DNA of 64,000 nucleotides from Blepharisma japonicum (lineage: Eukaryota; Ciliophora; Heterotrichea; Heterotrichida; Blepharismidae). The stretch spans positions 310,001-374,000 of the forward strand of contig CATKHK010000039.1 of NCBI GenBank assembly GCA_949751835.1. Reading direction: 5' to 3'. Below are positions 1 to 64,000 of the stretch, one piece after another; the stretch's first letter is position 1; each line of letters starts with the position of its first letter. Both the position numbers and the translations under genes were made by a program. The notes under the pieces are model-generated. The model saw only the letters and a program-made list of their open reading frames with translations, was not told where the DNA came from and made no database searches.

Positions 1-2358
1 ATAAAGCCAGAATCCATGCTAAATTGTAAGCTTGAGTTTTTAGGAAGGGTAATCGAAATAAGCCTTCCTATAAATTCAGTTAGCCTAAGCTTAAAGGAAA
101 CACTAGTCCCTTTCAAAAAAATCCTTCATGGAAAGACTGCTGAGCGCGATGATGAATTTTATCATAATGAATGGTACTTATGCATTGATATACTAATAAA
201 AGCGTATTTCAATCTATGGAGGTCAGATATGCTAAATCATTTTCTTGAGAAACTTCCTAAGTCAGCAGAGCTGATTCAGTCGACAGAAAGCGAAATAGCT
301 GCAATTGAAAGAGACCTTGATAAAATAATAAATCAGCATTTTATATGTAGGAGAAAATGCAGCAAATGTGAAAGAGTCTGCTTAATGAATTTAAATCATA
401 CAAATGAATGCAATTGTACAACTGATCATAAATGCCCATTCAAATGCGCGATTTGTGAGGATATTAAAGATTGCGCATTAGTAGCTGGCCACTATGGGGA
501 GCATATGTGTAATATGAAAAAGCATATATGTGGGCATGACTGTATTATGTTTACTATATGTGGAAATCAATGCATAAAAAATCCTAACCATAACGGAGAT
601 CACATGTGTGGGGAATCTAAGCATTCTTGTGGGAAAAACTGTGAGTTATATGAGCACTGCAAAAGAACGTGTGACAAGGATTGCACAGAAGATCATAAGC
701 TCCATGATTGTGGGCAGTCAAATTGTCCGTCAACATGCTGTATGAAAGAGTGTGGAATGAATTGTGCTAGCCAAAATCATCTACATTCGCTTAGACAGTA
801 TTAAAATTTTTTATTAATTTTTTTAATTAAATTTTATTATCAGAAAGTCAGTAACATAGTTGAATTCCCTCAGGACGTCGAAGTTCTTAACCCAATCTGT
901 ATTTGTAATAGACCCCATCCATGCTTTGAAAAATGCGAAGCTATTGGATGTTGCAAGGTGGAAATTACGAATGAAATAATTATCTATGACAATGGCTTGA
1001 ATAAGTTTTCCATGCGTTGAACCCGTCAAGAAGCTGTAAAAGCCGTTTGCGCAGCTTCTATCCCTCAATTTAAAATTTCTCACAAAGAAAATCACGAATG
1101 CAGCTCAAGAGTCCATACTTGCCTGGAAAAATGCCCTGATTGCGATGCTTTTTGCAGTAAACCTGCAGGACATGATGGTTTGCACTCATCTCCAGCTCAT
1201 AGAAATAAAGAAAAATGCATTTATCTCGCCAAAAATGAGACTTTTGATGTTGAAAATGAAGATGTTGATGATCTTGCAGGAGGAGTATCAAGAAAAACTA
1301 TAAGAATATTCAAGGCAGGAGAAGCTGCAAAGCCTGATTTTTGTGATCAAAGCTGCTTAAGAAAAGGTCGAGGACATTCACATCCTTTACAATGTCCAGG
1401 AGGTCCAAACTGTTATGAGAAAACTCTAGTAGGCTTAGCAGTTCATTCAAAAGATAGATATCAGCCAAATCCAGATATTGTTTATGATTTACTTCAATGT
1501 ACAGCTTATTGGCGCCAGCAGAATTGGGAACCTCCAGTAGAAGGTAAAAATCCAGAAGCTCAGCAATTATTCAGCAAGTGTCCTTATTTTTGTAATAGTT
1601 CTGAGCATGCTGAAAAAAGCTATTGTAATGCTGATTTATATCATACTTTTTCAAATAAATATTCGGATCATGCATTTCCTTGCCGTCATGAATCATCATC
1701 GAATTTTGATATATGCTTTATACTTGACTGCACCGGATCTATGGCTGCCTCATTTCCTAAAGTAAAAGAAATTATTACAATTGTTGTTAATAGTTACATT
1801 TCTCGAGGGGTTTCAACAAAATTTGCAATAGTGGGTTATACTGATCATTATGGAGACAGCAATGGCCTTGATGTTAACAATCCAGTTACAATATATCCGT
1901 CTTCTCGTAGATTAGATGATTTCAATAAGGATTATGCTATCACTTTTTTAAATTCTCTTAGTGCAGGTGGTGGTGGCAGATTGTATGGAGAAGCAATGAT
2001 TGATGGGATGTATAATGCAATCCGGCTTCAATGGAGACCTTCTACATCCAAACTTTACTTTATAATAGCAGATGATTCTCCACATGGAAAAGAATTTTAT
2101 GATAATACGCAGCATCCAAATGGATGTCCCTGCCAGCACAAGTGGAGAAGTTTGTTGCAAGAAATGAAGCATCAAAGAGCAGTAGTAAAATTAGTGAAAC
2201 TCAGTAATATTTTGAATAAAACAGCAGATCTATTCAAAGCTGAGTATGGAGAAAATTTCGATGTTATAACTCTGGACAATATGACCAATTTGACGACAGC
2301 TGTTGTTAGCTCGATTGTGTCTGTCATTGAGCATAATTTGGAATTTGCTAGAGCTTAA
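1..2358 (+). CDS. Cys-rich zinc-cluster + VWA domain protein, 5' partial
   Basis: The frame is open from the first base, so the start lies upstream. The first ~260 residues hold many C-x(2-4)-C and H-x(3)-H clusters of the repetitive zinc-binding type. More clusters follow, then a C-terminal von Willebrand A domain with a MIDAS-type motif (FILDCTGSM, near 1720-1745). This order, Cys/His-rich repeats then a VWA with DxTGSM, is known from a large family in amoebae, fungi and ciliates; the ligand is unknown. TGA at 1018-1020 is read as Trp. The frame is broken once, by a TAA inside an A/T-only stretch at 799-840; the frame is the same on both sides and the Cys-rich pattern continues. I therefore treat this as one gene with an unusual intron (798-851, 54 nt, GT..AG, in frame) or a retained insert. 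The function of the protein is not clear. Confidence 0.75.
798..851 (+). other. A/T-only interruption inside the VWA gene (long intron or unexcised TA-bounded segment)
   Basis: Positions 799-840 are 42 bases of A and T only, with one in-frame TAA at 802-804. Two ways of removing it restore one reading frame: a GT..AG intron 798-851 (54 nt), or excision between TA dinucleotides at 799 and 835 (36 bp) or 838 (39 bp). Every other intron I find in this window is 15 or 16 nt, so either reading would be exceptional. Confidence 0.5.
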
Positions 2359-2722
2359 TTTAACTAAGGTTTACATTCCGCTTATTTATTTAGAAACATT
2401 TTATATTTATAGTTTAAAATAGCTAAATTATCACTAGTTATTGATATCATTTTGATCTTCGTCTTATAAAAATAAATTAAAAAGCTTGGGTGCATGTTTG
2501 GATTTAAAATTCTGCCAATCAAACAAATAAATTTGATAATTTTATCTCTTATTTTTAATAATTATTTAAGTTTGAAATTTTCTAAGATCTTTTTATTTTC
2601 GTCTACCTCCATAAGATAAATAAAATCAATTGGCTTAAATTTTAAAATGTTTTAGAACATGCAAGTAAAAACTTTGAAAATTATTATATTAAAAATACAA
2701 ATGTAAATTGATAAATTTCTTA
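2359..2722. other. Intergenic, convergent genes
   Basis: About 360 bases of AT-rich sequence between the VWA gene stop and the copine stop. I see no coding frame, repeat or RNA gene. Confidence 0.6.
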
Positions 2723-4411
2723 TTATTTATCAACTTTATACTGATGATTTCTATGATGGTGATGATTGGTTTCTTGAGGAGATTGGCTTTCACTTTTATT
2801 TCTAGCGCTATTATTCCCAACATTAGGAAATATTCCTCTCTTATGGAAGAAAGCTACAATTTCATTAGGCAATTTACTAAGAATTGCCTGACAAAGTGCT
2901 GTAGGAGAATGGTCCACTTCTCTATAATGTATAAACTCCACAATATCTCTTTCCTCCTGTCTCCCATCACTATCAATCAACGGCTGCTTATCATCTGCCC
3001 CTAGCACAGCTACATTTTCAAAATAATCACTTCCAATCCCTACAATAACAATTGATAAAGGGGCATACGATCCTCTTACAATCCAATCAATTGTTTCTTG
3101 CATATCATTAGGATCTCCATCAGTCAAAATGACCAATAAATCATACCTTTGGCACAGCTGGGACTCATGAATCCTCTCAGCCTCTATTACAACTTCTCTT
3201 ATCATAGGGCTAAAATATGTAGGCCCACTGAGGGTTACTTGGTATAGCGCATTTCTATAGGAATTTAATAGCTCTTCTACACCATTTACAGTAGGATTTC
3301 CATCGTTAAAAGTTAATGGAAAACATTGGCTTAGTGACCCTTCTATTTCAGCACCAAAACCATAAACAGGGATTGATTTACTGTTATTGTAATTTAATAG
3401 GAATTCTGAAATAGCAAAAATGGCGGACTCATAGTGGTTGTGGCCACGAGGGTCAAGGAAATGTAAAGATTCTGGGCTTGAAGGATCTCCATTTGAGCTG
3501 GTAAAATCAATTGCAAAATTTACAGTAATTTCGAGCCCTCCTGATAAATAGTCAAGAAAACTTGGAATTTTTACTCTCCTGACGTTGCCTATTAGAAATT
3601 TTCCTCGAGAATGCTTACTTTTGTCATGCGGATTTAATAAGTTTAAATCACTGGTAAGGCCTGATAAAATGCCTTGTAATGTAAAACGGGCGACTCCTAT
3701 TAATTTATGGTCACCTCCACGGTGGTGATCATAAACTTCTAGTAAAATGTTTCTGTTTAAATCTCCGTTACAGTATTCATGGATAGTTTTATTGATAGGT
3801 TTTCATATCCCATTTCCAGTTCTGACCTCAGACATATAAAATCTTTGGATTTCACCGTTATCCATATACTGCCCAAGATAGAAAAACGGAGTTAAATGTC
3901 CAAAAATGTTTGAAACATTTTCCAAATTTTCTGATTCAAACTGTATAAAAACTCTGTCATTATTTTCTTTAACTTCCTCTACTCTTATCACAATACTTCC
4001 TCTATAGTCATCATGGATATGATTTTTTAAATTTTTTTTAATTTCTTTACTAACACTTCCCACTATTTGTCCTAAATTGCATTCAATTTCTCCTATATAA
4101 TCATGATGGTGGATTTCTGCATGCCCATGGCGAGAATGATGGATATCATAAGCTTTAAATCGTAAAAACACCTGTTCTTCAAAGGTAAAATTCAACTTAA
4201 AACTTGTTAAAAATTCTGGATTTTGGGTAGCTTCTATCATTTCAGTTTGACCTAATTTTGCTCATTCTTCTTGATGATTGTGTTTTATGTAGGCTTCAAC
4301 AAGAGGATTAGAATGGCCAAAGGTATGAAGATCTTTTAAATTTTCACAGCTGATAAACAGCTCAATTTGAGTTATATGACGAGAAATTCGAGTTCTTTTG
4401 CTGAAGGACAT
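2723..4411 (-). CDS. Copine (C2A-C2B-VWA)
   Basis: 562 residues, the usual copine length. Two C2 domains fill about residues 10-280. The copine VWA domain follows, with the signature AIDFTSSNGDP near residue 304, and the late motif LVILTDGDPNDMQETIDW. Copines are calcium-dependent phospholipid-binding proteins that move to membranes when calcium rises. TGA codons are read as Trp, for example at 3803-3805 (residue 203), which joins the C2 half to the VWA half in one frame. The start chosen is the ATG at 4411, giving a C2 domain that begins a few residues in. The tail (last ~30 residues) is polar and His-rich and is not conserved copine sequence. Confidence 0.93.
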
Positions 4412-5321
4412 TATTTATAAAAATTATGAAAATTAATTAAAGTTGAAACCGAATTATTGTCAGAAAATAAGATTTTATAAATATTTTAGTAATAAAGCAG
4501 ATTGCTTAATAAAATCTGTAGCTTGTTTTTTCAAAAATTTAATTTTAACGAATTATGTTTGATATGACTATTTTAAAAGCTTTTAAATTCATGTATTAAA
4601 AATAAAAAGGCTAAAATATAGCTTCATATTCTCTACAGTGTTTATCAGTTATGGAATTTTTTATTCAATTTATAAGGGTATGCTGCTTGTCTTAGCTATT
4701 AATTTAGTTTCAATTAAACAATTTATGCTAAACGCATTCTTTAAGACCGGCATTATAATACTAAGAATCTAAAATACTTCTGAAAAGCATTTATAATAAG
4801 GATAAGACACTCTAAAAGAAAAATTACGATTTATTAAAAATATTCACAGAAACAGATGCCACTTGCAATGCATTGAATAATTTTGGCTTAACAGGATGTA
4901 GAAAAAAGCAAAATTTGCTTATATTAGAGAGATGACAATTTTTTGAAAACATTCACAGAAAACTGATATCATCTGAAATAAATTGAATAATTGTGGCTTA
5001 GCAAGATGTGGAAATAAGCAAAATTTGCTTCTTTATAGAGGGAGAGATTAATAAAGACAAGAACTTAAATTCTAAAAACATGGATAACTGATAGGAATGA
5101 CGACCCTTATGTAGGATTTTCGGTAGACCTTATCAAGAATCTGCTTGAAGAAGATTTAAGCTTATAGGTTCAACATTAGAATTTCTCAAGCTTGAAAGAC
5201 ACTTTCTTTAATTTTTTAATAAAAGAAATCTTATATTTTGGGATAATCTTTTGTCTGAGAAGGATAAAAAATCAGAGTAGCATTTATGCTTTTAATTTTA
5301 CCTTTTGTATTAAAGTTTTAA
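4412..5321. other. Intergenic with a diverged tandem duplication
   Basis: About 900 bases without a recognisable gene. The only structure I see is the tandem duplication at 4838-5037, listed separately. Upstream sequence of the copine gene lies at the left end. Confidence 0.55.
4838..5037. repeat. Diverged tandem repeat, two units ~110 bp apart
   Basis: Blocks of about 90 bases recur at an offset of 109-110: ATTCACAGA at 4842 and 4951, GAATAATTnTGGCTTA at 4875 and 4985, and AGCAAAATTTGCTT ending at 4920 and 5030. The last block is itself a near palindrome (AGCAAATTTTGCT type). The copies are clearly related but not identical and neither is coding. Confidence 0.75.
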
Positions 5322-5918
5322 TTACTTAGGGATAATATGATGAGTAAATTTGTTAGCTGCATAAATTATAGAGAATACCGCAATAATCTCTAGCAAAATA
5401 GTACCCATAACTACAATTGGAATATGTTTTGTCAGGCCAACTGGAATCTCAACAAGAAATCCATCATTAACAGTAAAAATCTGATTTCCTTTATATTTTA
5501 TCTGAGGCCCAGGAAGTTCAATCATTTTATAAGGAACATCATAAGTAGGGTCATTATATCTCATATGAATAGGATATGTAAATTCATAATCCCCAGTGAA
5601 TTCTAAATTAATAGTAAATGTGTGATTTGTGGAATGGGATGAGGGCAGCTCAATATCTATTAAAGATGTAAATTTGGGATTTAAATAATCAGGGACCTCT
5701 TCTTGATCAACAAATCATGTATAAGGAACTGGCTCAATCAAGGTAATAGATGCTTTTTCTGAAGGATCTTTTAAGCTTATTTTTGTGTGGAGCTGTTTAA
5801 TGAAGCCTACTCCTATAAGTTCACGGGAAAAAGATAATGCTGAGTTTTCAAATGTGATTATATTTTGCGATAGAGCTATGATGAGGAGTAATGGAGAAAT
5901 AAGCACTTTGGTAATCAT
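5322..5918 (-). CDS. PIG-X/PBN1-like GPI mannosyltransferase I accessory subunit
   Basis: 198 residues. N-terminal signal-like hydrophobic segment (residues ~1-18), a lumenal domain, and one C-terminal membrane span (~168-190) with a short basic tail. The piece HMRYNDPTYDVPY, followed by LPGP, resembles the conserved HxRY...P..Y...LPxP signature of PIG-X/Pbn1, the ER protein that stabilises the first GPI mannosyltransferase. Topology and length also fit. TGA at 5715-5717 is read as Trp and joins the two halves in one frame. The match is by motif and topology only; the family is poorly conserved. Confidence 0.65.
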
Positions 5919-6314
5919 TTTCCAATATTTATTTATTTTGAACCTAAAAGGAAAGATTTATTATTAAAAAGCTTGGAAGATATTTTATAAGGATTATTGA
6001 AGTCTAAATATATAATATTTCTGAATAATTTAGATTTTAGGCTATCATAGATTCTTAAAATTTCGATCTTGTATAAATCTTAAATTGAATTTATTTTTAC
6101 TTTCTTTTTTGAAATTAAAATCTATTTCTTCTTTTACAAAATATTGGGGTTAATAAATTAATAAAGAAATTAATGCTTGCTTATGATACAGCTGTTTAAA
6201 AATAAAATAAATAAGGAATTACCTTATATAAGCATGAGATTTTCGATTCTTATAAAAAATAGATAGTAATTAACCTCTAATAAAGGGGATACCTGCATTA
6301 ACAATAATAAATAA
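5919..6314. other. Intergenic, divergent promoters
   Basis: About 395 bases between two divergent genes, so it should hold both upstream regions. It is AT-rich with homopolymer runs; I cannot define a promoter element. Confidence 0.5.
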
Positions 6315-8570
6315 ATGGGTTCCACTCAAACCTGCTCTATTGACACACTAGATACCTTAAGTCAGCAAACCAAAGACTCTCTAAACTCAAAGCTTGAAAT
6401 TCTTGAAAAACAAATAAAATCAACCAAAATTAATGCAATAAAAACAATTTCATATATAGAAATAACCAAAATCTATAAAAATCCCGAATTTTCCCTGAGC
6501 TTAAAAACCATTCCTTCCTTAAGGCTAATCCTCAATTCTAACGACCAAAGTCTTATTTTCGATAGCCTAAACATTCTATTACAATACTTAAAGTCTAACG
6601 AGCGATCTATTGATTTTCTTGTGCATAATGGAATTCTTCAAGATATTTTCAAGTTGTTATCACAGAATTCAGAAAAAATTATAGGAATATCTATACAATT
6701 TTTATTAGAAATTTTAGAATTAAGCAAAGAAGCAAGAGTTGTGATGTATTTTTCTGGAGTTATTGAGCCTTTAGCAAAATTAATAGCTCATGAAAGTTTG
6801 ACTATTAGAAGCGCAGCAATTGATATTATCAATAAATTGTACTTTAATGAAGAAGTTTCGCTTGGGAAGGTCGTAAATTCAGGGATTTTGGAAGGTTTAG
6901 TAGAAATGGCAAAGTCAAGCTATTGGATTGACAGATTTTCTATTGCTACTGTTTTATCGAAGATTATTGGTGATATATCTGATGAAAAGATTCAAACAGG
7001 AATGGTTGATTCATTATTGGAGAGTTTAGGAAGTGAGTCTTCGTTTTTATTAAATTCGTCACTAATTTGCTTAGCGTACATCCTTGAACTTGGGAAAAAA
7101 GATCGACTGAAAAATCCTTATCAATCTGCATGTGAATCTTCCAAATATTTTGCATGCTTACAAAAACTCACAGAATCAAATTGTTTTGCCAAAATAATTT
7201 GAAACAGCTATTTTTGTCACAAAATGGATTTTAAAATCCAAATGGAAGAAAAAATTTTAATACAACCTTTAATAATTGAAAGAAACCCTACAGAAGGATT
7301 GTGTACTTCTAGTGAAACTAGAAATGATAGCTTTCCTTTAGAATCTTCAAAGCAAAGCAATTGTAATACAGAAAATTATCATGGGGTTGCAAAAGATAAA
7401 GTTGATCAACTTACTAGCATCGACCTTCCTTCATCTCTATGTATAATAAATAACCAAAAATATGAAGAAAAAACCAACGAAAAATCAAACAAAAATAGCA
7501 AAGCTTCCAAAAATCTATCAAATTTTACTCTCAAGTCTTCAAGACTTAAAAATATTAGAAAAAAATTGCCAGCACGTAAAAAAGTAGAGACCAAAGAAGA
7601 AGAAATCCAAACTAATGATTTTTCTGAGTCAAATACTTGCGAGAACCAAGAAAATATATCAATTCCAGCATTTAAAAATAAAAAGGATAGCAGATTAACA
7701 ATAGAAAAATCTTTATTCCCAATTGAAATCACTCCGTCCTTTGAAAAAATTAAAATTACACTAATCAAACCTGAGCCAATTGATAAGAAAATAGCTTTAC
7801 CACAGCCAAAGCAGTCAGTTATAATAAACAATCCTAGCATAGCTTTACCACAGCCAAAGCAGTCATTTATAATAAACAATCCTAACATAAGATCAGACCA
7901 TAATGATATCAAAAGCCCTAATTCATGAAATATTAATCCTCAGAATAAAAATAAAACAGAATCTCTTCAAAAATCTTCCCTTTTACAAAATTCTATTAAC
8001 AAACCTTCTGAAGAGCAAAATAGTTTTTCCTCATCTGGGCTTTTTTCATCCCAAATACCAGCTAAGACTTCATGCAGCAAAGAAAATTCTACAAAGGTCA
8101 ATTCATCAACAGTAAAAGAAGTCCCAACAAAGCAGCCTGCTAATCAGTCTAAATTTTCTTACAACACATTTAATGATCTTGAACTAAATTCTTCATTCTA
8201 TGAGCCCTCAGATCTTGACTCTTGCTTTGACTATTCCTTTATAAGCACTCCAAATGGTAAAATTGAAGACCTTCCTGGCTGGGCAAGCACTTTTACTGGG
8301 AGTTTGCAAAGAAAATGGAATGGAAATTTAGACGGTCCGAAGAAAAAAGATGGGACTCCAGATATGAGATATGCAGCTAACTATAAGTCTGGGCTTGCTA
8401 CAAAATCCCAATGTAATTATAGCACTCTAAATGATACAAAAAATGAAAAATTGCCAAGCTGGGCACACACTTTTAAAGGAAGTGAGAAAAGGAGCTGGAA
8501 TGGGAATCTTTATGGACCGAAGAAAAAAGACGGAACTCCTGATATGAGATATAAAGAAAATTATGCGTAA
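6315..8570 (+). CDS. ARM-like helical protein with duplicated C-terminal DGTPDMRY motif
   Basis: 751 residues in one frame when TGA at 7200-7202 (residue 296) and 7926-7928 (residue 538) is read as Trp. Residues ~30-295 are leucine-rich helices resembling armadillo-type repeats. The middle is polar, Lys/Ser/Asn-rich and likely disordered, with a 48-bp tandem duplication encoding two copies of ALPQPKQS..INNP (7791-7886). The C-terminus carries two copies of a ~40-residue module: LPxWAxTFxGS, then WNGNL-GPKKKDGTPDMRY. The DGTPDMRYK type motif is shared with proteins of unknown function in other eukaryotes. I assign no activity; a scaffold role is inferred from the architecture. Confidence 0.85.
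7791..7886 (+). repeat. 48-bp tandem duplication inside the ARM-like gene
   Basis: Two adjacent 48-base units starting at 7791 and 7839 differ at only two or three positions and encode two near-identical 16-residue peptides in frame. Confidence 0.9.
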
Positions 8571-8816
8571 ATAATAAAATTTAAATATACTTTAATCAAA
8601 AGATAGCCCATATTTCATAGCTTCATAATAAATTAATCTGGAAAATAATTTTTGGAGTTTTAAAATACTAGAAGTAATTTTTTACAAAATTTGTGCATTA
8701 TCTATAGAATAAGCATGATTTTCTCAGTTATTTAATTTTATTTAATTATTGAAACTTAATTTTAGTAGTTTCCCACAATATTTTAATAATTTTCTTTATG
8801 TAATTTGTCGTCGAGA

Positions 8817-9035
8817 TTAATTCTGGGTTTTAAGCTCATTTCTCAAAGTTGCCGCAAAATCATCTTCAATCACATCGTCTTCCCACTCTTCTTCCCACTC
8901 TTTTAATACCTCTTGGTTTATTTCTTCTTTATTCTTATAAAGCTCAAACTCTTCGAATTCTTCGTCTTCTTCAATGATCAGCTGAGCCTCTTCCTTTTTA
9001 GGGGCAGGCTGGTTCTCAATTTCCATAGCAGACAT
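8817..9035 (-). CDS. SEM1: 26S proteasome subunit SEM1/DSS1
   Basis: 72 residues, strongly acidic, with the two family hallmarks: an acidic stretch EEDEEFEEFE and a C-terminal block with WEEEWEDD followed by VEDDF-like IEDDFAATLRNEL. This tiny disordered protein tethers lid subunits of the 26S proteasome and also serves BRCA2-like and TREX-2 complexes in other eukaryotes. The frame is open further upstream but the homology begins at the ATG at 9033-9035, so I use that start. Its start lies 41 bp downstream of the VAP stop on the same strand. Confidence 0.92.
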   Translation of the reverse strand: MSAMEIENQPAPKKEEAQLIIEEDEEFEEFELYKNKEEINQEVLKEWEEEWEDDVIEDDFAATLRNELKTQN

Positions 9036-9076
9036 TTTATAAAGATTATTAATTTTGGGAGCTTTATAATTAGTTA

Positions 9077-9841
9077 TTATCCCAAAAACACATAGCCAAT
9101 TATAAACCCAATAATAAGTGTAATAAAGAGATGTTTTATTGTGCATTGTCCTTCTCCAGTTGGGCTATAAAGCAGCTCAGTCTCTTGGGTGAATTTTAAT
9201 TTATTTTTTGCATTTTCAATATCCCTCTCAAGTTTGCCAATTAGTTTGGTCAACTCAGTGCTTTTGTTAGAAAGGCTCTTCTTTTGGTCTTCTAATTGTT
9301 CAAGCTCATTATTTGTCGGCAACTGAGGATATTCTTGTATTATTACTGATGGCTCTCTTATGCTCGCGAAGCTCTCATTTATGTCATGAGATTTAAAGCT
9401 ATCATTAAGAGTCTTAGCAGGGCTTCTTGGAGGCGGATCATCATGGTAAGGCGCTCCATAGTCAGAATTTTCAGTGACAACATTTCCAGATATTTTTTGA
9501 GACTTTACGCTAGGGTCTTCCCAGTTGGCTTTTGTAAGATCAAATGTAAGCAGTCTCTGCTCTTGGATCATGAACTTATGAGTTTTATTGATAATTTCAT
9601 CTGAATAAAGAAGCTTGACAGACAAGGTAACAGATTCATTTGGCTTTACTAGTCCTTGTGCCGGCGAAACTAAAAAACTTTTATGAGAAGATGTTTTTAC
9701 CTTAAAAGCATAAATACTTCCTGATGGATTTGCTATATTTAAGGATGCTGATGAGTCTTTTTTACCAGAGACGTCAAAAATCAATTCATTTGGACTCAAT
9801 TGTAATATAGCAGAATTTCTAAATAGAGCTTACTCTACCAT
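9077..9841 (-). CDS. VAP (VAMP-associated protein), MSP domain + C-terminal anchor
   Basis: 249 residues after removing one 15-nt intron (9819-9833, GTAAGCTCTATTTAG). The MSP domain fills residues ~5-115 and includes the FFAT-binding strand type K-T-S-S..FLVSPAQGLVKP. A coiled coil (~185-215) is followed by a single C-terminal membrane span, the standard VAP layout. VAPs sit in the ER membrane and bind FFAT motifs at membrane contact sites. Start choice: no ATG precedes the MSP domain in the uninterrupted frame; splicing the intron gives an 8-nt first exon with ATG at 9841 and the N-terminus MVENSAILQLSP, which fits family sequences. Confidence 0.93.
9819..9833 (-). other. 15-nt intron of VAP gene
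   Basis: GTAAGCTCTATTTAG on the minus strand. Without its removal the frame reaches an in-frame TAA just before the MSP domain. Confidence 0.9.
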
Positions 9842-9874
9842 TTTATGAGATTTTATTACTAGATTTATCATTAT

Positions 9875-11860
9875 TTATGTCATAAATTCTTCACTAAACT
9901 CAGTTTTAAATCTTTTTTGAACTGAGTCTTCACTGTCGTCATGTTTGCGCTTGGCTGGTTGAAATTCTTTATCATTTTCTTCATCACTATCTGCACAGCT
10001 GGGACTTGAATACTGCTCATCACTTGTAAGCTCAGCTGAAGAGTTTAGGTTTTGCTTGGGGGAAGATTGAGGCTCTTGATTTTTCTGACTAGTAAATAGG
10101 TCTATTAAGCTGTTAAAGCAGTTTCTGAGGTTTCTGTTTTCAATGATTTCTAAATGTTTGGTAATGATATGCTCAATTAAAGCTTGGGAATTCGTCTTCT
10201 TAAGAGATTCAATAATAGCTAAAATTGATGAAAAAATCATATTTTCTTTTTCACCGTTACCAATAAAAACTTGTATGATTTTTGAAAAACTGTTGTGAGT
10301 GATAATAAAACGATTGATGAATTTATCATTTTTTTCAATAACTGTGCGGAAAAATTTTAAGACAGCAAGTTTTAATGAGTTGTCTGTGAAATCTAAGAGA
10401 TTTAATGCTTTTTCTATGACTTGATGAAAAATTAAAAAATAGCGAATTCTGCAGTTATGGCTTTGAATGCATTGAATTAAAACGGACAAAATTTCAAAAA
10501 TATTGTTTTTCGAAGATTCAAGCTGGGTTGCATCAATTGAGAATTTTTTCATAAATTCATTTAAAACAGTGTCGTATAAAATCTCATATAGAGAATCTGA
10601 GCCTTGGTCTTCATCTCCATCTAATAAAGTTCTTAAAAATTCTCCTATTATCTGTATCGAATTTATTTCTGATGAGTTCACTATTTCTTGGCTGAAATCT
10701 GCAAGAAAAGGAATTCCTGAGGCTTTTTTGCAGGAGCTAAGTAAAAATTTTTTCATAATAAAGGGTGATATCTGTATGATTCCTAAAAATATTTCAGCGA
10801 CAAGACTGCGATATTTCACCTTTTGGTCTTCATTCCATTCATTTTGACTCCAATTGTTTTCGATTATGTCTAGAATATCATCGCTAGCGATAATATCATA
10901 GAAATTTGATCTTATTGTCATGTTAGCAGATTTTGCAATATTTGATAATTCATATAGGAAATAAAAAGAGTTGAAATCTTTTGCTTTTAATTTCAATATA
11001 AGATTGGCTCGGATGCTACCTGATTCTATATAATGATTGATGATTTCGTTGAATAAATAGATTTGGTAACTTGAAAGGAAAATAATAGCTGATTCTTCAA
11101 GCCCTCGTGCTGATTGAGACTCTTTAAGAAATCCAAGTCTAAAGGCTGCATGGATTTTATTTAAAAAATCTGTGTCAGTAATATTTAGTGGATTTATGAA
11201 TTTTACTTCATTTGTAAGCGTATGTAAATACTGTGTACACTTGACATCAGGGTCATAATCCATTGCCCCAATAAAAGAGAAAAAGTTTTCATCACTCAAC
11301 AGCTCTTGCAAAATCGAATTATTCGCGAACTGTAGCAACAATTTATACACCAAAAAGAACTGTGTCATGATTTCTTTGTCATTTTTCTGCACTGACAATT
11401 GAAACTCATGGCTTAATTTTCTAACAAAACCGTCTTTTATTATGCCTTGAATGTTGCTTGATTTATTTGAAGCACTAATATCGCTGAGAATGTCAATAAT
11501 TTCTTGCAAATTTGTTTCATTAGGGTATGGCAAAGCTTCATTATCGTTTTTCAATATTTGAGTATTAATGTCCTTCCCTTGGATAGATAAAAAGCATTCC
11601 CACATTGTTTGTGCTCCAGCAGGGTTTTGAAAACTCACAGCAAAGGTACAATGGTCGCTATCAGTCCATGTTAGAATTGTGTCACCCTGCCTTTTATACA
11701 CTTCATTTCCTACCTGATAATCAAGAAGCAAATGGTGGTCATCTTCACTGATTATTTCAAAAACATTGTCTGTTATTTGTGCTGCGCCAATTCCTAGGTC
11801 TTCCCATTGGCCTTCTTTGGTTAGCTCATAGAGCTTTACTCTCCAGATTTTATCGTTCAT
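9875..11860 (-). CDS. Protein phosphatase 4 regulatory subunit 3 (SMEK/PP4R3)
   Basis: 661 residues. The N-terminal ~100 residues form the PH/EVH1-like domain of PP4R3 (RVKLYELTKEGQWEDLGIG, then VYKRQGDTILTW). An armadillo-like helical region follows to about residue 570, with LPYPNETNLQEI marking the start of the SMEK domain. The tail is acidic and Ser-rich with a basic cluster PAKRKHDD, like family members that carry nuclear signals. PP4R3 targets the PP4 catalytic subunit to substrates in DNA repair and signalling. The frame is uninterrupted. Confidence 0.95.
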   Translation of the reverse strand: MNDKIWRVKLYELTKEGQWEDLGIGAAQITDNVFEIISEDDHHLLLDYQVGNEVYKRQGDTILTWTDSDHCTFAVSFQNPAGAQTMWECFLSIQGKDINTQILKNDNEALPYPNETNLQEIIDILSDISASNKSSNIQGIIKDGFVRKLSHEFQLSVQKNDKEIMTQFFLVYKLLLQFANNSILQELLSDENFFSFIGAMDYDPDVKCTQYLHTLTNEVKFINPLNITDTDFLNKIHAAFRLGFLKESQSARGLEESAIIFLSSYQIYLFNEIINHYIESGSIRANLILKLKAKDFNSFYFLYELSNIAKSANMTIRSNFYDIIASDDILDIIENNWSQNEWNEDQKVKYRSLVAEIFLGIIQISPFIMKKFLLSSCKKASGIPFLADFSQEIVNSSEINSIQIIGEFLRTLLDGDEDQGSDSLYEILYDTVLNEFMKKFSIDATQLESSKNNIFEILSVLIQCIQSHNCRIRYFLIFHQVIEKALNLLDFTDNSLKLAVLKFFRTVIEKNDKFINRFIITHNSFSKIIQVFIGNGEKENMIFSSILAIIESLKKTNSQALIEHIITKHLEIIENRNLRNCFNSLIDLFTSQKNQEPQSSPKQNLNSSAELTSDEQYSSPSCADSDEENDKEFQPAKRKHDDSEDSVQKRFKTEFSEEFMT

Positions 11861-12182
11861 ACTTAAATTGATTAATAAAATGAAAACTTATACTAAATTT
11901 AAAGAAAAACACTGAAATTTAAAATCAGTAAAAAGCCAAAGTGGAAAGAAAATAGAGAGGAAAACTGTGGAAAAGACTTGAATTTCTGGACATTTTGGAT
12001 AAGCTGATAAGGGTGAAATAAAACTGATATTATGACATATTTAAATGGAGGAAGGGATTGCTGAGAATGGAAATTAATGCGAGATCCAGGATTAACCTTT
12101 AAAGGGGTATTGATAATAGAAGCATAATTATAAAAATATAATTAGTGAAAATATTAAAATTTAGCAAATAATTAATAATTAT
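11861..12182. other. Intergenic
   Basis: About 320 bases upstream of the PP4R3 gene and downstream of the papain-like gene. I see nothing beyond AT-rich spacer. Confidence 0.5.
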
Positions 12183-13250
12183 TTAGCTATTTATGACTGG
12201 ATAAGATGCTTCCATATTAATACCGCAAACTCCAGTGCCTCCTTTTATCAAAATTCTAATATACCCTGATTCACCCCAATCAGGTCCCCAGGAATTTTTT
12301 ACAATCCAGTAGTTTGGATTAGTGGACAAATTATATCCTACTATAAGAACTCCATGATCAAGATTATCTCCACAATTTCCAGTAAGAATTCCACCTTGAT
12401 AGAACTGTCAACCCGCTTGATTTGCTTCAACCGCAACTGATAAAGGTTGATTCGCTGCAGCTTGTAGCATACTTTCTTGATTATTTGAAGGCAAATCAAA
12501 ATAATCATTAATTTGAGCCACAATATTACTTACTAAGCCTTCTTGGCAAATCCCTTGTTTAGCTTTATAAGGATATATAGCATCTGATGTAATTCCATTA
12601 TCTATGATATATTCAAAGCCATAATCCATAATTCCACCAGTGCAGCCATTATTTCCATACATACCTGAGCAATCAATTAGTTCTTGAGTAGATAATGAAA
12701 ATAGTTCGTGCCCTGAAATTTCCCAAATACCTTCAACAGCACCGGCTGCAGAAAATGCTCAGTCACCGATACACTCACCTTGATCTTTTACTGGAGACAC
12801 AGCTCCTAACGTTCTTCAGTCACAAGCTTGAGGATAAGTAAAATTTTTGGGTAAATTTGGGTATTTTTTTGGATAAGGATTATTATAACTTGATGGGAAA
12901 TATTTTGCTTTAAATTCTTTTGGACTCAAATCAGCAAATTTATTGATTCCTAATACATAATCCTTGTTTTTTAAGTTATGATATCGTATATATGCGAAAT
13001 TTTCAACGAAAATATTAAATCTTTTTTGATATTCTGATGGCTCATAATTTTTGTTATATTTTGACATAAAGCTTAAAAACTCTTGACGAAGGGTTTCTGA
13101 GTTTCGTAAAGAAATTGGTGAGGAATTAGAGAATGAATTGTAAGCAATAGCAAAGATAGCAATTAATAGGCAGAAAAATGAGAATATTGCTAATGGGCGC
13201 TTGAAATTTGATGAATTTTGCTTTGATGTATTGAATAGGAGGTTTTCCAT
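12183..13250 (-). CDS. Papain-family (C1A) protein with catalytic Cys replaced by Asp
   Basis: 355 residues: N-terminal membrane/signal-anchor segment (~20-40), inhibitor prodomain with an ERFNIN/GNFD-like region ([14 protein letters not shown]), then a mature C1A domain beginning near residue 140. Three TGA codons are Trp (12816-12818, 12759-12761, 12408-12410); two fall on Trp positions conserved in papains. The active-site block reads [17 protein letters not shown], whereas papains have QGxCGSCWAFS, so the nucleophile Cys is Asp (codon 12762-12764, residue 163). The catalytic His ([10 protein letters not shown]) and Asn ([14 protein letters not shown]) remain. Unless this is a sequence error it should be a non-proteolytic pseudoenzyme. 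The frame is also open upstream from a TTG, but the first ATG is at 13250. Confidence 0.9.
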
Positions 13251-13850
13251 TTTATTAATTTCTTTCACCAGTGCAATGTGGATTAATAAAAGATATAAAA
13301 TCAAAGTGAGCAAAAGAAATTTTTGATCGTTAGCAATTATCGAGACCAGGAATAGGCTTATATAGACAGAACTAATTGAAAATTAAAGTCACTGAATATC
13401 TGCATGATATTTTTTATTATAAACTAAAATCGAAAACTAATCAAGTTTTGTATGGCTATTTCATATTAATCCAAATTTTTATCAAACATCACTTATTTCT
13501 GTTCAAAATTTAGAGCTATTAAAGTTAGTTTTCATTTAATAAATAAAATATTCATTCATTATTTTTAAGTCTTGCTGCTATTTGTTTTACTTTTTTGAAG
13601 TATTATTCTTAAGTTTCTCATATAAAGATAGCAATTTTACATTTTCAGGGGTTTTCATTTGGGATTTTACAAATTAAAAATGATTATTTAACGAGTTTAT
13701 ACATTTAATTTCTCTATGCATATCAATAGGATAAATGTCAAATCAGCAATTGCAATAGATTTATAATCAATTGACTACGATTATAACACAAATATCCCAT
13801 ATTTATATTCACAGCGTATTTCTAAATATTCTCTCCACTATAATAATTTA
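13251..13850. other. Intergenic, divergent promoters
   Basis: About 600 bases between the divergent papain-like and VPS35 genes. No coding frame, RNA gene or repeat recognised. Confidence 0.5.
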
Positions 13851-16142
13851 ATGGACGAAGAGCAGGAAAAGTACCTTGAAGAATCAGTCGCAGTCGTTAA
13901 ACAAGAAGCTTTTCAACTTCAAAAAGCTCTTGATTCATCTAATATGCAAGAAGTTCTCAAGCATGCATCAATCATGATATCTGAGCTTCGTACTTCTCTG
14001 CTCTCTCCAAAAGCTTACTATGAGCTTTATATGCAAGTTTTCGACCAAATGAGCCGCCTTGAGTCTTATTTCATGGAAGAGCATCGCAGGACTGGCAAAA
14101 TTTCAGAACTTTATGAAAAAGTTCAGCATACAACAAATATTTTGCCAAGATTATATCTCCTGGTTGCAGCTGGATCGGTTTATATTAAAACACGTGAGCT
14201 CACAGCTAAAGACGTCTTAAAAGATTTGATAGAAATGGCTAAAGGAGTCCAGCACCCTATGAGAGGGCTATTTTTAAGGTATTATCTCAATAAAGTGTGC
14301 AAAGATAAATTACCTGACAAAGGCTCAGAATATGAAGACTCTGGAGATGTTACAGATTCAGTTGATTTTTTGCTGCAAAATTTGTCTGAGATGAACAGAC
14401 TTTGGGTGAGAATGCAACATACTGGAAGTGCAAGGGATAAAACAAAGAGGGAAAAAGAAAGAAGTGATTTGAAAGTCACTGTAGGAGAAAATATTGTCAG
14501 ACTTTCCAATTTACAAGGCGTCAATTTAGAACTCTACCAATCCGTTGTTTTACCAAGAATCATTGAAATTGTAACTTCCAGCAAAGACGCTATTTCACAG
14601 CAATATCTCATGGATTGCATTATTCAAGCTTTCCCAGACGAATACCATTTGCATACTCTTGAACCTTTGCTTGAAGCTTGTACCCAATTGCAGCCAGCAG
14701 TCGAAATCAAAGGAATTTTCATCAATCTTCTAACCAGAATTTCTGATTTCGCCAAAGAGTCTGACTTAGAAATCGTCCAAAGGGTCAACATATTTGAGCT
14801 GATTAAAAATTACATCGACAAAATCATCCAAGAACAAAGCAATCCAGCTGACACTGCAAAATTCTTAGAGCTCAACGCTGCCTTTTTACGTCTGTCCTTA
14901 AAATGTTACCCAGACAACATCAATTACGTCAATATGATATTAGACTCCTGTGTTACGCTAATAGAAAAAAATCAATCTGACGGCAGACTTGACCAAGAAT
15001 CATTAAAGTGTATAGTGAAATTATTGACCCATCCTTTAGAATCACTCTCACTCGCAATCCTCTCTATGAGCAATTATCCAAAACTAATGGGCTATCTGCA
15101 GTTCCAATCACGAAAACAAGTCTCCTTCAAAATCGTCCAATCAATAGTGACTAATAAAGTGGAGCTTAGCGATGCTGAAACTATTGAAAAATTAATTACA
15201 TATATTTCGTCATTATTAGTAGATGCTAAAGATACCACAGAATCCGAAGCTTATGAATTTGAAGATGAGCAGCAAGGAGTTGCCAAAATTATTTCTATGA
15301 TAAGAGGCCCTGACGTAAAAACCCAATTCCATTTGCTACATATTTTTAAATCAAAATTATCACAAGGAGGGAATAGAAGAATTAAATACACATACCCAGC
15401 TTTGCTATTTAAATATATCAAATTAGTCCCGAATCTTGATAATGGAGACTCAGAAATCACTTTTCATCATATTTTGAAGATTTTGTTAGAAATTGTGAAT
15501 AAAGTTATAGAAGTCGACCCTGAGTTAGGCCTTAAGCTAAGCTTGCAGTGTGCGCTGTGTATTCATAATCATGACCCTGAAAAAACACATGAAGAAATTG
15601 CTTATGAATTTATTTCACAAGCTTTAGTTTTGTATCAAGATGAACTGACGGATGCGGGAGTTAAAGCACAGGCTATTACAATTGCACTATCAACACTAGC
15701 GTATGTAAATTGTTTTGAAGAAGAAAACTCAGAAACATTAGTTCATAATACAGCACAATATGCTCATAAGCAGCCTACGAAGACTGGCGAAGTCCGTGGT
15801 GCTTTGCAAGCTACTGAACTATTTTGGACTGAGGCAATAAGAAATGACCAAAGAGTCCTCCATTATCTTAAAAAAGCAGAAAAATGTGCAGAAAATCTGG
15901 GAACTACAAATGAACAGCTGATGCTTCTTATTGATACTTTAAACAGATATGTCGGTTTTATGCTGAAAGATGTCCCAAGTATTGAATTTGAAGGAATAAA
16001 CAACTTGATTTCTGAGATCAATAGCGGGGTCAAAAAATTAGGAAGTGAAGCAAGCCAAGACGTTAAAGTTTATTTAGCGAATACAAATAAATATATTCGG
16101 ACTAGGCAAGATGAAGGAAAATTAAAAGGAATAAAACTTTAG
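13851..16142 (+). CDS. VPS35: Retromer subunit VPS35
   Basis: 763 residues, close to the usual ~790. The conserved PRLYLL motif near residue 97, which binds VPS26/Rab7-side partners, is intact, and the protein is an all-helical solenoid to its end (late region ECAENLGTTNEQLMLLIDTLNRY matches the VPS29-binding end). VPS35 is the core of the cargo-selective retromer that returns receptors from endosomes to Golgi or plasma membrane. The frame is continuous with no intron or TGA. Start ATG at 13851 follows an AT-rich leader. Confidence 0.97.
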   Translation: MDEEQEKYLEESVAVVKQEAFQLQKALDSSNMQEVLKHASIMISELRTSLLSPKAYYELYMQVFDQMSRLESYFMEEHRRTGKISELYEKVQHTTNILPRLYLLVAAGSVYIKTRELTAKDVLKDLIEMAKGVQHPMRGLFLRYYLNKVCKDKLPDKGSEYEDSGDVTDSVDFLLQNLSEMNRLWVRMQHTGSARDKTKREKERSDLKVTVGENIVRLSNLQGVNLELYQSVVLPRIIEIVTSSKDAISQQYLMDCIIQAFPDEYHLHTLEPLLEACTQLQPAVEIKGIFINLLTRISDFAKESDLEIVQRVNIFELIKNYIDKIIQEQSNPADTAKFLELNAAFLRLSLKCYPDNINYVNMILDSCVTLIEKNQSDGRLDQESLKCIVKLLTHPLESLSLAILSMSNYPKLMGYLQFQSRKQVSFKIVQSIVTNKVELSDAETIEKLITYISSLLVDAKDTTESEAYEFEDEQQGVAKIISMIRGPDVKTQFHLLHIFKSKLSQGGNRRIKYTYPALLFKYIKLVPNLDNGDSEITFHHILKILLEIVNKVIEVDPELGLKLSLQCALCIHNHDPEKTHEEIAYEFISQALVLYQDELTDAGVKAQAITIALSTLAYVNCFEEENSETLVHNTAQYAHKQPTKTGEVRGALQATELFWTEAIRNDQRVLHYLKKAEKCAENLGTTNEQLMLLIDTLNRYVGFMLKDVPSIEFEGINNLISEINSGVKKLGSEASQDVKVYLANTNKYIRTRQDEGKLKGIKL

Positions 16143-16334
16143 GCTAATTATTTATTCTTTTTATTAAATTCTATGCAAATTTTTCGGCCAAAAAATAAAT
16201 ATTTAAAATTTATAGGCTTCAAAACCTGTATTTTAATTCTAAAAAACTGAAAATTCATGATATTTTTATAATATATCATTAATAGCTAACCTATAAATAT
16301 AATGGCCTGATCAGAATAAAAATTTGTAATTTAA

Positions 16335-16703
16335 ATGAAGATACCCTTTATTATAACAATTTTTTTGCTTTGCAATGCTGAATGGAATATTGATAATGCA
16401 TGTGAGGTTATTATAAGTTCAGAAGGATCAGTTGAAGTTACCATTTCATCTAACCCAACAACAGGCTATAATTGATATATTGACCAAAGTTCATTAGGAC
16501 CTTTATATACTGATAATTTAGAAGGAAACTATACACTAAATTCCACAGATGTTGTTGGCTCTGGAGGCATTCAAACCTTTGCAATATCCTGCACAGATGC
16601 TTGCAAATATAATAGAGAAGCTGATATGCAGTTTTACTTGAAGAGAGCTTGGGAATCAGAGCCTAAAGAATATAAATGCATATATTTTTATATAACTCAA
16701 TAA
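16335..16703 (+). CDS. Chagasin-family (I42) inhibitor of cysteine peptidases, secreted
   Basis: 122 residues with a short hydrophobic signal peptide (1-15). All three protease-contact loops of the chagasin/ICP family are visible: SNPTTGYNW (residues 39-47), GSGGIQTF in the middle, and a late RAWE that stands for the usual RPWE. The Trp of NPTTGYxW is encoded by TGA (16473-16475), which is why a standard-code search would cut the gene. Chagasins block papain-type proteases in lysosomes or outside the cell. It lies between VPS35 and a helical-repeat gene, about 3 kb from the divergent papain-like gene. Confidence 0.9.
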
Positions 16704-16909
16704 CAATTTTTGTATTTTTGAATTAATGACATTTTTTATTACTAACTTATTAAGATATTTAAATTTTTAATTAATTAATAAAAAGCTTAAAATATTACTT
16801 AAATTAATTTTTAAACATAAAATTTCTGCTGTTTTTAAATCAAAATAGCCCAAACAGAATTTTTATATAAAAATAGGAAATTTCATTTAGATTTCAAATA
16901 TATGTCAAA

Positions 16910-18208
16910 ATGGATGAACGTGCACAACGGAAAAGCTCTGAAAGTTCTTTTACTTCTAATAAAGAAGACATTATAAGTGAGTCAGATCTTCCATCAATCC
17001 TCTTATCATGTGAAACACTTGCATATCAGCATATAGAAGACAGAAACTACACAGCCGCTTTAATTTCTTTAAAAAGAAGTGAAGAAATAATGGAAGCAGT
17101 AGCCACTCAAGGTGGTTCAACTGATCCTGACCAAATCATTACAACAATTCACAACATGGCTTTATGCTATCAACAGTAATAATAAAATAGGCTTGGAGAT
17201 TGAAAAAAATGCTCAATGTATTTAGATGCTTGCATATATAACGCAGGGACTTTTGGGATTATGAAATCAAAAAAGTCGCCTGAAGAAGACCAAATTCGTC
17301 GACAAAAATATATATGTAAAATCCATTTGCAGTACTGCGGAATTCTGTCGAGAATAGGAAATCATATGGAAGCTTTAAAACAAGCTAGAATGGCTCATCA
17401 GTATTCTTGAGCAGCTTTAGAATCGACTATAATTTCATGAAAAAAGCAAATTAACAAAATGAAAACCAAGCGAAAACCTCCCCAAGAAAATGACCCAAAA
17501 TCGTTAATTTTGAAAAGAGCGGCAAATACACTGGCTGCGATAGAGAATTATTTGAGAAAAGGTTCTTTGCCATCTGGAAACGAATTAAGGTCAGCTTTAG
17601 GCGTTAGAGGGCATCCAGAATGGGTTTATCTTTTCAATATTGCAGAAATTATGATTATGAATCCAACAAAAACTGAAGATTTTAAGAATGGGATGGGAAT
17701 CCAAGCTGAATTTACAAAAGATTATATTTTATATAAAATTTCTTTATTAGCGATCAGCCAATTTTGTATGGGAACAGAAATGAAGTATAGTAACCAAAGA
17801 AAACCTGGAGAAAATCTATGCCAAAATGCTATTAAGCTAATGCGAGGATTTTTCCCAGAAGAGTGTCCATTAATTCAGCACTTTTTGGAAACAGAAATGC
17901 ACATTATTTCAGGCGAACTTCAAGAAATACCAGAAAATCCCAAAAGAAAAAAATCAAGAAGGACGAACTCTGATTTATCATTTTTAGTGCCAAGGGAAAC
18001 TAGAAATAGTGTTTCGTTTATATCAAGGCCAAGCTCAAAAAGACCTACATCTCGGCCGAAGTCTGCGCTAGGGTCTTTAAGTCCGGAGCGGCGAAGCCTA
18101 GAAAGACATTCTTCTCAGTCTAATAGATCACTTGAGAAATTACAAAGAAAAAGGAGCCTTAAAAGTAGCCAAATCCCTCAGCCTCAGTCAAGGGTACATG
18201 TAGATTAG
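16910..18208 (+). CDS. Helical-repeat (TPR-like) protein with Ser/Arg-rich tail
   Basis: 427 residues after removal of a 15-nt intron at 17176-17190 (GTAATAATAAAATAG); TGA is Trp in the second exon at 17408-17410 and elsewhere. Residues ~25-160 contain paired helices with TPR-like spacing (AYQHIEDRNYTAALISLKRS, and a later HMEALKQARMAHQYS). The last ~110 residues are basic and rich in Ser, Arg and Pro (RPSSKRPTSRPKSALGS), probably disordered and phosphorylated. I recognise no specific family. It sits 23 bp upstream of the calcyphosine-like gene on the same strand. Confidence 0.85.
17176..17190 (+). other. 15-nt intron of TPR-like gene
   Basis: GTAATAATAAAATAG; its removal avoids two in-frame stops and joins CYQQ to LGDWKKC. 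Confidence 0.92.
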
Positions 18209-18231
18209 AAATAATTTTAAACAGTTATAAA

Positions 18232-19189
18232 ATGGCTCTAACATCTATGTCTGCAAACTCTCTCAAAGAGATTAAATTCAATCTCCAAATGCAACTAAAA
18301 AATAAAGGCCAAAACAGCACCAAAGCCTTACGAAAAAAATTTGCCCAGCATGATATAGATAAAAATACTTTCCTTGATCGTGAAGAATTCGAACAATTTT
18401 TAACATCAAGCGGCCTTTTCCTTTCACGAATGGACGTAAACTACCTTATGAGACATTTTGATAGTATTTTTTAACTTAGAAAATAAGGATGGCACTTTAA
18501 GTTTATCTGAATTTATTGATGGAATCGTTCCTGAGCTGAATTCTAGACGATTAAACATCGTCCAGCAAGTCTGGGAAAAGCTTGATAGAAATGGCTCACA
18601 TTCTATCACCCTGGATTTTCTATATAACAGTTATAATGTAAGAAACCATCCTGACGTTGCAAGTGGCCGAAAAACTGAAGAAGAAATAATCTCAAAATTT
18701 TTAGATGCTTTTGACGCTAGCGAAAAAGGTCCAACCGGAATTATTACTCAGCAAGAATTTTTCTTTACATATAGAGATATCAGCTCAAGCTACCCACATG
18801 ATGACAATGCATTTGTGTCAATGATGGAATGTGTCTGGAATATCGGAGAACAACACCAGGTCAATGCTGGAGATTTGGCGACTGTTGAGACTATGCTTAA
18901 AGATAAAGTCAGATTAAGAATGATAGGCAATGAAACTGAGGAACAAGCATTATTAAGAGTTTTTAAGTTTGTAGATATTGATGACAATGGCTACTTAACA
19001 AGAAATGAATTTCATGAAGCCCTGGCAAGAATTGGGGTAAACTTATCCCCTGAACTTTTGAACGCTTTCTTCCAAAAATACGACATTGACAGATCTAACT
19101 CTATCGATTACCTCGAGTTCTGCAGATCTATTGGAAATATTGAGTCACATATATTCACTCAAAGCATTTCTCATTCTTTCCATAGTTAA
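18232..19189 (+). CDS. Calcyphosine-like EF-hand protein
   Basis: 313 residues after removal of a 16-nt intron at 18464-18479 (GTATTTTTTAACTTAG), which restores the EF-hand loop DKNKDGTLSLSE across the splice. The N-terminal ~200 residues align in order with calcyphosine/CAPSL: four EF-hand units, some degenerate, with the family pieces RNGSHSITLDF and HPDVASGRKTEEEI. A second EF-hand pair is added at the C-terminus (DIDDNGYLTRNEF and DIDRSNSIDYLEF), so the protein is longer than animal calcyphosine (~200). Calcyphosine-like proteins are often found in cilia. Confidence 0.9.
18464..18479 (+). other. 16-nt intron of calcyphosine-like gene
   Basis: GTATTTTTTAACTTAG, the only 16-nt intron I found; its removal rebuilds a canonical EF-hand loop. 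Confidence 0.92.
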
Positions 19190-19211
19190 ATAAGAAATAA
19201 TTTTAAATAAA

Positions 19212-19556
19212 ATGACCGCACAAGGTGCTTCACTCCAAACTTATAACAACCAGCTCGTCGCCCACCTCGAAGAGCTTAAGGACCAACGAAACGGCTTAGA
19301 AGAGCAAATACAAGCCACCATGCGAGAAAAAACCACCCTGGAAAAAGAAATCGCCGCTTTAGGGGAAAGATTGTCGAGGGTCAATGGTATTTTCTAGATA
19401 GAAGCATTAAATAAGAAAATCCAAGCAAGAAATGAATATGATAAAACCATACAAGAAACTGAAGGAGCTTATATGAAAATCCTTGAAAGCTCGCAGACGT
19501 TGTTGCATGTATTGAAAAGGGAAAGCATCAATTTGAATAAAAGAATTTCAGATTAA
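19212..19556 (+). CDS. SSNA1: SSNA1/DIP13 microtubule-associated coiled-coil protein
   Basis: 109 residues after removing a 15-nt intron at 19387-19401 (GTATTTTCTAGATAG). The sequence follows animal and Chlamydomonas SSNA1/DIP13 along its whole length: [16 protein letters not shown] at the start, [20 protein letters not shown] and [12 protein letters not shown] near the end. The whole protein is one coiled coil. SSNA1 assembles into fibrils, sits at basal bodies and axonemes and promotes microtubule branching and stability. The gene starts 22 bp after the calcyphosine-like stop on the same strand. Confidence 0.97.
19387..19401 (+). other. 15-nt intron of SSNA1
   Basis: GTATTTTCTAGATAG; removal joins RVN to EALNKKI exactly as in homologues. 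Confidence 0.95.
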
Positions 19557-19622
19557 AGTAATTCATTAGAAAATTAAAATAATAAGTGAAAAATTATTAG
19601 AAAAAAGAGAGATTAGGATTTT

Positions 19623-20086
19623 TTATTCAGTGTAGGGTGTTCCATCTTTGTGAGTAAATATAGGATTTCCATTTTCTTTAATAACATGTAAATCAATATC
19701 TGGGAAAATAACTTCATCATTTAAGCTTCTGGTACCAATTTCTAGGTATTCTGCAGGTTCGGCTGTTTTATTAATTAAGTGGTGTCCGTTGGCATCGCCT
19801 GCTTTAAATCCACAGCACATTCCAGGGGCCAAAATTTCTTCTCCTTCATTTGTAACGAGAGTAATATTTCCGTTTAGGACATAAATAAATTCATCTTCTT
19901 GAAGATGATAGTGCCTTTGAGACGAAGCTGTTCCTGGGGGCAATTTTACTAGATTTACACCCATTGACTTAAATTGAATTGGTTTCCGAGTGCCTTTTTT
20001 TCTCGGCCTTCGCAGGCTGGTTTGAATTCGGTAGGGTAGATTGAGCTAGTTCTTGACTGTATAATTGATGCTAATATGGCTTTCAT
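19623..20086 (-). CDS. Cupin-domain protein, with one apparent frameshift
   Basis: A small single-domain cupin of the bacterial type: HYHLQEDEFIYVLNGNITLV, then FKAGDANGHHLINK and THKDGTPY at the end. The shifted frame upstream (20086 to ~19963) encodes MKAILASIIQSRTSSIYPTE, then PACEGREKKALGNQFNLSQ, which matches the N-terminal part that precedes GVNLVxLPPG in bacterial homologues. The two frames meet at the GGG/CCC run 19960-19962; one more G would give SQWGVNLVKLPPG. So the gene is probably intact and the sequence one base short, or the gene is recently broken. Metal ligands H-x-H and E of the cupin are present. The N-terminus could be a mitochondrial presequence. Likely origin by transfer from bacteria is inferred from the resemblance only. 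Confidence 0.75.
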
Positions 20087-20324
20087 TGATTATATTAAAG
20101 CCATTAATTTTATCATTATTTATAAAATAACAAACTCATAAGTGCAATCTTTCTGTCATAATTATCTTTAGCTTGAAATTTTACATAAATCTTACAGCTT
20201 AGAATAAATATTTTTAAAAGTTTATTAATCAAATAATTTTGATTAGTGTAAAATTTGACAGAAACTATATCTTAAAAAGCACAATTTCTAAATAAAATCA
20301 AAATTCAGCATTAATTAATTTAAA

Positions 20325-21233
20325 TTACATATTCTTGAACATAAAAAACGGCCCTTGCAAATCTTTGAAAAAATCTGTTGGATGCTTAGTAGGATTACTT
20401 CTATCAGTTCCTTGGTTTCCAGTGTTAAAGCTCTCTTCAGAATCTCCTATTCCGCTTTGTGAATTTCCATCAATTTTGAATCCAACGTTTAAATTAGGTA
20501 TTTTCTTTTCTTTGAACGAAAAATCATGAGTATTATTTGATGCAATACTCAAATCATTTTGATTATTTATTACGAATTTCTTTATACTCGGGGACAATAA
20601 AGCGCTTCCCCACAGTGTTTTCGCTGAACTTTTCTGTGACTTTGATGCTGAGTTGCTATTAAGTTTTTTCATAGTCACTTTTACCTTACTTGCAGCTACA
20701 TCATGCTTTGTCGTTTCCTCTTCTGAAATTTCTTCCAAAATGCTATGAGCGATGTCCATTTCTGTGTCTTTTATATTAAAATCAGCACTTTGGATTGACG
20801 CATTATTCATTGAAGAATGCAAACGAATATTCTGAGGCTCCACTGAAGGAAAATGCACTTCTTTAAGTCGCCGAAAGCAAAGTTCGTCCCCTGAAACTAT
20901 TCCAAGGTCTTTAAGTTGGGCTGTGTGCTCTAAGAGTTCTAAATTTCCTTTGTTGATAGAATAACGGGAAAAATCAATGTCTGGAAATGATTTAGATACT
21001 GTGTCTTTAAGACTGTAAAGAGGCATATGAGATTTGTAATCAACGAAAATTTGAAATGAAGGGTGTTTACAAGTAATTAAGAGCTGCTCTGCAGGCTTTT
21101 CTTTAGGAGTCGGGGAAGGATTAGCTGATTTTTGAGAGGGTTTGGAATTTTTATTGAAAGCAGGTGATGGCAGTTGGATGTAGACTTCTTTGGGTTTATG
21201 AGGTTTGGATTGTTTACCACAACAAGATCCCAT
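20325..21233 (-). CDS. Predicted dually acylated protein, ubiquitin-like segment
   Basis: 302 residues. It begins MGSCCGKQ: Gly2 suits N-myristoylation and Cys4-Cys5 palmitoylation, so it should sit on membranes. Residues ~50-125 (LLITCKHPSFQIFVDYKS through GDELCFRRLKEV) have the strand/helix rhythm and the DLGIVSGDEL ending typical of ubiquitin-like folds. The rest is Ser/Asn-rich and probably disordered. No known family is recognised. Confidence 0.75.
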   Translation of the reverse strand: MGSCCGKQSKPHKPKEVYIQLPSPAFNKNSKPSQKSANPSPTPKEKPAEQLLITCKHPSFQIFVDYKSHMPLYSLKDTVSKSFPDIDFSRYSINKGNLELLEHTAQLKDLGIVSGDELCFRRLKEVHFPSVEPQNIRLHSSMNNASIQSADFNIKDTEMDIAHSILEEISEEETTKHDVAASKVKVTMKKLNSNSASKSQKSSAKTLWGSALLSPSIKKFVINNQNDLSIASNNTHDFSFKEKKIPNLNVGFKIDGNSQSGIGDSEESFNTGNQGTDRSNPTKHPTDFFKDLQGPFFMFKNM

Positions 21234-22924
21234 TTAATTAATGCAAGAACCATTAATAATTAAGAAGTGATTGGCTCATTCTATTAGTGATTTAAGTATA
21301 TTTCATTATAGGAATCTTTATGAAAAATCAATAAATTAATAATTACTTGAATTGGCATAAATGGTAAAAGATTTTATTTTGAAAATTTTTAATTAAATAG
21401 GTAAGCTAATTAATTTAAGCAGACAAAAGATTATTTCTTGAAGTAAAAATAGCAGAATAAATCAATATAGCCTTTAAAAAAGAAGAAATAATACAGCATA
21501 ACATTCTAAACTTAGTAGCAAACAGTTAATATAAAACAATTGTGCTTTAGTTTCAGATTTTTATATTTAAGCTGGATTGTTTGTTATTGAGCATCATAAG
21601 ATAACCCAATATTCGAAGTCCTGAGGATTTTGAATTTAATTATATATCCCCCTTCCTTTTGTGATATCATACGTAAACGATTGAGGCATTGATAACAGTA
21701 AATGGCTTAAGCATTTAGAATTAAGATATTTATTCAAAATGTTCTTATATGAAAAAAATATTTTTAAATAGCTGACAAATAAAACTTGTAAATTAAACCC
21801 ATTAATCTTTGCTCCTGCGGAATCAAAGTTATAGGTAATTAAAATAAAACCAGAAGGCATAGCCATTATCAGACTAAAACCTATGCTAAGTGATTAGAAA
21901 TCCTATTGACAGAGAAGCTATATTTAATGCACCTGAACGAAGAAACATTTCAAAAAACTTAAAAATTCGACCTTAAAAAAAGCATTATCAAAGAGATTTA
22001 TAGGTCTAGACCAATTCTAACGTTAAAGAAATAATGGCGAAGGCTGAGGTTAATGCTTATCAAATTTCTTATCAAGTTTATCTTTAAAAAATTAAATATA
22101 GACTTTTAAAAATAAAAATTATTTATAAAAATAGACTATAATTGATTTAATGCCAATGGCTAGTAGTGATTTAAGCAGAGTTTAGGTTAACGCATAGAAA
22201 ATTTATATAAATTAATTTAAATGTAAAAAATTTCAGCTGTCAAAATAAGAGAAACGAAATTTACCAAGAGCGAGGCACTTTATAAACATAAACACCTATA
22301 TCCTCTTCTTGGCTTCAGCGCAACCTATCAATAAACAAATTTATGGCTTAGCTATAATTTTAATATGGATCCTAATTCTTAACAAGATTTCATTAAAGTT
22401 AACCTAGCAAAAATCGTTGTCAAAGAACTCCATCGAATTATTAACTTTAAAAACTTTTACGGGCGCTTTTTTAGACACACCTAAGGAAGAAGCCACTTTA
22501 CAGACCCTATAATTCTATCCTTAAAACAATTTCTAATGATAGAAATTTGTAAATGTGCTTAACCATATTTATAATACAATTTATAGGCTGAGCATGCTTA
22601 TGTTTAATTTATTTATATTGATTTTTTTCTCTAAATAAGTTCCTTTTAAATTGAAAAGTATTTATATATACTACGGAAACTCTATTTTCTCAATTATTAT
22701 TTATATTTTGGCATGTCTCAATAAAAATATGGAAGTTTTACTTTTAATATTTTTTATTTCTTTATTAGATCTTTCTTATTAATTTTAGCTTCTTCAATTT
22801 TTTCTTTAATAGCTTTTTCTTTGATAAAAAAAATTATATAAAAATAATTCAAATTAAACAATTTCTTTTAATAAATAAATTCTTAAAGTTATTAATTATG
22901 ATAATTAATTACTTTTGATTAATG
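21234..22924. other. Gene-poor 1.7-kb region
   Basis: No convincing gene with TAA/TAG stops and TGA=Trp. A 76-residue minus-strand frame (21636-21866) starting MAMPSGFILITYN and a less AT-rich patch at about 22260-22540 look partly coding but are interrupted by stops in every frame. They may be remnants of decayed genes. No RNA gene or repeat was recognised. Confidence 0.45.
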
Positions 22925-23725
22925 CTAAAGACTTTGAGCATTTGCATTTCTGATCAAATATGGATCTGATTTATAAATAAAAGCAATTCCACAAAAAACA
23001 CAGCAAAATACACAAAAGAACACTAAAAGCAACTTTTTTGATGTCTTAGCCTGCTTACCGCTAAATGATTGATGGGTATCCAATTTTTCATCCATTGTAT
23101 TACATTTTTCCAATATTTTGAAACTCATAGTTTCCATCTCTTTGAATTTGGCATCAAAAGTGTCTATTACAACTAATTCCGAAGCTTTTATTATATTTTG
23201 AGTTTCACCTATGCTGTTTTCCAAGGCTGTTACGTTCCGATTTCAGGCTTCTAAGGTGTTTTCTGAATAAATCAAGCTGATGACATTTGTGCTATCTGAA
23301 ACTTCAACTATATCTTGTTTTATTGTATTAATTGCTTCTTTACCAGAATATGAGAGTGCTTCATAAAGCTCCTTATTGTTGTTTTTCAACTTATCTAGAT
23401 CAACAAGACTAGACTTAGCATTTGTTAAAATATCTAAGCTATCATCAATTTTTTTAATGTATTTCTGAAAGTTTTCACCAATTTCATTCATTCTTTTTCC
23501 ATGTTGTTCTATGAGATCTTTTTTGAATGAGTTTAATTCCTTATCCTTTTTTTTTAAGAAATTTTTGTATGATTCTACAAATCTTGGCTTTGGCTTAGTA
23601 TCAATAACATCTGCAGAAGAAGGAACATTAGACGAGCAGCTACTCTTCTTAAAATAATAATGAGGATTTGAGGAGGATTTCTTTTTAGCGCAAGGATTAT
23701 TTGCTTTAGATTTCAATTCTTCCAT
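22925..23725 (-). CDS. Small coiled-coil protein with C-terminal membrane anchor (array family S, intact copy)
   Basis: 266 residues when TGA at 23243-23245 is read as Trp. It begins MEELKSKANNPCAKKKSSS, followed by a Ser-rich stretch, a long predicted coiled coil (residues ~50-230) and one hydrophobic segment near the end (LLLVFFCVFCCVFCGIAFIY, ~235-254) with a short tail. The layout suggests a tail-anchored or single-span protein. The piece YEALSYSGKEAINTIKQDI resembles YQALLLPGKEAVNKIKPHI of family L, so S and L share a common segment and may share ancestry or a partner. No known family. It is the only S copy with its membrane span in frame. Confidence 0.75.
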
Positions 23726-24051
23726 TTATATTACTTAATCATGAATAATATCAGGAATATTTAGCTCGAAAAGTTTTAAAATATGGGCTGCATAAAACAA
23801 TTTTTTCTTTTAAGAAATATTCAAAAGTTGAGTTTTGTATTATATAAGACAGCTTTCATCTTCATTATATATTAATAAAAATAAATAGTTAAGTTTAAAA
23901 TGAGGATGAATAGATTTATGCAATGCGAAAGGAAAAATATTTAAAAATATAATCTAATGTCTAGGAACTCTAATTTCTATCCCAATGAAACAACATACCT
24001 AAAAAGTAATAATTAAAAATGGCCAGTATTCTAATTTATACTGTTAACTTA

Positions 24052-24267
24052 ACCTTTTTTACTATCCTCTTCTTTCAAGCTCATCGTTAATTTTTTTGAA
24101 GGAGTGCGCTGAAAGCGGCTATTTGATCTAGGACTATACAATAGAAAATTGTCTTTTTCATTATTCATAAGCTTTTCGCTTGCTCTTATTGGTATTGCTG
24201 ATTTTTCACTAGATGTATAGCTTGGAATATGCTTTATCGTAGGGGTTTGTGCATTTCTTTCAAAGTT
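24052..24267 (-). pseudogene. C-terminal fragment of array family L
   Basis: Nearly identical to the 3' end of the gene at 25547-27427: the same pieces IPSYTSSEKSAIP and RFQRTPSKKL are encoded, ending in TAA. Homology stops abruptly at ~24267, where it joins sequence related to the tail of family S. It has no start of its own, so it is a truncated copy left by duplication and deletion. Confidence 0.85.
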
Positions 24268-25207
24268 TTAAGAAAAAAATATATAAAATAATTCAAATTA
24301 AACATTTTCTTTTGATAAATACATTCTTAAAGTTATTAATTATATGATAATTAATTACTTTCGATTAATGCTAACGGCTTTGAGCAATTGCATTTCTGCT
24401 CATTTGTTGTGGTGATTTATAAGTAAAAGCGATCACAAAATAAACCAGCAAAATGCACAGAAGAACTTTAAATAGCAAAGCATGCTGTCTTCTATGTGTT
24501 TGATTATCTCACACATGCATATCCATTTCATTATTTGAATTATAAATTTCAGGTTTTTAAGAACTTAATTTATACAATTTAATTGGAATTTAAATATCTC
24601 ATAAAATTCATCTTTCGATATTAGCTGAGATAGCCTAATCCAAAAGGAAGCTCAGATTATAATCTTTTTGAAATTGTTTTTGTCTGAATTTCATATTTGG
24701 CATCAATAATTTCCTTTTCATTTTCATCCAGTCAGACTTTTATTTCTAATGCATAGGCATCTCAAATGTATTCTAATAAATATCTTCTATATGAGGCTCT
24801 AATCATATTCATATCATCCTTGATTTTATTAATTGCTTCTTGATTAGGATTCAAAAGCGCTTCGCAGAGCTCATTAATGCTGTTTTTGACTTATTTAAGC
24901 TCTGATCAGTCTTTCAAATGTCTTCCATAGCATGCTCCCCAATTTTCTCCTCTCTTTTTGCATGCTTTTCTATTAAATCTTTTTGGTCAGAGTTTAATTC
25001 TTCACTCTTGCTTTCTAATTCCTTTTTATATGATTCTACAAATATTGGTTTTGACTCAATATCAGCGGCGCCTGCATGTGGCATTTAAGAAAAAGGAAAA
25101 TTAAATGAAGAGCCATTCTTCTCAGGGATATAAGAATTTGAGCAGGATTTATTTTTAATGTGTGGATTATTGCTGCTCATATCTGTATTAGGTTTCAATT
25201 TTTCCAT
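24268..25207 (-). pseudogene. Decayed copy of array family S
   Basis: Starts with an ATG at 25205-25207 and reads MEKLKPNTDMSSNNP, clearly related to the intact gene at 22925-23725. It then meets an in-frame TAA after ~40 codons and later shifts frame; the membrane-span segment near 24360-24480 is still recognisable as DNA but not as one frame. Confidence 0.8.
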
Positions 25208-25546
25208 TTATATTGACTTAATGATACATAATTTCAGGAATATTTAACTCAAAAAATCTTTTAACATATAAGTTATTCAAAACAATCATTTTTATTTTAA
25301 GAAATATTCAAATTAGATTTTGTATTAAATAAGACAGCTTTTCATCGTAATTATTTATAATAAAAACAAATAGTTCAGTTAAAATAGGGATTAATAGATT
25401 CATGTAATACGAAAGGAAAAAGATTATAAAATATTAATTTTAATGTCTAGGAACTCTAATTTTCACCTTAATGAAACATCATACCTAAAATGTAATAATT
25501 AAAAAATGGCAAGTATTTAGTTGAAATTCTAATTTATACTGTTAAC
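25208..25546. other. Spacer of the tandem array
   Basis: About 340 non-coding bases. They resemble the spacers at 23726-24050, 28616-28950 and 31888-32220, showing that the duplication units include the intergenic DNA. Confidence 0.7.
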
Positions 25547-27427
25547 TTAACCTTTTTTGTTATCCTCTTCTTTCAAGCTCATCATTAATTTTTTTGAAGG
25601 AGTGCGCTGAAAACGGCTATTTGATCTAGGACTATACAATAGTAAATTGTCTTTTTCATTATTCATAAGCTTTTCGCTTGCTCTTACTGGTATTGCTGAT
25701 TTTTCACTAGATGTATAGCTTGGAATATGCTTTACCGTAGGGGTTTGTGCATTTCTGTCAAAGTTTTGAGAATTCATATCAATACTTTTAATATCACGAG
25801 GAGATAAAAACTTATTAGAGCTCGAATGGATTTTTCGCCTAATTTCCATTTCTAAACGTCTTATATCGTAATCTCCTAGTTTATTACCATGATGGCAATA
25901 AAAGTTACTTTGCAGGCTACCTCTTTCCATATAGTAATTTATATGACAATCAAGACAGTGACTTTTAGAGCATCCTGATAAATGATAAATATTTCCGTGA
26001 TTTGAACTACTGCATTCGCTAGCTGCAATATCTATTTCAAGGCCTATTGAGTTATTAAGCAACGAACTTTTCTCACTAGATGAAGTTAATAAACTATTTG
26101 GAAGCGTCTTGCTCTTTTCCGAAGTATTCAATTTTGCATCACTTTTTATATCTTTTTTTAAGCAAGATGCTTTTTTTGATTCAGTTTGATTAAGAACTGT
26201 TTTATCATCAATTTTGCTGGCTTTTGGCTTGAATTCTTTTTCAATTTCAGTAACTTTTTTTTCCAATTTAGATATTTGAGTTTTGGATATATTTTCTATA
26301 TCTTGATATTTTGTCTCATAACTTGACAGCTTTTTGTTGATTTTTGATATATCTTCAACTAAATTACTAATATCAGTGCAGCTGTTTTTCTTCAATAAAA
26401 AATTATTAAATTCATATTTTATCTTATCTAATTCAGAATCAACTTTCTCAGATAATTTTTTTTCTAATTCATCAACCTTTCGTTTGCAATTTTCATTTAA
26501 ATTTTGAATATTGTTGATACAGCGGGATAAACCACCATTAAAATCTGAAATTTTTGCTTTTATTTCATCAGCTTCTTTTTTATTTTCTGTATTCTTATTG
26601 AGAAACTGCTGTTCTATTTCAGTTAATCTTTTTTCTAGTTTATCAGTTTTTTGTTCAAAACTTCCATTAAAATTTTGAATACAGCTTATACGCTGAGATA
26701 TATCAGCATTAAAATCGGTAAGTTTTTCTTTTATTTCTTTTATTTCATTAATTTCTTTTCCATTTTCTCTAATTTTTGATTCTAAGGTTTTCATTTTTGT
26801 ATCAATAGATTTTTTTAATAAAATTTCTAAGTCTTTAACCATATCGTGACACATTTTTTCAGTTTTTTCAAGGCTTAATTCTAAAAGGATATCAAATCTT
26901 TTGACCATTTGCTTCTCAACAATTGATTCTATATCAACTTCAGCGGATAATTTGCTTAGAATGTTTTGATAATCTGGAATTTTACATATATGAGGCTTGA
27001 TTTTGTTAACAGCTTCTTTTCCAGGAAGTAAAAGTGCTTGATAAAAGGGATCTTTTGTATCTATTTGAATCTTGCATAAATTGTTAAGATTTTTTAACAT
27101 TTTTTGATCCAATTTGATGCCATTACTTATCTGCTTAAGGGGTTCTGGAATTACTTCGTTAATTTTTGAAATCCGACAACCAGCTTTTTCTAAGATTGTA
27201 TTTTTTAGAGATAATAGCTCTTTTTGATGGTTTGCTAAGAACGATTTAACAGACTCTACAGTTTTTGGATCACACACAGCATAAAGATCTAATACTTGAT
27301 GTTTACTTGTTTCAGGAAGCATATGAGAACCAAGATGTGTAAGGCAAATATAAATATTTGATGCGCAATTGCATATGAATACAGGAGCCATTCGGCATCC
27401 TTCTATAGCACACTTCGGCTCAGCCAT
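25547..27427 (-). CDS. Zinc-finger coiled-coil protein (array family L, copy A)
   Basis: 626 residues. It opens MAEPKCAIEGC with a compact cluster C-x4-C-x7-C-x-C-x6-C-x2-H-x3-H (residues 6-35) resembling a B-box-type zinc site. A conserved helical segment YQALLLPGKEAVNKI follows (~130), then ~250 residues of heptad-rich coiled coil (~180-410). A second Cys/His cluster near residue 475 has spacing C-x4-H-x4-H-x3-C-x3-HC-x2-C, then FYCHHG. The tail holds the conserved NAQTPTVKHIPSY and SEKSAIPVR. All of this is kept in the two other intact copies. The order zinc site, coiled coil, second zinc site recalls TRIM-type organisation, but no RING or enzyme domain is visible. Role unknown. Confidence 0.85.
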   Translation of the reverse strand: MAEPKCAIEGCRMAPVFICNCASNIYICLTHLGSHMLPETSKHQVLDLYAVCDPKTVESVKSFLANHQKELLSLKNTILEKAGCRISKINEVIPEPLKQISNGIKLDQKMLKNLNNLCKIQIDTKDPFYQALLLPGKEAVNKIKPHICKIPDYQNILSKLSAEVDIESIVEKQMVKRFDILLELSLEKTEKMCHDMVKDLEILLKKSIDTKMKTLESKIRENGKEINEIKEIKEKLTDFNADISQRISCIQNFNGSFEQKTDKLEKRLTEIEQQFLNKNTENKKEADEIKAKISDFNGGLSRCINNIQNLNENCKRKVDELEKKLSEKVDSELDKIKYEFNNFLLKKNSCTDISNLVEDISKINKKLSSYETKYQDIENISKTQISKLEKKVTEIEKEFKPKASKIDDKTVLNQTESKKASCLKKDIKSDAKLNTSEKSKTLPNSLLTSSSEKSSLLNNSIGLEIDIAASECSSSNHGNIYHLSGCSKSHCLDCHINYYMERGSLQSNFYCHHGNKLGDYDIRRLEMEIRRKIHSSSNKFLSPRDIKSIDMNSQNFDRNAQTPTVKHIPSYTSSEKSAIPVRASEKLMNNEKDNLLLYSPRSNSRFQRTPSKKLMMSLKEEDNKKG

Positions 27428-27587
27428 TATTTAAATAGTTTAAATTTCCGTTAACTAGAATAAAGTAAAAAAGAGGTCTAAATAAAAATTTGATCAACAT
27501 TTATATATTAAAATTGTAGAATCAGGACTTATATTATTTATTTAAATTTTAAAAACTCAAATTTTATATTTATTTATGAATTAATGG

Positions 27588-27960
27588 AAATTTCATTGCC
27601 AAAAGTCTATTAAATTACTTAAATAGTGATTGCATGAATAATAAATTCAGAAGCTGGGCTGACATCAATGCCAATACTGATAAATTCATCTCTTAGATAA
27701 TTCTCAATTTTTTTAACCTTAAATCCGCATTCTGTAAGTAAATTCTGACTTTCTTCTAAAGTTCTAATAGTTCTAGTGTCTTCATTTCATGAACTGCTGT
27801 ATGTAAGTAATATTTTGAGTGTTCCATTTCAAACTTACCTATCCATTTAAACTTGTCTCCGGCTTGTAAAACTTTTCTTGCATTTGAAATGATAGTTTTG
27901 GCATAATTATTGTCCAATTCGCATAAAGAATGCTTAATAATTATACAACCATAGTCTAGG
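27588..27960 (-). pseudogene. Remnant of O-methyltransferase 3' end (array unit 3)
   Basis: About 370 bases closely match the 3' third of the methyltransferase gene at 34383-35408 (regions for EMEDTRTIRTLEE and ASEFIIHAV are readable) but contain single-base shifts, and the match ends near 27960 in the middle of the gene. Confidence 0.85.
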
Positions 27961-27964
27961 TATA

Positions 27965-28615
27965 TTTTATTATAATATTTTTGAAATCATTTCTCTCTGA
28001 TTTTTATCGTTAGCAATAAAAGTGGCAACTACAACTAATTCCATAGCTTTTTATTACATTTTGAGTTTCATCCATGCAGTTTTCAAGGTTTTTAGTTTTG
28101 GATTTAAGGTATTTGCAATCACTTCTATGCAATTTCCTGAGTAAAGCAAGCTGATGACATTTTTGCTATCTAAAACTTCAAAAATTCTGGCTTAATTTTA
28201 TTAATTGCTTCTTTATCAGAATTCCAGATGCTAATAAACCTCATTATTGCTGTTTTTAAAATTTTATTTAGATTAGCAAGATCAGATTTAGCCTTTTATA
28301 AAATACCTAAGCTGTCATCAATTTTCTACAGGTATTTTATAAGGTGTCCCTCAATTTCACCCATTCTTTTTCTATGTTGTTTATAAGATTTTTTTGGCCG
28401 ATTTCTAATATTTCTAAATTTCTTTCTATAAACGTTTGGAGCAATTCTACATTTATGGATTTTGGCTCAGCATAAACGGTTCCTACACATGGCCTTTTCA
28501 GAAAAAGAACTTTAAATGAGCAACCACTCTTCTTGGGAAGATAAGAGTTTGAGGAGGATTTCTTTTAGCTCGAGGGTTATTGGTGATCATATCTATATTA
28601 GGTTTCAATTTGCAT
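27965..28615 (-). pseudogene. Decayed copy of array family S (unit 2)
   Basis: DNA related to the family S genes, with pieces such as the coding for VVATFIANDK-like and LDILTNAK-like segments still recognisable. The start codon region is eroded (CATTTATATTGATTTAAT without the usual MEKLK start in frame) and several stops and shifts break the frame. The membrane-span part is missing. Confidence 0.75.
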
Positions 28616-28952
28616 TTATATTGATTTAATGATGAATAAGATTAGGGATATTTAGCTTGAAGAGTCTTTTAGCATATGAGCTGTTCAAAACAATTATATT
28701 TAAATAAATATTCAAACTAAGAATTTTGTATTAAATAAGACTGTTTTTCATGCTATTATTTATCAATAAAAACGAATAGCTCATTTAAAAAAAAGGATGA
28801 ATAGATTCATGCAATGTGAAAGGAAAAAGACTGTAAAAATATTAATCTGTCCAAGAACTCATATTTCAAACTTAATGAAGCATTCTACCTAAAGAAACCT
28901 AATATTAAAAGATGGCTAGTATATAGTTAAATTTCTATTTTATTTTGCTAAT

Positions 28953-30626
28953 TTAACCTTTTTTCTTTTCTGGTTCATGAAAACTCATAAATTGCTTTTT
29001 TGAAATAGATCTAGGGCTAGTGAATTTTGAATTGCCTTCTGTAAAATACATGCTTTGATCACTTGATCTTATTGGTATTGCTGATTTTTCATTAGATTCA
29101 TAGCGTGGAATATATTTTGTCGTAGGAGTTTGTGCATTTCTATCAAATGTTTGGGGAATCTTCTCAATTCTTTTAGCAAAATTGTCAGCACGAGCAGAAG
29201 AAAGTTTATTTAGGTTCCAATTTTTTTTCCGCTCAAATTCTTCTTCTAGATTTCTTATATCAGATGCTAATAATCTTTTACCATGATGGCAATAAAAGTT
29301 ATTTTGCCAGCGATTTATCGTTCAATAATTTATAAGGCATTCACTACAATGATTTTCGGAACATCCTGATATATGAGAACTAATGTCGTGCTTTGGGTTA
29401 CTGCATTCATTAGCTGCATAATCTACTTCAAGAGCTGCTTCTCCTTTAAGAACCAGGCTTTTTTCAACAGGAGAATTGATTAAAAAATTTGGCTGCGTTT
29501 GACTCTTCATCAAAGGATTTACTTTGAAAATATTACTTTCGTGAGATTCTGTTTTTGATTCTGCTTGGTTTGAAACAGTTTTATCATCAGCTCTTTGGGC
29601 TTTTGGCCTTAATTCTTTTTCAATTTCATTAATTTTTTGGCTCAAAGTTTCATTTTTATTCTTAGATTCAACTATCTCAGATAATTTTTTTTCTATCTCG
29701 TTGATTTTTTGTTTACAATATTCATCCAAGCCTCCAATATTGTCAATAAGAAAAGATAAATCACAATTAAAATTTGAAATATTTGCTTTTATTTCATTAA
29801 TTTCTTTGTTATTTTCTGCATCTTTTTCGAAAATCTGCTTTAATTCTTTTTCGAATTCATCATATTTTTGTTTGCAACATTGATTTGAATTTTGAATATA
29901 TCTTTTGTGCTGAGATATATCACAACTAATATCGGCAAATTTTGTTTTTATTTCGTTAATTTCTCTTATATTTTCTAATTCTAGAGCTTTAATTCTTGCA
30001 TCAGTGGATTTTTTTAACGAAATTTCTAAGTCTTTAACCTTATCGCTACAGATTTTTTCTGTTTTTTCATGGTATTGTTTTAAAAAAATATCAAACTTTT
30101 TGTTTATTTGTTTATCAACAATAGATTCTATATCAACTTCAGTGAATAATTTGCAAAGAATGTCTTGATTATCTGAAATTGTAAATATAAGCGGCTTAAT
30201 TTTGTTAATAGCCGCTTCTCCAGGAAGTAAAAGTGCTTGATAAAAGGGATCGTTTGTATCTTTTTGGATCTTACATAAATTATTAAGATCATTTAGCCAT
30301 TTATTAGCCAGCTTAAAGGAACCACTTAGCTGCTTAAGGTATTTTTGAACCGTTGCATGTATTTTTGAAACTTTATAGGTAGATTTTTCTAAGATCATAT
30401 TTTTTACAGATGATGCTTCTTCTGCGTAGTTCTCTAAGAATTCTCTAACAGATTCTACAGCTTCAAAATTAGGCTTAGTGTCAAGATTTGATATATGATG
30501 TCTACTTGGTTCAAGCATTATATGAGGGCCAAGATGCGTAATACAAATATAAATATTTGATTTGCAATCGCACACGTATGCAGGAGTATCTTGGCACCCT
30601 TCTTTACAACACTTAGGCTCAGCCAT
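28953..30626 (-). CDS. Zinc-finger coiled-coil protein (array family L, copy B)
   Basis: 557 residues with TGA at 29322-29324 read as Trp, just after the second zinc cluster. Start MAEPKCCKEGC with the same C-x4-C-x7-C-x-C-x6-C-x2-H-x3-H spacing as copy A. The conserved FYQALLLPGEAAINKIKP segment, the coiled coil, the second cluster (ECSNPKHDISSHISGCSENH) and the tail NAQTPTTKYIPRYESNEK are all present. Relative to copy A it is shorter by ~70 residues, mainly in the coiled-coil middle. Reading TGA as stop would remove the conserved tail, so this gene is a good internal proof of the code. Confidence 0.85.
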
Positions 30627-30759
30627 TTTTAATATCTCATTCTATAATTTTATGCTAATTTAAGTTTCGGAATATGAAGAACCTGCTAAAATTGTAGAAT
30701 CATGGCTCTTCTATAATTTATTCAAAATTATAATTCTTCAAATTTTATAGAGGCATTTT

Positions 30760-30866
30760 ATTCATTCCAAAACGTCTATTAAATTACTTAAATAGCGAAT
30801 GCATGAATAATAAATTAAGAAGCTGGACTGACTTCCATAGCAATATGAATGAATTCGTCTCTTACA
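30760..30866 (-). pseudogene. Remnant of O-methyltransferase 3' end (array unit 2)
   Basis: About 100 bases match the last codons and trailer of the methyltransferase at 34383-35408. The match breaks off at ~30866, exactly where the hairpin at 30870-30910 begins. Confidence 0.8.
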
Positions 30867-30869
30867 TCT

Positions 30870-30910
30870 CATCCTTGATCGAACCGCAATCCATTGCCCG
30901 ATCAAGGATG
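30870..30910. repeat. GC-rich perfect hairpin (12-bp stem, 17-nt loop)
   Basis: CATCCTTGATCG (30870-30881) is the exact reverse complement of CGATCAAGGATG (30899-30910). It stands out from the AT-rich surroundings and sits at the broken end of the methyltransferase remnant. Confidence 0.9.
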
Positions 30911-31296
30911 GAGTTTTTTATATATAGTTTAATTTTAATTAAGTTAAAAAATCTAAGAAACAAATATTATATAAAAATAATTCAAATTAAACGATTTCTT
31001 TTGGTAAATAAGTTCTTAAACTTATTAATTATGATAATTAATTACTTCTGATTAATGCTAATAGCTTTTAGCAATTGCATTTCAGCTCAAATGTGATGGT
31101 AATTTATAATAAAAGCAACTACAAAAAAAAATACAGCAAAATACTCAAAAGAATACTAAAAACAACTTTCTTAGTATCTTAGCCTGCTTACTGCTAAATA
31201 ATTGAGAATCTTTTATATGAGTATTCAATTTCCATTAATTTCATTAGAGAAATTTTGCATCATACTATAAAAAATCATTTTGTTATCCATTGTTTG

Positions 31297-31887
31297 CTAG
31301 TTCCTGATCTGATAATATTTTGAAAAACATAGCTGTTTGACTTTTATATTTGGCAGAACATTTTCAATTACAGTTAATTCCACAGCTTTTATTATATTTT
31401 GAGTTTCATTCATGCAGTTTTCCAAGGTATTTAGCCTTGGATTTAAGGCATTGCAATCGATTCTATGTCATTTCCTGAATAATAAAGAAAGCTGATTGTC
31501 TTTTTGCGTTGCAAAGCTCATTATTGTTGTTTTCAACTTATTTATATCAGTAAGATCATATTTAGCCTTTTCTAAAATTCCTAAGCTGTCAATTTTTTTT
31601 AGGGATTTACTATGTTTTGCCTCAATTTTACTAATTATTTCTCTAGTTTGCTCTATGAGATCTTTTTTGGTAGATTCTAATTCTTCTTTATTATCTTCTA
31701 TGGACTTTTTGAGCGATTCTACATTTTTTGAATTTGGCTCAGCATAAATGGCACCTGCATATGGCCTTTCAGAAAAAAGAACATTAAATGAGCAGCTACT
31801 CTTCTTATGATGAGAATTTGAGGAGTATTTCTTTTTAGCTTGAGGATTATTGCTGATCATATCTGCATTAGGTTTCAATTTTTCCAT
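31297..31887 (-). pseudogene. Truncated copy of array family S (unit 1)
   Basis: Open for 196 codons (TGA at 31468-31470 read as Trp) from MEKLKPNADMISNNPQ to a TAG at 31297-31299. The coiled-coil part is related to the intact gene at 22925-23725, but the frame ends before the membrane span. DNA matching the span lies downstream (~31060-31160), out of frame. It may still make a soluble protein, so pseudogene is an inference. Confidence 0.65.
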
Positions 31888-32221
31888 TTATATTGAATTA
31901 ATGATGCATAAGATTAGGAATATTTAGCACTAAAAGTCTTTAACATGTGAGCAAATGAAAACAATTATTTTCTTTTAAGAAAATATTCAAAATAGAATTT
32001 TGCATTAGATAAGACAGTTTTTTGTCTTTATTTTTTCAACCAAAACAAATAATTCAATTCAAAATAGGATAAATGCATTCATACAGGACAAAAAAAGTCT
32101 ATAGAAATATTAATCTGATATCCAAGAATTCACATTTACATCTTAATAAAGCATCCTACCTAATGAAACTTTAATAATTAAAAGATGTCATTTAGTTGAA
32201 TTTCTATTTTATATTTTTAAC

Positions 32222-34078
32222 TTAACCTTTTTTCTTTTCTCCTTCGTTAAAAATGAAATATGATTTTTTTGAAGGAGTAATCTCTTTACGGCTGTCGATT
32301 TTAGGGTTGTACAATCCTGGATAGACTTTTTCAGAATGCATGTTTACCTCGCTTGATCTTATTGGTATTGCTGATTTTTCATTAGATGCATAGTGTGGAA
32401 TATATTTTGCCGTAGGAGTTTGCGCATTTCTTTCAAATGTTTGGGGAATCTTTTCAATTCTTTTCCCTAAATTGTCAGCACGAGGAGAATAAAAATCTTT
32501 TGAGCTCACATATTTTTTTGATCTTAATTCCATTTCTTCGAGCCGTTTTATATCAAGGGCTAATAATTTTGCACCGTGATGGCAATAAAAGTTATTTTGC
32601 TGGCCCTTTAGTTTGCTATAATAACTTAAAAGGCATTCACCACAATGACTTTTGATGCATCCTGATATATGATAACTTTTATCATGCTTTAGGTTACTGC
32701 ATTTAATAGCTGGATTTTCTATTGCAAGGACTAATTCGCTATTAAGCAACGAGCTTTTCTCTTTAGGATAAGTAAATGATATATTTGGTTCCGTCTGACT
32801 CTTCTCCAAAGTATTTATTCTTGTATTAATGATGGCATTTTTATTTAAGTGAGATGCTGCTTTTGATTCAACTTGATTTGCAACAGTTTTATCATCAGCT
32901 TTTTGGGCTTTTGGCTTGGCCTCTGTTTTAATTTCATTAATTTTTTGGCTCAAAGTAGATATTTCTTTTTTAAATTTATTCTCTATATCTTGATATTTTT
33001 CTTGATAAGTAGAAAGTATTTTGTTTATTTTTGATGTTTCTATCCCTAAATTACTAATTTCTGCAAAGCCCTCCTTCAATAAAAATTCGTTTTCACTTTT
33101 TATCTTAACTAATTTAGAGTCAACTTTCTCAGATAATTTTTTTTCTATCTCATTGATTTTTTGTTTACAATTTTCATTTAAATCTTGGATTTTGTTAATA
33201 TGAAGAGATCAATCACAATTAAAATTTGAAATATTTGCTTTTATTTCATTAATTTCTTTTTTATTTTCTGCATCTTCATTGAGAATCTGCTGTGCAATTT
33301 CAGTAAATCTTTTTTCGAGTTCATCATAGTTTTGTTTGAAATTTTGAAAATATTTTTTATGCTGAGATATATCATAATTAATATTAGTAAATTTTGCTTT
33401 TATTTCATTAATTTCTTTTATATTTTCTGATTCTAGAGCTTTAATTCTTGTATCAGTGGATTTTTTTAACGAAATTTCTAAGTCTTTAACCTTATCGCTA
33501 CAGATTTTTTCTGTGTTTTTAAGGTATTGTTTTAAAAAAATATCAAACTTTTGGTTTATTTGTTTATCAACAATAGATTCTATATCAACTTCAGTGAATA
33601 ATTTGCAAAGAATGTCTTGATTATCTGAAATTGTAAATATAAGTGGCTTAATTTTGTTAATAGCAGCTTCTCTAGAAAGTAAAAGTGCTTGATAAAAGGG
33701 ATCGTTTGTATCTCTTTGGATCTTGCGTAAATTATTAAGATCATTTAGTCATTTATTAGCAAGCTTAAAGCCATAATTTAGCTGCTTAAGGTATTCTTGA
33801 ATCGTTGTATGTATTTTTGAAACTTTATAGCTAGATTTTTCTAAGATTGTATTTTTTACAGATGATGCCTCTCCTAGGTAGTTCTCTAAGAACGATCTAA
33901 CAGATCGTACAGTTTCTAAATTAGGCTTAGCGCCAAGTTTTAATACATTATGCATACTTTTTTTATCCATTATATGAGGGCCAACATGCTGAGTACAAAT
34001 ATAAATACTTGATGCACAATCGCATATGTATTTAGGAACATCATTGCATCTTTCTTGAAAACACTTAGGCTGAGCCAT
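32222..34078 (-). CDS. Zinc-finger coiled-coil protein (array family L, copy C)
   Basis: 618 residues in one frame with TGA read as Trp at 33749-33751 and near 33210. Start MAQPKCFQERC keeps the N-terminal C-x4-C-x7-C-x-C-x6-C-x2-H-x3-H cluster. The helical segment FYQALLLSREAAINKI, the coiled coil and the second cluster KCSNLKHDKSYHISGCIKSH are conserved, as are NAQTPTAKYIPHYASNEK and SAIPIRSSE near the end. In the DNA between the L genes, large blocks are nearly identical to copy B, showing recent duplication or gene conversion. Confidence 0.85.
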
Positions 34079-34208
34079 TATTAATATCTCGTTCTATGCT
34101 TATGCTAATTTAAATTTCGGAATATAAAGAACCTCTAATTAAGTATAAAGCATACGAGAAAAAGAATTTAGGTGCTTAAATAAAAACTGAATTATACATA
34201 AATATAAA

Positions 34209-34251
34209 ACTTTCCCGAGGATGGCGCCATTCCGCGCATCCTCGGGAAAGT
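34209..34251. repeat. GC-rich perfect hairpin (15-bp stem, 13-nt loop)
   Basis: ACTTTCCCGAGGATG (34209-34223) is the exact reverse complement of CATCCTCGGGAAAGT (34237-34251). It lies in the spacer between the methyltransferase stop and the start of L copy C, in otherwise very AT-rich DNA. Confidence 0.92.
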
Positions 34252-34382
34252 AGAATATATTAAATTTGTAGAATCATGGCTTTATAATTTATTCGAAATT
34301 ATAAACTTTCACATTTAATAGAGGCATTTTATTTGTCTACAGGTCAATAATATTTTCATTCCAAAACGTCTATTAAATTTAC

Positions 34383-35408
34383 TTAAATAGCGACTGCATG
34401 TATAATGAATTCAGAAGCTGGGCTGACTTCCATATCAATATGGATGAATTCGTCTCTTAGAGAATTCTCAATTTTTTCAACTTTAAACCCACATTCTGTA
34501 AGCAAGCTTTGGCTTTCTTCCAAAGTCCTAATAGTTCTGGTGTCTTCCATTTCATGAATTATTGTATGTAGGTAATGTTTTGAGTGTTCCACCGCAAACT
34601 TGTCCATCCATTTAAACTTGCCTCCGACTTGCAACGCTTTTCTTGCATTTGAAATAATAGTCTTGGCATAATTATTGTCCCACTCGCATAGAGAATGCTT
34701 AATAATTATGCAATCATAGTCTGTAGGTAAATCTCCAAGCATATCTCCATTAATAGCCATAATCCTCTCTTGCAAATTATGCTCATAAATGTTGTTTAGA
34801 ATCATATCAACAACTTCATATTTCTCCAAAACTGCTCCAGTGATGTGAGGATATTGCTCTACCAAATATATCATAAAATTTCCTTCCCCACCTGCAAGCT
34901 CCAGAACTTTTTGGCACTCCCCTAGTCCAATATCCCTTAATCTTGAAATAAAAAGATTTTCTATTGCATTGACACCATCTCTATAAATTGGAAGAATTTC
35001 TCTATTACTCATAATTCCACTAAAATAATCACAGCCAAAATGTACATCATGACAGAATGCTTCACGTTTTATGGATTCTGGGTAACTACATAAATATTCA
35101 TACTTATAAGGCCATAAGAGAAGTTTCATAGATTTACTTAAGGAGTCATCTGTTAAAGCAGCAGATGATGGACTGTTGGACCATTGCTGGGTTTGCTCAT
35201 TATAAGAAAAATAGCCGTGAACTGAGAGAACTTTTAGCATGTGGTCAAGCTTGGCTTGGTTAGCAAATGTGAGCTCTGACAATTCAGAGAGAGTTTTTGG
35301 CTCCAAAAGAAGGGTGGGGAGATTTAAATCCAGCGCCGTGAAGAGCATGATCCCAAAGATAGGTGCGTAAGCATCCTTGTAGATCTTGGAAAGAATGGCT
35401 GGATTCAT
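34383..35408 (-). CDS. SAM-dependent O-methyltransferase (COMT/ASMT type)
   Basis: 341 residues, typical for this class. An N-terminal winged-helix dimerisation part (ALDLNLPTLLLEPKTLSELS) is followed by a Rossmann domain with motif I VLELAGGEGNFMIYL (~residue 170), a following acidic residue for SAM ribose, and KHSLCEWDNNYAKTII, the position of the catalytic HDW of plant COMTs. Here the pattern is H-x3-E-W, so the base may differ. Such enzymes methylate hydroxyls of small aromatics. The substrate is unknown; a link to quinone pigments of Blepharisma would be guesswork. It is the head of the tandem array and the only intact copy. Confidence 0.85.
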   Translation of the reverse strand: MNPAILSKIYKDAYAPIFGIMLFTALDLNLPTLLLEPKTLSELSELTFANQAKLDHMLKVLSVHGYFSYNEQTQQWSNSPSSAALTDDSLSKSMKLLLWPYKYEYLCSYPESIKREAFCHDVHFGCDYFSGIMSNREILPIYRDGVNAIENLFISRLRDIGLGECQKVLELAGGEGNFMIYLVEQYPHITGAVLEKYEVVDMILNNIYEHNLQERIMAINGDMLGDLPTDYDCIIIKHSLCEWDNNYAKTIISNARKALQVGGKFKWMDKFAVEHSKHYLHTIIHEMEDTRTIRTLEESQSLLTECGFKVEKIENSLRDEFIHIDMEVSPASEFIIHAVAI

Positions 35409-35978
35409 TTATGGGAAATCTGTGATTAAGATTTTGAGATTTGATTTATTCAACAAATGAACATTTTCGCTTTAAAAGGATAAAAGTTTTAATTGTGATT
35501 GGTTTTTATAATTTATTAATTTATAAGCAGTTTTGGGCTTAAAAAGTGCAGGATTGTTATTTCATAGAAAGAAGAATCATAGCCACAAGGCTGCTTAAAA
35601 AATAATTTAAAGTAATTATAGCATAGACTTAAGTAAGTAATAGTTTTTAAACATAAAATATAACTTAATATGCTTGATTTTTTAATTAAAATTAAATTAT
35701 ATCTTTATGTCTTTTATAGGGCATTTTTTAAAGAAATTTTATTAGATTTAATGAGTTTTTTGGTTAATTATTATAAAATATGAAATTTTCAATAAAAATT
35801 CTTTCCAAAAATTCTTAAGCGCTCAAAAGATCCGCTATTCTTCTTTTATAGTCCAATATTTTTAGCATCTAAAAGACAAAAGATCCAAATTAAAGAAAAA
35901 TTGGAACACAAGAAGAGCCTGAATTATAATCTTTCTACCCTGTTAATTAATTTTTTTATCAAATTAAAATGATAATAA
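35409..35978. other. Intergenic, divergent promoters
   Basis: About 570 bases of AT-rich sequence between the methyltransferase start and the next plus-strand gene. No further feature recognised. Confidence 0.5.
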
Positions 35979-37754
35979 ATGAAATCTAACAATTTTCAGA
36001 GTCTGTCATCAGATGATGAAGAAGTAAACATCAATTAGGCATCTGTTCGCACAGTCGAGATACAACGAGAGCTTGAAAACTTAAAAGAGCTAATGGGCAA
36101 AGCAAAAATCTCAGGTCCAGCATTTCAAACTTTTAAAATGCAAACATTTTCAAAAAAACAACAAATAAAAAATTTAGCATTCATAGAAAGTGTACATGAT
36201 ATTTTATTAAAATACTCTAAAGGTCCTGAGATTTATTCCCTTCTAGCGAATTTATGCACAAATTACAAAATTTCATTAAATATTCCAGAAACCCTATTAT
36301 TTATTTCATCTATCCAATACCCTGTATTTTTGCATACATATAAAGGCTATATCAACTGTGAAATTTCAAATAATTCCCTCGACTTATTTTTTACAAAAAC
36401 TGACGAAAATTCAAATGACAATAAATCCTACCCAAAATATATACATACTGCTATGAATGACCGAGTAAGGCTATGTTTTTCTATACAAGAAGCTAAAGAT
36501 TTATTTGCAAATTGCCCTCACTATACTCACAGGTTGCAAAAATATATAATACCTTCAACAAATTTTGCTTCAAAAATAAGGGTCCATTGGACATCTATAA
36601 ACAAATTGCCAAAAATGTACTCAATTTCAAATACAACCCCAATTATTTATAAGCAATATTATGAATCAAGGATTTTACCTCTATCTAAAAGCCAAAAAGC
36701 TGAAATAAATCATAACCAAAAACTTAAAACTTCACTTAATTTATCAACACCATTTAGACCAATATTAAGAGCGAAAACAAGGCAGCCATCTATAATAAAT
36801 AAAAATAAAAATCCAGAAAGTAATTTTGAGGAAGTAAACAGCTCATTTTTCCCACAAACGAGGAAAACCCATAAAAGATACTTCAGCTTAGGCGATTTCA
36901 CAGTAGAAGATCTTAATAAACAATCTGAGGAAACAGATTTTAGCAAATTCACAGTAAAAATTGATAATTATGATAAGATAAATGTAGTTGCTAGCTCTCA
37001 GCCTATCTCTGAAATAAATAATGAGCTTAAAGCGATTTCAAGCTTAATAAACACTTTTATGCTAAAAAAACAAAATTACCTTGAAGAGCTTTTAGTTGAT
37101 TTTATAAAAGACTCCAAAGGAAACTTTTTATTTTTAGCTTGTAAGAGATACAAGATAAAAGGCGAAAAACCTAATGAAAGATTTCCTTTAAAAAAACTCC
37201 CATCAAAACATAATATACAAATACCTTTCCCTGAAATTGTTATAAGTGAAAACCAAAGCCCAGAAAAAGACCAAGAAATTGATGAAAATTTGTATAAAAC
37301 TCGGATGATGGCTCACAAAGAACAAATTGCTATAGAAAAGGCACAGCTTTTAATAGAACAGCAAAGCTCAGAGCTGGAAATAAAAAAGGCCTTAAGTGTA
37401 AGCTTCACCGAAATTTCAGAAAATAATAAAGAGGATTATTTAATACAAAGAAAATCTGATAAAAATGGAAAAATTCCTTATAATATTATAGGAATTATGC
37501 CACATAATAAAAACAACCAATTAATTTCTTTTATTGAAAAGCAAAAAGAGCCAGCTTTAAAACCGCTTCGACATAAAGAAAGATCTAAAAATTTATTTTG
37601 AATTGGCAGTCATCAGATTTCTCCTATGAAATATACAGAAATTATGTCAAAATCTATAGATAAAATTGCAAAAAATTTTGACAAACGAAAAAGAGCTGCT
37701 GAAGAAGGAAGAAAAGGAAATAAAAATGAAATTATAAATAATTCGCTAATTTAG
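35979..37754 (+). CDS. Protein of unknown function, 586 residues
   Basis: Two exons: 35979-36023 and 36039-37754, split by a 15-nt intron (GTAAACATCAATTAG, 36024-36038). TGA at 37599-37601 is read as Trp and extends the protein by ~50 residues to TAG. The N-terminus is acidic (SSDDEEA) and then helical; residues ~75-190 look globular with Cys, Tyr and His; the C-terminal half is Lys/Ser/Glu-rich with a coiled coil near EQIAIEKAQLLIEQQSSELE. No family recognised. The stop is 5 bp from the stop of the convergent neighbour. Confidence 0.8.
36024..36038 (+). other. 15-nt intron of unknown gene at 36 kb
   Basis: GTAAACATCAATTAG; it ends in the only in-frame TAG between the ATG at 35979 and the long frame. 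Confidence 0.85.
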
Positions 37755-37759
37755 ACCAA

Positions 37760-39046
37760 TTAATCATGTATAGGGATATATTTAAAGCATTTAAGTGGCC
37801 CATATTCAACTCCATTCACAAATACTGAAGTGCTGCTCCACTCTATATTGGTCCAGTCTAAGTTTTTGTATATCACAGACACATAATTTTCATCCAGTGG
37901 AACTCTGTTTTCTTTCATAAATTCAATATCTTTAAACATGATAGGGAATTTCACCTCAGCCCATCGATATTTATCCTGATGCTCAAAAATCTGATCCTCT
38001 TCTCCTTCACTCACCAGTGAAATTTCAAATCTCTTATTACAAGTTTCAACATAAAGCGCATTTTCTTTTAATTTTGCACTTACAAATTCAGCTTCATCCC
38101 AGCCTTTATCTCCGAAGTTTTCTAATGAATAAGGAATAGCTGGCTCAAAACTAATATTAAAAATAAAATAAGTCCCAGGGATAATTTTCATTGTTTTTGT
38201 ATTTAAACTAGGTTTTTGTCTGATTTTAGGGAAATCTGTAGGCATTTTTTTAGCCATTTCGACCAGTTCTTCAAGCTTTCCTAATGATGGCAGCAAAATA
38301 ATCCTTTCAGGCTTGATGCTGTGCCCTTCATAATTTGTGCATCTTTTGCTCCTGATTCCATTTCTTATGCAGCTGATATAGTTGTTTCTACCTTTAGTGA
38401 CTCTAGCAATTACGGCTACACCTTCATATTGAGAACTTAGGTCATTTCATATATTAATGAGGCCTACATGATGCATGGCGGCTACAATATCCGATTCGCT
38501 CGTATAGACTTCATTTCCCCACAATTGCCGCTCTTTTACTTGTTTGTTTAAAGGAGTTATATATTCTCTAGCTATCCTTATTTCGATAAGCTGCTGCAAA
38601 TAAGGTGTTAGATCTGGCCATGGGACTCCAGGTTTGTATAAGAATTTTTCAACGATAGGAAGGGCTTGACTATCTACTGGATGTTCAACAGCTGTAAATG
38701 ACTCTTCGCTTTCACTTTCGCTGCGTTTACTTCAGTCTGGTTTGTCATAAGAATTTTTAGCTTTTTTTCTTCCGCGGCCGGCTAAAGCTTGTTTTCGCTT
38801 GGACTCACTTTTTTTAGTTCTTGTGCCTCGAGGATTCCTTCTGTCAGTACGAAAACTATAAGTACTCCTTTGGGTTTTTTTCCTGCGTAATTTCATAACA
38901 CCGAGCTCATTATCAGAATGTGACTTATTAGACCCTTTATCTTCCTCTTCTTCGCTTTTTAGGGGCTCTTCTTCAATATCATCTTGCGACTCAATTTCAT
39001 CTGAACTACCGCTGCTTTCATCTTTAGACGATCTTTTCCCATCCAT
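37760..39046 (-). CDS. Rxt3-like (histone deacetylase complex) protein
   Basis: 428 residues with TGA read as Trp near 38732 and 38450. The N-terminal third is acidic then basic (SESKRKQALAGRGRKKAK), suggesting a nuclear protein. The C-terminal part contains RQLWGNEVYTSESDIVAAM followed by HHVGL, very similar to the LWGTxxYTDDSDIVA...HSG signature of the Rxt3 family, whose yeast member belongs to the Rpd3L deacetylase complex. The assignment rests on this motif. The frame ends 5 bp from the convergent gene at 35979-37754. Confidence 0.7.
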
Positions 39047-39134
39047 CTTAAATATATAAATGTTATTATTATTTGCCTAATGGCTAGTCTTTTAGCCTAT
39101 AATAATATTTTTAATGATTTTTATTAGAGTTATT

Positions 39135-39974
39135 TTAAGCTAAGAAGGAAAGAACCAACCCCCCAAAAATCATGAATATTGCGCTTGCTCCTGAATCTGA
39201 AGAATACTTGTAAATTTTCCTATCATTTAGAGGTTGGACATACCTGTAATTTCCTCCTGAATTATTGGCCATGAGAATTCCCCTGAAAAAGTCTAATTGG
39301 GCTAAGCTGGCTGATTCTTTATGGGTTTTAATTACCCATGTGATACCTTCTCCACAGCTAGGCACTGTATAAGACCCAGTATAATTATAATAGTTCCATA
39401 GGTATTTAGGCCCAGGAATTGCTTCTGGCATTCTAATAGTAGCGCCACTTGGATTATTAAAAGAATCAATAAGTGACTCAATAAAGAAATTAGAAGTTCC
39501 CCACTCATAAATAATTGCCAAAATCATAATGTTGCCAGTAGTCAGACTCTTGTGTTCGAATTGGACTTCAATTTCGTTAGGGTTACTAAGGGCATAAATA
39601 TCACTCCCATCATTATTAAATCTATGTTCAGATGGGTAGTGGACCTTAATAGTTTGAATGTGGTAAGAATCTATAAGGGCTTCACCAGCACTGGTGAGGT
39701 TTGAGTAACCAAAATCTGCGTTTAGGACGAAGTTTACATATGGATTGTAAGTGGGCTTGAGGTGGCGCTCACTCCAGTCAAGTTTAAAATAGGCATAGTT
39801 AGCATCGTTGTCGTTTTCATGCAACTCAAGACCGGCATAGGTCGTTGTGATGTTGATCGGAGATTGACTTAGGCCATTGACGCAATAGCTGGACCACTCA
39901 ACTCCATGATAATCGTATGAGAAAGATTGGGATGCAGCTATCCCAAGAAAACTCATAAGCAGCGTTAAAGCCAT
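39135..39974 (-). CDS. Alpha-carbonic-anhydrase-like protein, zinc site incomplete, predicted GPI anchor
   Basis: 279 residues with signal peptide (MALTLLMSFLGIAASQS) and a hydrophobic C-terminus (ASAIFMIFGGLVLSFLA) after a small-residue site, as in GPI-anchored proteins. The fold motifs QSPINI and PSEHRFNNDG mark an alpha-carbonic anhydrase. The zinc ligands do not: the usual FHFHWG is IKVHYP (first His is Lys, second His kept) and the third ligand in ELHLVH is Gln in EVQFEH. With one of three His left, CO2 hydration is unlikely, as in animal carbonic-anhydrase-related proteins. N-glycosylation sites are present (NITT, NYTGS, NNSGG). Confidence 0.88.
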   Translation of the reverse strand: MALTLLMSFLGIAASQSFSYDYHGVEWSSYCVNGLSQSPINITTTYAGLELHENDNDANYAYFKLDWSERHLKPTYNPYVNFVLNADFGYSNLTSAGEALIDSYHIQTIKVHYPSEHRFNNDGSDIYALSNPNEIEVQFEHKSLTTGNIMILAIIYEWGTSNFFIESLIDSFNNPSGATIRMPEAIPGPKYLWNYYNYTGSYTVPSCGEGITWVIKTHKESASLAQLDFFRGILMANNSGGNYRYVQPLNDRKIYKYSSDSGASAIFMIFGGLVLSFLA

Positions 39975-40598
39975 TGTAATTTATTTACGAAACTAATTCA
40001 AACGCCGTTATTTAGATTTGGAATTTTCTTATAAATAAATAAATCCTAGCATCTTATGACTGAAGCGAAAAATAACTATCCTAAATTTTTGGCTAACATT
40101 ATAATTCATCAAAAGTGCTTTATTATTTTAAAATAATATAAATAAAACCTTTTGGCTCAAATTTTCACTAGTAAACTTATTTACAATTCAAAAAAATTAT
40201 GTCCACTCATATGATACTTTTAATTTTTATTGAATATTTTTCCTTATAAGAAATTATATTGAAATGAATTTAAATGATTCTCTTTATAAGTAAGTTTTGG
40301 ATTTAAGTCAATATAGCTTAGCATGCTATGTTGGTGAGCCATTAATAGGGCTTTAAGACTGATTTTTTTCTAAACGATTATAATAATGAAGAGATTATAA
40401 TTTAATTTATTTCTAATTGAAAATAATTAAGCATTATCTTATTTTTTAGCTTTATGATAAAAAATCTATAATTAATTCATTTTAGAATAAAATAATTTCG
40501 ATAAAACTAAAATAAATTATTAGAACTAATACCATGATTGCTAAAGCGAAATTTTAGATTTCTCATTATTTGCTCCAGCTGAGATATATTAAATTAAA
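39975..40598. other. Intergenic upstream of tRNA
   Basis: About 620 AT-rich bases with no coding frame or repeat that I recognise. Confidence 0.5.
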
Positions 40599-40671
40599 TC
40601 AGAGATAGTGGAAGGGTTCCCACGGCTGCCGCTCATAACGGCCACTCCAGGTTCGATTCCTGGTCTCTGAC
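40599..40671 (+). tRNA. tRNA-Met (CAT), atypical arm spacing
   Basis: Acceptor arms TCAGAGA (40599-40605) and TCTCTGA (40664-40670) pair fully. The T arm CCAGG-TTCGATT-CCTGG is perfect and gives a B box. The D stem is GTGG/CCAC. The anticodon loop CTCATAA with stem GCCG/CGGC gives anticodon CAT (40634-40636). A T-run follows at 40672, as for Pol III termination. Oddities: three bases instead of one between D and anticodon stems, a three-base variable loop, a U1-A72 pair and a fifth anticodon pair that does not form. Confidence 0.7.
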
Positions 40672-40990
40672 TTTTTTCTATTTTTCTATATAGTAAAATA
40701 TTAAAATTAAAGAAGAAAAAAATAACTTTCTCTATTTTTATTAAAAGAACAGCATCATTATCATAATAAATAATATCAATAGCTAAATATTATAGCAAAA
40801 ATTTGGCAAATTAGCATTTTTATTTATATCAAAAATATTTTTCTAATAGTTTGAGACATAACAACAAAACACTTCATCCTAAAATTTCATTTAAAATAGT
40901 AGTCTCTACTAAGATAGTTATGGCTTAAATCTTCTAAAATGGTAAATAAGATAGCTCTATTTTTCATTACTTAATAATTATCTAATTATC
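40672..40990. other. Intergenic with Pol III terminator
   Basis: Begins with TTTTTT, the likely tRNA terminator. The remaining ~310 bases are AT-rich; nothing else is recognised. Confidence 0.5.
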
Positions 40991-41371
40991 ATGCTACGAA
41001 AATTATTCGAGCAAGCCAAAGCTCCAGCAGCTCAAAAACTCAGCCGAAAGGATCCAGATTTCAAAACTCCTCTCCCTGATTTCAAAGGTCAAAGACGTGA
41101 TCCTTGGAATTATAAAGGTGGCATCCCTTCATCCAAAATATCAACTGAAATGAGATACCGTCACTCCCCCGCTCTTGATATGCAGCCTCGTGATATCAGA
41201 ATTAAAACTTGGCTTGCTTTATTTGCCTTTATTGCCTGATATGTTGGTGTCTTCTCATTTATTGCCCATCGTTTGTCCTCTGATGACCTTGACACCCTTG
41301 AAAAAGACGCCAGACAACAAATAGAAATCAGGAAAAAAATCAAGCAAGAATTTATTGATGATGAAGAATAA
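40991..41371 (+). CDS. Small single-span membrane protein, possibly mitochondrial
   Basis: 126 residues with TGA (41237-41239) as Trp inside the membrane span IKTWLALFAFIAWYVGVFSF. The basic, acid-free start MLRKLFEQAKAPAAQKLSRK could be a mitochondrial presequence. The C-terminus is charged (LEKDARQQIEIRKKIKQEF). This profile resembles small accessory subunits of respiratory complexes, but I recognise no specific one. Its stop is 14 bp from the stop of the convergent ARF-GEF gene. Confidence 0.75.
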
Positions 41372-41385
41372 AATAATGAATTATT

Positions 41386-43044
41386 TTAATTTGTATTACA
41401 AGAGGCTGCAGCATTAAGCACCTCAATTCATTTTTTTGAATTTTCGCTTTTAAAGGCCAGGTTTTTTTCTTTGCGAGTCTTCATTCGCCCTTCTTTGGAG
41501 AGTTTGGCTGTTTCCATGCCTTCTTTGTGAGAAATCGTGACAAGGTGTGTAAGCCAATTTTCACTGATTTCGGCCCCTTTGAGGACGAGGCAGGCATAAG
41601 GTACTTTTGAGGTGCCAAAAAAGATGAGGATACCTTGGAAGAGGCCCATATGTCTTTTTCTTTCTTTTATTGTGACAATTCCTTCGAAGTCAAGGATATC
41701 GAAGAGATTTAAATCGATAGGGTCTTCTATAGGGAAAATCACAGGGACACGAGAAACTTCGTCGTAAATTCAGTTGAGGATGCCTTCTGGGTAGTCTTTT
41801 CCGTCACGTAAGCCACTGTTGGTAGTAATGAAATTGTCTTTGTCAATAGGGTTATGCTGCTTTATGGATTTATCAAGCATTATTATAGAAAAACTTAAGC
41901 TTTGTATAGCTTCTGGGCTTCCAAATTGGCAATTTTGTTTTGAGAAAACGTTCCCAAATGCCTGCAAAATATGTGCGATTTTTCCACCTTCTTCAGGTAA
42001 TATAAGATGATTGAAAACTTTCCTAAGCGCCACTACAATATTAATCCCTTTCAAGCCTAATTGTTTCATAAATTCAAAAGCCACTTCTTTATAGAAATTA
42101 TTGATTTCTCCTAATATAAATCCAATTGAAGATTTACTCAGCTTAGGCTCAGTAAGAAAATATTTGCTTACTTCTTGTGGCTTGTTACCTAATACCCCCA
42201 TTGCAAGCATAAATGTGAGACCTCTAAGAGGTTCTAAATTAAATAATTTTATGCATTCAAATTTCAGTTCATTTGTAGGAGTGCTTATTAAAGGTGAAAC
42301 AATCAATGATGATATCCCAGGGAAAATTCAATTTATTGGTGCTATTATTTCGCTTGGTTCTTCAAGTGTTGGGGAACGATCTTTTGATGTCCGCCCATCT
42401 TTGAAATCTTGAACAAAATTTTTCACTTCCATAGCTGATAAATCCAATGCTAAATTTGGAGTTTTTTTCCGGCAGATAATTTGAGAGGAATCTTTACAAA
42501 AATTATTAAAAACCTCACGAGTTTGAGGGGTTCGAGCAATATCACAAGGAGTTTCACCTCGGCGATTTACAAGTGAAAAATCAGCACCATAAGAGAGAAG
42601 CTCGCTAACAGCTTGTTCACGGCCGTAATAAGAAGCTACGTGAAGAGGGGTTCAGCCAGCGCAGTCTGTAAGATTAATAAAAGCTCCTTTATTAAGAAGC
42701 TCCTGAATAATTTGTAAAGATCCTTGACGGGCTGCAATGTGGAGTGGAGATGTTCGATTTTCATCATATGTATTTGGGCTGATACCTTGGGAAAGATACC
42801 ACCGAATTGAGCTCAGATTTTTTGTTCCAGCAGCTTGAAGTAACTGTAGCTCATTTGATGTTAAGTATTTTAAACTTTCAGGAATGATTCGACCTCTAGG
42901 GATGCCTACTTGCTGATGAATAGCCAGTTCTCCACCATCAAGCATTAATTCTGAGCAGCCTAAACAATTCTAAATGAAAATTACAGTGCAGCCAGGATGC
43001 CTATTTTGAGTAATAGTGTAATCTATTCTATTTGCATTGCCCAT
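41386..43044 (-). CDS. Ankyrin-Sec7-PH domain ARF guanine nucleotide exchange factor
   Basis: 547 residues from two exons (42985-43044 and 41386-42969; 15-nt intron GTAATTTTCATTTAG). Several TGA codons are Trp, e.g. 42652-42654, 41770-41772 and 41428-41430. It begins MGNANR, suitable for N-myristoylation. Ankyrin repeats lie at ~80-185 (TSPLHIAARQGSLQIIQELL, then WTPLHVASYYGREQA). A Sec7 domain follows (~260-440): FNHLILPEEGGKIAHIL holds the catalytic glutamate loop (LPGE in most GEFs), and HNPIDKDNFITTNSGLRDGK matches the Sec7 signature. A PH domain (~440-540) closes the protein. It should activate ARF GTPases in membrane traffic. Confidence 0.92.
42970..42984 (-). other. 15-nt intron of ankyrin-Sec7 gene
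   Basis: GTAATTTTCATTTAG on the minus strand; removal joins HPGCT to NCLGCSE and removes an in-frame TAG. Confidence 0.9.
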
Positions 43045-43127
43045 TTATTATGAAAATTTCGATTTTGTTTTAATTTATTTTGATAAGATAAAGGGGTATT
43101 TGGATAATTTTATAATTTAATTAATAG

Positions 43128-44471
43128 ATGGATGTACCTGTAAAACGCAAAAGAGAAGAAGACGAAGAAGACGATGATGTAGAAGAAGATAAAAATTATG
43201 AAGAAAATAATCTGATTCTTAGAGAGCTTGCACATCAAAGAAGGAAAAGGAAAGAGGAAAATTCTGCCTTCGTAAAAGACGGGACTACAATATATATGAC
43301 TGCTCTCGATTACATCCAAAATCCCCCATCTCATTTGCTTTCCTTCCGACAACTTATGTATGAGGACCTTCTTGAAAACCCGCGTTCTCCTAAAACACTT
43401 ATTTCCGCTCTTTTAACAACATTTTGCTATGAAGAAACTTTTATTGCTCCACTTCTTAAACAGCGTATTAAAACTTGTCTTATCACTGAAAGTTCAAGCC
43501 CAGGCCGGTTTAATATTTTAGAAGGCTTTACTATAATTTCCCCGCGCAAAGAAGTCTCATGGGGGAAATTCCATGCTAAGCTTTTCCTATTAAAATTCCC
43601 AGACAAGCTTCGTGTGGTCGTATGCAGCGCAAACTTAGTCCAATATGATTGGGCAAGTATCGGCCAGGTTGTTTGGTTTCAGGATTTTCCTGCTGGGTAC
43701 TCACGTGAAAATTCTTTCTCAACACAATTACAAAGGTTTCTTGTAAAGATTATGCCGATATCATACGATATGAAAGAGCATCTAGGAATTGATTTAGAAA
43801 ACTATGATTTCTCAAACCCAAAAGTAGAATTAGTATGCTCCATACCTGGAAGAACTCCTGATTTAGCTAATAGTGGACAAGCAAGGATGAGAAGACTTGT
43901 TAGTCAAACTGGAAATACTTATACTGATCTATTGATACAATGCTCTAGCTTAGGCAAACTTAACAGAAAAGTTATGGGAGAATTCTGCAAAAGTTTTGCC
44001 AATAATTTACATGCAAATTATGAAATAATTTTCCCAAGCTTAAGAACTGTAGAAAATAGCCACCTTGGCAAAGGAGGAGGTGGGACAACTTTTATTAAAG
44101 AAGAACACTGTAATGCTGCTGAATTTCCAAAAAAGGCTCTAAGAGATATTGCACCTCCATTAGAATTTCCTCAAATTTGTAAGCATCTTTCTCACAGTAA
44201 AGTTGTAATTGCCCACAATAATTACGAGATTGATGATGATACAATTTTTTATTTCGGAAGCCACAATTTATCACCAGCAGCCTGGGGAACCTGAGAAAAA
44301 AATAACACAAGGATTTATATGATGAATTACGAAATGGGAGTATTATTCTTGCCAAAGCCAGGAAGCAAAGCAATGAAGCAGGAAATGGTGAGAAGATTAC
44401 CTTTTGCAATACCACCGCCAAAATATCTGGAAAATGACGAGCCGTGGTTGATTGATAAGCATCTAAACTAG
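43128..44471 (+). CDS. TDP1: Tyrosyl-DNA phosphodiesterase 1 (TDP1)
   Basis: 447 residues; TGA at 44292-44294 is Trp and extends the frame through the second catalytic half. Both HKD motifs are present: KFHAKLFLLKF (His149, Lys151) and HSKVVI with FYFGSHNLSPAAWG (His356, Lys358 and the downstream Asn). TDP1 removes topoisomerase I peptides from DNA 3' ends. The N-terminus is a short acidic/basic leader (KRKREEDEEDD) rather than the long regulatory region of animals. Start ATG at 43128, 83 bp from the divergent ARF-GEF start. Confidence 0.96.
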
Positions 44472-44514
44472 TTAATATGGAATTTTCTAAGAATAAGATA
44501 TAATAATTTTAAAG

Positions 44515-45198
44515 ATGACAACAATAGATGCATGGTTTCACGGCTTACCACCATTCACAAAATACTATTTCTGCTCCGCAATGGTTTCAGCTACATTAAC
44601 AACCTTCGAGATTATTTCTCCTTACAGCTTGAATTTTGTGTTTACACGTGTACTTAACAATCTTGAAGTATGAAGAATCCTCACAACATTTACATTTTTT
44701 GGATCTTTTAGCATAGGATTTATCATTTCTTTGGCAATATTAGTTAGGTTTACAAGATCCTTAGAGACTCATCCGACTTACAATCAAGATTTCGCCTCTT
44801 TTATCTGGGCTGTTCTGATGATGGCTACTACTATGCTACTTTTTTCACTATTTACTAATGTCACCTTTTTAGGCTCAGGCTTGCTTTTTGCATTGCTCTA
44901 TGTTTGAAGCAAACTTGATCCTCAACAAATAGTCCCATTCTATGGAGGTTTTGTCGTGAAAGCATACCAATTTCCTTTTGTCTTACTAGGAATTAGAGTT
45001 TTGATGGGAGGCAACATTATGGATGATTTAATTGGTCTGCTTGCTGGGCATATCTATTATATGCTGAAAGAACAGATTCCTCAAGAATATGGGTATGATT
45101 TAGCTAAAACTCCTGAGTTCTTCAGAAGATTAATTCCACAGCCAGGTGCTCCACGTCAGCAGCAAGCTTATCAAGGTCGTGGATTTAGGTTAGGCTAA
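44515..45198 (+). CDS. Derlin (Der1-like ERAD protein)
   Basis: 227 residues with several membrane spans. Hallmarks: WRILTTFTFFG (the derlin WR motif; the Trp is TGA at 44671-44673, residue 53), YVWSKLDP (Trp again TGA, 44905-44907, residue 131), and the late GLLAGHIYYML with the GxxxG-type loop. The C-terminal tail is Gln/Arg-rich and cytosolic. Derlins help retrotranslocate misfolded proteins from the ER. Reading TGA as stop would leave only the last 80 residues. The gene starts 43 bp after TDP1. Confidence 0.96.
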
Positions 45199-45257
45199 AT
45201 ATACATATAATGAAATAACAAATATTTCTTTTAAATCTGTTAACTTGTGGTTAATAA

Positions 45258-46193
45258 ATGAAAAAACTCTCAGTTCTTGGTTCTGCAAATGGCGATCTTT
45301 ATGTTGAAGTGAACAAGCTTCCACTAATTGGGGAAACAATCCAAGCTCATGCAGGAGGTGAACTGAGAGCGGGAGGGAAAGGAGCAAATCAGGCAGCTGC
45401 TGCATCGCTGTTAGGTGGGTCTACATTCTTTTTAGGCCAAGTTGGAAACGATGCAGCTGGAGGTATGTTGAAATCTGAACTCTCTTCTAGAGGAGTCAAT
45501 ATTGAAAATATTAATACTTTAAGCGATACTCCTAGTGGACAAGCTATTATTATTCTCTTAACAACTGGAGATAATTCAATTATCATCATTGGAGGTGCTA
45601 ATATGAGATGGAGCTCACTTTCTGAATCAATAATAAATACAATTATTAACTGCGATGCTTTATTGCTGCAAAGAGAAATTCCTGATGAAATAAATATCCA
45701 AGCTGCAAAGCTTGCCAAGGAAAACGGAAAAATTGTTATTATGGACACTGGTGGAAAAGAAGGAGAACTACCTAATGAATTATTAGAAAACATAGATATT
45801 TTGTCACCAAATACGACAGAATTAGAAAGGCTGACTGGGATCCAAAATGATATTGTGCAAGCATCAGAAAAATTATTTAAGATTGGCGTTAAACATTTAG
45901 TAGTTAAATTAGGAAGTGAAGGATCCTTATATTTAGGTGGTAATGGAAGATATGAGCAAAGAGCCCTAAGTGACCCAGAATTGAGCATTATCGATACAAC
46001 TGGTGCTGGAGACTGCTTTACAGCTGCTCTCGCAGTCAAACTCTTAGAAAGAGGTAACCTTAATCTCGAAGACTTTGCAGATAGCATGAAATTTGCTTCA
46101 GCAGCTGCATTTTTATCAATTACAAAAAAAGGAGCCCTTGAGTCCATGCCTACTCGTGATGCAGTTGAAGCCTTTTTAACTAAATTCCAATAG
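45258..46193 (+). CDS. RBKS: Ribokinase
   Basis: 311 residues, standard length. PfkB signatures are intact: GGKGANQAAAASLLGG near the N-terminus and DTTGAGDCFTAALA near residue 250, where the Asp is the catalytic base. NTTELERLTG and the GSEG strand also match. The enzyme phosphorylates D-ribose at O5. No introns or TGA. It follows the derlin gene by 59 bp on the same strand. Confidence 0.96.
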   Translation: MKKLSVLGSANGDLYVEVNKLPLIGETIQAHAGGELRAGGKGANQAAAASLLGGSTFFLGQVGNDAAGGMLKSELSSRGVNIENINTLSDTPSGQAIIILLTTGDNSIIIIGGANMRWSSLSESIINTIINCDALLLQREIPDEINIQAAKLAKENGKIVIMDTGGKEGELPNELLENIDILSPNTTELERLTGIQNDIVQASEKLFKIGVKHLVVKLGSEGSLYLGGNGRYEQRALSDPELSIIDTTGAGDCFTAALAVKLLERGNLNLEDFADSMKFASAAAFLSITKKGALESMPTRDAVEAFLTKFQ

Positions 46194-46317
46194 ATTCCTT
46201 CTATAAAATTTCAATAGTAACGTTTTATCCAATAAACCTTCTTTAGTGAACTTTTTATCCATTTATGTCTCTTCTTATAATTCTCATATACAGCTCAGCA
46301 CTTCACTGCTGCTCAAA

Positions 46318-46650
46318 ATGAATGCAAATAACGCAAAATCCATGAAACTTCCAACTGTAGCTTTAACTTAGGCAAAACAAATCATTCAGAGATTAGAAAG
46401 CGAAAGAAGCCAAAGGCTAAAAAGCAAAGGTTCTTCAAAAAGAACACGAGAGAAAGATTCTACTAATAACCAAAGCATATCTGTTTCACTGAGTATAGAA
46501 AATCCAGTCGATTTGTCGGTGGATTCAGAAAAGAACTCTAAAAGGTCTTCTTCGTCATTTTTCAGATTGCTTCTGAAAAAACTGTGTAAGTGGGACTGCT
46601 TCTCAGAACCTGGAGAAAAGCCAAACTCTGATGATGACTGTCAATTGTAA
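46318..46650 (+). CDS. Short Ser/Lys-rich protein, novel
   Basis: 105 residues from two exons (46318-46356, 46372-46650) around a 15-nt intron GTAGCTTTAACTTAG. It begins MNANNAKSMKLPT, has a basic Arg/Lys/Ser helix (KQIIQRLESERSQRLKSKGS), a central acidic/hydrophobic piece and a Cys-containing end (KKLCKWDCFSEPGEKP). No family recognised. The intron fits the local pattern well, which is the main support for a real gene. Confidence 0.6.
46357..46371 (+). other. 15-nt intron of short novel gene
   Basis: GTAGCTTTAACTTAG, phase 0; contains the only in-frame stop (TAG) of the short gene. Confidence 0.75.
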
Positions 46651-46703
46651 ACTAGCTCTGTAAGAATGTTATTTATTTATCATAAACTGAAATTTCTTAT
46701 TTA

Positions 46704-48491
46704 TTATAAGCTTAAACTAGATGCTATAGCTTCAAGAGTTGCACTTTCAACTGTAGGCTCTTCATAATTAAATAATTCATTAAACATCTCAATTCCATCA
46801 TCAATAGTTTTTTTGCAAGCTTTGATACCTCCTGTTGCATAAAAGTTTAAGCTTCCATGATACACGTCAGGGTATATAAATAGCTTGGTATTGACCCCAT
46901 TACTTATCAATTTATCTGCAAATCTTATTGCTTCATGATGCAAAGGATCAAGATTTCCTGTAAAAATCCTCACAGGTGGGAATTTCGATATAATTGAATT
47001 ATCAGCATAAAACGGGGATATCAGCGGATGCCTTTTATCAAGAGTTATATCTTTTAAATAAGCGTCCAAACAAATTTTCAAAAAATTGTGGGATAGCAAA
47101 GGATCTTCTAAACTTCATAATAAAGACTCACTGAACTGATCATCTCTTGCCAAATTGCTGGCCGGATAATAAACTAATAGCCCAGAAGGCAGCGGAAAGT
47201 TCATTAAAATCGCTTTAATAGTAAGGGCAAGAATTAAATTCCCCCCAGCCGAATCTCCAACTAATATAATTTTTTCAGGCAAAATTCCTAAATATTGTTC
47301 AGCATAAGTTTTAAGCCACGTATAAGCCTGCCACACATCATCCAAAGCAGCTGGAAAAGGATGCTGGGGTGCTAGCCTATAATCAACTGAAAATAAAGGA
47401 ACTTTCAGCTCATTTGCCCAAATTCTAGTGTAATTTTGGTGAGAATATGAGCTCATAGCTACAAACCCTCCTCCATGGACGTGTAAAATTAATTTATTCA
47501 TTTGTGCTGCTCTTAAAGGTCTTTCAGGGCGGCAGCCACAAAATTTTGATTCTTCTTTTTCTTTGGCAATTTTTTCTATTTTAAAAGCTGACAAAACTCT
47601 TACTGGAACTCTGATTCTGCCTGGATCCCAGCTTAATGAGAATTTTGATCCTGATAAATGAGGTTCTTTGTTAATAACATTAACGTAGTGGGCAGTTTGT
47701 GATTTATCATGAGTAGGGTATAAAGTAGAGGACAGTACATGATTGGCAAGTCTTGGAATAAAAATCATTTCATTGAATTCTATTGAAGGGAGGACCACTT
47801 TTAACATCATATGGCCGAGTTGGGAGTCCAAGGTATTGAAACAAATTTGGACAATTTCTGGGGTTGCTTGAGCATTAAATAATGTTTGCTGCTTTCGGGC
47901 TTGTTTTCGGAAAAGTCCATAAAACATCATGCAGGAACCTAATGTAATTTTTTGGACAATCTTTGACTGGCTGCTTAAACCTTTTGATATAAAAGCTTGG
48001 GCAATTGCGATTAAGCCGAATAAATTGTCAAATGACTGCTTTAGAGCTTTGGGCTCAGCAATTTGGATACGATTTGTTACTGATTCGAGTCTTGCCCATC
48101 GCTGATGCGTTTTTTCTAAACAAAATATATCGTCTTGGCTTGTTCTAAACGCATTAGGGAAAAACTCACTTATGGTATCAAACTTGGCTTGAATAATAAT
48201 GATCTGATCTTTATATTTATTTTTATATTTTTTGTGATGGATTTTCTGGACGAGCTTCTGCAGTTGATCAAGATATTTACCAATAAATTTTATTGCGACA
48301 ATCCCGAATGCTAAATTTCCTTCCTGTATTGAGGAATTATTGTCGTAATATTTCGCAATTGCTTGTTGAATTTTATTCAAAAAGGCAATAATTTGCAAAA
48401 TATTTTGTTCCAATTGCTTGTGCTTTATATCTAGCAGATTCTTCCTTACTTCTCTAATCTGGGTAAGAGTTTCAGTAACAATCTTTTCCAT
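46704..48491 (-). CDS. Hormone-sensitive lipase (HSL/LIPE family)
   Basis: 595 residues; TGA at 47115-47117 (residue 459) is Trp and links the two parts. The N-terminal ~290 residues are the helical HSL_N regulatory domain, found in animal and protist hormone-sensitive lipases but not in bacterial HSL relatives. The C-terminal alpha/beta hydrolase has HVHGGGF (oxyanion), GDSAGGN (nucleophile Ser ~412), LDPLHHEA (Asp region) and VYHGSLNF (catalytic His). It should hydrolyse diacylglycerol, triacylglycerol or sterol esters. Confidence 0.92.
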
Positions 48492-48816
48492 AATTACTAT
48501 TATATTCCATTTTGAATTTTAGTTAATTTTTCGCCTTTTTATGTTGAATTTCCTATTATCCATTTAATTATTGAATTTTCGTTGATAGATTCGAAGCTCT
48601 CCAAACAATCATTAATTATCAACGATTAAGAGTTTCTTATAATATCTTCCAAATTTCTGAGAATTTTTATAAGAAATAAATTAATTACAAGTTTATTTAA
48701 ATACCTTTAAAGAATACGAAATTTAAGGCCTTAAACTTTTAAAAGTTTTTGTTTAAAATAAGTATTTTAAGAGAGTTTTAATTAATTAAATAATTCTAAG
48801 AAATATAAAAATAAAC
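48492..48816. other. Intergenic, divergent promoters
   Basis: About 325 AT-rich bases between HSL and CWC27 starts; nothing else recognised. Confidence 0.5.
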
Positions 48817-50244
48817 ATGTCAAGTAGATACATCCCTGAGCCGCAAACCACTGGAAAAGTTATTTTAAAGACAACTCATGGAGAAATTCATATTGAGTTA
48901 TGAACAAAAGAAACCCAAAAAACCTGCAGAAATTTTATTCAGCTTTGTTTGGAATCATATTATGATAATTGCCCTTTTCATAGAATTATCCCAGGCTTCA
49001 TGGTACAAACTGGTGATCCAACAGGAACTGGCCTTGGAGGAGAAAGTGTTTATGGAGCGCCTTTTCAAGATGAATTTCATAGCAGGTTGAAGTTCAGTCA
49101 CAGAGGTCTTGTAGCTATGTCAAATACCAAGAAAAATGATAATAAAAGCCAATTTTTTATTACACTTGACAAGACTCCATGACTTGACCGAAAACACACA
49201 ATTTTTGGTAAAGTAGGGAACAACACAATTTATAATGTTATAAAGATCTCAGAAGTTGAGGTAGGAGCTGATGATCGACCTTTAATATGCCCTATAATTT
49301 TGAGTACTGAAGTTGTAGTAAATCCATTTGATGACATCATACCAAGAGAGATTATAAAGAAAAACATTGCTCCAATAATAAGCAGCCAGGAAAATGTAAA
49401 GAAAATTGCAAAACCAAAAATGCTTTCCTTTGCTGATGAAGAAGAAAACAATGAAGCTTTACCAATAAAAAGCGCACATCAAGTTCTTGATAATCCTACA
49501 CTAAGCAAAAAAGAAGCACCTATTGAAGAAATTCAACCTAAAAAAATTGAAAAAACAGAAAAGAAAATAATAATTCAGCAAGAAAATAACGAGTCTGAGA
49601 CATCTGACCAAGATTTTGACGAAAAAATGAGGAAAAAAATTCTATCCCAGAAAAAAGCTTTATCAGCTGAAAACTCAGAGATTTTGAAGCTTAGTTTTGA
49701 TATAGGAAAATATAAAGTCTCCACTGATAATTCCAAAACATTAATCTCTAAGCAAGTTGACCCAGAAGAGGAATTTCAGGATTTAAAAAGCAAACTTCTC
49801 CTTGAACTTAAAAAACGTCCCACAGGGAGCAACAGCTTAAGAGCCCAGCAAGAAGTAAAAGACGAAGAAAGTTTTTTAAGCCCATTAGAACTTAGAAGAT
49901 ATCAATTTTATCAAAAAAAAGTGAAATCAAAAGGCCGTGAAGGCGAAGTTTTAGGAAAATTAAACAATTTTTTGAGTAAAATAAGAGAACCCACAGAAAA
50001 TGAAAATTGATTCAAAAATAAACTAAAATTTTCAGTAGACTCCACAAAAGCTTACGCATATAAAAAAGAACCTATTGGAAACATCCAAAGAGACGAAGAA
50101 GACAGCGAGTTTAAAGCTGACCCTTCAAAACGATTAAAATTAATGAAAGACGACAATACTTATGGTAAAAATATTGACGAGGATTTCTTATCATTTAGCA
50201 ATTTGATGAAAATCAGCGACCCAAAGATGTATAATAACAAATAA
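48817..50244 (+). CDS. CWC27: Spliceosome-associated cyclophilin CWC27
   Basis: 475 residues with three TGA Trp codons (48901-48903 W29, 49180-49182 W122, 50008-50010 W398). It starts MSSRYIPEPQTTGKVILKTT, the CWC27 N-terminus (EPQTTGKV), then a cyclophilin domain to ~175 (FHRIIPGFMVQTGDPTGTG, QFFITLDKTPWLDRKHTIFG). A long charged, coiled C-terminal region follows, as in CWC27/NY-CO-10. W122 aligns with the cyclosporin-contact Trp121 of cyclophilin A; human CWC27 has Glu there and is inactive, so this one could be an active isomerase. It acts in late spliceosomes with CWC22. Confidence 0.93.
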
Positions 50245-50255
50245 AATTAATAAAA

Positions 50256-51083
50256 ATGGATATTGATTATGATTACACAAGTGTAGAACTCCGAAGACGT
50301 GCCAAGCTTGCTTTAGAAGAAAAAGGGCTTTCTCCTAACTTAAAAACACTTGAAGTCTCTACTGATCCACCTTCATCTTTAACTTTGGAACAGCTTCAGA
50401 CAATTTTTTCTGTTTTCGGAGAAATAAAAGAGGCAAAAACAGAAAATGATTTAGGAATTATTACGTTTTCTCATACCGTTGCAGCTTACCTTGCAAAAGA
50501 GACGCTAAATGAAGTAGATATTGAAGAAATGGGCGTAAAATTAAAAATTGACTGAAAAGATGTAAAAAGCACTGAAGAAAATAACAAAAGATTTGAAGTA
50601 CCTGAGACTTTTGTCCCTTTGCCAAGCTTAGATATAGATGACACCCCTTGTCTAGTTGCTGGCCCTCTAAAATATATCGCAAGATTCCCTATCAATATCA
50701 CTGAGAAATCAGGATTTCATTTAAAAGAAAAAATCCTTGGGGCAAAAGGCTGCAATTTTCGAAAAATTGTTGAAATTTGTGCTAGAGGGTCACATCTCCC
50801 TGAAAAACCCAAGCATTTAGTATCTCTGAAACTTGAGGAAAAAGATGACATTTTTCAAATTCTTTTATCATCAAAATTTTTAGATAAATTCCAACAATGT
50901 GAAAATTTGGTATATGAGCTTGTAAATGTAATTTATGAAGAATATAAGAGATATTGTGAAAAGCAAGGAACAATCCCTCCAGATTTGAGGGTAAGAAAAG
51001 TTGAACAAATAAAAGGAAGAGCTCGAGCTTTTAGGGAAGGGATAAAGGACTCTTTAATATACACGATTTCAAATCATAATTAA
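50256..51083 (+). CDS. RNA-binding protein with RRM-like and KH domains
   Basis: 275 residues, TGA at 50553-50555 read as Trp. Residues ~45-100 resemble an RRM (TLEQLQTIFSVFGEIKEAKT.. GIITFSH). Residues ~145-235 form a KH domain of the SF1/KHDC4 type (FHLKEKILGAKGCNFRKIVE carries the GxxG loop as GAKG). The gene starts 11 bp after CWC27 and ends 15 bp before a kinase gene on the same strand. Its likely role is pre-mRNA binding; it could be the ciliate counterpart of KHDC4, but this is inference. Confidence 0.8.
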
Positions 51084-51098
51084 AATGTTTATAATAAG

Positions 51099-52388
51099 AT
51101 GGATTTAGAAGGGTCACCTTTTAAGGACTACAAAGTTATCCAAACTTTAGGCCGTGGAGCCTATGGCACTGTTTATAGGGTAAGCTCACCTGAAGGAGCT
51201 GATTTCGTACTAAAATCAATAAGTCTAGAACATTTGTCTAAACGTAAGCAGCAAGATGCATTAAAAGAAGTAACGATTCTTCAAGGTTTATCCCATTCCC
51301 ACATTATCCACTATTTTTCAAATTGTGTTCACGACAACAAGTTGCTTATTCTAATGGAATTTGCCAAAGAAGGAGACCTGCAAACTCTAATAAATCGCCA
51401 AAGAGAAAAACGACTGTTTTTCAGCGAAAAATTGATATGGAACATTGCCTATGAAATCTGCTTAGGAGTTGAATATTTGCATACACAGCATATTGTCCAT
51501 AGAGATATTAAATGTATGAATATTTTGTTGGATGAAGACAAAAGAGCAAGAATCGCTGATATGGGAGTTTCTAAGATCATGCAAGAAGATAATGTATTTG
51601 AAGGCACACAGGTGGGAACTCCGTTATATTTAAGCCCAGAATTGGTTCAGCATCAGCCTTATGATTTTAAAGTTGATGTATGAGCGATTGGCTGCGTTTT
51701 ATATAATTTAGCTACATTAGAGCCACCTTTTCAAGCTGAAAATTTGATTTCTCTAGCCAATAAAATTGTGAAGACTCGTCAAAAACCACTGCCAGGGTGT
51801 TATTCAGCAAGATTAAATAATTTTATTTTTAAACTCTTAGAAAAGAAGCCAAAAATACGCCCATCAATTGCAGAAGTTCTCAGCCTTTTCCCAAAATATG
51901 TAAAAGAAAACTACAAAGAGCCAAAATTAGTTACAAATAAGCCTAATCCAGTAGACGCCAACAATAATACAGTGAAAAATGAGTCCCCTAAGCCTTTACC
52001 AAAAATTTTGGAACAAGTTGAAGTGAAGCCTGGATATTCTATTGCGAAAAGAACAGCTTCAGTGGGAAAATACCCTCAGCGGTTTAATAATTATTTGATA
52101 TCAAATAACAAATTATCGTCGAGTAGAAGCCTTTGCTGGAAGCCAGGAACGAATTCTAGCACTAATTTCAATACAGCGAAAGATCCAGCCCCAGCACGTC
52201 CAAGTACTGCAGTTTTTTCTGAGCGCAGAATTACAATTCCGCAAAGACCAAGCACTGCTCATCCAGCTGTAAATCATTTTTCTTCTTTTCAAAGTATTTA
52301 TGAACCTCCACGGCTTAAATTGGTCTTTGAAAGGCCAAGCTCGGCAACTAAAAAAGCCACAGTGTCTGATTTATTAAATTTATTATAA
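51099..52388 (+). CDS. NEK-like serine/threonine kinase
   Basis: 429 residues, TGA at 51681-51683 (residue 195) read as Trp. The kinase domain (~9-265) is complete: GRGAYGTVY glycine loop, VLKSIS lysine, HRDIKCMNILLD catalytic loop, ADMG in place of DFG, GTPLYLSPEL activation segment. The tail is Ser/Pro/Arg-rich with repeats of the type RPSTA. NIMA-related kinases often have D-[LF]-G; DMG is a mild variant. NEKs act on cilia, basal bodies and the cell cycle, and are greatly expanded in ciliates. Confidence 0.93.
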
Positions 52389-53147
52389 AATTTTTACAAA
52401 TCCCATTTATCATTATTGCTTAATAAATTGAATGCTATTGCTTTATTTATTGATAATAGAGCCAATAGACTATTTCTCTTTTATTTATTTTTCTTGAATT
52501 TATTAATTCATATAATTAAAATTTCACTTTAAACTGCTCTTAAGTTCATAGAAACTATGAAATATAGGGACACAAAGTTAAAGGATACTTTTATCATCAT
52601 GCTAAAATCTCAAAATCAGTCTGTCCTGAAAGATCATATATTTTTATTGGCCTAATGCTTTGGTATTAGCAGAACACTAATTAACTCAAATAGTCATCAG
52701 CCAAAAGGTAAAAATTGATATAAAAGCTGGGCAATTTACTGAACGTCTCTGGATTCCTTTTTATATTCCAAGAAAAAACTTTCTGGCCGATCACAAACTC
52801 AATTCTTTTGTATCATTCAGATATTTTCAGAGTTTAATATGCATATAAATCATTTATGTGAAAAGTTATGTATCATCATTTATAAAGAAGCCAGAAAACC
52901 AAATAGGAAGCAGGAATATACTAAAGATTTAATTATTTTCAATAGTTTTGGATAATCATTATGTTGTGAACAGTAATGAAAATCACAATACGGATTTTAA
53001 GGTTGAGCTATTAATTTATATGTGATTTATATTAAATATCATTTAAAAGTTTAATTTCAATAGAATATTGCACAATATCTCATTTCGAAATTATTTTTGA
53101 ATTATGTTATGCTTATAATAACTCCCCAGCATTGCTAATTTATCGGT
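52389..53147. other. Gene-poor spacer with a decayed or cryptic open frame
   Basis: About 760 bases. The plus-strand frame 52557-52955 is open except for one TAA at 52653-52655 (two TGAs read as Trp). It encodes GISRTLINSNSHQPKGKNWY and similar non-repetitive sequence, which is longer than expected by chance at this base composition. No start directly precedes the long half. It may be a gene remnant. Confidence 0.4.
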
Positions 53148-53684
53148 TTAATAATTAGAATTTTTCGTATTAAAAGTTTCTTGTGTTTCCCCTAGCATAT
53201 CTTTAAATTCTTTAAAATTCAGCTTCCCATCCTTATCTTTATCAGTCTGCTGTATTACTTGATCCACAATACTTTGGACCTGTGCATCATTTAATGACCC
53301 GCCTACCAGGATCCTCAGCATTACAAATAGTTCACCTTCCCCTACAAATCCATCTCCATCCATATCATAAAGCTTGAAAAAGTATCGGAGTTTTTCTTCA
53401 GGGTTAAGCCTATCACTGAATAGTGATATAGTTTCTACAAACAATTTAAAATCAATGACTTCACCCATATCAATAGTCATCATTCTAGCAATTCGATCTC
53501 TCATAGGATGATTTGTTAATTCAGGAAGTGTCAAAATGTCATCGACACTGACCCAGCCTTTTTCTTCATGATCAAGCCTGGCAAATCTTCGATAAATCCT
53601 TTTAAGCTCTTTTTGATTAAATTTTGATTTTCTCATTAATTCTTCAACTTCCTCTCGACGTAGTTGGCTTCCGACTCCTCCCAT
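53148..53684 (-). CDS. Calcineurin-B/CHP/CIB-family EF-hand protein, N-myristoylated
   Basis: 178 residues starting MGGVGSQL, a good N-myristoylation site. Helix KFNQKELKRIYRRFARLD matches the start of calcineurin B, CHP and CIB proteins. EF1 (DHEEKGWVSVDD) and EF2 (shortened, IDMGEVIDF) are degenerate; EF3 (DMDGDGFVGEGE) and EF4 (DKDKDGKLNFKE) are canonical. SLPEL-type LTLPELTNHPM is present. With only EF3-EF4 functional it is closer to CHP or CIB than to true calcineurin B. Its start is 17 bp from the carboxypeptidase stop. Confidence 0.88.
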   Translation of the reverse strand: MGGVGSQLRREEVEELMRKSKFNQKELKRIYRRFARLDHEEKGWVSVDDILTLPELTNHPMRDRIARMMTIDMGEVIDFKLFVETISLFSDRLNPEEKLRYFFKLYDMDGDGFVGEGELFVMLRILVGGSLNDAQVQSIVDQVIQQTDKDKDGKLNFKEFKDMLGETQETFNTKNSNY

Positions 53685-53701
53685 TTATTTTTAAATTTTA
53701 A

Positions 53702-55015
53702 TTATAGCGAAATTCCATCAAGGAACGACCTAATCATATGCCAGGCTTCAGGCCTTTTCCATTCTGGAATATTATGACCACCTCCTTTGACTGTAATAAA
53801 AGTAAGGCCTTCATACTCTATATAAAAGCCAGCTACTTGATCATCTACATACCAAGATGTATATTTTTGCTTTATTGGCAAATTTAGGCTGCTTATCCAT
53901 TCTCTAGTGCCAATAAATGGTGTTCCTCCATCACAGTCACCAGAATAAACCCAAATACGCAACCCTGCACGAATAAGGAACGGGAAAACATATAAAGACC
54001 CATGCACTAGGTCTTCAGTATAATCTAAAAATATGCAAAAAGCCCACGGAGGGATTGAATCTGGAATATTAAAAGCGATCCTTACAGTCTGGTTTAAAAA
54101 ATACTGAAATGATCCTTCCCAGCCTGCACAAGGTGGAATTATACCACGGGGTGGGACAAAGCCATTCTGAGAAAAACAGTCTCCATAAATATTATAAAAA
54201 TTCAAGTTACTGAGAAGGTTTAGCTGTATATAATCTGTGTCATTATTACACGCTTCACTATCCCAGTTATTGAAATTGTCGCAGTCTGCCACCAATTTGT
54301 TATACCATTCATAGTCAATTAACGCATGAGACCATAATAGTTTCATCAATCCTGGGGTAGAGTCGGTATTATCATCTACATAAGGGTTCCCTATAATGAT
54401 TCCTTTTAAGTTGATACTATTATGAGGACTATAGCTGTTGTACATAAGGATATTATAAGCTAAGGTCGGAACATAAATTCCTCCATAGCTTTCTCCTGAT
54501 ATATAAAATTCATGATTTTTATATTCAGGGAATTTTCTGAAAAACTGTAAAACGGCTTGGAGGTTGTCATGGGCTGCGATTTCGTCGTCAGTGACATTGT
54601 TGGAAGAAGCTCCTAATAGAGACCAGCCAGTTCCAGCTGGGCTTTCAAGATAGATAACGCTAGCATTAGTGTTTCAGGATCATTGATTTTTTAGGAGAAC
54701 GGTTGTTTCGTCGGTGAAGACGTAAGGACCATGCTCATAAACGAGGCCTGCCATGGATGAACACCCAGGGCCACCATTCATCCATAATATTAAAGGATCT
54801 GTTGCAGGATTATTTTGACTTTCGACAAGAACATAGTGCAATGATTTTCCGTCAGAGTTGGGAATATCAAGGTAGCCAGAGTATGTATCAAAACTAGGAG
54901 GATATTCGGCTGGAAGGCCAGGCTGGTTTTTTACTAAGTCTGCTAAAGGAGCACTAAATGCTATATTTATCAATATATATCCAGCAAGCCAATTAACAAT
55001 TTTCTCACCTCCCAT
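53702..55015 (-). CDS. Serine carboxypeptidase (S10), copy 1
   Basis: 437 residues with TGA Trp codons (e.g. 54680-54682). Signal peptide, then [11 protein letters not shown] (oxyanion hole), [10 protein letters not shown] (nucleophile Ser), [13 protein letters not shown] (Asp) and [14 protein letters not shown] (His): the full triad. Secreted or lysosomal carboxypeptidases of this family trim C-terminal residues. It is a tandem paralogue of the gene at 55126-56457; much of the two proteins is identical. In copy 2 the Cys pattern and length are similar; this copy lacks ~15 residues before the middle Cys-rich segment. N-terminus [12 protein letters not shown] differs from copy 2. Confidence 0.93.
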
Positions 55016-55125
55016 TATTGGTTACTATAAATTACCTGAAAATAGATACCCACATTAAATTATTTCTTCTAAAATATACAATTTCTACCCATATAAACTT
55101 TACCTCATATTTATCTAAATATTAT

Positions 55126-56457
55126 TTAAGGCGAAACTCCAGATAGCCACGAATTGACCATATGCCATGCTTGAGGTCTTTTCCACTGTGGAACCATGTG
55201 CCCAGCTCCTTTGACAGTCACCCATGTAAGTCCTTCATATTCAATATAATATCCTGCTACTTGTTCATCAACATACCAAGACGCATAAGGCTGTTTCACG
55301 TCCAAATTTAAGCTGTTTATCCACTGTCTTGTCCCTATAAATGGCACTGATCCATCAACATCTCCTGAATAGACCATAATTCGTAGTCCAGAACGTATCA
55401 AGAAAGGATACACAAAGATCGAGCCATGGAGGTAGTCATCTTGATAATTCAAATCCTGGCAAAATGTCCAATCTTGAACAGTATTAGGAATATTAAAAGC
55501 AGCTTTTACAGTTGCGTTTTGGAAATAATTATAAGCGCCTTCCCAAGCACAGCATGGAGGAATAATCCCCATGTTAGGGTTCATATCAAGTACAAACTTC
55601 AAATATCTGTTATTGTCTAATTGGGCTTGGGTGCCGTTATGGTAAATGCAAGTGCCATAGACGTCATAAATATTGATATTATTGAGAAGCACTCCTTCTA
55701 TATATCCTACGTCATTTTGACAAGCTTCACTACTCCACTCATTAAGGTTGTCACAGTCTGCTACCAATTTATCATACCACTCATAGCCAATAAGGGCATG
55801 AGTCCATGCCAGCTGCATAAAGGCAGGGGTTGTATCAACATTCCAATCGGTGCAACCATTACCTACAGCAATTCCTTTTAGGTTAATGCTGTTATGAGGA
55901 CTGTAGTTGTTGTACATAAGGACGTTATAAGCCAAAGTAGGCACGTAGATGCCTGCATAACTTTCCCCTGAAATGTAAAAATCGTGGTATCTGTATTCAG
56001 GGAATTTTCTGAAAAATTGTAAAATTGCCTGAAGGTTGTCGTGAGCTGTGATTTCGTCGTCAGTGTTGTTGTTAGACAGGTCGCCCATTATGGACCAGCC
56101 AACGCCTGCTGGGGCTTCGAGGTATAAAACACTTGCATTTGTGTTCCAAGACCATTGATTCCTGAAAAGAGTGGTGCCTTCGTCTGGGAATACATAAGGG
56201 CCGTGCTCGTAGATAAAGCCGTCAAGTGAGGAACACCCTGGGCCACCATTGAGCCATAGTAGCAAAGGGTCTGTTGCTGGATTATTTTGGCTTTCAACAA
56301 GAATGTAATGCAAGGATTTCCCATTTGAGTTGGGGATGTCAAGATAGCCAGAATATGTATCAAAATTAGGCACATCTGGAAGCATTGGCTGATTTTTTAC
56401 TAAGTCAGCTAAAGGTGCACTTAAGGCTGTCCCTATTAAGAGGAGGTGAACCCACAT
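55126..56457 (-). CDS. Serine carboxypeptidase (S10), copy 2
   Basis: 443 residues in one frame. Signal peptide MWVHLLLIGTALS, then [21 protein letters not shown] (Ser), SGDVDGSVPFIGT (Asp) and GAGHMVPQWKRPQA (His). Several N-glycosylation sites. All Trps here are TGG, unlike copy 1. It lies 110 bp upstream of copy 1 in the same direction; the pair arose by tandem duplication. Confidence 0.95.
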   Translation of the reverse strand: MWVHLLLIGTALSAPLADLVKNQPMLPDVPNFDTYSGYLDIPNSNGKSLHYILVESQNNPATDPLLLWLNGGPGCSSLDGFIYEHGPYVFPDEGTTLFRNQWSWNTNASVLYLEAPAGVGWSIMGDLSNNNTDDEITAHDNLQAILQFFRKFPEYRYHDFYISGESYAGIYVPTLAYNVLMYNNYSPHNSINLKGIAVGNGCTDWNVDTTPAFMQLAWTHALIGYEWYDKLVADCDNLNEWSSEACQNDVGYIEGVLLNNINIYDVYGTCIYHNGTQAQLDNNRYLKFVLDMNPNMGIIPPCCAWEGAYNYFQNATVKAAFNIPNTVQDWTFCQDLNYQDDYLHGSIFVYPFLIRSGLRIMVYSGDVDGSVPFIGTRQWINSLNLDVKQPYASWYVDEQVAGYYIEYEGLTWVTVKGAGHMVPQWKRPQAWHMVNSWLSGVSP

Positions 56458-56695
56458 TTATATATATTTCTCCAGGTAGATTAATTCACTTGGGTAGTTA
56501 TCAAGAAAAATAATTCAGAAAATTGGAAAATAAATCAGCAAAACTAAAATATAGATAAAGAAAATTTGGCTAAGGAGAACGCTAATTAATCTTAAGGTTT
56601 TTAACTATTTATTATAATTAATTTTAAATTAATTTTTGATAGATAGTAAAATTATAATAAAAATTTTCTTTTGGATTAGATTACCTTCAGTTAAA

Positions 56696-57049
56696 TTACA
56701 TAAATGACGGTAATATAGGAATCATGAAGTTATTAAACCTTGGTGGATCGAGTACTATAAACGAGCCGCTGCAAGGCTTAAGCTTCTTAGTTGGCTGGTA
56801 TACTTGCGACACAGAAACTTTTAATATATTTGCATCGAGTAAAGGCTGCTTTGTTCCATGGAATTTTAATGCTCTTCTAGCACTTTCTGACTCCTCAAAC
56901 CAAACTATGCAGCTTTTTCTGTTCCTGAAATGGATTCGTTCGATTTTTCCACAAGTAGCAAAAGCTCTTGCAATTGATTGAGAATCTGTGTTACTGCTAA
57001 AGCCTGTTACAAAGACGTATCGAAAATCGCTTCTTTCTCGCTTAGACAT
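56696..57049 (-). CDS. Small single-RRM protein
   Basis: 117 residues with one RRM at ~10-85: RNP2 YVFVTGF, RNP1-like KSCIVWFE, helix ESARRALKFHG. RNP1 is weak (no aromatic pair at the usual place), so RNA binding is likely but not certain. The C-terminus ends FNNFMIPILPSFM. No specific family recognised. Confidence 0.8.
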   Translation of the reverse strand: MSKRERSDFRYVFVTGFSSNTDSQSIARAFATCGKIERIHFRNRKSCIVWFEESESARRALKFHGTKQPLLDANILKVSVSQVYQPTKKLKPCSGSFIVLDPPRFNNFMIPILPSFM

Positions 57050-57544
57050 TTTAATTAAAATTCAGCGCTTAATTCAGTGAATATTTTTGTCGAATCTAAG
57101 CCATTTCAATTTCCATTTTTCTATTTCTCAAGATTCTTAGGCAATGAAATTTTAGAATTAAATGGGAACAGCTTTGAAATTCCTTTGAAATATTTACAAC
57201 TAAGTGCAATTTATATATTTTACTTCCTGTTTTTAAATTATAATATACTATATATAATAAATTTTATTTGTCAGAATTTCATCAGATATATAAGTGATGA
57301 GCGTAGTCTGAATTTTACCTTCAAAATAAGATTTAATTTTTATTATTACTTATAATCCTATTATATATTCCTTGAATTATTTGTAGGGCATCCGGCATGC
57401 AGAAATATCCATGGAAGGCAATTTCATACAATTATGAATACTCCATATTCAGAATACTCTATTCAAATAATTCAATTGGTTATATGAAATAATAAATAAT
57501 ATAATTCATTAGAAATCTAATTAATCCAAATAAATGCTATTTAT
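57050..57544. other. Intergenic
   Basis: About 500 bases, very AT-rich. A 92-codon plus-strand frame at 57077-57355 is Phe/Ile/Tyr-biased as expected for AT-rich non-coding DNA and I do not call it. Confidence 0.5.
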
Positions 57545-58616
57545 TTATGGGAAATTATTTACCTGCCTTCTATTTATTCTGTTATATTTATCTTGAAACT
57601 GTTCAATAGTGTCATCGTAATTATCGAAATTCATAATAAAATCAGCTTTTCGAGGATTCATCTCTTTGACTCTACTGCCAAATAAAATCTTCTCAAAATC
57701 ATTTCCGATTTCTATGGTAGCATCGCTGAAATATGCTGCTTTTTTTGCCTATTCTCCAACAAATATTCCCAGTTTCTCTAATTAAGTTTATAACAGTAGC
57801 TGCAAAATAGATACTTTTAGTTGAGTTGAATTCCTCCTTTATCAGAATCTCACCATCTCAAGTAGTGAGTCCTCAGATTTCTTCTGGGAAATTCAAATGC
57901 TTGTAATGATGAGCGACATAATTGAAGATTCCTTCACAAGAGGCTGTAATTTCTAACTGAGGATAATTTTCCTTAAATTTTTCAAATGTCAATTGTATTG
58001 TATACTGAGTTCCTAGATATTCAAAGAATTCTTTAACCTCCTCTTTTGGGTCCGAAATGCAAGGGGGATTGTTTAGATAAAAACCTAAGTCGATTTTGAA
58101 AAAATGGTTGAAATCTGCATAAAAATTTAATAATATGCTCCTCAAACTTGAAATAACTAAAGGATCTTTATCAGGAGAGTGCAGAAAATTGCTTAAAAAT
58201 TCTTTTTTGAATGGCATTATAACCTCTCTGAAATAAAGATAGTTTCATCTAAAAGTAGAATGCCTATTTAATGCAAAATAAAGAATAACTTGCAGCCATT
58301 CTTCATCTTCTGCAGAAAATAAATCATAATTTCGGATAACACTTTCATCCTCCGCGAGTACAGCTTGGTTAGAGGTTTTCAAAGATGTCAAAAAATCAAC
58401 AAAATTCTTATAATTTTCTTCTCATTCTGTCAATGAAATTGAATTCAGTACTAGGTTGCACAGAGCTTCGTTATAATGATAGAAAATTTCAATTAAAATT
58501 GCCAGTTTATTTTCCATTAATTTATAATTGAAATTTCCCCTAAAAATTAGCCCCATTTCTGAATTATTAAAATGTAATATACTATTATCAGGAAGCAAAA
58601 AACAAGCATTTCTCAT
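57545..58616 (-). CDS. Protein of unknown function with one apparent frameshift at A7
   Basis: The frame from ATG 58616 runs through TGA Trp codons (e.g. 58422-58424, 57873-57875) for about 290 codons to ..ETGNICWRIGKK, then the coding frame changes at a run of seven A (minus strand; T at 57740-57746). One A fewer continues as AAYFSDATIEIGNDFEKILF and on to TAA at 57545-57547. The total would be ~356 residues: helical N-terminus, then a mixed alpha/beta C-terminal part. No family recognised. The other frame past the run ends soon in TAG. Confidence 0.7.
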
Positions 58617-58665
58617 TTATTTTATTAATAAAATCAATCCGATATTTTCTTATTTAATTTCCTAA

Positions 58666-60651
58666 TTAGCAACAGCAGCAGCAACATTTCTGCTTAGATT
58701 CTTTCTTCCTCTCCTTATTGAGAAAATCTTTCAGCATTTCTGGCGCATGCTGTGGAGGGCGATCCTTATTTTTGCACAATTCTTCATCAGCAAGAAAACA
58801 ATGCAAAATCGCATCACAAGCCATCGAATAAATTCCCATGAAAAGTGACGCTATAATATAAGCTATCAATAAAAACACAATTGTTGGGAAAATAGGGGAA
58901 TGCAGTTTGTCTGACCATTTAGAGGCATGAGTAATAATTATATATCCTGCAAAAGTCGCAATAATTGCTATCATCCATTTTCCTAAAAACTGAAAAACAT
59001 GCCCAATAGACCCAAGGGCTAAAAACCTAAATCCATTTCTGAGGATTAAAAAAAATGCGTCACGGGCTGCTGCGCAAAATGAGGTGGAATTTAAGGCACA
59101 TTGAATAAAAGCGTTTTTGTTGAGGAATTTAACGAATCTTTCAAAGCATACAACATAGCAAGTTAGACATCTCAGAAGCAAGAGCAAGGCTTTGCTTTTT
59201 CCATCTCTGTTGACTGCTTTAATTCTTGCTTGGATATACATTAAGATATATTTGATTGCCCATATGATAGCTAATATTAAAGACCCAAAAGCCAAAGTCC
59301 CTAAGTGGTAACGGAATGCCCAGTAAATCGGTCTAGAAATAGGTCGCTGAGCTCCATGGTCTGACCCACTAGAAAAGTACCAAATGCATACAGATCCTGC
59401 TAAAATGAACTCACAAAGCGCTATTAAAATTGCATTTATCCACAAAATTCCAAAAAATTCAAAATAAAACGCATTTCTTGTATCATTATTCCACTCAGCC
59501 TCCGCAAATGCAGTATCTCCATGCTGTTTGATATCCCCACTTGAATAAATCCAAAGCACAGCAAGCACCCACCATATATAAAATGCGATAATTACTAAAA
59601 AGAAAACAGGTGGCACTAGCATTGCATACCACACGTCTCTAATGTAAAGTGTCCCAGCTTTCATAATTGCAACCGCCAATCTAATTCTATTGCACATGCA
59701 CAATATATAAAGAAAATAAACCCCTGCTATCCCATATACAATCCCACTGCAAACATATAAAGTTGTGCGTGTGTCTTTATCAGTGTCTTCTTGATATTTA
59801 TTTTCAGCAGCCCACAGTAAGAATGAAGCACAAAGTATGAGGAATGCCCAAAAAACAAGAATAGAAATCCATACTAAAACTCCTATACAATATCTTAAAA
59901 CAAACATATAAACTCCTCCAATGACAAATGCTATAGCAGCTACTATAAACATAACTTCCCAGCAATTCCATACATCCCCTATCCATTTTGTTAAAACAGT
60001 CACATCAATTTTATCACTAACTTCGTTATAGCCATACTTCACCCACCCTACTTCTGCGTCAGAGTCTGGTAAACAGAATCTGTCTAGGTATCCATCACTT
60101 GGGTATATTCCTCTAATATACCCATAAGTAGGATCAGGATAATCAGAAATGTTTTCAAACAGAAATGTGCAGGTATAATGGAAAGTTTTGATTTTGTAGC
60201 AGTCCACTGTAGAGTTGTAGTGCTTAGGGCAGTGCTTTACGCAGACTCGATAGTCAAGGTAGCCGGAGATTGGAAATGGGAAATAAAGATAATCGTAATT
60301 TTCAGCATTTTCACCTGGACGGCCACATTGGTTTCCATCAGAGTCGTAAGGGTATGTTAAGAGGGAAGGATTTCCTTCTGAAAATCCAGTAATGCCGACT
60401 ATAAATCAGGTAACAATAAAAGCTATAAAACCCAGGCAGCATAAACAATCTGTGCATCTGCGTTTTTCAACAGGGCCATTTGAAAGATCTTCGGAAAGTG
60501 GCTCGCCTTTATAGTCTGGGTCCATGTATTTTGACTTAGAATCAGACTTATTTTGGTTTTCCTTGCCTGTATTATCTACTTTTGACTTACATTCAGGTTT
60601 ATTAGGGTCTTCATTGTCTTTGCCCTCTGTCTTTGATGATTTGCCTCCCAT
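58666..60651 (-). CDS. Choline transporter-like protein (SLC44/CTL)
   Basis: 661 residues with TGA at 60406-60408 (Trp) joining the N-terminal part. N-terminus is lysine-rich and cytosolic, with MGGKSS suitable for myristoylation. CTDCLCCLGFIAFIVTWFIV then SEGNPSLLTYPYDSDGNQCG match the first span and loop of CTL proteins. About ten membrane spans follow; the CTL region RCLTCYVVCFERFVKFLN.AFI and NSTSFCAAARDAF is clear. The C-terminus ends in six consecutive Cys, a likely palmitoylation cluster. CTLs carry choline or ethanolamine for phospholipid synthesis. Confidence 0.93.
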
Positions 60652-61299
60652 GATTTATCTATAAACGGAAAAACCATTTCAAACTAAAATTTTAAGGTTT
60701 AGTAGGAATGAGTTAGAATTTAAGTTTCATTTGAAGAGGAGGCTTAATAAGCTGAGAAATGAAGGCTGAAATGAGACTTTTGGATTTTTTTAATTAATAG
60801 AAGCGTTTCAGAAATTTATTGTTTGATTTCTGAGAATTATTTTCTTATTGGTAAACTATTTCAATTGGGATAATTGCTTAAGAGGTCCATTGAGAAGCTG
60901 AGCTTTAATTATTCGGAAGAATTCCATTATCAAGAATTCTTTTTGCGCTTTTTGAGTAATTGTATATATGACCTTAAAAATCCTTTATAAAAATTAAGAA
61001 AAAACATTTTAGTCTTCATCTTCTCATAAATGATTAATTCTATTTATATTTGTAATATTCTTCTCTTAAACAATTTTAGAATTCTCAATATTAGCTGCTC
61101 TATTTCTAAATACATCATTTTATATAACACCTTATTTATAGTAATCAGAAAAATCTTAAATTACTTTACACCCCATTATAATCCCAAAAGAAAATGACCA
61201 TTTTACCTGATACTTTTCTTTTTCTAAATAACTGATGCATTTTTCCAGCTTTTTTATTCATACTACAGCTTTTTATTATCAAATCTTTAAATCTTATAA
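60652..61299. other. Intergenic, divergent promoters
   Basis: About 650 AT-rich bases upstream of both the CTL gene and the hydrolase gene. No other feature recognised. Confidence 0.5.
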
Positions 61300-63441
61300 A
61301 TGGTAAACTTCTGCAATAGAAAGCTCAAACTTCTGATTTTTGGAGGTGCAGTCATGGCAAGTATCCTCCTTTTCCTCGCCTTAATCTTCGAGGTCTTTTT
61401 CCTACTCTCCTACCTTATTACTTTACCTGGATCTCTTTTCCTTTTCATAATTTCTTTATGATTACTCTTACGATTTGCGGCACAAATTTTGATTTTTCCG
61501 GGGTCCTGCTGATTTTGAAGACGGTCAATTGAGGCAAGTTTCTGTAGAGAAATGACGTCACAAATTTATTATAAGATGAAAGATCTTCACAATTATTTAG
61601 AAAATTTGCTTGAGAAAGCAAATAAGAGCAGGAATGATGATAATAACCCTCAGGTATCGTATGGTTCAATTACTTTTACGTGCCATCTGATAGAAACAAT
61701 TTATGATAACTTAAAAACCCTTGACAGTTCACTGTCCAAGCACCAAACACATTTTTACAATCTCATCAACGACCTAAAAACCACCCTTGAAGAAACTTCA
61801 ATTATTGTGAATTCTCTTGACGAGTATAACCTCTGGAACTGAATGAAAATTCAATACGAAAAACCTGATCCAGTCAGCTTAGTTTTCGAAGATTTTCCCA
61901 ACCACACACAAATTCACCATGCCATTGAAACTTGTGAACAAATCGAAAAAGCCCTTTTTGCTTCTTGTGGGCCTACAACTTGCTATAAAAGGCTTAAAAG
62001 ATGGGTATTCGACGACACTTTAGGATCAGGAAACTATATGAGGATGGACCTCTTAAAACGCTTTAATTCAGAACAGGTATGAATAACTGCAGAAGACGGT
62101 GTAAATATTGATGGATTTTTTGTGCAAAGTTCACCCCAAGGCTTGCCACGTCCTTGTATGCTGATTTGTAACCCAAATGCTGGTTTCTATGAGTTTTCGT
62201 TTTTTCAGACTGAGTGGCTTGAATTTTATATAAGAAATGGGATTAATGTATTTTTGTGGAATTATAGAGGGTATGGCAGGACTCCTGGGAAACCGAGTTT
62301 GCCAAGAATACAGAAAGATGGGCAAATTATTGTAAATTATTTGAGGACGACGAAAAATGTGCCGAAATTGGGGGTGCATGGGGAATCGCTAGGAGGCTGC
62401 ATTGCAACATATTTGGCTAGGGAGTGTGCTCTTGATTTTTTATTTGCAGATAGGACTTTTGCATCGCTGGAAGATACGTCATTTTTTAATTTTGGGAAAG
62501 TTGCGTATTGGGGGTTAAAAGTGGCCCAGAAAGCTGATAGTGATTCCGCAGGAGATTATTTGGCTGCAGACTGTTATAAAATTTTATCATCAGACCCTCA
62601 AGACAAAATGATCAGTGACTTAGCATCATTAAAATCAGGAGTCTCTTATAGGCTGACCACTGGGCTTCAAGAAAAAATTTCCAGTTCTCTTTCCAAATCA
62701 AAAAATTTCAAAAAATCGCATATTTTAACTGAACAAGAAATTTTAAATTTTTCTGGCTCAATTTCTAGGCTCGCTAGATTAATTGAGCATTTGTCAGGTT
62801 TCAAAAAGATTCGTGAAGGAGACTCATTAAATAATCCCGGCCACATATCAAAAGTCCCTACTCAATATCAATTATTGGTAAAAGAAACTGATTCTTTAGA
62901 CGACGAACAAATTGTAAGCACAGTGATGAGATTAATGGCAGTAATGGATAATCTGGATTCTGGAGGGAGCTCATTAAGCTCTATATCAAAAGCAAAATTC
63001 CAAGAGCTTAATTTGATAATATGAATTTCTACACTTGATATTTGGGGATCAAGCTTATATTTAGCAGGTGCTGAGACTTGTGGTCCGATTACTTACACTA
63101 TAAAATCTATAAAAGAAGCGATAAAAGAATTGGAAATTATCATTTCTTCAAATGAAAGCTCAACAAATTCGTTATTAAGAGAAATTTGTAAAGACGTCGA
63201 TAAAGTTTGCAAAAGTCTGCAAAGAATTCTGGGTTTTCTAGAAGAAAGAGCTGAAAATACCCCATCTGAGAACTCAAGCTCATCTTTTAACCTTAATGAA
63301 AGTATGATTGTGACAAGCACTGTGGATTACCAGAAAGCTGGATTTTTAATTCCGTTAACTTGTGGGCATGGAGGCCCGTATAGTTCTTGTGAAAAAACAA
63401 TTTATGAAAAACATCTTGTTAATGCTAATTTTATTTCATAA
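61300..63441 (+). CDS. Membrane-anchored alpha/beta hydrolase with large insertion
   Basis: 713 residues with several TGA Trp codons, all needed to keep one frame from ATG 61300 to TAA 63441. Two hydrophobic segments lie at ~8-60. A helical linker leads to the hydrolase core: NYRGYGRTPG, then GVHGESLGGCIATYLA (nucleophile Ser363), SSDPQDKMIS (Asp region) and CGHGGPYSS near the end (His690). About 250 residues of helical, non-conserved sequence are inserted between the Asp region and the His. The core resembles ABHD12/ABHD17/Bem46-type lipases or thioesterases. Substrate unknown. Confidence 0.85.
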
Positions 63442-63540
63442 AAAATAGATTAAATAGTTTAATATTTATAATTTCAGTATGATTAATGATAAATAAGTAA
63501 AAAGGAGATCCTTAATAGTCAATTTAAAAAGAAAAATAAT

Positions 63541-64000
63541 TTATGTTTTATTTGTATTCATGACTTTATTCTCCTCTTCAACTTTTTCCAATCTTTCCCT
63601 TGACATTTTAAGCTCCTCTTCTTCCAGATGTCTTTGCCAAACCCCTGCCTTTCCCTGTCTAGAATTTACCTCAATTTTCTCTTTTGATTGAATCAGCCTT
63701 TTTTTGGTAATTTCATTATGCTTATATGGCATATAAAATATCCCAGGCTGAGTCCTGCATATTTTTTACTCTGTCAAAATATAGCTGCAATATACTGCTG
63801 TCCTTTTTTCATGGGATTCTCTCTGCATTTGCAATTGAAGTTTAGCTATCTGCTCATCTAGCTCTGTTTTTCTCTGGATTTCAATCTCTTTTTGTTTCTA
63901 TTCGAAATTTACATTAAACTCTTCAAGTGTTTGGGCTCGAATTTCCTCTTCTTGTTTTTTAATTTCTTGGGCTACTTTTAAGTTAGCTTTCATTTGCAGC
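63541..64000 (-). CDS. Coiled-coil protein, 5' partial
   Basis: Runs off the right edge. Exons 63913->64000, 63770-63897 and 63541-63754 are joined by two 15-nt introns, GTAAATTTCGAATAG (63898-63912) and GTAAAAAATATGCAG (63755-63769). Splicing gives a continuous charged coiled coil (EIKKQEEEIRAQTLEE, then KQKEIEIQRKTELDEQ), then CSYILTETQPGIFYMPYKHN and a second charged helix to TAA. Charged coiled coils with such a short aromatic PGIFYMPY segment recall ciliary or cytoskeletal proteins, but I recognise no family. Confidence 0.8.
63755..63769 (-). other. 15-nt intron
   Basis: GTAAAAAATATGCAG on the minus strand, the only intron here ending CAG rather than TAG; without it an in-frame TAA follows LTE. 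Confidence 0.85.
63898..63912 (-). other. 15-nt intron
   Basis: GTAAATTTCGAATAG on the minus strand, phase 0; contains an in-frame TAG that its removal eliminates. Confidence 0.88.

Follow-up and report, generated by a model that had tools for sequence, protein, structure and literature searches.

The TRIM plan is composed of RING, B-box, coiled coil and a variable C-terminal domain, and one account describes this structure as metazoan-specific (PMC2533329). For ciliates, a Tetrahymena study reports that leucine-rich-repeat genes display mostly purifying Ka/Ks values, that whole-gene tandem duplication yields just ~1.6% of genes, and that young genes are pericentromeric and subtelomeric (PMC6564038). 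Here we analyzed a 64-kb stretch of a Blepharisma contig (the window), which carries an array of three genes named MT (methyltransferase), L (large) and S.

Self-BLAST of 21-37 kb showed that the array genes are all on the minus strand, head to tail, in blocks reaching 2.5 kb, and the rest of the 64-kb window gave no match to the array blocks. Moreover, a genome search using 26.0-28.0 kb, which passes over very common words, returned 5 matches, all of them within the array; homologous copies on one strand with DNA-level matches elsewhere in the genome absent identify a tandem array. The limits given in an earlier note on this DNA, 22925-35408, are correct and run from the final base of the intact S, counting its stop codon, to the first base of MT. 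The features, from the MT end, are as follows.

34383..35408, minus strand: MT, intact gene of 341 aa, class II O-methyltransferase-like (translation, PF00891)
32222..34078, minus strand: L3, intact, 618 aa, two TGA read as Trp (open frame)
33950-34063, minus strand: N-terminal finger of L3
31060..31887, minus strand: S3, broken S; 196 codons open (TGA=Trp), then TAA, with the anchor region in another frame
30779..30868, minus strand: MT 3' fragment, MT residues 316-341
28953..30626, minus strand: L2, intact, 557 aa, one TGA read as Trp (open frame)
30498-30611, minus strand: N-terminal finger of L2
30000..30270, minus strand: conversion-like tract of L2, limits approximate, 94-99% identical to L3 (~33460-33720) vs 84% for the whole gene
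27970..28626, minus strand: S2, broken S without its 3' end, ending beside an MT fragment
27619..27965, minus strand: MT 3' fragment, MT residues 228-341, one-base indel
25547..27427, minus strand: L1, intact, 626 aa (open frame)
27299..27412, minus strand: L1 N-terminal finger, C6 C11 C19 C21 C28 H31 H35 H43
25889..26014, minus strand: L1 C-terminal Cys/His motif, C472 H477 H482 C486 H490 C491 C494 C511 H512 H513
24330..25206, minus strand: S1, broken S, with a premature stop and frameshifts
24052..24274, minus strand: L 3' fragment, highly similar to the L1 3' end (84-98% per 50-base step, mostly 94-98%)
22925..23725, minus strand: S0, the sole intact S, 266 aa, one TGA read as Trp
22976..23032, minus strand: C-terminal hydrophobic segment of S0, residues 232-250 (mean Kyte-Doolittle 3.07)

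Reading TGA as Trp gives one open frame each for L1, L2 and L3, while the standard code would break L2 (one in-frame TGA) and L3 (two) and was rejected; the recoded reading is supported because one L3 TGA is aligned with a non-TGA Trp of L2. Together with the telomere repeat CCCTAACA, this code is an indication of Blepharisma. With these translations the earlier count of L intact three times, MT once and S once was borne out. The description of the array as four MT-L-S units holds for the head-to-tail order but not for the numbers, which are uneven: three intact L and one L 3' fragment, four S of which three are broken, and one intact MT with two 5'-truncated (3') fragments. Likewise, decay of the neighbours of L is true of S, whereas the extra MT copies were lost through truncation at two different points, not by slow decay.

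MT shares with the class II O-methyltransferases the PF00891 domain, scoring 55.4 bits against a cut-off of 22.3, and keeps the sequence ELAGGEGN, which we take to be the SAM-binding motif. At the position of the HDW-type motif of those enzymes, however, MT has CEW in a 12-row alignment, thus replacing the His that is presumably their catalytic residue. The nearest solved chain is the Plu4894 mutant 8bij (E 3e-16), and the nearest relative in the genome is a small tandem pair on C4 (52-53%).

All 18 putative Cys/His ligands of L are invariant in L1-L3, against 2 of the 15 other L1 Cys/His in ungapped columns (p 6e-7), a partly circular comparison since the ten C-terminal ligands were picked as invariant, so that only the eight finger ligands form an independent test; on these the conserved cysteine pattern noticed earlier stands. 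Neither L nor its finger or C-terminus found a significant match in Pfam, PDB sequences or PDB folds: the weak Pfam matches of L1 were of coiled-coil type and below cut-off (best 6e-4), and a PDB profile search found a designed coiled coil as its best match (E 0.022) and a TRIM63 coiled-coil fragment at E 0.81. Helices are predicted at residues 54-83 and 94-122 of the N-terminal module, whose model, built from four window sequences, is of moderate quality (pLDDT 65.6, pTM 0.48, finger part below 60); no use can be made of the C-terminal model (pLDDT 47.5). The C-terminal Cys/His motif was seen solely in this array, the single outside match of the L C-terminus (E 0.6) being taken as spurious, as it lies in a frame judged RCC1-like. 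The L copies also exchange sequence by conversion-like tracts, between L2 and L3 and between the end of L1 and the L fragment, each reached in 0 of 5000 permutations.

S has no finger and retains the helical module, which scores 54.8 bits with the profile of the parent family described below and has its best match outside the array at E 8e-6. S0 and L1-3 form one clade with support 99/93 in a 50-row tree, which on sequence grounds shows S as a finger-less paralogue of L, with the qualification that the S0 branch is long (1.21) and such joins may be false. The hydrophobic segment of S0 is followed by 16 residues, a tail-anchor layout, and S is therefore predicted to be a tail-anchored membrane protein. 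Residues 215-265 were matched solely by S itself and the broken S3 (29 rows; the C97 row extends to residue 246), and no transmembrane anchor was seen in 8 reads of ~750-800 bases from other family members. A fixed L:S partnership is weakened by S being intact only once.

The N-terminal module of L (finger and helical module, residues 1 to ~192) is found in at least 150 places in the genome, all 150 of those scored passing E <= 1e-4, out of 585 first-look candidates. L1 fits the family profile over these residues with 164 bits, the profile itself including L1-3, and a single-protein search with L1 gave 57 matches, ~47 of them outside the array (best E 2.7e-12). The earlier view of an unrecognised family is thus right insofar as Pfam and PDB offer no match, but the N-terminal half of L recurs across the genome and S is its paralogue. 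A literature search covering titles and abstract openings of openly available papers returned no description of this family. In most rows the finger spacing is C-x4-C-x7-C-x-C-x6/7-C-x2-H-x3-H-x7/8-H; its ligands are invariant in 16 of 16 hand-chosen rows, and at least three rows of the wider alignment depart from them (L045, L057, L058). The C-terminal regions of family members are of Kelch, TPR, ZZ or RBR-like type, and the front end of one RBR-like-ended member is 65-75% identical to those of 14 others, which belong to a group that is mostly of Kelch type.

Family places are enriched at contig starts, 45 of 150 lying within 10 kb where 7.4 were expected, compared with a control set of methyltransferase places (22 of 28 rows) in which the figure was 1 of 22; the either-end version of this test is biased, as contigs were mostly included through family matches and some extents were interpolated. 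The telomere repeat of the genome, CCCTAACA, was found at none of ten examined contig ends, two of which fall inside family genes, and among the ends listed 2 of 13 telomeric ones have a family member within 20 kb. Assembly breaks in repeats explain the enrichment equally, and we do not claim a subtelomeric placement.

The array is probably the product of ordinary tandem duplication in the Blepharisma somatic genome with gene conversion, L being retained as an adaptor. A family member with finger and helical module would have duplicated locally to give L and S, L carrying the second Cys/His motif and tail, and S being without the finger and with a predicted membrane anchor at its C-terminus. 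Unequal exchange may then have multiplied the MT-L-S block; in the extra blocks MT would have been cut at its two points and S broken in three copies, while selection for frame and conversion among copies would have kept L intact in three. We infer that L acts as a dimeric adaptor without enzymatic activity: through the helical module it would pair either with a second L or with S, its sister, which would hold the complex at a membrane, and both Cys/His modules, presumably by binding zinc, would bind partners. Additional L copies would give a higher dose and allow drift of the partner-binding surfaces.

The rival that survives best sees the L copies as forming a small repertoire for recognition in defence, self/non-self discrimination or mating, selected for diversity, as suggested for other expanded lineage-specific ciliate families. 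The finger omega of 1.25, a dN/dS near 1 in linker and tail for L2-L3 around a fixed Cys/His pattern, the mixing of segments by conversion-like tracts, and the size of a parent family with many binding-repeat ends are all consistent with it. The finger fit is however no better than omega 1 (lnL -419.37 vs -419.50, a gain of 0.13), so diversity selection, which the earlier note had considered, is not borne out, and the sample is three copies from one genome; we regard this reading as rather unlikely.

Less probable still is neutral birth and death, in which L2 or L3 of a young array is intact by chance so far. Pairwise dN/dS for L2-L3 is 1.00 (0.75-1.48) and a free-branch fit gives 0.51 for L1, 0.87 for L2 and 1.06 for L3, so that amino-acid constraint is weak in the younger pair, one copy of which is possibly being lost. 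The ratios of this pair are those that neutrality would predict, and S and MT copies of equal age are broken. Against the neutral reading, all three copies keep an open L frame: no in-frame TAA or TAG was seen where neutrality predicts on average 18, 9 and 8 in L1, L2 and L3, and neutral simulation with fitted branch lengths gave 0 of 400 stop-free runs for every L gene, or 1 and 6 of 400 on the L2 and L3 branches with substitutions halved. All 23 pairwise L indels (single events being shared among pairs) are multiples of 3 compared with 8 of 57 in L-S spacers, and for L2-L3 the figures are 8 of 8 compared with 1 of 11 in the corresponding spacer. The overall L dN/dS is 0.69 by maximum likelihood, a fit that beats dN/dS = 1 by 2dlnL 8.9. 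The selection on L proposed earlier is thus supported in part, by the frames and by the copies taken together, while the near-1 ratio named as a sign against it does appear in the younger pair.

That the array is an error of assembly, with reads duplicated or collapsed, can practically be dismissed: members of the parent family do sit at assembly breaks, but the nine blocks longer than 450 bases have distinct breakpoints and are just 71-87% identical, a divergence of 13-29% that is far beyond sequencing error and excludes duplicated reads, and the array lies inside a 406-kb contig, ~61 kb from the nearer end.

The array is itself a normal birth-and-death cluster, and what makes it of interest is the parent family to which it leads. 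This is a very large heterotrich family whose finger lacks a useful Pfam or PDB match and is followed by a helical module and by ends that can be exchanged, one of them ubiquitin-ligase-like. Like TRIM and TRIM-like proteins, it joins a Cys/His finger, ~150 residues of predicted helix and an exchangeable C-terminal region. It differs in ligand spacing from the B-boxes of the Blepharisma genome and does not have the N-terminal RING, none being detected by Pfam before the finger in L, which starts five residues ahead of it. The Pfam B-box (PF00643) gave nothing for L1-3 at E <= 1 and was absent among the best 25 of 32 Pfam families for 18 members, the rest being weaker than 0.14; none of 77 B-box places comes closer than 700 bp to any of 164 family places, and hhalign of the family against same-genome B-boxes gave a probability of 0.9% (14 rows, one of them, L095, in the wrong frame). 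B-box membership was rejected on these results. Foldseek with the N-terminal model had a best E of 0.74, with a TRIM5 B-box/coiled-coil construct at rank 7 (E 1.2). The RING score of the L C-terminus was equalled by 3 of 100 column shuffles and by 11 of 60 with Cys/His columns fixed, thus a RING there has no support beyond Cys/His spacing.

It is conceivable, though we hold it only tentatively, that the family is a TRIM-like Blepharisma superfamily outside the animal TRIM lineage, its constant finger-helix front end being swapped among Kelch, TPR, ZZ and RBR ubiquitin-ligase ends. It would then serve as a repertoire, evolving fast, of recognition proteins or ubiquitin adaptors, with the L/S array as a membrane-tethered branch. 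Should it work like TRIMs or like plant and fungal recognition repertoires, it would be an independent invention of such a plan in a single-celled predator. From the Tetrahymena leucine-rich-repeat expansion the Blepharisma family differs in its protein modules, and no placement of young genes like that in Tetrahymena is claimed for it; both are large, fast-evolving, lineage-specific ciliate families with ectopic recombination.

Along the minus strand (35408 to 22925) the array runs MT, L3, broken S3, an MT 3' fragment, L2, broken S2, an MT 3' fragment, L1, broken S1, an L 3' fragment and S0, where MT is an intact O-methyltransferase-like gene, L1-L3 are intact zinc-finger/coiled-coil genes and S0 is the intact S. 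This order, together with nine self-matches longer than 450 bases (71-87% identity) in the self-comparison of the array, bears out the tandem amplification proposed in the earlier note. As a tandem cluster the array itself is ordinary; what is new is the parent family, whose members share the N-terminal module (Cys/His finger plus helical part) of L.

22925-35408, minus strand: MT-L-S array
34383-35408, minus strand: MT
34202-34258: hairpin between MT and L3
30869-30912: second hairpin, of other sequence, exactly at the S3-side/MT-fragment junction

The hairpin beside MT (about 42 bases, identical 14-base arms, 13-14-base loop) recurs at G000:C2:120675-120716 and G000:C68:790-831 of the same genome, with a lone arm at C43:18525, and is a candidate short dispersed palindromic element or RNA hairpin. 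The second was spotted by eye and is not among the hairpins listed computationally.

The genome holding the window (45.2 Mb, 224 contigs, the window lying in contig 39) carries CCCTAACA arrays at some contig ends and reads TGA as Trp in L2, L3 and S0, as the Blepharisma genetic code does, so that it appears to be a Blepharisma somatic genome. The CCCTAACA repeat is reported for Blepharisma in PMC9942806.

The retention of L had been taken to suggest selection on its copy number or diversity; selection for the reading frame proved right, while the case for diversity is weak. Frame keeping is more telling than dN/dS: neutral simulation gave on average 18, 9 and 8 in-frame TAA/TAG codons for L1, L2 and L3, with 0/400 stop-free runs per gene (0, 1 and 6 of 400 at half the substitutions), and indels of 3n length made up 23/23 in L, 8/57 in the L-S spacers and 38/76 in S (pairwise counts, with events shared between pairs). 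Counting dN/dS was 0.72 for both L1-L2 (0.55-0.93) and L1-L3 (0.57-0.88), and 1.00 (0.75-1.48) for L2-L3. A codon ML model over the 550 codons shared by the three genes yielded a single omega of 0.69 (lnL -4348.31 vs -4352.74 at omega 1; p ~0.003 by our own reckoning); free branches gave 0.51, 0.87 and 1.06 for L1, L2 and L3 (lnL -4345.22; p ~0.045 vs one omega). By region, the C-terminal motif had an omega of 0.44 (2dlnL vs 1 of 4.8) and the remaining C-terminal parts one of 0.61 (5.1); the helical and coiled-coil parts had 0.71-0.73 (2.0 and 1.2), and the finger reached 1.25, with a 2dlnL of 0.3. All 18 putative ligands are invariant across the three L vs 2 of 15 other Cys/His, a partly circular comparison as the ten C-terminal ligands were picked for being invariant.

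Copies have also exchanged sequence. L2 and L3 share 94-99% identity across bases 360-630 of their alignment vs 66-93% in the remaining 90-base steps scored, and the L 3' fragment matches the L1 end at 94-98% in four 50-base steps, the spacer after it at 70-92%; none of 5000 permutations reached either tract. The L2-L3 tract is homogenisation, not constraint, since synonymous divergence drops there too, to 0.079 for the helical part vs 0.12-0.30 for the other five parts.

S0 scored 54.8 bits against the family profile and grouped with L1-L3 at 99/93 support in a 50-row tree, for which the tool warns of a long branch; L and S therefore appear to be a pair left by an older duplication, in which S is without the finger and has a C-terminal hydrophobic segment. 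MT is probably a bystander, because both further copies of it have lost their 5' part, with breakpoints that differ (residues 228 and 316), and the His of its HDW-type motif, which has a role in methyltransferase catalysis, is changed to Cys (CEW). This change also makes ordinary catalysis doubtful. HDW is present in several other methyltransferases of the genome; the two nearest paralogues of MT, on contig C4, have IDW and TGW, so a small group has lost the usual His.

The parent family is large. L1 as query gave at least 57 matches (70 scored among 370 first-look candidates), and the N-terminal 192 residues of a Kelch-type relative gave 585 candidates, of which all 150 scored matched (weakest 3.4e-32); the family thus occupies at least 150 places, with stops in some of the 150 matched frames. 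Among 46 distinct frames from fetched loci, many of them partial, BLAST to five representative ends assigned 24 Kelch-type, 9 TPR, 1 TPR plus ZZ and 1 RBR, with 4 of none of these and 7 short. Some example Kelch and TPR ends were supported by Pfam above cut-off; the ZZ match (19.3 bits against 21.4) and a RING-type match (20.5 against 25.2) fell below it. We read the latter as a putative whole RBR because of its Cys pattern, aided by 48 similar places. Member L062 (G000:C97:27612-28130 and downstream) shares 65-75% identity in its N-terminal module with 14 members of a group that is mostly Kelch-type, but its own end comprises several RING-like modules plus an RBR-like region, pointing to a swap of ends; the RBR-like part occurs at a second C97 place with 92% identity. 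TPR ends of L020, L028 and L029 consist of ~68-residue units; comparing 3-4 of them from each gene gave 71-88% identity inside the gene, which suggests ongoing repeat turnover. Members are strongly over-represented at contig ends (e.g. those of C34 and C128), and two contig ends stop within a family gene, without telomere repeat; the family is therefore probably arranged in arrays at which the assembly broke.

In the genome search, the C-terminal motif of L turned up in this array only, and its likeness to RING1 fails shuffle controls. The finger of L resembles a B-box in the order of its ligand pairs, but this identity was rejected: Pfam gave no B-box in L1-L3 at E <= 1 and none among the matches listed for 18 family members, none of the genome's 77 B-box matches (71 above cut-off) lies near the 164 family places, hhalign of the finger against 14 B-box rows of the genome (one wrongly framed) gave no support, and the finger profile had no match in PDB. 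A model of the N-terminal module has two long helices at moderate confidence, and its seventh-ranked Foldseek match is a TRIM5 B-box/coiled-coil construct (E 1.2), a hint only. Parts, homology and constraint are established for the L/S array; beyond these, L might act as an adaptor pairing through its helices with itself and with S, its Cys/His modules serving as binding surfaces and S as a membrane hook, a mechanism proposed from the TRIM-like layout.
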